Shown in pieces: positions 1 to 33,218 of a DNA stretch of 33,218 nt; position 1 is the stretch's first letter; the number at the start of each line of letters is the position of its first letter. The notes under the pieces were generated by a model, which was not told where the DNA came from, ran no database searches, and was given only the letters and a program-made list of their open reading frames with translations. Source of the stretch: Eubacteriales bacterium (lineage in GTDB: Bacteria > Bacillota > Clostridia > Lachnospirales > Lachnospiraceae); contig JAUNPJ010000025.1 of the NCBI GenBank assembly GCA_030536755.1, positions 10,378 to 43,595 of the forward strand, written 5' to 3'. Made by a program: the position numbers and the translations under genes.

Positions 1-11
1 AGCAATTAAAC

Positions 12-221
12 ATGGGTCAGGTTGAGTTATATTGGGAACTTTTTGTATTCATACATTATTGTAAAGAATGTAAAAAAAAAAGAAAAAACTTAAAAAACAG
101 AAAAAAAACAACGATTCGACAGTTTTTCTGTGAGCATACGTTAAAAAAACAGTATGACCATAAAAAAGACAAGTATGTTTTTCTGTGCGTGAAATGTAAT
201 CGACAATTTGAAAAGTCATAG
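12..221 (+). CDS. Small cysteine-rich (zinc-ribbon-like) phage protein, possibly partial at 5' end
   Basis: A 69-residue, lysine-rich reading frame carrying CxxC (C17, C20), CxH (C40, H42) and a second CxxC (C59, C62). This spacing is common in small phage proteins with a structural zinc site. No ribosome binding site is visible in the 11 bases before the ATG, and the frame is open to the left edge, so the true start may lie outside the window. It sits directly upstream of the sigma-like regulator on the same strand. Function is unknown; the zinc-site reading is an inference from cysteine spacing only. Confidence 0.5.
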   Translation: MGQVELYWELFVFIHYCKECKKKRKNLKNRKKTTIRQFFCEHTLKKQYDHKKDKYVFLCVKCNRQFEKS

Positions 222-276
222 GCGGACGCCGGACTAAAAAAAACTATAAATGCATAAAACGGAAGGCGGAAATACT

Positions 277-645
277 ATGACGGAATCCGATAGAAAAAAA
301 ACGGAATATCTTAGAAGCTTCGAAAAGACAGAAAAAACGATAAAAGACCTGGAAAAGCGGATTCGGCAGATTCGTGATAGCTGCGTGAATTCAAGCGAAT
401 ATATGAATATGGCGCGTGAGGCAGAGGAGGAATTAGAGAAAGAAAGAATAAAAAAACTAATAATTATAAAAAAAATTATTGATGCAATAGAAAGAATTGA
501 CAAAAAAAACGAGCAGGAGGTTATAAGAAAAAAATATCTCGACATAAAAAGCAATCGCGAGATTGCAAAAGAAATGTGCTATTCTGAAAGTCAAATTAAG
601 CGCATACATAGAATGGCAATCCGGAACTTCAAAATAAATGAATAA
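277..645 (+). CDS. Sigma-70 region-4-like / ArpU-type phage late transcription regulator
   Basis: A 122-residue basic protein. Its N-terminal two thirds is a charged, probably coiled-coil helix (residues about 10-80). The C-terminus (about 84-117) reads like sigma region 4: helix, turn, then a recognition helix (SNREIAKEM then SESQIKRI). Small proteins of this design (DUF1492, ArpU, RinA-like) usually lie just upstream of terminase genes and activate late transcription. The start at 277 is chosen over the ATG at 250 because GGAAGGCGGA (261-270) stands six bases before it. The role as activator of the terminase-to-lysis genes is inferred from family and position; the family call itself is fairly safe. 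Confidence 0.65.
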   Translation: MTESDRKKTEYLRSFEKTEKTIKDLEKRIRQIRDSCVNSSEYMNMAREAEEELEKERIKKLIIIKKIIDAIERIDKKNEQEVIRKKYLDIKSNREIAKEMCYSESQIKRIHRMAIRNFKINE

Positions 646-686
646 AAAGTCATCCAGATATGCCGGAGAAACAGCATATCTGGATG
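644..686 (-). terminator. Rho-independent terminator of the minus-strand small-gene cluster
   Basis: A perfect 13-bp inverted repeat (651-663 with 674-686) with a 10-base loop. Read on the minus strand the stem is followed by ACTTTTT (650-644), a U-tract. On the plus strand no T-run follows. It should end transcripts coming leftward from the genes at 907-2090, and it sits right after the stop of the converging sigma-like gene. Confidence 0.7.
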
Positions 687-906
687 TGGGAAGGGATAAC
701 GATATTTTGCATACTTCAAGCAGTCACCCGTCCGCGCCCCGTCCCGCGGCTGATAGGGTGATAGCTTGAATATATGCGGGGTGCTATCGCGCAACCGTTA
801 AGCGCCGGATCACGTCACCGGGGCGGTGCTGGGTTTGCCGGTTACCGGCTTGCATGGGTCTATAGACGGGTACAGAACCGCCGCCGGTCTGGTAAAATAA
901 ACTATT
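687..906. other. GC-rich intergenic segment, no convincing gene
   Basis: About 220 bases, clearly richer in G+C than the AT-rich genes on both sides. It contains short inverted repeats, for example GATAGC near 761 with GCTATC near 783. The only open frames are short or lack a ribosome binding site. It lies between the stop of the last minus-strand small gene and the minus-strand terminator, so it is probably transcribed as a 3' untranslated region or structured RNA. No known RNA family is recognised. Confidence 0.4.
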
Positions 907-1047
907 TTATTCTGTTTCAATTTTGGAATCTTCATATCCGGCTTTTATAACCATTGCCAAAATCATGTAGGCGCTATCTTCACTGTAAATTTTGTCAATA
1001 ATCTTATAAATATCGTTATCCCTGTAAACAATCTTATATTCTTTCAT
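907..1047 (-). CDS. Small hypothetical protein (46 aa)
   Basis: The minus-strand frame encodes a 46-residue protein beginning MKEYKIVYRDND and ending in SKIETE. The start is supported by AGGATGGAGAAC immediately before the ATG. The sequence alternates lysine/isoleucine/tyrosine and is mildly acidic at the end, with no membrane segment or cysteine motif. It is the last gene of a run of four short minus-strand genes with similar spacing and good ribosome binding sites, which argues it is real despite its size. Function unknown; accessory phage genes of this kind often act on host processes, but nothing here shows that. Confidence 0.6.
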   Translation of the reverse strand: MKEYKIVYRDNDIYKIIDKIYSEDSAYMILAMVIKAGYEDSKIETE

Positions 1048-1065
1048 GTTCTCCATCCTTTCTGC

Positions 1066-1128
1066 CTGCCATCATCAGCGTACCGGCGGCACCCGGCGCG
1101 GACGCTCCACGGTGGGAGCGTTTCGGCT
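1066..1128 (-). repeat. Intergenic module copy A (shared boxes plus hairpin)
   Basis: Contains the exact 11-mer CTGCCATCATC (1066-1076, plus strand) and exact 10-mer CGTTTCGGCT (1119-1128). A hairpin (CGCTCC 1103-1108 with GGAGCG 1115-1120) abuts the second box. The same two boxes, with a different hairpin between, occur in the next spacer at 1441-1501. It lies between the stop of the 94-aa gene and the ribosome binding site of the 46-aa gene. Confidence 0.55.
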
Positions 1129-1412
1129 TATTTTGAGTAATAATATTTATATACTTCTAATCTTTCAGAGTATCTTATATCAAGCACTTTTTCAAATGCT
1201 TCTTTTACGATAGGGAGAATTTTGGCCCCGGCTTTGATTGATTTTGCAATAGCCATCATTTCATCATTTGTTTTGTCATAGATGTAGGACACAACATTGT
1301 AAAAGGGGTCGTTATTCTGTTCCTTATATACGCATCCAGTCCATACGTTTTCTTGACTTCCTTTGCATTCGTTTCCAAGTTTCTTACAGTTGATACACAT
1401 ATTATTTAACAT
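1128..1412 (-). CDS. Small cysteine-motif protein of phage accessory region (94 aa)
   Basis: The N-terminus carries CxxC, then a cysteine about six residues on and another about eleven further (C5, C8, C14, C25), a pattern like a small zinc-binding knuckle often seen at the start of Lachnospiraceae phage proteins. The rest is a lysine-rich helical region with YNVVSYIYDKTNDEMM. The ATG at 1412 is chosen over longer alternatives because GGAAGG stands 8-14 bases upstream on the minus strand. It is the third gene of the minus-strand cluster. Function unknown; metal binding is inferred from the cysteines. Confidence 0.65.
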   Translation of the reverse strand: MLNNMCINCKKLGNECKGSQENVWTGCVYKEQNNDPFYNVVSYIYDKTNDEMMAIAKSIKAGAKILPIVKEAFEKVLDIRYSERLEVYKYYYSK

Positions 1413-1440
1413 ATTTATTACCTTCCTTTCTATGTATGCC

Positions 1441-1501
1441 CTGCCATCATCGGAGCAGGTGGGGCGGTTCCTGCTGACGGTCATTTCTGACCGTTTCGGC
1501 T
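1441..1501 (-). repeat. Intergenic module copy B (shared boxes plus hairpin)
   Basis: Second copy of the module: CTGCCATCATC (1441-1451) and CGTTTCGGCT (1492-1501) at almost the same separation as in copy A. The hairpin ACGGTCA-TTTC-TGACCGT (1477-1494) is perfect over 7 bp and unrelated in sequence to the hairpin of copy A. It begins two to three bases after the stop codon of the 110-aa gene on the minus strand. Confidence 0.55.
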
Positions 1502-1503
1502 GT

Positions 1504-1836
1504 TTAATTTGTCCATGCGTTCAACATGGTTCTAAATTTATTTTGCTCGTCAACTGTGAAATACTTTTCATCAAGATGATAAATCCAGTAATCGTTGTAT
1601 TTTTCTTTCAGGTCGTTTAAGAAGTTGTAAAACTCCTCAAACCGCTCTAAATCGTCAATGTGGACGATATACCGCTTTATATCTTTGTTCGGAAGATGTG
1701 GAATAAATGAATCTTCTGCAGTTACCGGAGACGCGAATAGGCCTGCAACCTGTATTTTGTCTCTTTTGTCATCCTGCGTATCTCTTCTGATAAAACTGAC
1801 TACTGCCCATTTCATAAATCTTGTATAATCCTTCAT
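1504..1836 (-). CDS. Hypothetical phage protein (110 aa)
   Basis: A 110-residue soluble protein starting MKDYTRFMKWAV, rich in aromatic and charged residues (IHHIDDLERF-like centre, then EKYNDYWIYHLDEKYF). No membrane segment, signal peptide or known motif is seen. The start at 1836 is selected because AGGAGG lies about eight bases upstream on the minus strand; the longer frame from 1857 lacks one. It is the second gene of the minus-strand cluster. Function not recognised. Confidence 0.65.
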   Translation of the reverse strand: MKDYTRFMKWAVVSFIRRDTQDDKRDKIQVAGLFASPVTAEDSFIPHLPNKDIKRYIVHIDDLERFEEFYNFLNDLKEKYNDYWIYHLDEKYFTVDEQNKFRTMLNAWTN

Positions 1837-1922
1837 TACAAAAAACCTCCTTTGCATGTGGTTGTTAATTTTGGAAAACCGGCGGTTGCGTTGGGGCTAC
1901 GGCTGTACCGCCGCCGGTGATG

Positions 1923-2090
1923 TTACTGCTCTATATAGTAAGTGATAAAGCAGAATCGGGAACTGTTTGGGTTGTTGCGCTTGATTGTGTATCCTACCCC
2001 AAACTTCCCTTTGTAGCCTTCTCGGATTTCCTGGCCTTTCCTAACATAGCCTCTTGTTAGCGCGCTGTGATGCTCTTCGTATCTCTTCAT
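1923..2090 (-). CDS. Small basic hypothetical protein (55 aa)
   Basis: A 55-residue minus-strand frame, MKRYEEHHSA to ITYYIEQ, with a good ribosome binding site (AAAGGAGA, about 2096-2104). It is basic, with a glycine-rich centre (REGYKGKFGVGYTIKR) that could form a small beta sheet. It is the first gene after the minus-strand promoter at 2132-2160, so it heads the cluster and should fall under the operator repeats. No family recognised. Confidence 0.6.
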   Translation of the reverse strand: MKRYEEHHSALTRGYVRKGQEIREGYKGKFGVGYTIKRNNPNSSRFCFITYYIEQ

Positions 2091-2131
2091 GGTATTTTCT
2101 CCTTTCGGTGTGTGTTGTTTGTTATGACTTA

Positions 2132-2160
2132 ATTATAATGCACTTATACAGCAAAATCAA
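2132..2160 (-). promoter_or_regulatory. Sigma-A promoter of the minus-strand cluster, overlapped by operator
   Basis: On the minus strand TTGATT (2160-2155), a 17-base spacer, and TATAAT (2137-2132). The operator-like repeat at 2135-2147 covers part of the -10 and spacer. It reads toward the gene at 2090-1923. Confidence 0.65.
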
Positions 2161-2232
2161 TATGGAATAATCAACAAATAATGCACTTATATATCGGAGA
2201 AATTTGGCGATTATATATAATGCACTTATTCG

Positions 2233-2261
2233 TTGACATTATAATGCACATAGTATATAAT
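2233..2261 (+). promoter_or_regulatory. Consensus sigma-A promoter of the ribbon-helix-helix gene
   Basis: TTGACA (2233-2238), exactly 17 bases, TATAAT (2256-2261): a perfect consensus. A near copy of the operator repeat (2241-2253) fills most of the spacer, and another exact copy ends just upstream (2229). This is the layout expected for autorepression. Confidence 0.85.
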
Positions 2262-2296
2262 TATGTAAAGCACATAAATAATAGGATGGTGAAAGT

Positions 2297-2497
2297 ATGG
2301 AGAAAAAAGGGTTAAAAACAACAGAAGCGCAAAGAAAGGCCGTGAGAGAATACGAAAAGAAGAACGATAGAATAAATGTAATATTTCCGGCCGGGACTAG
2401 AGATAAAATGGAAAGATTGGGAATTGACAAACCGGGAACATTTATAAAAGAAATAGTTGCTGCTGAACTTGAAAGAATGGAAAAATATAAAAAGTAA
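2297..2497 (+). CDS. Ribbon-helix-helix (Arc/CopG-like) transcription regulator
   Basis: A 66-residue basic protein. After a lysine-rich arm (1-22) comes a short beta strand (RINVIFPAG, about 25-33). Then two helices follow (TRDKMERLGI and PGTFIKEIVAAELERM), the standard ribbon-helix-helix dimerisation and DNA-binding fold. GGATGG (2283-2288) serves as ribosome binding site. The gene is flanked on both sides by the 13-bp repeats, one overlapping its own stop codon, and is driven by a perfect promoter holding one copy. This strongly suggests it represses itself, the downstream 53-aa gene and the divergent minus-strand cluster. The fold call is confident; the regulatory target is inferred. Confidence 0.8.
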   Translation: MEKKGLKTTEAQRKAVREYEKKNDRINVIFPAGTRDKMERLGIDKPGTFIKEIVAAELERMEKYKK

Positions 2498-2511
2498 TGC
2501 ACTTATAACGG

Positions 2512-2540
2512 TTGACATTATAATGCACTTATGATATAAT
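2512..2540 (+). promoter_or_regulatory. Second consensus sigma-A promoter with operator in spacer
   Basis: TTGACA (2512-2517), 17 bases, TATAAT (2535-2540), again a perfect consensus. An exact operator copy (2520-2532) sits inside the spacer. It drives the 53-aa gene at 2571 separately from the upstream regulator. Confidence 0.85.
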
Positions 2541-2570
2541 GTAATCACAAAAATTGAAAGGGGAATGAAC

Positions 2571-2732
2571 ATGGAAATAAAATTCGAAATGTCCGCGTCC
2601 GGCGATCTTATCGCCGTTGTATCTGAATACGGAAAAGAGGAGGAGCATTACAATTTAGGCAAGTCCTCAAAAACCGTATTTGAGTTTTTGAATTGTCCCA
2701 AATATCAGGACGCACTGATCTATACAGAGTGA
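2571..2732 (+). CDS. Small acidic hypothetical protein (53 aa)
   Basis: A 53-residue acidic protein, MEIKFEMSASGD to LIYTE, with GAAAGGGG (2556-2563) as ribosome binding site. It has its own perfect promoter with an operator copy and its own terminator downstream, so it is a single-gene transcription unit. The sequence suggests a small alpha/beta protein (KFEMSASGDLIAVVSEYG strand-turn-strand, then a helix). Such an investment in control of a tiny gene hints at a regulatory or host-interaction role, but no family is recognised. Confidence 0.65.
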   Translation: MEIKFEMSASGDLIAVVSEYGKEEEHYNLGKSSKTVFEFLNCPKYQDALIYTE

Positions 2733-2758
2733 TGTAGATCGGACAAGAAGGTTTTAGG

Positions 2759-2784
2759 GGCTGGCGGTTGCTGGCCTTTTTTTT
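2759..2784 (+). terminator. Intrinsic terminator after the 53-aa gene
   Basis: GGCTGGC-GGTT-GCTGGCC, a 7-bp stem with two G-U pairs and a four-base loop, followed by eight Ts (2777-2784). Confidence 0.8.
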
Positions 2785-2871
2785 CTAGGCAAATGTATTT
2801 TCTCTGCATGGCAAATGAAATATACCAGACAGGCAAACCATATTAGAATAGTAATGGAAGGTGGTGATAAT

Positions 2872-3091
2872 ATGGCATATAGCGAAGCGAAAAAAAATAT
2901 CTAATAAGAAATCGGACAGAAAATACCAGCAGATACTGTTAAAACCGTACAGGGAAGAAGCCGAAGAAATAAGAAATGCGGCGATAGCGTCTGATCAGAG
3001 CCTGCAGGGTTATATTTTGCAGGCCATCCGGGAGCGGATGGCAAGAGAAACGCTTAAAAAATCTGTGTCAGAATCTGACACAAAAGCATAG
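2872..3091 (+). pseudogene. Ribbon-helix-helix-type small protein, apparent frameshift at an A8 tract
   Basis: The ATG at 2872, with GGAAGGTGG before it, begins MAYSEAKK, a familiar start for small Clostridial ribbon-helix-helix proteins, but reaches a stop after ten codons. The rest of the domain continues in the +1 frame (SNKKSDRKYQQILLKPY..., then EAEEIRNAAIASDQSLQGYILQAIRERM). Removing one A from the eight-A run at 2890-2897 joins both halves into a normal protein of about 72 residues. It may be a true frameshift mutation, a sequencing error, or a gene expressed by polymerase or ribosome slippage on A8. A GTG-initiated start at 2861 or 2864 is possible but poorly placed relative to the ribosome binding site. 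Confidence 0.55.
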
Positions 3092-3118
3092 CAGTAAGAA
3101 CTATATCATAATGCATCG

Positions 3119-3161
3119 AGAGGCCCCAGGGGTGCGCCAGCGCGTATTCTCTGGGGCCTCT
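3119..3161 (+). terminator. Strong 11-bp-stem hairpin, possible terminator
   Basis: AGAGGCCCCAG (3119-3129) pairs perfectly with CTGGGGCCTCT (3151-3161) around a 21-base loop. Only three Ts follow, so termination may be inefficient. Being in the pre-terminase spacer, it could also belong to a packaging-site structure. Confidence 0.5.
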
Positions 3162-3444
3162 TTGCGCTTATTGTATGGTTGGCTTATCGTCTTAACTCAA
3201 AGAAAAGATGACCCACAATGACCCCTTGACATGTGGTAACATTACAGCATAGGCAGATGCGAGGAAGGAGACGGGCAGGGGCCAGGCAATGGGCGAAGAA
3301 TCACCCGAATCCGCATAAATACTAGGTTCTTTCCAGCAAGTGCGTGCCGGACGGGTCCAGGGCGGCGGCTTTTTCCCCTAAAAAAAGATTTTTTTTCATG
3401 GCACTTCCTTCCTCTTTTCGATACAGAGAGGTGATAAATAAACC
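3162..3444. other. Pre-terminase spacer; candidate cos/packaging region
   Basis: No convincing gene is seen; the best short frame (ATG at about 3257) is 22 codons of arginine-rich peptide. The segment contains GC-rich stretches around 3267-3300 and 3345-3375 next to poly-purine and poly-T runs. In lambda-type phages, whose terminase this window resembles, the cos site lies immediately upstream of the small-subunit gene. That placement is the only support; no cleavage site can be identified by eye. Confidence 0.3.
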
Positions 3445-3960
3445 GTGGTAGTAAACCAAAAACAATTATCCAGAATTCTTGGCATAACAGACCGAAGGGT
3501 TAGGCAATTAAAGGAATCCGGAGTATTTGAGAATTCTTCCGAGGGAAGAGGGTACGAGCTTGAAAAATGTGTTCCAGAGTACATTGACTATAAAGTAAAA
3601 GCGGAAACGGGACGGAGTACAAATGCTGACATAGAGGAAGCACGGTTAAAACATGAAGATGTAAAACGCAAGATAAGTGAATTGAAGCTGCGCCGGATGC
3701 GGAGGGAGCTTCATGAGGCGGCAGATGTAGAAATTTTTCTAAGTCAGATGTTATCGGATTTTAGAAATACGTTGCTGTCAATTCCACAAAGAGTTTCGCT
3801 GGAACTGGTTGGCGAAAACGACCCACTTGAAATATCAAAGGTTTTGGAGAGAGAAATGCTTTTGACTCTGGATACATTATCGGAATACGACCCGCAGCGC
3901 ATTGATGAAGGTGATGTTACAGATGATTATGACGACGAGGATGGAGAAGACGATGAATAA
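3445..3960 (+). CDS. Terminase small subunit (Nu1-like, winged HTH)
   Basis: A 171-residue protein. The N-terminus (about residues 5-27, KQLSRILGITDRRVRQL) is a helix-turn-helix like that of lambda gpNu1, which recognises the packaging site. A long charged helix (about 60-95) and an extremely acidic tail (DDYDDEDGEDDE) follow; the tail may contact the large subunit. It starts with GTG after GAGAGGTGAT. Its stop shares one base with the start of the large subunit, so the two are translationally coupled. With that subunit it forms the DNA-packaging motor. Family assignment rests on the HTH and the position. Confidence 0.8.
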   Translation: MVVNQKQLSRILGITDRRVRQLKESGVFENSSEGRGYELEKCVPEYIDYKVKAETGRSTNADIEEARLKHEDVKRKISELKLRRMRRELHEAADVEIFLSQMLSDFRNTLLSIPQRVSLELVGENDPLEISKVLEREMLLTLDTLSEYDPQRIDEGDVTDDYDDEDGEDDE

Positions 3961-5786
3961 TGAGCGAAAGAACACGAAGCCGGGATAGAACAGCAAATCT
4001 CTTCCGGAAGACAATCAGCCAGTCGTTAAAGCGTCCAGAAAAATTAAGTGTTACGGAATGGGCGCAGAAGTATCGTATACTGGATGACTCTAGTGCGATT
4101 AAGGGAAAATTCAACATCAATATCACTCCGTATATGAAAGAAATTATGGATGATTTCTGCGACCCCTATATTCAGGAAATTAATCTGGTAAAAGGTTCAC
4201 AGTTGGGTGGAACGACGGCTATGGAAAATATGATTGGCTGGATAGTCGCTCAGAGTCCGGCACCGACAATGGTTGTATATCCAGATGATGATGCCGCGAA
4301 AGATACTTCAAATAATAATATCAGGCCGATGGTTGAGATGACGCCGTGCTTGAAAAACAGATTCTATCCAAGTCTTTCAAAAGAAACAGAACTTAAGTTT
4401 AGGGGATGTAAGATTTATTTCCGAAGTGCCCGAACGCCGATGAAAATTGCAAAAAAAGCAATCCGGTATCTGTTCTTCGATGAAATTGATAAGATGACGG
4501 GTGCGACCAAAAAAGAAGCGTCGCCTTATAGCCTTGCGAGGGAACGTACAAAGACGTTCAAGTTAAATAAGAAAATATATACCTGTTCAACCCCCACCAT
4601 AAAGACGAATTATGTATGGACTATACATGAAGCTGCGGATGAACAGAGGAAATTCTTTATTCCATGTCCACATTGCGGTGAAATGATAGAACTTGTTATG
4701 AAGCAAGTTATATGGGACAGGGACGAAGAAAAAAAACTAAGTAATGCGGAACGTGCGAAAACAGCCACATATGTCTGCCAGGAATGCGGATGTGAGATTA
4801 CGGACAAACAAAAAATCACTGCACTGCAAAAAGGTGAGTGGCGTGCGGTCAAGAAAAATGGAACAGGAAATCCGCGAAGCGTATCGTATCACATTAATTC
4901 TCTGTATAGTTTCTTCGTGAGCTGGGAAGATGCTGCAAGGGAATGGATGGACTCCTACAATGACCCGGAAAAATTCCAAAATTTCGTAAACTCGTGGCTG
5001 GGCGAACCGTGGGAGGATGAGAAGCTTAAAACATCAGAGGATACCGTCATGGAACGCCAGACAGAAGTCCCTGAGTTTGTTGTTCCGAAATGGGCGCATC
5101 TCCTTACCGGAGGGGTAGACGTACAAAAGAAATCTGTATACTGGGTTATCCGCGCATGGGGGTCGCACATGACCTCACAAAATATTGCACACGGGCAGTT
5201 GCTTTCGCTGAATGATGTTGAAACCGTTATGAACATGGAATACCGGAAAAGAAATGGAGATCAGTTCCTTGTGAAAATGGCACTTATTGATTCAGGAGAC
5301 CAAACAGACACCGTATACGATTTCTGTACAGAAAACAGTGACTGGGCAGTGCCTTGCAAGGGAACAGACGGTGGAGACAGTACTTATCGTATTTCAACCA
5401 TTAATAAAAACGGAAAGGCGTACAGCATTCAATTAGTTTTGGTTGATGGCGGAGCTTATAAAAACATGATTGCAGGAAGAATGCTTCGGAAAAACGGAGA
5501 AGGTTCCTGGATGGTTCATAGCGATTGCGATTTTGAATATGCAAAGCAAGTGACTGCGGAGCATCGAGTGTTAGAAAAATCAAATGGAAAGCCTAAATTG
5601 GTATGGAAGCCCAAACATCATCATGCTGATAATCATTATTTAGATGCGGAGGTATATGCGTTTGCTGCTGCGGATATCTGCGGAGTGCGAGCGCTATTGG
5701 AACAGGAAGAAGATGCAGTTACAGAGGTGAAAGCGGATGAAAGAGATGGAGAACAATGGATAGAGGCGCAGGCAGCGTGGATTTGA
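3960..5786 (+). CDS. terL: Terminase large subunit (lambda gpA family)
   Basis: A 608-residue ATPase and nuclease of usual gpA length. The ATPase domain shows a Walker-A-like loop KGSQLGGTTA (about 78-87) and Walker B LFFDEID (171-177). A zinc-ribbon insert has CPHCG (236-240) and CQECGC (273-278). The nuclease half carries acidic residues expected to bind metal: GGVDVQ (D387), LIDSGD (D444), and HHADNHYLDAEVYAFAAAD (D557, D562). It cuts concatemeric DNA and pumps it into the prohead through the portal encoded downstream. The ATG overlaps the small-subunit stop. The gpA type implies cohesive-end packaging. Confidence 0.95.
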   Translation: MSERTRSRDRTANLFRKTISQSLKRPEKLSVTEWAQKYRILDDSSAIKGKFNINITPYMKEIMDDFCDPYIQEINLVKGSQLGGTTAMENMIGWIVAQSPAPTMVVYPDDDAAKDTSNNNIRPMVEMTPCLKNRFYPSLSKETELKFRGCKIYFRSARTPMKIAKKAIRYLFFDEIDKMTGATKKEASPYSLARERTKTFKLNKKIYTCSTPTIKTNYVWTIHEAADEQRKFFIPCPHCGEMIELVMKQVIWDRDEEKKLSNAERAKTATYVCQECGCEITDKQKITALQKGEWRAVKKNGTGNPRSVSYHINSLYSFFVSWEDAAREWMDSYNDPEKFQNFVNSWLGEPWEDEKLKTSEDTVMERQTEVPEFVVPKWAHLLTGGVDVQKKSVYWVIRAWGSHMTSQNIAHGQLLSLNDVETVMNMEYRKRNGDQFLVKMALIDSGDQTDTVYDFCTENSDWAVPCKGTDGGDSTYRISTINKNGKAYSIQLVLVDGGAYKNMIAGRMLRKNGEGSWMVHSDCDFEYAKQVTAEHRVLEKSNGKPKLVWKPKHHHADNHYLDAEVYAFAAADICGVRALLEQEEDAVTEVKADERDGEQWIEAQAAWI

Positions 5787-5802
5787 TGAAAGGAAGTGAA
5801 AC

Positions 5803-6075
5803 ATGCAGATACAAAGAAAAGCAGTGAAAGCCGGAATTGCTGTTGAGTTTCGCTTCGAGTGTCCGGGTTCCATGTTCCGTGTAACCAATTATACGGATGC
5901 ATACATGGAAGTTTCGTTTGGAAAAAAAGACGAAACGTTTTTAATAAAACCCGAAGAGGCAAAGACTTTGATAAGCAGACTGGAGCCGAGAATGGAGGAT
6001 TTCACAAATGTAGTAGTAGTTACAGCGGAAATCGATGATGAGAGAGGAGCGGAGGTGCAGTGTCTGGATTATTAA
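5803..6075 (+). CDS. Hypothetical protein between terminase and portal (90 aa)
   Basis: A 90-residue protein predicted to be mainly beta (GIAVEFRFECPGSMFRVTNYTDAYMEVSFG). It has no membrane segment, starts at ATG with AGGAAG upstream, and is 16 bases downstream of the terminase gene. Its 3' end overlaps the next gene by 16 bases, so it is part of the packaging operon. In related phages this slot is held by small head or connector proteins of unknown role. No family recognised. Confidence 0.7.
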   Translation: MQIQRKAVKAGIAVEFRFECPGSMFRVTNYTDAYMEVSFGKKDETFLIKPEEAKTLISRLEPRMEDFTNVVVVTAEIDDERGAEVQCLDY

Positions 6076-6293
6076 AACGGCTGAGAGCGCTGCACTTTCT
6101 GGAAGGTGATTCCGGAGTCGTAAAGCCAAGAAAAAGAAATCTATATTCCGGAATAGAGATTGCCGCGTTTCTTGCCTGCGGTCAAGAACTTATTATTGTT
6201 GAACAGTATCGGGAAACACAGCTTCGGAGTACAAACAATGCTGTAGCCGGATTGGTTCAGGAGTCTGATGTGGAGGTGATACCGGGTGGATAG
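6060..6293 (+). CDS. Hypothetical small protein in packaging operon (77 aa)
   Basis: A 77-residue basic-then-acidic protein with GTG start, preceded by GGAGG inside the end of the previous gene. A hydrophobic stretch (GIEIAAFLACGQELIIVEQY, about 31-50) is too polar for a clear membrane helix. Both ends overlap neighbours, so it is co-translated with them. No family recognised. Confidence 0.65.
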   Translation: MSGLLKRLRALHFLEGDSGVVKPRKRNLYSGIEIAAFLACGQELIIVEQYRETQLRSTNNAVAGLVQESDVEVIPGG

Positions 6294-6519
6294 GATGGAA
6301 CATCAATGGACAACAAAGGAGATGCTTTCAGAAGTAGATAAGGCGTTAGTTTCTGTGCTGGTTGGGGGGCAATCTTATAAAATCGGATCAAGACAGCTTA
6401 CCAGAGCGGATGCGAGGTTTTTAAGGGAATTTAAAAATGATTTGACGGCCCAGATAGCCAGGGAAGAAAATAACGGGCTGCTTGATGATACATTTGTTGC
6501 ATATTTTGACGGCAGATAG
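6286..6519 (+). CDS. gpW/DUF6148-like head-tail connector protein
   Basis: A 77-residue protein with the signature GGQSYKIGSRQLTRADARF (about 28-46) followed by a charged helix, as in small connector proteins of the lambda gpW or DUF6148 type that lie directly before the portal. Such proteins complete the head so that DNA is retained and the tail can attach. The GTG at 6286 is taken because GGAGGTGAT (6270-6278) is well spaced; an ATG at 6295 is also possible. Assignment rests on the motif and gene order. Confidence 0.65.
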   Translation: MDRMEHQWTTKEMLSEVDKALVSVLVGGQSYKIGSRQLTRADARFLREFKNDLTAQIAREENNGLLDDTFVAYFDGR

Positions 6520-6528
6520 GAGCTATTA

Positions 6529-7989
6529 ATGAACTGGTTAGATGATGCGATTGGGTTTCTGTCTCCTGAATGGGGATACAGGCGTCAAAAATGGCGTGAA
6601 GCACTTAGAAATTATGATGCCGGTAATAATGAAAGGCTAAATGCAAACTGGCGGGTTATAAATCAATCTGCTGAGAATACAGACCGCTATAGCAGGGATA
6701 CAGTAAGAGCCAGGGCCAGGGATCTGGAACGCAATTCCGATATGATGAATGGGGTTGCCGGAGCATTTCGGCGAAATGTCATAGGGGCCGGATTTGAGCT
6801 GAGGGCGGACACCGATGCGCCGGATATTAACGAAAAGATACAGGAACTGTGGAAGAAGTGGTGTAAGAAAAAGAACTGCGATGTAACAGAAACGCAGGGC
6901 TTGAATGATATATTGAGGATGCTGGTCCAGAGAAAGAAGATTGACGGCGGAATTTTAATTGTAAAAAGATACTCAAAAACAGGAATTATTCCGTTTAAGC
7001 TTCAAATTTTGGAAGTTGATGAACTGGATTCTATGCAAATAGCGCCCTTGCATAAGGGAAATCGTGTTGTAGGCGGGGTTGAATACAACTCCTGGAACAA
7101 GGCGGAACGTTATTACATCCGGCAATATGATGTAGATGGTTTCGGCATAGGAAAGCCTTACTGCCTGGAAGCGGAAGATGTAATTTTTTTCTTTGAAAAG
7201 AGAAGACCTTCGCAGCTAAGAGAAATGTCTGACATGACTCCGACAATTACGCGGATAAGGGATACCAATGAATTTATGACGGCAGTATCCGTAAAAGAAC
7301 GAATCATGGCTTGCCTTTCCATTTTTATTAAACGGGCATTCCCTACAGTGAACGGCCTGCCTGGGCGAAATTCAACAGAAAGGCGCATATCTTACGAGGG
7401 AAAGACATTATCTCCTGGAATGATAAAAGAACTAAATCAAGGGGATGATGTGGAGGTTGTAAATCCGAACGGACAGGCAACGGATGCAACTGACTATATC
7501 AAACTAAATGAACGCCTGATTGCTTCCGGACAGGGATTGAGTTATGAATCCGTATCCAGGGACATGTCACAAAGCACGTATTCTTCTGCAAGGCAGGGGA
7601 TTATTGAAGACGGAATAACATATGGTGAGGACAAGGAAAAAATTCTGGAAATTTTGGACGAAATCTACGAAACATTTATTATCTCTGCGGTTCTTAAAGG
7701 CGTGATTGAAATACCAAAATTCTGGGAACAGAAAGAAGTGTACTTTAAGCATCATTGGGTTGAGAAGCCCAAACCGTGGATTGACCCTGCAAAAGAGGCG
7801 AATGCGAATAAAATCGCCCTTCAGACCGGGCAAAAGACATTCTCGCAAATCTGCGCTGAGAACGGGCGGGATTGGAAGGAAACCATTGATGAGATGGCGG
7901 ATATTGCATTATACGCAAATGAAAAAGGCGTGACGATAGGAGGTGTATCGGGATTTGCAAAAGAAAAGCAAGGCGGAAACGATAAATAG
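6529..7989 (+). CDS. Portal protein (lambda gpB family)
   Basis: A 486-residue protein of standard length for lambda-type portals. The N-terminus has RNYDAGNNERLNANWRV and then TVRARARDLERNSDMMNGV, typical of the family. The C-terminal half has SYESVSRDMSQSTYSSARQG, the clip/wing region conserved in gpB-like portals. The dodecamer forms the DNA channel at one head vertex, binds terminase during packaging and later the tail. The 3' end overlaps the protease gene in another frame, as is common for this gene pair. Confidence 0.92.
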   Translation: MNWLDDAIGFLSPEWGYRRQKWREALRNYDAGNNERLNANWRVINQSAENTDRYSRDTVRARARDLERNSDMMNGVAGAFRRNVIGAGFELRADTDAPDINEKIQELWKKWCKKKNCDVTETQGLNDILRMLVQRKKIDGGILIVKRYSKTGIIPFKLQILEVDELDSMQIAPLHKGNRVVGGVEYNSWNKAERYYIRQYDVDGFGIGKPYCLEAEDVIFFFEKRRPSQLREMSDMTPTITRIRDTNEFMTAVSVKERIMACLSIFIKRAFPTVNGLPGRNSTERRISYEGKTLSPGMIKELNQGDDVEVVNPNGQATDATDYIKLNERLIASGQGLSYESVSRDMSQSTYSSARQGIIEDGITYGEDKEKILEILDEIYETFIISAVLKGVIEIPKFWEQKEVYFKHHWVEKPKPWIDPAKEANANKIALQTGQKTFSQICAENGRDWKETIDEMADIALYANEKGVTIGGVSGFAKEKQGGNDK

Positions 7990-8551
7990 AAGCTATTTCG
8001 AACCAACCGGGTTTCGTTCCGTTGATGGAGAAGGAAATGAGCGGAAATTTGAACTTACATTTTCTTCTGAAGAGCCTTATAAAAGATGGTTTGGAGATGA
8101 AGTACTCGACCATTCAGAAGGATGCGGAAATCTGGAACGTCTGAATTCAATTGGGTGCCTGCTATTCAACCATAACCGAGATGATGTGGTTGGAAAAATA
8201 TTGCGGGCGTGGATTTCAGATGGAAAAGGTCATGCGGAAGTTGAATTTGATACGGACGAGCGATCTGAAATCATCTACCAGAAAGTGAAAAACGGGACAC
8301 TGAAAGCAACCTCATTCGCATATCGGGTCGGCGTCTGGGAGGATGTTAAGGCCGGAGAAAACAGTTCTGACGGGCGCTTCAAGGGTCCGATCAGCATTGC
8401 AAAATCGTGGACTGCTATGGAAATATCGATTGTGACTGTTCCGGCAGACGCTACAGTAGGGGTTGGAAGGAATGAACAGAAAGAAGAAAACCCGCTGGAT
8501 TGGTATGAAAAGCAGATTCAGGTGAACAAAAATAAGATGGGAGGATTTTAA
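7955..8551 (+). CDS. Prohead maturation protease (S78/HK97 type)
   Basis: About 198 residues. The catalytic pattern of the HK97 protease family is visible: histidine in LLFNHNRDDVVGKI, serine in LKATSFAYRVGVW, and the later strand AMEISIVTVPADATVGVGR. It trims the capsid precursor and scaffold during prohead maturation. The TTG at 7955 is preferred because ATAGGAGGTG (7937-7945) lies upstream of it; the GTG at 7943 overlaps that site. It is embedded in the end of the portal gene and two bases precede the capsid gene. Confidence 0.85.
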   Translation: MQKKSKAETINRSYFEPTGFRSVDGEGNERKFELTFSSEEPYKRWFGDEVLDHSEGCGNLERLNSIGCLLFNHNRDDVVGKILRAWISDGKGHAEVEFDTDERSEIIYQKVKNGTLKATSFAYRVGVWEDVKAGENSSDGRFKGPISIAKSWTAMEISIVTVPADATVGVGRNEQKEENPLDWYEKQIQVNKNKMGGF

Positions 8552-8553
8552 CG

Positions 8554-10053
8554 ATGGGAAGAAAGGAAGCATTGGAAAGACAGCAGGAAATTGTAAGCAC
8601 GGCCGCAAAAGAGAAGAGAGGGCTGACGGATGAGGAGTCCAGGGAGTTTTCAAATCTCCAGGTAATTATTGATGCGGAACCACAGAATAGGAGCGATGGA
8701 GAACGTGGTGCTGGGGATGCCGGGCAGGAAGGGGAAGAATCTGATAATACCCGTGAAGCAGAACGGCAGCGAGTGAAGGATATTATGGATATCTGCCGCG
8801 GAATGGGAATTGATATGGAACGCACTCAGGAATACATTACGGGAGATATGACAGTGGATGGAGTCAGAAAAGCGATTATGGACGGCATGATTAGAGATAA
8901 AGCACCGGTTCCAGCATCACCATCGGTAATAAGGAGCGAGGAAGACAAGTTCCGCGCAGCCGCAACCGATGCCCTTCTCTTAAGGGGAGGCATTGAACTT
9001 AAGGAACCGGCAGATGGGGCAATGGATTTAAGGGGAATGTCGCTCCGGGATATGGTAATTCGTTCTGCTAATGATTACAGTCTGTTACAGAAAAGCAACA
9101 GTGACCTGTATGAGGTTGCTGTGCGGCAGTTTATGAATCCGAGCGCAGCGTTCCCTGCTATTATGGATAATGCAATCGAAAAGGCGTATAAAGAGGGATA
9201 CAAAAGCGTAGAGGCTACGTTCGAGAGATGGACGAAGCGAGGCGAATTAAAGGATTTCAAGACGCACGATAATTATTATCTGTCTGGACCTGCCGGAGAG
9301 TTTCTGGAAGTTCCGGAAGGCGGCGAGCTGAAGCACGATACTATGACGGATGAGAAGCTTCCGACCAGAAAATTAAAGACATATGGCCGCCAGTTCACCA
9401 TGACCAGACAGGCGTTTATTAATGATGATGTAGGATTCATCGTTAAGATGCCCGCAAAATATGCAAAGTCACAGAAAAAGACGATTAATAAGCAGGTATA
9501 TGATGTTTTATTCAACAATTCTGCTATTTATGACGGAAAGAAGCTTTTCTGCGCAGACCACAAGAACATCCTGGCCGTCGGTTCTAAGCCTACGCTTCAG
9601 TCATTAACCAAGATGATGATGGCGCTCCAGCTGCAGAAAAATCAGTTTGATGAGGCTATCTACATTCGTCCTGCTGTGATTGTGACTCCGATTGGATATG
9701 GACAGGACTTTTTTACAATTTTAAACAGTGAGAATATCGAAACAGAGGGCAACACGAAAGCCAAAAACCCATTATACAAGTACCGCTCTAATTTGGAAAT
9801 TGTGGAAGAGCCGGTGCTGAATGCATTGGCAAAAGGAGGAAAACTTCCTTGGTTTATGGTCGGTGACAAGGATGATGTGGATGGTGTCCAGGTTGATTAT
9901 CTGAATGGAAAATCAGAACCGAATATCAGAAGAAGCGAAGTGGCTGGCCAGCTTGGAGTTGTCTGGGATATCTTTTCAGATTGGGGAATTACCGTAATGG
10001 ATTATCGCGGAATGGTTCGAAATGATGGTGTGGCAATTGATTTCAGTTTATAA
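8554..10053 (+). CDS. Major capsid protein with N-terminal scaffold-like domain
   Basis: A 499-residue protein. The first about 130 residues are a charged, helical region like the HK97 delta/scaffold domain, likely removed by the upstream protease. The rest shows capsid features: LYEVAVRQFMNPSAAFPAIM, then AYKEGYKSVEATFERW, TRKLKTYGRQFTMTRQAFIN, and KKLFCADHKN, resembling Mu gpT-type major head subunits with the HK97 fold. It assembles the icosahedral shell. The gene follows the protease by two bases and has a strong GGGAGG site. Confidence 0.9.
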   Translation: MGRKEALERQQEIVSTAAKEKRGLTDEESREFSNLQVIIDAEPQNRSDGERGAGDAGQEGEESDNTREAERQRVKDIMDICRGMGIDMERTQEYITGDMTVDGVRKAIMDGMIRDKAPVPASPSVIRSEEDKFRAAATDALLLRGGIELKEPADGAMDLRGMSLRDMVIRSANDYSLLQKSNSDLYEVAVRQFMNPSAAFPAIMDNAIEKAYKEGYKSVEATFERWTKRGELKDFKTHDNYYLSGPAGEFLEVPEGGELKHDTMTDEKLPTRKLKTYGRQFTMTRQAFINDDVGFIVKMPAKYAKSQKKTINKQVYDVLFNNSAIYDGKKLFCADHKNILAVGSKPTLQSLTKMMMALQLQKNQFDEAIYIRPAVIVTPIGYGQDFFTILNSENIETEGNTKAKNPLYKYRSNLEIVEEPVLNALAKGGKLPWFMVGDKDDVDGVQVDYLNGKSEPNIRRSEVAGQLGVVWDIFSDWGITVMDYRGMVRNDGVAIDFSL

Positions 10054-10065
10054 AGGAGGCGCAGG

Positions 10066-10395
10066 ATGAAAGCAAGCTACTGGCAGAGAGGCGAGACAAT
10101 TGATTTCAAAAACAATACCGGAAAAAAAATCGAGGCGACAGATATCGTTGTGATTGGAACCCGGATTGGAGTTGCAGGCGGAGATATTGAGAATGGGGAA
10201 ACTGGCGCTGTGCATGTGACGGGAGTATTTCAGATGAAGAAAAAGGCCGAGGCGGTTGCACTAGGGCAGCTTCTGTATGCAGATAAGGACTCTATGGATA
10301 TCACAGGAACGGAAGACGGGAATATTCCTGCGGGATGGGCGGTATATCCGTCGGGGGCTGACTCGAATTCTGTATATGTGAAATTGCTGGGGTGA
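10066..10395 (+). CDS. Capsid decoration / cement protein (DUF2190)
   Basis: A 109-residue, beta-rich protein. It shows the DUF2190 pattern: polar NNTGKKIEATDIVVIGTRIG, a central NGETGAVHVTGVFQMKKKA with GQLLYADKD, and the closing PAGWAVYPSGADSNSVYVKL. Members of this family sit on or between capsid hexamers and stabilise the packed head. Directly after the capsid gene with GGAGG upstream, the usual place. High confidence from motif and position. Confidence 0.85.
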   Translation: MKASYWQRGETIDFKNNTGKKIEATDIVVIGTRIGVAGGDIENGETGAVHVTGVFQMKKKAEAVALGQLLYADKDSMDITGTEDGNIPAGWAVYPSGADSNSVYVKLLG

Positions 10396-10399
10396 TGAT

Positions 10400-10648
10400 A
10401 TGGAAAAATTGGTGGCTACCCATTATATTTTGCATCTATCGAAGCAGTATGAACCAGGAGACGAACTTCCAGCTTCAGACGAATCTATGGTAAACGCATG
10501 GATTTCTGCTGGAACGGCAATGTGGCAAACAGAAGAAATAAGTTCAGGAGACAGAAGGAAAGCTTTCGCACAAACTGCAGAACCCGGTCTTCCGGCCGCT
10601 GACAGCGAATCGGAGCCAGGCGGAAAATTGATAGGGAAAGTAAGGTGA
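10400..10648 (+). CDS. Hypothetical head-region protein (82 aa)
   Basis: An 82-residue acidic protein beginning with a conserved-looking block (THYILHLSKQYEPGDELP, then MVNAWISAGTAMW) seen in small proteins following DUF2190 genes in Clostridial phages. A proline/serine/glutamate-rich tail follows (about 55-76). It starts with ATG five bases after the preceding stop. Probably a head completion or capsid-associated protein by position; no defined family. Confidence 0.65.
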   Translation: MEKLVATHYILHLSKQYEPGDELPASDESMVNAWISAGTAMWQTEEISSGDRRKAFAQTAEPGLPAADSESEPGGKLIGKVR

Positions 10649-10659
10649 GTTAGTGCAGG

Positions 10660-11004
10660 ATGAGTTTTAAAGAAGCTATTAAGAATGATATTCTTTCGAC
10701 ATTTCTTAATTTGCAGGAATTCGGTGAGATACATATGGTTGATGGGCGCGAGATGACCGTTATCGTGGACAACCTGGAGATGGTGGAACGCGCCAAAGCA
10801 TATAAAAAATTCGACCGATTCGAGGCGGAAAAAGGACCTGTCTACTTAAAACATATCCTGTTCTATGTGTCAAAGGCGGAGTTTGGCGCACTCCCTACGA
10901 TTGGGCGAATGATGCGGTTTGATGGAAAAGAGTACTTTGTAACAGATGCCATTAATGAAGACGGGATTTACAGTATCAGTTTGGAAAGGAAGAGGATTGC
11001 GTGA
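10660..11004 (+). CDS. Head-tail connector / XkdH-like protein (putative)
   Basis: A 114-residue protein, N-terminal helix (FKEAIKNDILSTFLNLQEFG) then a beta-rich half ending FDGKEYFVTDAINEDGIYSISLERKR. This arrangement resembles the small head-closure or stopper proteins that lie between capsid and gp10-like genes in many Gram-positive phages. It overlaps the next gene by four bases. Family is guessed from shape and gene order. Confidence 0.55.
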   Translation: MSFKEAIKNDILSTFLNLQEFGEIHMVDGREMTVIVDNLEMVERAKAYKKFDRFEAEKGPVYLKHILFYVSKAEFGALPTIGRMMRFDGKEYFVTDAINEDGIYSISLERKRIA

Positions 11005-11666
11005 AGCAGCTCCAGGTAGAAGTACCCAGAGAATTTTTAAAGGCAATTGAAGGACGGCTGGATGAGGTCACTGCTTTAAATAAAAAAATAAATGTAGCGG
11101 CAAATGATGTGGCAAAGAAAACGCGGAAGCTCCTTATCCAACGCATGGTTGAGGAATATCAGGGCGAAGTTGCGAGAAAGCCTGCACTGATGAAAAAATC
11201 AAAAATTGAGAAAGCAGGTTCAAAACGCTTTGACGCATCCGTTATTTTTAAATCGCCGGTATATAACATTGAAAATTACCATGTGATTCCGAATCCAAGG
11301 CGTTGGGCACAGAAGGCTGGTACGGCGAAATACAAGAAACTCAGAATCAAGGGAAATGTGCTTCGTTCTGGTACGAAACCTTTGGACCGTGCATTTTTTG
11401 TTACGTTTCGCAATGGCCATACGGCGGTTGTGGAGCGCGCAGAAGGAAAGTATGTGTATAAAAAGAAATATCGGAATACATCGAAGAGCAGGCCCAGAAA
11501 GCGTCATCCGATTAAGGCAAAAGAGAAAATTAGAACTCTTATGTCTCCATCTTACCAGACATCAGTTGGTGGACGCGTTTACGAGAAAGAAGCAGATAAT
11601 ATTCCAGAGATGATGCTGCTTGAAATTGAGAACGTCATTTCGAGAACATTGGAGAAGACAAAATGA
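11001..11666 (+). CDS. Minor tail / head-tail completion protein (gpZ or gp10-like)
   Basis: A 221-residue very basic protein: an N-terminal helical region (about 10-50), a central lysine/arginine-rich part (KYKKLRIKGNVLRSG, RNTSKSRPRKRHPIKAK), and a C-terminal helix (IPEMMLLEIENVISRTLEK). These features fit the phage minor tail protein Z / gp10 group that prepares the head for tail joining. It starts with GTG at 11001, overlapping the previous stop by four bases. The next gene starts within its stop (four-base overlap). Confidence 0.6.
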   Translation: MKQLQVEVPREFLKAIEGRLDEVTALNKKINVAANDVAKKTRKLLIQRMVEEYQGEVARKPALMKKSKIEKAGSKRFDASVIFKSPVYNIENYHVIPNPRRWAQKAGTAKYKKLRIKGNVLRSGTKPLDRAFFVTFRNGHTAVVERAEGKYVYKKKYRNTSKSRPRKRHPIKAKEKIRTLMSPSYQTSVGGRVYEKEADNIPEMMLLEIENVISRTLEKTK

Positions 11667-12187
11667 GGACATACGGGAAGACGCCATTGGGGCTTCAGGA
11701 TGCATTAAAGGATGAAGTGGAAATGCTGCTTGATGGGATGCTTTTTAAACAGCCCAAGGGGAAAGAACTTGTTCCAATGAAGGTATATAGGCAGCTGCTT
11801 CCAATTCCAGAAGGGCCAGCCCCTGAAAATGGCGAAGAAGAGGAAGAAGAGGAAGAAGATATTCTCGCTAGATGTCCCTGGGCACTTATAAGGATTAATG
11901 AGGGCGGCATGGATGGAATTAAAGGGAAACAGGAGGCGGTTGTTACAATCGGTTTCGGTGTTTACGATGATAGCGCAGATAATCAGGGACATCGGGCAAT
12001 CATGTCGGTAATCGAATGTATTTACGAACGATTTGCCAAGAACCCGATACTTGCCAACGGGTTTACATGCAGCGAGGAGTTCCGATATGCGCTTCAGGAA
12101 GATACGGGGCTATTTCCTTATTTCTTCGGAGCTTTAACAACAGAATTTTCATTTAGCGGATTTCGAAGGGAGAATAATTTAATATGA
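11663..12187 (+). CDS. Tail terminator-like protein with poly-glutamate insert
   Basis: A 174-residue protein. Helix-rich start (LQDALKDEVEMLLDGM), then a proline and glutamate run (GEEEEEEEED, about 57-66) encoded by a GAA/GAG tract (about 11836-11860), then a beta-alpha part (QEAVVTIGFGVYDD, HRAIMSVIECIYERF, EFSFSGF). The beta strands flanking a helix and the location before the sheath gene match tail-terminator or completion proteins that cap the tail tube. The acidic run is low-complexity and probably a flexible linker. Confidence 0.5.
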   Translation: MRTYGKTPLGLQDALKDEVEMLLDGMLFKQPKGKELVPMKVYRQLLPIPEGPAPENGEEEEEEEEDILARCPWALIRINEGGMDGIKGKQEAVVTIGFGVYDDSADNQGHRAIMSVIECIYERFAKNPILANGFTCSEEFRYALQEDTGLFPYFFGALTTEFSFSGFRRENNLI

Positions 12188-12462
12188 CAGAAAACGCAAG
12201 CAAGGTAGAGCCGGTAGATATCGGAGAAGAGAAGAATGAATTGACAGGAGAGGTTAGAATTTATGTCGGCCCCCCAATCCGGGGCGTAGCAGTGGGGACT
12301 GTGTTTAAAAATGGATTAACGCCAGCAATGGAAAACGCTATTTCCAAAAAGCCGATATTGAAGGGACTGCTGGTTCCGGTTTCGAGAATCCAGGAGGTGA
12401 GGCGGAGCCTTGACACAGCCGGGTCCGCATTAAACCGAATTTATAAAGAAGCAGAAAAATAG
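12184..12462 (+). CDS. Hypothetical protein preceding tail sheath (92 aa)
   Basis: A 92-residue protein with VRIYVGPPIRGVAVGTVFKNGL and KGLLVPVSRIQEVRRSL. A protein with this pattern is frequent just before the sheath gene in Clostridial contractile-tail prophages, but its role is not known. It overlaps the previous gene by four bases. No membrane segment or catalytic motif is seen. Confidence 0.65.
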   Translation: MTENASKVEPVDIGEEKNELTGEVRIYVGPPIRGVAVGTVFKNGLTPAMENAISKKPILKGLLVPVSRIQEVRRSLDTAGSALNRIYKEAEK

Positions 12463-12476
12463 CAGGAGGAAGAGAA

Positions 12477-13928
12477 ATGTATAAACACAGAATCGAGACG
12501 GAAGAAAAAAGCACGGACATCAGCATCGTAAATGAGACAAATGCTGGAATTATTTTTGCTGCAGGAACGTCCGCTGTTAATATGGCATCTGATCCATATG
12601 GAATTACGAACGTCCCTGTTATGATATCTGGGCTTGCGGAGGCGAAGGCAAAACTTGGGTATTCGGACGATTTGGGTTCTTACACATTAGGAAATACCAT
12701 TCAGTCAAACTTTGTAGTATTTCAGAATATCCCTGCGGTATTTGTAAATGTATTAGACCCGAAGAAGCACAAGAAAGCCTTAGCGGAAAAGGTGTGCGCT
12801 GTGACGGAAGGCATTGCAAAGGTCGTGGATAAAGGAATTCTTCTGGACCAGATGGTAGTAAAGAAAGACACGGTGGCATTAGTTTCGGGAACGGATTATA
12901 TTGCAGAGTTTGAAGGCGATGGGAGCGTATCGATTACGCTAATGGAAAATGAAAAAACGAAGGGTGCGTCAGAACTGAAAGTATCCGGAACAGTCATTGA
13001 CCCGTCCATGGTTACGGAAGATGATGTTATCGGTGGATACGACCTGCTCACTGGTAAGGAAGAGGGATTGGAGCTTGTGCGCCGCGCGTATCCAATGTTT
13101 GGGATTCCTGTCTCTGAAATTACGGCTCCCGGATGGTCTCGAAATCCGAAAGTTGCCGGTGTGATGGCAGCCAAAACCGAAGAGATTAACGGGGTTCGTC
13201 AAGCAATGGCATTGATCGATATTGATACGCAGACCTATCCCAAAATCACGGATTTGGGAAAGGCCAAAAGTGATTTGGCGATTAACGGAAGAAATTGCAC
13301 TCTTTTGTGGCCAATGGCGAGGCGGGGCGCACAGGTACTGGATTATAGCGCTGTATGGGCTGCAGCAGCCCATAATACGGATGCGGAATATAATAACATT
13401 CCAACAAAAAGCGCATCAAATGAGCTTTTGAATGTGACGGCACCGGTAACAAACGGCGGGACAGAGGATATCATTATTGATTTAACCCAGGCTGAATACG
13501 CAAACAGCATTGGAATCGTGGTAATGATTAACGACCAGGGTGTAAGAGCATACGGAAATAATACCGCAGCCTATCCGAATACCAAGGACCCGAAGGATCG
13601 GTGGATTCCGTGCCGACGGGGGATGAACTGGTACCGCAATGGATTCGTTCAGCGGTACTGTGACCGCGTGGACGATCCGACCGATTACCGGAAGATTGAA
13701 TCATTCCTTATTGATGAAAACATTTTGCTCAATACCTGGGCGGGAAACCGGTGGATTGCAGGAGGAAAAATTACTTACAACGAGTCAGAAAATCCCATTG
13801 AGCAGATTCTGGATGGGAAAATTGTTTTTCATACTAATATTGCGTTCTGGACCCCAATGGAACATATTGTGGACGTTGTTGAGTTTGACCCGAACATCAT
13901 TAAAAATGCGTTAGGAGGCGGAGAGTAA
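12477..13928 (+). CDS. Tail sheath protein (contractile)
   Basis: A 483-residue protein of P2 FI / Mu gpL-type sheaths. It begins with TDISIVNETNAGIIFAAGTS. The C-terminal part shows the conserved sheath core: RWIPCRRGMNWYRNGFVQRYCDRVDDP in pieces, then ENILLNTWAGNRWIAGG and the terminal domain DGKIVFHTNIAFWTPMEHIV. It polymerises around the tube and contracts on infection, so the particle is myovirus-like. Strong ribosome site AGGAGGAAG; the stop overlaps the tube-gene start. Confidence 0.92.
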   Translation: MYKHRIETEEKSTDISIVNETNAGIIFAAGTSAVNMASDPYGITNVPVMISGLAEAKAKLGYSDDLGSYTLGNTIQSNFVVFQNIPAVFVNVLDPKKHKKALAEKVCAVTEGIAKVVDKGILLDQMVVKKDTVALVSGTDYIAEFEGDGSVSITLMENEKTKGASELKVSGTVIDPSMVTEDDVIGGYDLLTGKEEGLELVRRAYPMFGIPVSEITAPGWSRNPKVAGVMAAKTEEINGVRQAMALIDIDTQTYPKITDLGKAKSDLAINGRNCTLLWPMARRGAQVLDYSAVWAAAAHNTDAEYNNIPTKSASNELLNVTAPVTNGGTEDIIIDLTQAEYANSIGIVVMINDQGVRAYGNNTAAYPNTKDPKDRWIPCRRGMNWYRNGFVQRYCDRVDDPTDYRKIESFLIDENILLNTWAGNRWIAGGKITYNESENPIEQILDGKIVFHTNIAFWTPMEHIVDVVEFDPNIIKNALGGGE

Positions 13929-14458
13929 TGGGAAAGGACCTGAGAGATGTTGTTCCAGATACTTTGAATGATTTTAATCTATATATTGGAAACTCAAGGA
14001 CGGTAGCCGCTGTCTCTAAGGAAGTTCATATTCCCGCCCTTGTACGGAAAACGGTTTCTACTGATGGGAACGGAGGAACGTATGATACACCTATTCCAGG
14101 AAAATATGAGGCCATTGAGCAGGAAATTCCACTGAAGGCAATCCATGAGGACATGACCGAACTGATGGACCCGATTAAATCTGTGAAGTTGACCTTAAGG
14201 GGAGCTGTGCAATATACGGACCCGGAAACTGGCGACACTGATTTTTACGGAATTGTTTACGTTGTACGCGGAAAATGTAAGTCCACTGAAGGCGGAAGTT
14301 TAAAACCGGGTGAAACCATGGGGACAAAAATCACTTTGTCAGTGAATTATGTCCTGCTGAAGGTCAATGATAAGGAAATCAGGGAGGTCGACTTGATTAA
14401 TGGCGTAGACAAAGTAAACGGAAAAGACATTATGGAAAAGGTAAGAAAACTTTGCTAA
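13928..14458 (+). CDS. Major tail tube protein (P2 FII-like)
   Basis: A 176-residue beta-rich protein with the FII-like pattern: VVPDTLNDFNLYIGN at the start, and in the centre YEAIEQEIPLKAIHEDMTELMDP plus LTLRGAVQYTDPETG. It forms the inner tube, about which the sheath packs, through which DNA passes. Position directly after the sheath is invariant in P2/Mu-like tails. It shares one base with the sheath stop. Confidence 0.9.
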   Translation: MGKDLRDVVPDTLNDFNLYIGNSRTVAAVSKEVHIPALVRKTVSTDGNGGTYDTPIPGKYEAIEQEIPLKAIHEDMTELMDPIKSVKLTLRGAVQYTDPETGDTDFYGIVYVVRGKCKSTEGGSLKPGETMGTKITLSVNYVLLKVNDKEIREVDLINGVDKVNGKDIMEKVRKLC

Positions 14459-14470
14459 GTGGAGGTGTGT

Positions 14471-14824
14471 ATGGAGGAAGGATTGAAATTGATTAAGGAG
14501 GCAGCGGAGGCGGGAGCTTCTGCCAAACCGAAAGAAGAATTGATTATGAAGCTGCACAGTCCGTTTCACTATGCAGGGGAGGAAATCAAGGAATTGAACT
14601 TAACCGGACTGTATGATCTGAAGGCCAAGGACCTGGTTCAGATTGATGATATGGTTCGGCGCACGGGAGATGATGGAAGCGCACCGGAGATGTCGAAGCG
14701 TTATGCGCTTCTTGTAACTGCGAAAGTAATGGACAAACCATTTAATTTCTGCTACGAGATGGATGCGAGGGACGCGGTGAGGCTGAAGAACGTGGTAGCA
14801 GGTTTTTTTTACACGCTGGAATAA
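14471..14824 (+). CDS. Tail assembly chaperone, zero-frame product (gpE / Mu gp41 analogue)
   Basis: A 117-residue protein; the ATG at 14471 is chosen because GTGGAGGTGTGT lies before it. It starts with a helical low-complexity arm and continues with KLHSPFHYAGEEIKELNLTGLYDL, the typical P2/Mu chaperone motif. Just before the stop is an eight-T run coding VVAGFFYTLE. In this family the protein binds the tape measure and, with its frameshifted long form, guides tail-tube assembly. Position between tube and tape measure fits exactly. Confidence 0.85.
   Translation: MEEGLKLIKEAAEAGASAKPKEELIMKLHSPFHYAGEEIKELNLTGLYDLKAKDLVQIDDMVRRTGDDGSAPEMSKRYALLVTAKVMDKPFNFCYEMDARDAVRLKNVVAGFFYTLE
14803..14809 (+). 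promoter_or_regulatory. Slippery heptamer T-TTT-TTT for -1 programmed frameshift
   Basis: Zero-frame codons are GGT TTT TTT TAC. A -1 slip on the last TTT continues as TTA CAC GCT and bypasses the stop at 14822-14824. The heptamer fits X-XXY-YYZ, five codons before the zero-frame stop, as in tail-chaperone genes of many phages. Confidence 0.8.
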
Positions 14825-14967
14825 AGCGGAGTGAAGTAAGACAGATACAGGAAGTGATTGCCAGAATTTCGATTATCACGCATACGGGAATGGAGTATCT
14901 GTACGGAATTCCGATAAGTGAACTGATTGGCTTATTGAAAAGCCTGAATAATGTAATGAAGCGTTAG
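14809..14967 (+). CDS. Frameshift extension of tail assembly chaperone (gpE' / Mu gp42 analogue)
   Basis: Read in the -1 frame, the chaperone continues FFLHAGIKRSEVRQIQEVIA and so on for 52 further residues to the TAG at 14965-14967. The motif KRSE-x-x-x-I and the aromatic EYLYGIPISEL are typical of the second half of these fusion proteins. There is no start codon with a ribosome site for independent translation, so it is made only by frameshifting. The long form is a chaperone and is not expected in the virion. Confidence 0.8.
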   Translation, partial: LHAGIKRSEVRQIQEVIARISIITHTGMEYLYGIPISELIGLLKSLNNVMKR

Positions 14968-14977
14968 GGAGGTTTGG

Positions 14978-17900
14978 ATGGGAAGACGTGAGTATGAGCT
15001 TGCAGTAAAAATAACGGGAATGATTGACAAATCCCTGAAGGAGTCCACCGAATCAACCAAGAAGGAGCTTCGTTCTTTGGAGAAAGAAGCCAAAAAAACG
15101 GATAAATCCGGAACCGGAGTCCTGAAATCTTTCGAAAAAGCAGGAACGGGAATCGATAAACTATGGGGCGGAGCCTTGAAAACAGTGAAGGCGGTGTCTG
15201 CGGCGGGAATCGTAGCAGGAACCGTGGTTGGGGCAGTCGGCACCGCTTCCATACATGCCGGTTCTGAGTTTGAATCTGCGTTCGCCGGAGTGAAAAAGAC
15301 GGTAGAGGCTACCGCACAGGAATATAAGACTATCGAGGATGAAATCCGGGAAATGGCAAAACAGAAGCCGCAGACAGCATCAGAACTTTCTAAAATCGCA
15401 GAGTCTGCGGGTCAATTGGGAATTCAGAAGAAAAACCTGATGGATTTTACCGATACGGTTGCTGACCTAAAGGAATCCACAAACCTCGGTGACGAGGGGG
15501 CGGAACAGCTTGCGAAATTTGCCAATATCACAAGAATGCCACAGACCCAGTTCAGAAATCTCGGAAGCACCGTGACGGAACTGGGCAATCATCTGGCGAC
15601 TACGGAAGCTGACATTGTAAGTATGTCGCTTCGGCTTGCGGGCGCTGGAGAGCAGGTCGGAATGACGGAAGCGGATATCATGGGTATGGCAGGTGCTTTG
15701 TCAAGCTTGGGAATTGAAGCAGAAGCCGGTGGCTCTGCCTACTCTAAGCTTATGATAAAAATGCAGCTTGCCGTTGAGACGGGAAGTGATTCGCTTCAGG
15801 ACTATGCTTCCGTTGCCGGAATGAGTACATCGAAATTCAAAAAGGCTTTTCAGACGGATGCGGCTGGCGCAATCGGGATGTTCCTGAAGGGACTAAACGA
15901 TACGAAGCGGACGGGAAAGACAGCCATTGCCATGCTGGACGAGATGGGAATTAAAGAAGTAAGGCTAAGAGATTCTATTCTCCGTTCTTCGAATGCGAAC
16001 GAGTTATTTGACGAATCGCTGGAAATGGCGAACCGCGCTTTTGAAGAGAATAAGGCGCTTACCATAGAGGCTGAAAAGAGATATCGGACTCTTGAAAGTC
16101 AATTGGGAATTGCGAAGAACCGAATAACAGATGTAGGAATTTCGCTTTACCAGGAGATGCGGCCGGCATTGTCGGAGTGTTTACAGGTTGCCATGGACTT
16201 TGCGGATGGAATGGATATTACGGATTCTGATTTTATCAGCCGTACCGCGAAAAATCTGAGAGAAAATGTTCCGACAGTGGTCAGAAATTTGAGGGAGGCA
16301 AAAGACACAGTGTCGGATTTCGCAGTACCCTTCATGGAGGCCGGTGAGTGGATGGCAAAGAATCCGGATGTAATAGTCGGTACGCTGACCGGTATCGGAA
16401 CTGCTATTGTGAGTCTTAAGCTTGCGAAGGAAATCGCGGCAGTGGCATCGTCCATGAAACTTTTGTATGCGGCAATGGCATCGAATCCCATAACGGCTGC
16501 CATTGGAATTGCGGCAATAGCAGGCGGAGCAATCATGGGCATTTCCACAAAAGTGAAGATGGCCGCGAGAGAAGCGGCTAGGGCAGACCTGGATAAGCAT
16601 TTTGGGAGTATCGCTCTTTCCATGGGGCAGATAGAGGATGCGGCCAAGCAGATTGTTAATAATGGAAACATGGAGAAGTTCAGTGCGGCCATGGAAGAAA
16701 TGGAAAAGGTCAAGAGAGCCGCCGAAGAGCTGCGTGATGCGAATGAAGCACTGAACCGTCTGAACTGGAAAAGCGGAATGGGGATGCTGCTGAGCGAAAC
16801 GGATCAGGAGGAGCTGACCGGCGCTATGGACAGCATGGTGCAAAGTGCCATTGAGCTGGTAGAGCAGAATCGGTATACTGCTCACGTTAATGTATCGGCT
16901 TTGTTTGGAGAGGACAGTGAAATCGGAAACGAAATCTTATCTGGACTTGATTATACTTACGCATCTCTGGAAGCTGAAATAAAGGCAAAAGGGGAACAGC
17001 TGGGTAATGTCTACGCAGACGCCCTTACGGATGGAATCATTAATCCGAAAGAACTGGAACGGATAAGGGGCATTCAAGACGGAATTATGAAGCTTACCCA
17101 GGATCTGACGCGCGCGCAATTTGAAGCCCAGTTATCTGGAATTAATATGGAATATTCCGGCGGTGCGCTGACCCCGGATTCATTCCAGAACATGCAGGCT
17201 GAATTAGACGAGCAAATTGCGGGGATGCAGGAAAATATCAAGGCTTCCAGGGACTCCTTATTGACGGGACTTCATCTCCGGCATAACCGGGGAGAAATTT
17301 CGGATACAGAATTTAAAAAACAGATGGACGCTGTCGAGGAACAGTTTAATGGGCAGGAACTGGAGATTGAACTGAGGAGGATGAAATTCTCTACTGATGC
17401 TATACAGGATGTGTATGCGGATGTCTTCAGGGAATTTTCCGACGGGTTCAGCGACGAGGCTGATACGGCGCTCGGAATCGTAATCGAACAGCTTGAAAAC
17501 AGGACACCCTCTGGCACGGCGCTACATAAAAAGAGTTTGATGGAGATTATGGGAATCAATAAAATTGACAAGGCCTCCAGGGATGCGATGTCGGAACTGT
17601 GGGAAAGCATGGAGCCTGATTTTTACGAACTTCAAAAAAAGGCGAATGCATATACGGAAGCCGGGAAGAAGATTCCTTATTCCCTTGCAGAAGGATTAAA
17701 AGATTCCGCCATGGTCGGTGCGATATCGGGAAACGCAGATGCATTATACCAATTACTGATATTAAAAGCGGATGGGACGGAGTACGAACAGAAATTAAGG
17801 GAACTGGCATATGGTTACGGAAATGCGCTTCCGACATCGATTTTGGCAGGGATTTCGGATGGTTCCAGGAGCGTGGCCGGTGAAATTGACCCGGTTATCG

Positions 17901-18409
17901 AGGAGCTGAGGAGCCAGGTCATGCAGATACTGGAGGAGCAATTCGGAGAGATTGAAGTAAATACCAGGCTGAAGATGAATGTCAGTTCCGAAATTACAAA
18001 CCTGGAGAACGTAAAGAGAATAACAGCCAGAAAGCCAAGCGTTAATTATGCAATGAAGAATCCTGTTCGGCTAGAACCCCATGCAGAAGGCGGGATTTTT
18101 GATACTCCCCATTATGGAGTCCTCGCAGAGGAAGGACCAGAGGCGTATATTCCACTTGACGGCTCCCAGAATGCAAAATCAATCTGGCAGGAGGCCGGTG
18201 AGTTCCTGGGAGTCATATCTCCCGCCGGGCCGCCGGATAGACAGCAAGCAGAACGGACATCGAATGATGGAAAAATAGAAGTGCAGATGGTGTTCCAGAT
18301 ATACGGGGAAGCAACGGAAGGAATCCGAAAAGCTTCGGAGGACGCTTATGATACTTTTCGGAAAAACATGGAGCAGTGGAAAAAAGATAACCGCAGGCTC
18401 AGCTATTAA
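14978..18409 (+). CDS. Tail tape measure protein (TP901-type)
   Basis: At 1143 residues it is the longest gene here. Order: charged coiled coil (1-50); hydrophobic alanine/glycine segment (about 75-97); TP901 tape-measure core (about 98-360, including FAGVKKTVEATAQEY and ADIMGMAGALSSLGIEAEAGG); two more hydrophobic stretches (about 465-485 and 503-525); then long coiled-coil regions. Near the end is PHYGVLAEEGPEAYIPLDGS, a conserved tape-measure ending. Length sets tail length (a rough rule of 0.15 nm per residue gives about 170 nm). It probably also forms part of the DNA conduit through the membrane. Confidence 0.95.
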   Translation: MGRREYELAVKITGMIDKSLKESTESTKKELRSLEKEAKKTDKSGTGVLKSFEKAGTGIDKLWGGALKTVKAVSAAGIVAGTVVGAVGTASIHAGSEFESAFAGVKKTVEATAQEYKTIEDEIREMAKQKPQTASELSKIAESAGQLGIQKKNLMDFTDTVADLKESTNLGDEGAEQLAKFANITRMPQTQFRNLGSTVTELGNHLATTEADIVSMSLRLAGAGEQVGMTEADIMGMAGALSSLGIEAEAGGSAYSKLMIKMQLAVETGSDSLQDYASVAGMSTSKFKKAFQTDAAGAIGMFLKGLNDTKRTGKTAIAMLDEMGIKEVRLRDSILRSSNANELFDESLEMANRAFEENKALTIEAEKRYRTLESQLGIAKNRITDVGISLYQEMRPALSECLQVAMDFADGMDITDSDFISRTAKNLRENVPTVVRNLREAKDTVSDFAVPFMEAGEWMAKNPDVIVGTLTGIGTAIVSLKLAKEIAAVASSMKLLYAAMASNPITAAIGIAAIAGGAIMGISTKVKMAAREAARADLDKHFGSIALSMGQIEDAAKQIVNNGNMEKFSAAMEEMEKVKRAAEELRDANEALNRLNWKSGMGMLLSETDQEELTGAMDSMVQSAIELVEQNRYTAHVNVSALFGEDSEIGNEILSGLDYTYASLEAEIKAKGEQLGNVYADALTDGIINPKELERIRGIQDGIMKLTQDLTRAQFEAQLSGINMEYSGGALTPDSFQNMQAELDEQIAGMQENIKASRDSLLTGLHLRHNRGEISDTEFKKQMDAVEEQFNGQELEIELRRMKFSTDAIQDVYADVFREFSDGFSDEADTALGIVIEQLENRTPSGTALHKKSLMEIMGINKIDKASRDAMSELWESMEPDFYELQKKANAYTEAGKKIPYSLAEGLKDSAMVGAISGNADALYQLLILKADGTEYEQKLRELAYGYGNALPTSILAGISDGSRSVAGEIDPVIEELRSQVMQILEEQFGEIEVNTRLKMNVSSEITNLENVKRITARKPSVNYAMKNPVRLEPHAEGGIFDTPHYGVLAEEGPEAYIPLDGSQNAKSIWQEAGEFLGVISPAGPPDRQQAERTSNDGKIEVQMVFQIYGEATEGIRKASEDAYDTFRKNMEQWKKDNRRLSY

Positions 18410-18421
18410 TGAGGGGATGCA

Positions 18422-18670
18422 ATGCAGACACTTAAAAAGCAGACAACGTATGTTACGAAAGAAGGGCAGGCGTGGGACCAGATTGCCTACGAGCTGTACG
18501 GGAATGAGCGCTATTGCGACAAACTGATGGATGCTAACCGGGATAAACTTGATTTCGTTGTTTTTCCGGAAGGAATCGTGCTGAAAGTCCCTGCAGCAGT
18601 TGATGTGATGGCGTCCAAGACGCTGGAAAAAGACAGCCCGCACTGGAGGTCGATGATGGATGGTAATTAA
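18422..18670 (+). CDS. Baseplate hub protein X, LysM-like (P2 gpX)
   Basis: An 82-residue protein with a LysM-like core: YVTKEGQAWDQIAYELYGN then LMDANRDKL and FPEGIVLKVP. In P2 and Mu relatives, gpX-type proteins lie between tape measure and gpD and help join tape measure, tube and baseplate hub. GAGGGG precedes the ATG. The end overlaps gpD by 11 bases. Confidence 0.82.
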   Translation: MQTLKKQTTYVTKEGQAWDQIAYELYGNERYCDKLMDANRDKLDFVVFPEGIVLKVPAAVDVMASKTLEKDSPHWRSMMDGN

Positions 18671-19757
18671 CCGTTTGCCGGACGGACTTTCGGGAATAAC
18701 CGTTATTGGCGCCGCTATCCTTCCAGAAGAGATGGAAATAGATAATCCAGGTTTAATGGATGGAGTCAGGAGATGCGGGGTACAGGTTGTTTACGAAGGG
18801 AGTGGAACGAATTTACAGCAGAATCTGCATTCGGTTTCCTATCTTGATAATGCATCCGGAAAATCCGACGAAATCACTCTCTGTTTGAATGACCGGGATG
18901 GGGATTGGATGGGAGGGACTGCGTTTGAGAAAGAGAGAGACCTAGACGTGACAGCCTACATGTGGAACTGGGGAGCTTCAAAAAGCATTGAGAAATACCA
19001 TTGCGGAAATTTTACCGTGGATGATATCACTTATCAGGGTGGGAATAACCGGATTACAGTTAAGGGGGTATCTACTCCGGCAGCGAGTTCTTTCCAAACA
19101 GACCCGGTATCTAAGACCTGGAAGCAGATAACGCTAAAGCAGATTGCGGAAGAAATGATGTCGAAATACGGCATGATAAACCTGTATTTCTGGGGCGATG
19201 ACCCGATTATCGAATCAGCCGAACAGGACTCGCAGACAGACAGCGCATTCCTATATGATATCTGCAAGAAGCAGGGGAAAGCCTTGAAAATTTACAAAAA
19301 AGGGTTTGTCATATTCGACGAAGCCCTGTATGAAAGCAGGGGGATTACGGCCAGGTTCACAAAGGGCGATTTCATTGGAGGCGATTATGAATGGAACACC
19401 ACGTTAAACGGAACTTATACGGGTGGAGTCATATCGTATAAACCGCCAAAACAGAAAGAGGCAATTACAGTAACGATAGGCGAAGGGCCTAGATTTTTAC
19501 ATATTCGGGAAACGGTTGAGAGCGAAGGAGAAGCCATTCGCACTATAAGAGAGCGCGTGAACGCTGAAAACAAAAAAGCCGTCACAATCCGGTTTAAGAT
19601 CATAGCCAATAAGGACCTGGTTGCCTCCTGCAATATCGAGATATATGGACTCGGAAGAATAGATGGAAAGTATTATGTGGATTCCGTATTGAATTCGATA
19701 GGACCTGGTGGATATACCATGGATGTGACGGCGCATTTGATTTTGCAAAGGTTGTGA
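18660..19757 (+). CDS. Baseplate hub protein gpD (late control D-like)
   Basis: A 365-residue protein. It resembles P2 gpD / Mu gp44 hubs: an N-terminal half with VSYLDNASGKSDEITLCLNDRDGDW, a middle WKQITLKQIAEEMMSKYGM, and QDSQTDSAFLYDICKKQGKA with the typical FLYDICKKxG helix, then a beta-rich C-terminus. It forms the trimeric hub at the tube tip that holds the gpV spike. The start overlaps the gpX end. Confidence 0.88.
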   Translation: MVINRLPDGLSGITVIGAAILPEEMEIDNPGLMDGVRRCGVQVVYEGSGTNLQQNLHSVSYLDNASGKSDEITLCLNDRDGDWMGGTAFEKERDLDVTAYMWNWGASKSIEKYHCGNFTVDDITYQGGNNRITVKGVSTPAASSFQTDPVSKTWKQITLKQIAEEMMSKYGMINLYFWGDDPIIESAEQDSQTDSAFLYDICKKQGKALKIYKKGFVIFDEALYESRGITARFTKGDFIGGDYEWNTTLNGTYTGGVISYKPPKQKEAITVTIGEGPRFLHIRETVESEGEAIRTIRERVNAENKKAVTIRFKIIANKDLVASCNIEIYGLGRIDGKYYVDSVLNSIGPGGYTMDVTAHLILQRL

Positions 19758-19761
19758 TGAT

Positions 19762-20121
19762 ATGGAACTGATACGAACCGGAATAATCAATACAGTAAAT
19801 CCTTCAACTGGAATGGTTACGGTCATGTATCCGGATCGGGGGAATGAGGTTTCAGACGAATTCCCAGTATTTAGTTTTACTGGTGAGTATCGTTTTTTGA
19901 AGAAAGGCGAACAGGTTCTGATTCTGAAGCTTTCCAATGGCGGCAAAGCAGGAATTGTCCTGGGAAGGATATGGGATGATGATTCCAATGTGCCGCCAGG
20001 GGCAGATTTTTATAAGGAGATGGCGCGCGCGTCCATCTGCGTAAAAAGCGGCTCTATGATATTTTCAGATGAATCAGGAAGTATTTCATTAGATGAAATC
20101 ATATCAGGGATAAGGAGGTAA
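19762..20121 (+). CDS. Baseplate spike assembly protein V (gpV-like OB fold)
   Basis: A 119-residue protein. The first 75 residues form an OB-fold-like pattern (GIINTVNPSTGMVTVMYPDRG, FLKKGEQVLILKLSNGGKAGIVLGRIW) as in gpV / gp45 spike proteins. The C-terminus is short and polar and lacks the long beta-helical needle of some gpV proteins. It should cap the hub and puncture the membrane. It follows gpD by four bases. Confidence 0.8.
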   Translation: MELIRTGIINTVNPSTGMVTVMYPDRGNEVSDEFPVFSFTGEYRFLKKGEQVLILKLSNGGKAGIVLGRIWDDDSNVPPGADFYKEMARASICVKSGSMIFSDESGSISLDEIISGIRR

Positions 20122-20125
20122 ACCC

Positions 20126-20524
20126 ATGGGGATGCTTGGAAGCTGGGACGGAATCCGCTTCATGGTGACGGACGAAACTGTGATGCGGGCAGACAACTTG
20201 AAGCGGAAACAAAAAGCGAGAATTTCCGAGTATGAAGGAATCAATGATACGAATACAAAAATCCATTTTAATGGGATGGAACCAGCAGAACTTTCTTTCT
20301 CAATCGAATTGAATGCCTTGCTCGGAAAACGCCCGGTTAAAACATCAAATGAAATTGATGCAAAGATGAAACAGGGGAGACATGCCCCATTCATACTTGG
20401 CCGTAAACAGATAGGGCGCTGCGATTGGATGATTTCATCGAAAAGCGATGCGTATGAAATCATTCTATCAAGGGGCGAGGTCCTCTCAGCAAAACTTGAT
20501 ATCACGATGAAAGAATACCACTGA
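20126..20524 (+). CDS. gpU-like tail/baseplate protein
   Basis: A 132-residue protein starting MGMLGSWDGIRFMV. A middle with FNGMEPAELSFSIELNALLGK and a C-terminal strand-rich half resemble P2 gpU, a tail completion or terminator protein. The slot between gpV and the gp25-like gene is unusual for gpU in P2 itself, but this order occurs in Clostridial relatives. AAGGAGG lies just before the ATG. Confidence 0.65.
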   Translation: MGMLGSWDGIRFMVTDETVMRADNLKRKQKARISEYEGINDTNTKIHFNGMEPAELSFSIELNALLGKRPVKTSNEIDAKMKQGRHAPFILGRKQIGRCDWMISSKSDAYEIILSRGEVLSAKLDITMKEYH

Positions 20525-20532
20525 GGCAGAAG

Positions 20533-20829
20533 ATGGCAGATTATAAATTCATGTTTGAAGGACATGTGGATGATGAAGAAAGCATTAAACGCTGCGTGAG
20601 CAATATACTGAGTGTACCAAAAGGTTCTGTTCCGCTGTCAAGGGGGATGGGGTACGCACGAAAGTGTCTTTCGAACAATCCTCCATTGGTGGAAGATGAA
20701 ATTGCAATTGATATAATCGAACAGATTGGAACTTATGAAAAGCGGGTTGATGTTGATAACGTAGACTTCGAGTATCCGGGTGAAGGCAGAGTGAATGTCC
20801 TGATAGCACTTAGGGAGGGAGATACATGA
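20533..20829 (+). CDS. Baseplate wedge protein (gpW / T4 gp25-like)
   Basis: A 98-residue protein with the gp25-type pattern: SIKRCVSNILSVPKGSVPLSRGMG near residues 17-40, then DEIAIDIIEQIGTYEKRVDV and closing strands FEYPGEGRVNVLIAL. The motif of an N-terminal helix, an SVPLxRxxG loop, and an ExR core starts the wedge around the hub and connects it to the first sheath ring. It overlaps the gpJ start by four bases. Confidence 0.85.
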   Translation: MADYKFMFEGHVDDEESIKRCVSNILSVPKGSVPLSRGMGYARKCLSNNPPLVEDEIAIDIIEQIGTYEKRVDVDNVDFEYPGEGRVNVLIALREGDT

Positions 20830-21995
20830 GCAGTGCAGCGGAAAATGGCATAAGAGCATTGAATGAATATCCGGACATCAGTTTCATTGATAATATGACC
20901 CTGGAAAGACTGGAAAGCCAGATGATTTCATGGTTTAGGGAAAAGAGAAAGGAACTGACCGGAAAGGATGTGGTCCTGGCCGATGGAGACGACCGGAAGA
21001 TTATCCTTCAGGCCTGCGCCCTTGTTATATTCCAAGCAATGCTGAATGCGGATAATGCGGGAAAGATGGGGCTTTTGAAATATTCAACCGGAAAATATCT
21101 GGAGAACATTGGAGCTTTAAAGCATATTTCGCCAAGAAAGGCAACCGGATCCACAACAACACTTCGTTTTTCGTTAAGGGAGCCAAGAACCGTAGCTACC
21201 GGAATACCGAAAGGGACCAGGGTGACTGCGGGTGATGGTGTATATTTTGCAACAAATGAATACTGTGAAATCTCCGAGGGCGAAACGTCTGAGGATATCC
21301 GGGCAACCTGCCTGACACCAGGAAAGGCGGGAGACAACTATGGAATGGGTGAGCTGAACCGATTGGTTGATAGTGTTCCGATGATAGATGCTGTAAAAAA
21401 TATTACGATACCTGAAAATGGATTGGACGATGAAACAGAAGAAGATTACAGGGAACAAATATATGCAGCTCCGGACGGTTATTCTAGCGCCGGTTCAAGG
21501 GCGGCATATGAATATTATGCACGGAAATATAACCCGGCAATCGAGGATGTGAGCGTAAAAAGCCCTTCTCCACGTATTGTTGAGATTCGGTGTCTGCTGG
21601 AAGGAGGAGCGATACCGGGAGAGGAGTTCTTATCTGGTCTGAATGAATATCTAAGCCAAAGCGATATAAAAATGCTGACGGATAAAATTGAAACGATTCC
21701 ACCGGATACGGAGCCATATGAAATCTCAATCACTTATTATATCAATCAAAGCGATAGGGGACGGGCTGAATCTATAAGAAAATCCGTGGACGCATCAGTA
21801 GACGATTATGTGTACTGGCAAAAAATGAGAATTGGCAGAGATATTAATCCGGATGAACTGCTGAAACGCGTTATGGCCGCCGGTGCAAAACGCGCAGTAA
21901 TCAGAAAGCCTGTTTTTGCAAAGGTAAACGAGGATTCCGTTGCTTCATTGATCGGGGAGAGGGCGGTGCTGTATGGGGGGCTAGAAGATGATTAA
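20826..21995 (+). CDS. Baseplate J-like protein (gpJ)
   Basis: A 389-residue protein of the baseplate_J family. It shows YLENIGALKHISPRKATGSTTTLRF, then PKGTRVTAGDGVYFATNEY, and AGDNYGMGELNRLVDSVP with NGLDDETEEDYREQI, all typical blocks. It forms the wedge arms with gpI and the gp25-like protein. It overlaps both neighbours (4 and 8 bases). Confidence 0.92.
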   Translation: MSSAAENGIRALNEYPDISFIDNMTLERLESQMISWFREKRKELTGKDVVLADGDDRKIILQACALVIFQAMLNADNAGKMGLLKYSTGKYLENIGALKHISPRKATGSTTTLRFSLREPRTVATGIPKGTRVTAGDGVYFATNEYCEISEGETSEDIRATCLTPGKAGDNYGMGELNRLVDSVPMIDAVKNITIPENGLDDETEEDYREQIYAAPDGYSSAGSRAAYEYYARKYNPAIEDVSVKSPSPRIVEIRCLLEGGAIPGEEFLSGLNEYLSQSDIKMLTDKIETIPPDTEPYEISITYYINQSDRGRAESIRKSVDASVDDYVYWQKMRIGRDINPDELLKRVMAAGAKRAVIRKPVFAKVNEDSVASLIGERAVLYGGLEDD

Positions 21996-22803
21996 ATTAT
22001 CGGAGGCCGAATTTGCTGACCTGCTTCCGGAATATTTCCGAAGAGACCCGGATGTGAAATCTATCAGTTATGCAGTCAGGCAGGCAATCAAAACACTATT
22101 GGATTTTGAAAAAAAGACGACTCTCTATGGGAATGTCGATGCGCAGCCGGACGAAATTCTTGACCTGATGGCGATAGAATTGAAGTCTCAGTATTACAGG
22201 GAAGACATGAAAATCGAAACCAAGAGGGAAATCATTAAGAATACGATAGCGTGGCACATGAAAGCCGGGACAAAGTCTAGTGTGGAAGAATTGGTAAAAA
22301 CGGTATTTGGAAATGGAAAAGTAACGGAATGGTATGAATTTGATGGAATTCCTGGAACTTTTGACATTTCCACAAATGCTTCATCTACGAGCGACATGAT
22401 GGAACGGTTCCTGCTGATAATCGAGAATGCAAAAAACGCAACGTCCCATCTTAGAAGCATAACGACAGAACACGACGTAGAATCCTGCATTTTTGCATCA
22501 CTGGGGGTAGCACAGCAGGAGAATGTGACTATTCAAAATGACATCCGGATAAATAATCCGGAGCAGTCTTATCTCCAGAGTGAGTACATAGGTGTGTATG
22601 ATTTTGCAGAAGCATCAGATGAGACAGAGGTGTCCATGCCGGATGCAATTCAAATGTTTCAAAGCCTGATTTACCTTCCGCTCGGACTGGTGCAGTGTGA
22701 AGAAAATATATTCGTGGAAAAGGGAAATAATGAAACAAAAATGAAAACAAGTATCTACGAGGCGAGCGGGGTTTTACAGGAATCAAAAGTTATGTTGGAA
22801 TAG
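21988..22803 (+). CDS. Tail protein I (gpI-like baseplate wedge)
   Basis: A 271-residue protein. The N-terminal about 165 residues match gpI: LPEYFRRDPDVKSISYAVRQ, QPDEILDLMAIELKSQYYRE and IAWHMKAGTKSSVEELVKTVFG, which are the classic gpI blocks. The remaining about 100 residues are an acidic extension not seen in P2 gpI and could be a site for fibre docking. It is followed by the fibre genes. Ribosome binding site is inside the gpJ end. Confidence 0.85.
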   Translation: MIKLSEAEFADLLPEYFRRDPDVKSISYAVRQAIKTLLDFEKKTTLYGNVDAQPDEILDLMAIELKSQYYREDMKIETKREIIKNTIAWHMKAGTKSSVEELVKTVFGNGKVTEWYEFDGIPGTFDISTNASSTSDMMERFLLIIENAKNATSHLRSITTEHDVESCIFASLGVAQQENVTIQNDIRINNPEQSYLQSEYIGVYDFAEASDETEVSMPDAIQMFQSLIYLPLGLVQCEENIFVEKGNNETKMKTSIYEASGVLQESKVMLE

Positions 22804-22815
22804 GAGGATTGGCCT

Positions 22816-23922
22816 ATGGCGATTTTTACACGCTGGGCATTGACCAGAGCGGCTAAGGAAATGATTACAAAGGCGCAAGCTGGCCAAACCACTATATCAT
22901 TTACGAAAGCGAGGACTGGAAAGGGAATCTGGGAGCCAGACGAAGACCTGGAGTATGCAGAGGGCATCAAATTGCAGATGCAGGAATTCGAATTCTCCGG
23001 AATCGATATTCCGGACGGCAATCGGGCAGCTATGGTATTGGAAGTTACTATGAACAACAAGGGACTTTCGGAGCTGTATTATGTCACAGAAATGGGAATT
23101 TTTGCAAAAGGTTCGGATGGTAAGGAAATCTTGTACTGCATTTTGACAAGCAGCCGAGGGACGGTTTACCTTCCGGCAGAAAATGGGATTGGACTTTCTG
23201 CGATAACAGAGCGCGTTAATCTGGAGGTGGCTGATGCGGCAAATGTCACCGTTGAAACATCCGGGGCATTGGTTTCGGCAACGGATTTTCTATACGTCAG
23301 AAATTTCACAGAGATAATAAGAAAAGCACTTTCCGGAGGCACAGAGGGACAACACATTGTTAAGACAGGGGAGAATGAATACCAATTTGCATGGGAAACA
23401 TTTGTACCGGTTGTGACATCATCCTTGGACGAATTCCCGGAGACGGGGAAATCAAATCGGTTATACATTGATGTAGATTCATCGGAATTGTATGTATGGC
23501 TTAACGGAATCTATTTTAAGCTTCCACTGGGAGCAGAAGCTTCCAGTACTTTGCAGCGGCAGATAACAGAAAACAGAAAAGCGATTGATAATCTGAAGCT
23601 GCGGACCGAAAAAGTAGAAAAAGTATTCTCCTACGCCGCTTTTACGGTAAGGGCTTCAGAATGGATTCCGCACGAGGAGTCCGGGATAACGGTATATCAA
23701 TGTGAAATACCGGTGAAGGGAATGACAGAGGATACATGGACATCTGTGTGGCCGCATACAACGGCGGAGACGGCAGAGGGAATTGTTGCAGAACAATCCG
23801 CCCAAGCTGTGTTCTTCGGAAAGGGCAAGGCTTATGCTGATGATGGAAAACTGATATTGAAGTGCTACAAAAAAGTGCCGATATATGATTTCGGAATCAA
23901 ACTTCAGGGGGTGGTCGTATGA
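22816..23922 (+). CDS. Tail fibre protein 1 (gpH-like N-terminus)
   Basis: A 368-residue protein. The N-terminal about 150 residues form a tail-collar fibre domain with YYVTEMGIFAKGSDGKEILY, shared with the later fibre gene at 25350 (which has YYVTEVGVFAKGQDGREVLY). A coiled-coil (LQRQITENRKAIDNLKLRTEKVEKVF, about 238-263) follows, then a beta-rich end. It likely attaches to the baseplate through the N-terminal domain. The C-terminal receptor specificity is unknown. It overlaps the next gene by four bases. Confidence 0.8.
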   Translation: MAIFTRWALTRAAKEMITKAQAGQTTISFTKARTGKGIWEPDEDLEYAEGIKLQMQEFEFSGIDIPDGNRAAMVLEVTMNNKGLSELYYVTEMGIFAKGSDGKEILYCILTSSRGTVYLPAENGIGLSAITERVNLEVADAANVTVETSGALVSATDFLYVRNFTEIIRKALSGGTEGQHIVKTGENEYQFAWETFVPVVTSSLDEFPETGKSNRLYIDVDSSELYVWLNGIYFKLPLGAEASSTLQRQITENRKAIDNLKLRTEKVEKVFSYAAFTVRASEWIPHEESGITVYQCEIPVKGMTEDTWTSVWPHTTAETAEGIVAEQSAQAVFFGKGKAYADDGKLILKCYKKVPIYDFGIKLQGVVV

Positions 23923-25334
23923 TGGAAATTCCGATGATGAGCGGTGGAGATGCAGTTGATTATGATCGCCTCACGGCAAGTACAAGGCATGTGAGAGCAG
24001 GAGATATTTTCCTGGGAACAGGGAGCGAAGAGGAACAGGTCGGCGATCTGCCCGACATGTCGAATCCTAACGGTTCGGCATGTCTGAAGGATACGGAAAT
24101 TCCCGTGCATTATCCAGACGATATCCGTGTTGCAATGGACTCGAACGGAGAAAATAAGATTGCTTTTTCTCCGCCCAGAGGGGACTATCCGGGAGGAACT
24201 GATGCATATATAGGAATCCTTCCAAAAGACATCGGAATCGACCCGTCAATTATTGCAAATGGACATTCGATATGCGAAGTGATGGGTGATTACGGACGCG
24301 ATGGGGATGCTATGGCTGGCGATATCCGCGAAGGAGTGGTCGGATACAATAAGGACGGGCGTGTTCCGGGAGGAGCAAGGGACTATGGCAATGTCAATAT
24401 GACAATACAAGCAGGGTCAAAGTACGAGATAGGCAGTGGATTCCATGAAAATATATGCATAACCGCAAGTGACCTGGCATCGCAGACAAAAGGTGATGCA
24501 GCTGCATCTGATTTGGCTTATGGAAAGAAAGCCACTGTAAACGGAAAGGTAGTTACAGGAAATCAGCCGGTTATTCCAGCCATTGACCCTGCAAAGTCCG
24601 TTGTTCAATTTGATAATATTCTTTTTGCGAGGATATCTCCGGGAATCCACAGGGACAAAGCAACGAGCGGATATCCGGAAGTGAGCATACCCAGGGCTAC
24701 AGCGTTAAACGCGATGGGGATAATCAATCGGGGGCAGGCACAGTACGGAGGGATTGGAGCTGGTACGGACTATTACGCAATTAATGGCCTTCCGGAAGGC
24801 TTGTATCAGAAGAACGGGGCGGCCTGGGCACCCGAAGCAAGATGTTCTAAAAATACAGTAAGAAATTACCTCGGAGTAGAGGCGTCCAAGATTGTATATG
24901 GGCAGGTTATAGCTGAAGTAAATGGAAATCGCAAGACGGCAGATTACGTCGGAGACACGCTCTTTGATAAAGATTTTTATTTTGCAGGTACGTCATACTC
25001 GTATCTTGATTCCGGAGGAGATAATTATCGTATAGACGGGGGAACCTGGATTGCAAATGATAAGTACGCCGGATATATTCTGCTTCAATTTGGAATCAAC
25101 TACAATGGATATTACGATACTGTACCGGTGTGGTATCCGATTGGGACCAATTCGTCAAGACGGTTTATGCTGGCTTGCAAAAATACTCTATATAGTACAG
25201 TAGGACTTGTGATTAGCCGAAATCGAAACGGGGACATTTACATAAAAGGACTGAATGGATATCATTCCGGAACTTACCGGCTAAAAATTGTTCGTGTTTT
25301 GCGATGCAATCAAACCTGTACGGTATGGGATTAG
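23919..25334 (+). CDS. Tail fibre / receptor-binding-region protein 2
   Basis: A 471-residue, glycine- and asparagine-rich, beta-type protein. The N-terminal part has acidic loops and SGGDAVDYDRLTASTRHVRAG. The middle has AYGKKATVNGKVVTGNQP, resembling phage fibre repeats where a segment of this kind recurs. The C-terminus (YSYLDSGGDNYRIDGGTW, NYNGYYDTVPVWYP) looks like a small beta domain. No enzyme motif is seen. Between two collar-type fibre genes, it is probably a shaft or adhesin component. Confidence 0.65.
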   Translation: MMEIPMMSGGDAVDYDRLTASTRHVRAGDIFLGTGSEEEQVGDLPDMSNPNGSACLKDTEIPVHYPDDIRVAMDSNGENKIAFSPPRGDYPGGTDAYIGILPKDIGIDPSIIANGHSICEVMGDYGRDGDAMAGDIREGVVGYNKDGRVPGGARDYGNVNMTIQAGSKYEIGSGFHENICITASDLASQTKGDAAASDLAYGKKATVNGKVVTGNQPVIPAIDPAKSVVQFDNILFARISPGIHRDKATSGYPEVSIPRATALNAMGIINRGQAQYGGIGAGTDYYAINGLPEGLYQKNGAAWAPEARCSKNTVRNYLGVEASKIVYGQVIAEVNGNRKTADYVGDTLFDKDFYFAGTSYSYLDSGGDNYRIDGGTWIANDKYAGYILLQFGINYNGYYDTVPVWYPIGTNSSRRFMLACKNTLYSTVGLVISRNRNGDIYIKGLNGYHSGTYRLKIVRVLRCNQTCTVWD

Positions 25335-25349
25335 TAGAAAGGAGAATAA

Positions 25350-27317
25350 ATGTTAGAAGTATATATGAATATCCTCACGGAGGAGGGCATGAAGCTTCAT
25401 GCAAAGAATTGCGCTGGTGAAAAGATGGAGATTACCAGGTTCGCTATCGGAAATGGTGTATATTCTGGTACGGAATCACAGGCCGCTATCGCCAAAATGA
25501 CAGCCCTTAAGTCCCAGAAAAACAGCTACGGAGTGACCAAGGTAGAAGTTGTCAATTCCTCCACTTGTCTGGTAACTATGGTAGCGGATAATACGAACAT
25601 TGCTGCTGGGTATTACGTCACGGAAGTCGGCGTGTTTGCGAAGGGCCAGGATGGAAGAGAAGTTTTGTATAGCGCAATCATTGCAAAGCCAGATAAACCG
25701 GATTGGATGTCTGCTTATAATGGCGCAACGGTCGGAACGTTGAAATATTATGACTATATATCAATAGGAAATGCCAGCAACGTGGTTCTGGAAGTTGGCG
25801 GTGGCGGAGTCGCGCTTCAGGAAGATTTAGAAGCGATAGAAAGGCGCGTCCTTAACTTAGAACGCGGAGCCGCCGCCTGCATCGGTATTCGGAGAAAATG
25901 CGCCGATGATAAAACACCACAATCAAGTACCGCATGGGAGCGTTGGGGTCAGGGAGTAGATGCTGTGGTGCAGTATGCGCGTGGCGATGAGGAGGTACAG
26001 AATGACCTTATGAAAATGTGGCCGTACAACCTGATCCGCCCGTGTAACCTTCCGCTGGATGCGGAAGAGCCGGTGGCATATCTGGGTGATCCGGAGTTTG
26101 ACTGGTACGGAGCTACCGGCGTGGCCGCCGGAACATCGGTCATGGACGAGATTCCAACGGAGATGTATCTTGCCCACTGGTTCGAGAGCGATGAATCTGG
26201 ACAGATGTGGGAATATAAATGCGTAGCAGATTCCGGAAGATATCCGGGAAGTACTTATGTAAAAGATTTGATGCGGCGTGCAGATGGGTCCACAAAACAG
26301 GCATTCTATTTCCCGATTTTCCTTGGCTCCTTAAATGCAAATGGAAATTATGTTTCGGTAGCAGGTGCGAATCCAAAATACAATTATTCCTGCTCGGTGG
26401 CAAGAACAGCGGTAAAAACAAACGGAAACAATTGGCAGCTAATCGACCACTGGGCGTGGGAAACTTTTACGGAACTGTTGGAGATTATGAGCGCTGATGC
26501 GAACTTCCGAAAAACTTATGGAAGTGGATGTAGCGGGTTTGGAAGTACGGCGTTTCCGGTTTTGAAAGCGGCTTCGGCAACAAACGTAATCACGATGTCA
26601 AATACATATGAAAGCAAATTCCGGGTCGGCATGACCGTAAACGTGGGTACTGCGATATGGAATGCATCCGTGTGCCAGGACCGGCAGATCACTGCGATTG
26701 CGGCATCCCAGACCATGGAGAACGCAATCGAAATCACTCTGGACGGAACTGCCTTCGACGTTCTGGAAACAAGCATGATCTGGCGATGTGCGCAGAGAAC
26801 CGGCGCAACGATTAATATGGCATCACCGAACGGCACCGCAGGTGCCAATGACGGACTTCATTCCGTCAGAACCTTATACGTGGAAGATCTCTATGGAATG
26901 CTGCATACCGGCGTGGATGGCATCAATCTGAAATTCAGTCAGGAAAAGATGGGGAATGAAATGTATGTTTGCACAAACCCATCAAAGTATGGCGATGCAT
27001 ATGCAGACTATACGTTACTGCCGGAGGTATTGGCATTAAATGTAGAAGAAGCAACCGCATTTGATAAAAGCGGATGGATTAAGAAGGAACATTATTTCGA
27101 AGACTACCCAATCATAAATATGCCAGCGGTAGTCAATGAAGGTGCGGGATCAACAACTTATCTTGCGGCATACTGCTGGAATAATAGGAACGGCCAAAGG
27201 CCGTTCTTCGGCGGCTCGTTCCACCTTGGCGCGGGCGTGTCTCCGCGCTCTCGGAACTGCTACTTCGGGTTTTCCTACGCGTACTGGGCCTACGGCTCCC
27301 GTCCTCTTAGAAGATAA
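25350..27317 (+). CDS. DGR-target tail fibre with C-terminal CLec-type variable domain
   Basis: A 655-residue protein. Residues about 1-160 form the same collar-type attachment domain as the fibre at 22816. After a short coiled coil comes a large C-terminal region (about 190-655) of formylglycine-generating-enzyme / C-type-lectin-like character, ending NRNGQRPFFGGSF and ARTYRN-like aromatic-rich text: RNCYFGFSYAYWAYGSRPL. Residues 618-654 lie in the variable repeat. Template versus target changes 11 amino acids, mostly template Asn (AAC) codons, so the surface that binds the host receptor is the diversified part. AAAGGAG supports the ATG at 25350. Confidence 0.9.
   Translation: MLEVYMNILTEEGMKLHAKNCAGEKMEITRFAIGNGVYSGTESQAAIAKMTALKSQKNSYGVTKVEVVNSSTCLVTMVADNTNIAAGYYVTEVGVFAKGQDGREVLYSAIIAKPDKPDWMSAYNGATVGTLKYYDYISIGNASNVVLEVGGGGVALQEDLEAIERRVLNLERGAAACIGIRRKCADDKTPQSSTAWERWGQGVDAVVQYARGDEEVQNDLMKMWPYNLIRPCNLPLDAEEPVAYLGDPEFDWYGATGVAAGTSVMDEIPTEMYLAHWFESDESGQMWEYKCVADSGRYPGSTYVKDLMRRADGSTKQAFYFPIFLGSLNANGNYVSVAGANPKYNYSCSVARTAVKTNGNNWQLIDHWAWETFTELLEIMSADANFRKTYGSGCSGFGSTAFPVLKAASATNVITMSNTYESKFRVGMTVNVGTAIWNASVCQDRQITAIAASQTMENAIEITLDGTAFDVLETSMIWRCAQRTGATINMASPNGTAGANDGLHSVRTLYVEDLYGMLHTGVDGINLKFSQEKMGNEMYVCTNPSKYGDAYADYTLLPEVLALNVEEATAFDKSGWIKKEHYFEDYPIINMPAVVNEGAGSTTYLAAYCWNNRNGQRPFFGGSFHLGAGVSPRSRNCYFGFSYAYWAYGSRPLRR
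27201..27310 (+). repeat. DGR variable repeat (VR)
   Basis: 110 bp at the 3' end of the fibre gene aligns without gaps to the template repeat at 27427-27536 (offset 226). It differs at 15 positions and every one is an A in the template (5 to C, 6 to T, 4 to G); the other 87 non-A template bases are all conserved. The match ends three bases before the stop codon region, where homology disappears. Confidence 0.95.
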
Positions 27318-27338
27318 CCATGCTTTTTTGAGGGGGAC

Positions 27339-27360
27339 TACGGGGGAACCCTCCCCCGTA
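27339..27360 (+). other. Post-VR hairpin (DGR target-recognition type)
   Basis: TACGGGGGA (27339-27347) pairs perfectly with TCCCCCGTA (27352-27360) around the loop ACCC. A short hairpin with a 4-base loop just downstream of VR is a known cis element that promotes target recognition in the Bordetella phage BPP-1 DGR. It could also help terminate the tail transcript, but no T-run follows directly. Confidence 0.75.
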
Positions 27361-27426
27361 ATGCTTTTGCGTTTTTTTAAATTGAAACTATAAATCAGGG
27401 ATTTTGTGACGCAAGTGGGGCTTCTC

Positions 27427-27536
27427 CCGTTCTTCGGCGGCTCGTTCAACAATGGCGCGAACGTGTCTCCGCGCTATCGGAACTGCAACAACGGGTTTTC
27501 CAACGCGAACTGGAACTACGGCTCCCGTCATCTTAA
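27427..27536 (+). repeat. DGR template repeat (TR)
   Basis: Non-coding 110-bp copy of VR, 226 bases downstream, and upstream of the reverse transcriptase. It is rich in AAC codon-phase triplets (23 adenines; AAC occurs repeatedly in VR reading phase), which is how DGR templates place mutable codons. It remains unchanged while VR diversifies. Confidence 0.95.
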
Positions 27537-27693
27537 CCGATATCGAATGATATTTGACATTATCCTATTTTTGATAATGGCGTCACCTGATTCCATGCCC
27601 CTTGGCAAAAATTCGGCCGACTAATGGCACGGGCCAGTAGGTTCAGTCTCGACCGTCCGTGAGGCCAGGTTAAGAGAAAACTATTAGAAAAAC
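27537..27693 (+). ncRNA. TR-to-RT spacer, probable 3' part of the DGR RNA
   Basis: 157 bases between TR and the reverse transcriptase start. It has a perfect 7-bp inverted repeat CATTATC/GATAATG (27558-27564 with 27573-27579) soon after TR, and a G+C-richer section near 27630-27670. In the BPP-1 DGR a spacer of similar size in this position is needed in the template RNA for priming of mutagenic cDNA. The role here is inferred from position. Confidence 0.5.
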
Positions 27694-28845
27694 ATGAGAA
27701 AAAGGAAGCTGGAAACACATAAATCAAAGAGAGCAGGGTTTCTGTACGAGAAAATCTGTGATCTGGATAACATCAAGGCAGCAATCCTTAATGCATCGAA
27801 GAAAAAACGCAGGCAGAAAAATGTCAGAAGGATCCTGGATAACATAGATTACTATGCGCATCAGATCCAGATGATGCTTCAAAACATGACGTATCATCCG
27901 TCAAAATACGTCACGAAACTGATCAATGACGGAATCCGCCAGAAAAAGCGGAATATTGCAAAACCGCGGTTCTATCCGGACCAGTGCATCCATCACGCAT
28001 TGATCCAGGGAATCGAACCGGTGCTGATGAAAGGCATGTATCATTACTGCTGCGGCTCCGTGAAGGGGCGCGGCGATAAGCGCATCCGGAAAGCGGTAAA
28101 GAAATGGCTGAAGCGGAACCCGAAGAAGTCCAAATACGTCCTGAAGATGGATGTCCATCACTTCTACGAATCCATCGATCACGATGAACTGAAGAAGGTT
28201 CTAGCAAAGAAGATCAAGGACAAACGGGTGTTGTGGCTGTGCGGCGTGATTATCGATTCCTGCCCGAAGGGAATCCCAATCGGAAACTACACGTCGCAGT
28301 GGTTCTGCAATTTATTTCTGGAGGACCTGGATCATAAGATCAAGGCATTCCTCGGAAAAGACTATATCTATGTCAGGTACATCGACGATATGGTTATCAT
28401 TGGACCAAATAAGCGCAAACTCCACCAGGCCAGAAAGATGATTGAAGAAGAGCTGCAAGGAAAGAAACTTCAGATGAAAGGAAACTATCAGGTATTTCGG
28501 TTAAGAAGAAGTCCATTTGAGAAGCACAAGGGGCGGCCGCTTGACTTCCTGGGATGCAAGTTCCACAAGGATGAAACGCTTACCATCCGGAAGTCCATCC
28601 TAAAGCGCATCAAACGCAAGGCAAGGCGTATCGAATGGCTGGCAAACCACCACTACATCAGCGCGAGGAACGCAGCTGGGATGATGTCCTACATGGGACG
28701 GATACACCAGACAAATTCGGAACACTTATTCCGAGATGAAATCAAACCCCGGATAGGGAGTACAAAGAGATTAAGGAGGATTATAAGCGATGAAGCAAAA
28801 ATACAGCGAGCGACCGCAGGAGACGTGGCTGGAAGTGCTGCATAA
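27694..28845 (+). CDS. Diversity-generating retroelement reverse transcriptase
   Basis: A 383-residue basic protein. Visible motifs: N-terminal fingers (FLYEKICDLDNIKAAILNA, then IAKPRFYPDQCIHHALIQ), motif A KMDVHHFYESID (D153), motif B GIPIGNYTSQ (193-202) with the xGxxxSQ form typical of DGR enzymes rather than the QG of group II introns, and motif C YIDDM (229-233). It copies TR RNA with adenine-specific errors into cDNA that replaces VR. It is followed by a 56-base overlap with the next gene in another frame. Ribosome site before the ATG is weak, which may keep expression low. Confidence 0.95.
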   Translation: MRKRKLETHKSKRAGFLYEKICDLDNIKAAILNASKKKRRQKNVRRILDNIDYYAHQIQMMLQNMTYHPSKYVTKLINDGIRQKKRNIAKPRFYPDQCIHHALIQGIEPVLMKGMYHYCCGSVKGRGDKRIRKAVKKWLKRNPKKSKYVLKMDVHHFYESIDHDELKKVLAKKIKDKRVLWLCGVIIDSCPKGIPIGNYTSQWFCNLFLEDLDHKIKAFLGKDYIYVRYIDDMVIIGPNKRKLHQARKMIEEELQGKKLQMKGNYQVFRLRRSPFEKHKGRPLDFLGCKFHKDETLTIRKSILKRIKRKARRIEWLANHHYISARNAAGMMSYMGRIHQTNSEHLFRDEIKPRIGSTKRLRRIISDEAKIQRATAGDVAGSAA

Positions 28846-29122
28846 TGTACCGGGCGGCGCATGTGTGGTGCATTTTAATGAAAATGTGATTGAGGTTCCT
28901 GCTGAATCAGAAGAGGCAGAACCACAGTTCGAGGCGGACTATTATTCGTTTGAGACTGCATTTCGAAACGGACTGGAAGAGTCTGTTTCCCAGAACCGCG
29001 AGATATGGCTGGCAGCGGCTATGAAAAAAGAAATCGAAGAAAAGAATCTGACCCTAGAAGAGCGCGTAAAGAACCTGGAGACCATGCAGGATGACCTTAC
29101 GCTGGCTATCCTGGGTGTATAG
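28790..29122 (+). CDS. Small acidic post-fibre protein (110 aa)
   Basis: A 110-residue acidic protein: a beta-like start (EVLHNVPGGACVVHFNENVIEVPAE), a charged middle, and a C-terminal helix ERVKNLETMQDDLTLAIL. The last motif is common in small proteins coded after tail fibres in Clostridial phages. Good ribosome site AAGGAGG, placed within the reverse transcriptase gene. It is acidic and has no resemblance to the basic four-helix Avd accessory protein of DGRs. Likely a minor tail or fibre-associated protein; function unknown. Confidence 0.7.
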   Translation: MKQKYSERPQETWLEVLHNVPGGACVVHFNENVIEVPAESEEAEPQFEADYYSFETAFRNGLEESVSQNREIWLAAAMKKEIEEKNLTLEERVKNLETMQDDLTLAILGV

Positions 29123-29137
29123 GGGGGGGTGAATGCT

Positions 29138-29278
29138 GTGTTTGAAGAGAATTTGTGGTACGTAAAGCTTCGAAAGCTGTACAAATCCGGGAGAGCAACG
29201 GAAAAAACATTGACCAATGCCGTGAATCTTGGATGGATTTCAGAGGAAGAAATGCGGAGTATTCAGGGTGAATTATGA
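29138..29278 (+). CDS. XkdX-family small phage protein
   Basis: A 46-residue protein with the XkdX pattern: WYVKLRKLYKSGRATEKTL then LTNAVNLGWISEEEM. It starts with GTG at 29138 after a poly-G ribosome site. Such proteins are almost always found between tail-fibre and lysis genes. Role unknown. Its end overlaps the next start by four bases (ATGA). Confidence 0.8.
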   Translation: MFEENLWYVKLRKLYKSGRATEKTLTNAVNLGWISEEEMRSIQGEL

Positions 29279-29460
29279 ATCCATATGAATTAATTGACAG
29301 ACTGTGCGACATCACAACGATGCAGGCAGATATTATCCGGAAGCAGCAAGCGGTTATTATGCAACATGGAATCGAAATAGAAAGCCAAGAACTGGATGAA
29401 TTATTGAGAAATGCGGAGTTGCGGATGGACCAGGTGGAATACTGCAAACGGAGACTGTAA
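29275..29460 (+). CDS. Small helical hypothetical protein (61 aa)
   Basis: A 61-residue, all-helical, charged protein (IDRLCDITTMQADIIRKQQAV then ESQELDELLRNAELRM). It probably forms a coiled coil. It overlaps the XkdX gene by four bases, and the next gene starts one base after its stop, so it is co-translated with the lysis cassette. No family recognised. Confidence 0.65.
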   Translation: MNPYELIDRLCDITTMQADIIRKQQAVIMQHGIEIESQELDELLRNAELRMDQVEYCKRRL

Positions 29461-29461
29461 A

Positions 29462-29770
29462 ATGAAAGATTTTCTATTAACAACATATACGATTATCCTG
29501 CCCCCGCTCCTTGGATATATCGTATGGATTTTGAAGAGCCAGCACAGATGCAGTGATGCAAACAGCAAAGGAACCATGCTGCTTCTAAGGGTACAGCTCA
29601 TTGAATACCACGATAAGTATACGGAATTGGGATACATTCCATCATACGCTTATGATAATTTTGTTGAGATGTACCATGCGTACCATGCATTAGGGGGAAA
29701 TGGTATGGTAACGAAAATGTTTGAGGAAGTACAACATCTGGATATTCGAAAAAATTCGAAAGGGGATTAG
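29462..29770 (+). CDS. Small single-TM phage protein before holin (102 aa)
   Basis: A 102-residue protein with one N-terminal hydrophobic helix (FLLTTYTIILPPLLGYIVWIL, roughly residues 3-23) and a cytoplasmic-type soluble part containing RVQLIEYHDKYTELGYIPSYA and YHALGGNGMVTKM. Proteins with this layout lie beside holins in many Clostridial phages; some are annotated as holin-like or minor structural. The ATG at 29462 follows the previous stop, so a longer upstream extension in frame is not used. Confidence 0.65.
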   Translation: MKDFLLTTYTIILPPLLGYIVWILKSQHRCSDANSKGTMLLLRVQLIEYHDKYTELGYIPSYAYDNFVEMYHAYHALGGNGMVTKMFEEVQHLDIRKNSKGD

Positions 29771-29773
29771 GTT

Positions 29774-30001
29774 ATGTTTAAAAATTGCGTATTTAAGCCG
29801 GATATTAATACTGTGAAATGGGCAAGGGCGGCAGTCAGGAGAGCGGTTAAGACGGTAGCACAGACTGCAGGTGCTACAATCGGCACTGCAGTAGTTATGG
29901 GTGCAGTTGACTGGCGGATGGTAGTGTCTGCATCTGTTTTGTCTGGTATATTATCGGTACTGTCCAGTATTGCCGGTCTGCCGGAAGTAACGAAAGAGTA
30001 G
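29774..30001 (+). CDS. Holin (r1t-like)
   Basis: A 75-residue protein with two hydrophobic segments (about 27-44 and 49-69) split by a short polar turn containing VDWRM, and a positively charged N-terminus (KWARAAVRRAVKT). The text VSASVLSGILSVLSSIAGLP is typical of r1t-type holins. It opens the membrane so the amidase can reach the wall. GAAAGGGG lies before the ATG. An intrinsic terminator follows. Confidence 0.85.
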   Translation: MFKNCVFKPDINTVKWARAAVRRAVKTVAQTAGATIGTAVVMGAVDWRMVVSASVLSGILSVLSSIAGLPEVTKE

Positions 30002-30013
30002 TTATGATTCTGC

Positions 30014-30045
30014 AACAGGCTCAGGACAACCTGGGCCTGTTTTTT
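30014..30045 (+). terminator. Intrinsic terminator between holin and endolysin
   Basis: AACAGGC-T-CAGG, loop ACAA, CCTG-G-GCCTGTT with one T-G pair, then a run to six Ts (30040-30045). A good terminator, yet the endolysin ribosome site (AGGGAGGT) starts right after it. Confidence 0.85.
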
Positions 30046-30058
30046 AGGGAGGTACAAT

Positions 30059-30880
30059 ATGGAAATCAATAAGCTACTTACGCCATACAATCATAACGCG
30101 AGCAATGTCAATCGTATTAAGTATATTGTTATTCATTATGTAGGAGCTATCGGAAGTGCAAGAGCGAATTGCCAGTGGTATGCGGGCGGCAATCGTGGGG
30201 CTTCGGCACATTATTTTGTGGACTTCGATGGCTCCATCTGGCAAAGTGTAGAGGATAAGGACATTGCCTGGCATTGCGGGGCAGCTTCTTACAGACATCC
30301 GGAGTGCCGAAATGCGAACTCCATTGGAATTGAGATGTGTGTTCGGAATGATGGCAACAAGACAGATACCAGCCACGATTGGCGATTTGAGGACGCAACC
30401 GTACTGGCCACAATTCAATTGACTAAAAAATTAATGGAACAGTATCATGTTTCGGCGGACCGCGTAATCCGGCATTACGACGTAACAGGAAAAATTTGCC
30501 CGAATCCATATGTATACAATACTGGTAATCACACCTGGGATGAATTCAAAGCTGCGCTGGAAAATAAATCCGGTTGGTGGATGGAGAGCGACGGATGGAG
30601 ATTCTACCTGGGAAATGGTGAGCCGGTGCGGAATGATTGGTACTGTTCGGACGGCGGCTGGTACTGGTTCGATGGGGCTGGCCGGATGGTAACGGATACC
30701 TGGTATCAGTACAAGGAACATTGGTACTATCTTGGCTCGGATGGAAGAATGGAAAAGGGTCTACAGGACATCAATGGCAAGTGGTACTACCTGGACCAGG
30801 AAGGCCGAATGTCCATGAATCCGGTCGTACTGACGCCGGATAAGGATGGCGCGCTACAGTATCCCGGATTGGCACAGTAA
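30059..30880 (+). CDS. Endolysin: N-acetylmuramoyl-L-alanine amidase with CW-type repeats
   Basis: A 273-residue protein. Amidase_2 domain 15-155: zinc ligands H26 (IVIHYVG), H139 (VIRHYDVTGKICP) and C147, with E92 (SIGIEM) and H51 in the usual positions. After a linker come choline-binding-type repeats of the form GWYWFDGAGRMVT and HWYYLGSDGRM, WYYLDQEGRMS (about 177-253). It cleaves the amide between MurNAc and the peptide; the repeats bind wall teichoic or lipoteichoic polymers. There is no signal peptide, so release depends on the holin. Confidence 0.93.
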   Translation: MEINKLLTPYNHNASNVNRIKYIVIHYVGAIGSARANCQWYAGGNRGASAHYFVDFDGSIWQSVEDKDIAWHCGAASYRHPECRNANSIGIEMCVRNDGNKTDTSHDWRFEDATVLATIQLTKKLMEQYHVSADRVIRHYDVTGKICPNPYVYNTGNHTWDEFKAALENKSGWWMESDGWRFYLGNGEPVRNDWYCSDGGWYWFDGAGRMVTDTWYQYKEHWYYLGSDGRMEKGLQDINGKWYYLDQEGRMSMNPVVLTPDKDGALQYPGLAQ

Positions 30881-30898
30881 ATTTGCGCCAGTGCAACA

Positions 30899-30933
30899 AG
30901 AAGGCAGGTGCCATTATGGAACGCCTGCCTTCT
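30899..30933. terminator. Hairpin between convergent endolysin and cas7, bidirectional terminator candidate
   Basis: AGAAGGCAGG (30899-30908) and CCTGCCTTCT (30924-30933) form a perfect 10-bp stem with a 15-base loop. It lies between two convergent genes. T-runs are weak on both sides (CTAATACC on plus, TTGTTG on minus), so it may work as a shared but imperfect terminator. Confidence 0.6.
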
Positions 30934-30939
30934 AATACC

Positions 30940-31767
30940 TTATTCTTGGTAGATTTCCGGAGAAACTGGAAACGCATCGGAAGTAACACTGTAGTATGGA
31001 TACTCGTCCAACGGCGTAAAATGAAGTGCGCGGAACAATTTGCCTGCTGGCCACAAGCCTTGCTTTCCAGGGTGCTTCCACCAATATAGGCGGTTAACGC
31101 TCATGCTTCCGGATGGCCTAGCAGCAGACGCATCGTTATCGAACAGATGAATCAATGCCTGATGAATTTTTTCAGCGTCATCATCCGAAAATCCGGTCAA
31201 TTCGGCTAGTTGCGGGAATATGGAACCATAAGCCACATACGCACCGTGAGAAATGATGTGGCGAACACCAAATGTGCTGGAGTCCTTTATCGGCCCGTCC
31301 TCGACACTATTTATTGACTTGGTGATTCCAACATCCTGAATTTCAACAGGAGCAATCGACCTAGCAATACCGATCGTTACTGGGCCGCGTATTCCAACGG
31401 AAGCAGAATCCCCCTTAAAAGGAAATAACTGCCCGAATGCCCGAACATCAAACCAGGTATTAGATGCGATTCTGATGATTTTCTGAACATCCGCTTTGTT
31501 TTTCTTATCAATTTCAGACATTAATTCCTTGTTGCCCTTAACGATGCTGACAATACTTAGTGACCCGCTTGAAACGGTAGGGACCATGAGGAGAGGCTCC
31601 CCCATTTCAATCAGTCTGTCACGGATTTTTCGTTTCAAACACACATCTGAAATTTCCCCAAATCCGTCCATATCTTGGCGCGGACGCCCTCCATTCAGCG
31701 GATCGCCGTTGGGATTACACATTTCCGCCGTTATGATAACGGCAAAATCGATTTTATTTTTCAGCAT
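30940..31767 (-). CDS. cas7: Stand-alone type I-C Cas7 (Csd2) homologue
   Basis: A 275-residue protein close to the usual Csd2 length. The I-C Cas7 signature is plain from the start: NKIDFAVIITAEMCNPNGDP, then DGFGEISDVCLKRKIRDRL, later WFDVRAFGQLFPFKG, GIRGPVTIGIARS, and FDNDASAARPSGSMSVNRLYWWKH. In host systems Cas7 forms the crRNA-covering backbone of Cascade. Here no other cas gene or CRISPR array is present. The start at 31767 is better spaced from GAGGG than 31770; both lie inside the AP2-gene end. The C-terminus after about residue 245 (HFTPLDEYPYYSV) looks divergent. Possible roles: decoy subunit that poisons host Cascade, or captured fragment. Confidence 0.9.
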   Translation of the reverse strand: MLKNKIDFAVIITAEMCNPNGDPLNGGRPRQDMDGFGEISDVCLKRKIRDRLIEMGEPLLMVPTVSSGSLSIVSIVKGNKELMSEIDKKNKADVQKIIRIASNTWFDVRAFGQLFPFKGDSASVGIRGPVTIGIARSIAPVEIQDVGITKSINSVEDGPIKDSSTFGVRHIISHGAYVAYGSIFPQLAELTGFSDDDAEKIHQALIHLFDNDASAARPSGSMSVNRLYWWKHPGKQGLWPAGKLFRALHFTPLDEYPYYSVTSDAFPVSPEIYQE

Positions 31768-32461
31768 CATTGCCCTCGCTATCTGCACATTTATGCGTCT
31801 TCTTATATTCCTCATACCATTCCAGAAAATTTCCGAATACCTGTTTTTCTGCTTCCTCTCTGGCTTTTTTGCACACTTCAATGTCAGATGAAGAACATAG
31901 ATAATATTGTTTTTTCTGAAATTTAATTGATGCTATATACCTTTGTTTTGAAGTACACCAACTTACACCTCGTATGCCGGTGGTAGTGTTTTTATTTGGA
32001 TTTGTCTTTTTTATAAGAGAAATATTAGTATCTGCTATCATCATATCATGTAATTTGCGATGCTGCTCTTCTCTATTTTGTTTATCTAAACACCCGCACG
32101 ATTTTGCGTTTCCGCTAGTAAGCGAAGAAACATATGTATCAATACTTCCTCCACAATCACATTCACAATGCCATATAGCTCCGTATTTCCCACTTTTTAC
32201 ATAATACTTCGCAGTCAATAAGCCAAATCGTTTTTCGGAGATATCAATACTATTGCGACGCTTTTTATGAATGTTTTCTGCATTCAAGCAACCGCACGAA
32301 GAAGTATTTCCGTTTTTTAAAAAGTCCCCTCTAACAGATACTATTGTTCCACATTGACATTCACAAATCCAAAATATGCGCTTACCTTTCTTGGATTCAT
32401 CTTTTTTTAAAACCTTCAATCGTCCATATGTTCTTCCTGTTATATCGATTAATCCAGGCAT
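31754..32461 (-). CDS. AP2-domain DNA-binding protein with two zinc-knuckle repeats
   Basis: A 235-residue protein. Two copies of a unit with IDITGRTYGRLKVL / IDISEKRFGLLTA then W-C-C-C-G and SCGCL: cysteines at 33, 35, 37, 56, 58 and 99, 101, 103, 122, 124. The C-terminal AP2 domain (about 160-206) has GIRGVSWCTSKQRYIASIKF and YYLCSSSDIEVCKKAREEAE. AP2 domains in phages usually accompany homing endonucleases; no HNH residues are seen here, so this is likely a DNA-binding protein or a relic of one. It starts after GGGGAG at 32461 and its 3' end overlaps cas7. G+C appears lower than the tail genes, suggesting transfer. Confidence 0.8.
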   Translation of the reverse strand: MPGLIDITGRTYGRLKVLKKDESKKGKRIFWICECQCGTIVSVRGDFLKNGNTSSCGCLNAENIHKKRRNSIDISEKRFGLLTAKYYVKSGKYGAIWHCECDCGGSIDTYVSSLTSGNAKSCGCLDKQNREEQHRKLHDMMIADTNISLIKKTNPNKNTTTGIRGVSWCTSKQRYIASIKFQKKQYYLCSSSDIEVCKKAREEAEKQVFGNFLEWYEEYKKTHKCADSEGNDAEK

Positions 32462-32482
32462 TATGCACACTCCCCGCAACAA

Positions 32483-32848
32483 TTATAAAGACTCTTGTTC
32501 TCCGCTGTCGTTGTTCATAATTTCAAGAAATACTGTGTATGAAAAAAAATATCTGTCATGCTCCGGAGGAGTACGCAAACCAGCCTCCCAGCTTTCAAGA
32601 GTTCTTCTCTTAATCCCATATGAATAAGAGAACCTAACTTGTGAAAGACCTGTCATTTGGCGTATTTCGGCAAACGAACAACGAACCATCTCGTATATCC
32701 TCGTAAGGATATCGACAACCACGTCAGCGTCTTCAAACGAATCCATCCAGTCCTGCCAGCCTCTTTCCGCAATATACATGTCCAGATCAGAATACTCTTG
32801 GGCCTCACGATACAATTGTACAAATGTACGATATGAAAGATAATACAT
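32483..32848 (-). CDS. HTH protein, candidate anti-CRISPR-associated-type autoregulator
   Basis: A 121-residue protein. The C-terminal part (about 59-96) is a helix-turn-helix of XRE-like type: FAEIRQMTGLSQVRFSYSYG then IKRRTLESWEAGLRTPP. An N-terminal acidic helical part precedes it. The ATG shares one base with the stop of the 79-aa gene (TGATG), with GGAGG inside that gene, so the two are coupled. HTH partners in phage anti-CRISPR operons (Aca proteins) repress their own promoter; this one sits upstream of the cas7 gene and could bind the inverted repeat at 33128-33144. The Aca comparison is by architecture only. Confidence 0.75.
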   Translation of the reverse strand: MYYLSYRTFVQLYREAQEYSDLDMYIAERGWQDWMDSFEDADVVVDILTRIYEMVRCSFAEIRQMTGLSQVRFSYSYGIKRRTLESWEAGLRTPPEHDRYFFSYTVFLEIMNNDSGEQESL

Positions 32849-33087
32849 CACATTGCCTCCTTTTTCATCCATTCTACATATGGTTCAATGTCCATCGCAA
32901 ACTCGACTGCTTTTCGCCCGACCAGTTTGATAGCTTGAGTCTTCGTCATTAATTCCCTTACACGGAAATCATATTGTTCGGTGCCAAGCCATTCCTCCGC
33001 ATATTCCTTGTTGGAAAATACATATACCAGGTGTTCCCACCGGCCAAAATCAAATTTGCTTGATACTCCATAAATTTTTCTTTTCAT
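32848..33087 (-). CDS. Unknown 79-aa protein heading the cas7 operon
   Basis: A 79-residue mixed-charge protein. The sequence starts MKRKIYGVSSKFDFGRWEHL, has VYVFSNKEYAEEWLGTEQYDF, and ends AMDIEPYVEWMKKEAM. No family or motif is recognised. The start at 33087 has GGAGGGA 5-11 bases upstream; the longer frame to 33132 would cross the -10 region. It is the first gene after the promoter and is translationally coupled to the HTH gene. Because small unknown proteins at the head of such operons are often anti-defence proteins, it is a candidate; that is inference only. Confidence 0.65.
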   Translation of the reverse strand: MKRKIYGVSSKFDFGRWEHLVYVFSNKEYAEEWLGTEQYDFRVRELMTKTQAIKLVGRKAVEFAMDIEPYVEWMKKEAM

Positions 33088-33122
33088 ATCGCTCCCTCCT
33101 TGCCTTACTAACTTATGTCTAT

Positions 33123-33151
33123 AATATACCACGCAATGTGTGGTAAGTCAA
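33123..33151 (-). promoter_or_regulatory. Sigma-A promoter of the cas7 operon with operator in the spacer
   Basis: On the minus strand TTGACT (33151-33146), exactly 17 bases, TATATT (33128-33123). The spacer plus the first -10 base forms an imperfect inverted repeat, ACCACAC-ATT-GCGTGGT (33144-33128; 6 of 7 pairs). This is the arrangement expected for a dimeric HTH repressor that blocks RNA polymerase. Confidence 0.85.
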
Positions 33152-33218
33152 CGGAAACTTTTGAGATTATTAAAATAGGAAGAGAAAAACTTTATACGCT
33201 CTTACAATAAGGTCATCC

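Follow-up and report, generated by a model that had tools for sequence, protein, structure and literature searches.

The window, by which we mean the whole 33,218-nt stretch analysed here (positions 10,378 to 43,595 of contig JAUNPJ010000025.1), carries a solitary type I-C cas7 gene near its right edge. Judging from sequence, we interpret this orphan as a phage-captured Cas7 that has been turned into a putative anti-CRISPR, a sham backbone subunit of Cascade, and we give that reading a probability of roughly 55%. The gene (31767-30940, minus strand) is a full-length open frame of 275 aa with an ATG start. Its product scores 256.4 bits with TIGR02589, the type I-C Cas7/Csd2 model, against a curated cut-off of 182.25, along with 216.2 bits for PF05107 and a PADLOC Cas7c match of 8.8e-77, whereas the I-B Csh2 model gives it only 76 bits against a cut-off of 171.55. 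Residues 3-248 match the I-C Cas7/Csd2 of D. vulgaris (7kha) at E 2e-35, and the nearer working Cas7s of the host family are 44-52% identical to it. The initial annotation had described an undecayed Cas7 of type I-C; the full-length frame and the profile scores agree with that description.

The gene differs from the Cas7 of a type I-C Cascade in standing on the visible contig without Cas5c, Cas8c, Cas3 or an array. A tblastn search of the window and its left neighbour with a set of 33 Cas proteins that left out I-C Cas7 (Cas1, 3, 4, 5, 6 and 8 of types I-C and I-B, plus I-B Cas7) returned no match at E 0.01, and no CRISPR array was found on the pieces of the window contig, as was expected from the earlier statement that no further CRISPR-Cas parts lie here. 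The 43.6-kb contig is that of a phage and includes terminase, a tail-fibre gene and an amidase. The amidase, recognised by a profile match (30059..30880, plus strand), has choline-binding repeats, belongs to the lysis module and is convergent with the Cas7 operon. The orphan had been placed between the lysis genes and the probable phage end. The first neighbour is indeed there. The right edge of the window is the contig end at 43595, so the phage end and anything past that edge are not visible.

The orphan is the last of four minus-strand genes behind one promoter, the operon layout that the initial annotation had recognised. The first gene encodes 79 aa (32848..33087); its homologue in L042 matches at 68% across 66 aa and that in PH15 at 55% across 40 aa. 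The second (32486..32851) encodes an HTH protein of 121 aa, from a GTG or from an overlapping ATG, for which no Pfam or NCBIfam model rises above its cut-off; homologues are found upstream of orphan Cas7 genes and also in Streptococcus phages. The third (31757..32464), overlapping the Cas7 start by 11 nt, encodes a zinc-ribbon/AP2 protein of about 235 aa that a PHROG search identifies as HNH-endonuclease-like (phrog_374, 2.5e-41), with a Pfam AP2 match below cut-off (E 0.097). This gene is absent between the HTH gene and cas7 in the other three lineages of orphan Cas7 described below. The promoter, TTGACT-17-TATATT (10/12; minus strand, 33151-33123, part listed as 33121..33151), holds between its -35 and -10 elements the inverted repeat TACCACACATTGCGTGGTA, a candidate operator. 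Promoter-like sites as a class occur at chance level in this region (7 found versus 5.9 +- 2.0 in shuffles), but the operon promoter holds the candidate operator. All four orphan lineages have an inverted repeat at the same place in the promoter, and in each an HTH gene of one kind precedes Cas7. From this arrangement, the operon looks self-regulated, with the HTH protein as candidate autorepressor. In L038, the HTH gene appears by eye to be broken. The HTH operon was without Cas7 in all six relatives first seen, three of which (L040, L044 and L045) have cargo similar to the HNH-like gene. The promoter-repeat pattern has 16 matches in viral contigs, four of which (L238, L240, L242 and L243) look like mutual copies; an HTH-family match lies downstream in six, PH15 among them, and Cas7 lies next to none of the 16. 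The shared promoter repeat provides a search handle for more phage cargo operons.

Lone I-C Cas7 genes are rare, occupying 2 of 87 Cas7 places in 397 genomes of the family. A search of other prophages had been suggested, and the orphan does recur in other phages beside lysis genes. Four lineages were found, 44-50% identical to each other: that of the window, that of genome G242, one in Roseburia (L098), and one in C. symbiosum phages. By eye, the Roseburia orphan is not clearly inside a prophage; the relatives L037-L039 are located in viral contigs, as lone homologues on mobile elements. A first scan of viral contigs with the window Cas7 as single query gave no match. The four Cas7 matches in a phage collection (L004, L005, L006 and L007) were set aside as bacterial DNA in faecal viromes, all four having other cas genes alongside, partly as judged by eye. 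Species genomes gave 383 Cas7 relatives; among the best 80, three are without another cas gene, and the HTH gene is directly upstream in all three, as compared to 0 of the 77 with cas genes. The nominal exact probability is 1.2e-5, with only L098 a fresh test of the association because the other two HTH genes were queries or near-copies of a query. In a tree, seven orphan rows fall on one side of a branch with SH-aLRT of 98 to 100. When each orphan is taken alone, it is placed elsewhere, mostly with weak support, and the orphan branches are long; for these two reasons, we do not claim a single origin.

The orphans depart from working I-C Cas7s at many positions. Of 91 columns conserved in working copies, 16-24 are changed in the orphans (18 in the window copy); across 112 working I-C Cas7s, the median number of such changes is 2 and none has more than 9. 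Positions 15, 17, 62, 147, 190 and 258 are among those altered. Conserved basic columns are retained at 13-16 of 17.

Cas8c was found in two of the four orphan-bearing host genomes, both among the other three lineages; it was not found anywhere in the window host genome, G000, and the G242 genome has neither Cas8c nor Cas1. G000 does have CRISPR, however: on another contig lies a type I-B locus accompanied by an array. Antagonism of an I-C Cascade in the window phage's own host, as first proposed, does not apply since that host has none. We also searched for targeting of the orphan-bearing contigs with 1938 spacers from arrays of the fetched loci (part of the L173 array being masked) and 98 from arrays of host and sister genomes. 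No match was clearly above chance: among 18,956 spacer matches, eight had at least 19 identical bases versus four for shuffled spacers. The best of all, by one L059 spacer with 20/34 bases on four homologous C. symbiosum-type loci, was judged not convincing. For the I-B repeat of the host, the closest match to the phage contig, 19/30 in the window, is within the 18-20 of shuffles.

Putting these together, we envision that the operon would be switched on upon infection. The orphan Cas7 would then bind I-C crRNA or pre-crRNA, its RNA-binding surface presumably being kept, and enter or cap the host Cas7 filament. Its altered residues, presumably at contacts, would leave Cascade unable to seat partners or open target DNA. 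Later, the HTH protein would repress the operon at the promoter inverted repeat. Since the window host has only I-B, the proposed target of its phage is related hosts bearing I-C. An antagonist role was already suggested in the initial annotation. It gains from an intact, recurrent gene in an autoregulatory-looking operon, from the altered residues, from I-C in two of four hosts, and from a candidate repeat RNA; it loses from the lack of I-C in its own host and from the HTH operon occurring also without Cas7, often with HNH-like cargo.

The candidate RNA belongs to the C. symbiosum lineage, where all four C. symbiosum-type orphan loci, closely related to one another, have a solitary, degenerate I-C repeat some 150 nt away from Cas7. 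The unit has a hairpin, a handle and a promoter (11/12); its stem is shorter than that of array repeats, and it is convergent with Cas7. A covariance model finds it at 21.8 bits (E 0.028) in 5/5 loci, a degenerate match that is weak by itself. In Rfam it falls below cut-off (CRISPR-DR9, E 0.057), and the true I-C repeats in L071 all went unrecognised there. From these features, it is a candidate RNA anti-CRISPR. The unit was not found in the window (best match 13.5 bits, E 2.5), L050 or L098. A simple scan did give a match at L002:9026 on the window contig, with one mismatch and a stem of 7 including G-T pairs, inside a reading frame; we dropped it since it is missing from the covariance-model matches at E 10. 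It is conceivable, though doubtful, that Cas7 mimic and matching repeat RNA form a two-part anti-CRISPR yielding a dead I-C filament, with the window lineage retaining the protein half and a similar self-repressed promoter. An unlikely alternative to the sham subunit is that the orphan works alone as a decoy, coating crRNA, pre-crRNA or phage repeat RNA and starving host Cascade without entering it. The retention of basic columns while other conserved columns are lost would fit this, as would the adjoining repeat unit in C. symbiosum, but the other lineages are without that unit, and PMC7684278 proposes that I-C Cascade assembly begins with Cas5c and Cas7 forming a clamp, after which Cas7 assembles cooperatively.

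Rather improbable is a moron gene outside CRISPR defence, in which an RNA-binding Cas7 is reused, e.g., for protecting or regulating phage RNA. The window host without I-C and the other cargo borne by the same operon type in other phages would allow this; the solitary I-C repeat next to one lineage and the presence of I-C in half of the hosts speak against it. We regard as quite improbable that the orphan is directed at a host type I-B system. This idea arises from I-B being the CRISPR system present in the window host, array included, and draws on the Cas3-like AcrVIA2 working across types (PMC13131331). However, the orphan is far closer to I-C than to I-B Csh2, the host I-B Cas7 belongs to yet another family (Cst2), and the remaining two Cas1-bearing orphan hosts both have I-C. 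Least probable is a leftover of a captured I-C locus heading to decay, as the long branches, lost conserved residues and broken-looking L038 HTH gene might suggest, given that the Cas7 frame is open in all lineages, that the operon type and promoter repeat are common to four lineages, and that purifying selection on the C. symbiosum copies (dN/dS 0.14-0.21 in 6/6 pairs) already makes their decay unlikely.

Anti-CRISPR operons controlled by Aca proteins have an HTH gene and an inverted repeat in the promoter, and the present phage operon has both. The likeness is one of layout. The operon differs in that the HTH gene sits upstream of the cargo and that other phages bear HNH-like or unclassified cargo in this operon type. 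Racr are RNA anti-CRISPRs from solitary repeat units, RacrIC1 adjoining AcrIC5 (PMC10651486); the C. symbiosum lineage is alike in its lone I-C-like repeat with a promoter, and the window has no counterpart. The nearest parallels to a sham subunit are AcrIB3, AcrIB4 and AcrVIA2, anti-CRISPRs derived from Cas5, Cas8b and Cas3, respectively (Katz 2024, as covered in the review PMC13131331), each likewise a lone Cas-homologous gene. Going by the same review, AcrIB3, a Cas5-like sham Cascade subunit, is a precedent for our reading of the orphan Cas7. The difference here is that the protein is a Cas7 of type I-C; if our reading is true, a Cascade backbone subunit would join these Cas proteins turned inhibitors.

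The phage nature of the contig is evident from terminase gpA, a tail-fibre gene with an adjoining reverse transcriptase, and an amidase. The window covers positions 10378–43595 of contig C95 in genome G000, and the contig ends exactly at its right edge. The operon of interest comprises four minus-strand genes encoding proteins of 79 aa, 121 aa (HTH), 235 aa (HNH-like zinc/AP2) and 275 aa (Cas7, 30940–31767), and it adjoins the phage amidase gene in convergent orientation. The Cas7 scores above the curated cut-off of the type I-C Cas7 family, and its residues 3–248 match solved I-C Cas7 chains. A search of the window and its left neighbour with 33 other cas proteins gave no match at E 0.01. The lone I-C Cas7 in a phage operon proposed in the initial annotation is sustained, and within the reach of the contig, this Cas7 is no part of a local CRISPR system. 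Elsewhere on the phage, two repeats that are 82% alike (27201–27331 and 27427–27557), an RT-18 RNA (27596–27676) and the reverse transcriptase (27694–28845) lie at the tail-fibre gene (25350–27317) and are likely a diversity-generating retroelement. A type II hammerhead ribozyme at 1060–1128 on the minus strand is over the Rfam cut-off. Another stretch of the contig (L002, 5374–8089) encodes a ParA-like ATPase and a protein with a weak ParB match, a pair that may mark a plasmid-like prophage.

A full-length Cas7 standing alone is rare. I-C-like Cas7 matches occur in 80 of 397 family genomes at 87 places, and the surroundings of all 87 were inspected (the window, 29 loci with 1.5-kb flanks and 57 retrieved stretches). 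Cas8c is present in 28 of the 29 loci, the other (L008) being without any other cas gene. The retrieved stretches contain cas3, cas5 or cas8 in 55 cases, and the remaining two are a cas1-cas4-cas7 remnant (L231) and a 33-residue match (L233). Full-length, lone genes, which we call orphans, thus account for 2 of the 87 places. Among 381 class genomes, 61 Cas7 places reach 1e-30, and a Cas8c match adjoins 59 of them, as paired by eye; the other two are the window, without Cas8c, and a place in G578 cut by a contig end.

Species genomes were scanned with an alignment of five orphans, and the best 80 of 383 relatives were examined. Seventy-seven have cas8 and most other cas genes, and three have no other cas gene: L050 (identical with L008, from genome G242), a locus in a Roseburia MAG (L098) and L104 of [Clostridium] symbiosum ATCC 14940. 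A homologue of the HTH gene lies directly upstream in all three and in none of the 77 cas-bearing loci among these best 80 (E 1e-4, within up to 8 kb). That contrast is weakened because the L050 HTH is itself a query and the L104 HTH is 74% identical to another; the sole fresh test is L098, whose HTH is 26% identical to the nearest query. Viral contigs add L037, L038 and L039, close kin of L104; by eye, the HTH gene of L038 appears broken, and its expected position in L037 falls past the contig end. We count four lineages, namely the window, L050, L098 and the C. symbiosum type, with mutual identities of 44–50%. The adjoining lysin is peptidoglycan-binding and NlpC-like in L008/L050, an M15 peptidase in L104, and a CHAP protein in L038 and L039, such that the C. 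symbiosum-type cassette has different lysin neighbours at different loci. L098 has housekeeping genes nearby, and by eye its location in a prophage is not clear. Recurrence of the orphan Cas7 beside lysis genes in other phages is supported.

Members of the HTH family also occur where Cas7 is lacking, namely in three Streptococcus phages (PH15, Javan242 and Javan273) and three viral contigs (L040–L042). Lysin genes adjoin it in five of these six cases, judged by annotation in the three Streptococcus phages and by a family search for L040 (amidase) and L042 (NlpC-like), with L041 outside that search. Relatives of the HNH-like gene occur in L040, L044 and L045 (E 2e-23 to 2e-6), L042 has a zinc-ribbon gene of a different kind, and the 79-aa gene has homologues in L042 and PH15. 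The HTH model is matched by 255 of the 397 family genomes, in almost every case just across the DNA-binding half; full-length matches are confined to five (the window's host G000, G242, G385, G316 and G164). Upstream of the operon, the interval from −35 to −10 is exactly where an inverted repeat sits in the window, L104, L039, L098 and L050, and the same holds for the Cas7-less operons of L040, L041, PH15 and Javan242; the 72 bases inspected in Javan273 showed none. A pattern drawn from these sites matches once in the window and never in 100 shuffles, which, as the pattern was built partly from the window's own site, shows only that there is no second copy nearby. From the HTH gene and the layout of the promoter repeat, we infer that the HTH protein represses the operon. 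In L246, a single 290-aa protein (~10141–11010) downstream of the promoter repeat combines an N-terminal part that is zinc/AP2-like by eye with an HTH family match.

The orphans are divergent. Across 112 working Cas7s from the same broad group, conservation is 90% or more in 91 columns, and 18 of these are changed in the window, 24 in L050, 20 in L098 and 16 in L104; when each working Cas7 is left out in turn, the median is 2 changed columns and the maximum 9. Cys17 and Tyr258 are present in all four orphans and each in none of the 112. Of 17 Lys/Arg columns (at least 90%), the four orphans keep 14, 13, 16 and 16, and at residue 190, where most working Cas7s have Lys, all four have Leu or Ile. 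According to PMC7684278, the crRNA backbone of I-C is contacted by basic residues that are conserved in Cas7. Among four C. symbiosum-type copies, dN/dS is 0.14–0.21 in 6/6 pairs, so the protein is maintained; where selection is measurable, in these copies, it upholds the orphan. The seven orphan rows group (SH-aLRT 98 to 100) on long branches in a 98-row tree, and orphans placed singly take no common position, so that a shared ancestry of the orphans is only likely.

The C. symbiosum-type loci carry a second element. About 150 nt past Cas7, on the opposite strand, a hairpin precedes GTGGATTGAAA, the sequence that closes I-C repeats at their 3' end, and the exact core with a 6-bp stem is present in 4/4 loci. 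A looser test (at most 1 mismatch, stem at least 5) found none in 20 shuffles of the window and one additional site in the real sequences scanned, at L002:9026. When viral contigs were scanned for exact matches, four had the solitary repeat; three are the orphan contigs, and the other, L234, stops 150 nt short of where it would show Cas7, its edge falling at the expected end of that gene. A covariance model built from 31 hand-picked array repeats of type I-C has the five loci as its top hits, each at 21.8 bits (E 0.028 in 190 kb); the window's best match has 13.5 bits (E 2.5). Array repeats of the Roseburia I-C locus L071 score 50.3, so the C. symbiosum-type repeat is degenerate. In folding, the 41-nt repeat stretch itself is equalled by 15/200 shuffles. 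The candidate is strengthened by a promoter on its strand (TTGACA-17-TAAAAT, 11/12; 4 promoter-like sites in the stretch vs 1.3 ± 1.2 in shuffles), by a 59-column block invariant across the five loci, by a whole predicted transcript that folds better than 200/200 shuffles, and by its location beside Cas7. Since the five loci are closely related, they amount to a single observation. A putative terminator was read by eye, and the scan listed none on this strand. The C. symbiosum host's own repeat has a different stem and an altered handle. In the part of PMC10651486 consulted, a solitary I-C repeat beside AcrIC5 inhibits I-C, and solitary repeat units are often without associated cas genes.

The idea that the phage meets an I-C system in its own host did not hold: the G000 genome has no Cas8c and carries type I-B instead. 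Its Cas1 occurs in one place, within a I-B locus on a different contig (Cas6, Cas8a1/Csx8, Cas7/Cst2, Cas5, Cas3, Cas4 and Cas1b, and an array with 20 spacers), where all genes pass the full-family cut-off except Cas5, matched by the short Cas5 domain model only. G001, of the same genus, has Cas1 and an array whose repeat is nearly identical; of the three genomes of the genus, only G000 has an I-C-like Cas7, the window's own. Two of the four orphan hosts searched do carry I-C. G398 (Roseburia) and G399 (C. symbiosum ATCC 14940) have Cas8c along with arrays and the other I-C genes; G000 and G242 lack Cas8c. This tally is suggestive only; 80/397 family genomes have an I-C-like Cas7 match. In C. 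symbiosum, Cas8c (L173, G399:C34:44732-47320) takes the form of an 883-aa frame that matches the C-terminal portion of the Cas8c model, the source of Cas11c, three times, as if extra copies had been fused in tandem; a 784-aa frame in G658:C86 is similar. In L071, a degenerate lone I-C repeat (2793–2817, minus strand, 23.7 bits) lies just upstream of cas3, outside the array, and is possibly a regulatory crRNA-like element.

The strongest new evidence comes from the window's relatives, outside the window itself. The proposal that the Cas7 antagonizes CRISPR stands in part: a divergent orphan recurs and is maintained in one lineage, but the window's host is without I-C. The window gene is a divergent orphan I-C Cas7 in a phage operon with a self-regulated look. 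Within titles and abstract openings, with most subscription papers outside coverage, we found no description of an orphan I-C Cas7, nor of a lone repeat unit next to any cas gene. The viral cas genes in the part of PMC10848311 consulted are a type IV-B system and a viral Cas4, not a lone Cas7. By analogy with Cas-derived anti-CRISPRs such as AcrIB3, credited in PMC13131331 to Katz et al. 2024, the orphan I-C Cas7 is best read as a further protein of that kind, and it would presumably act as those precedents do.
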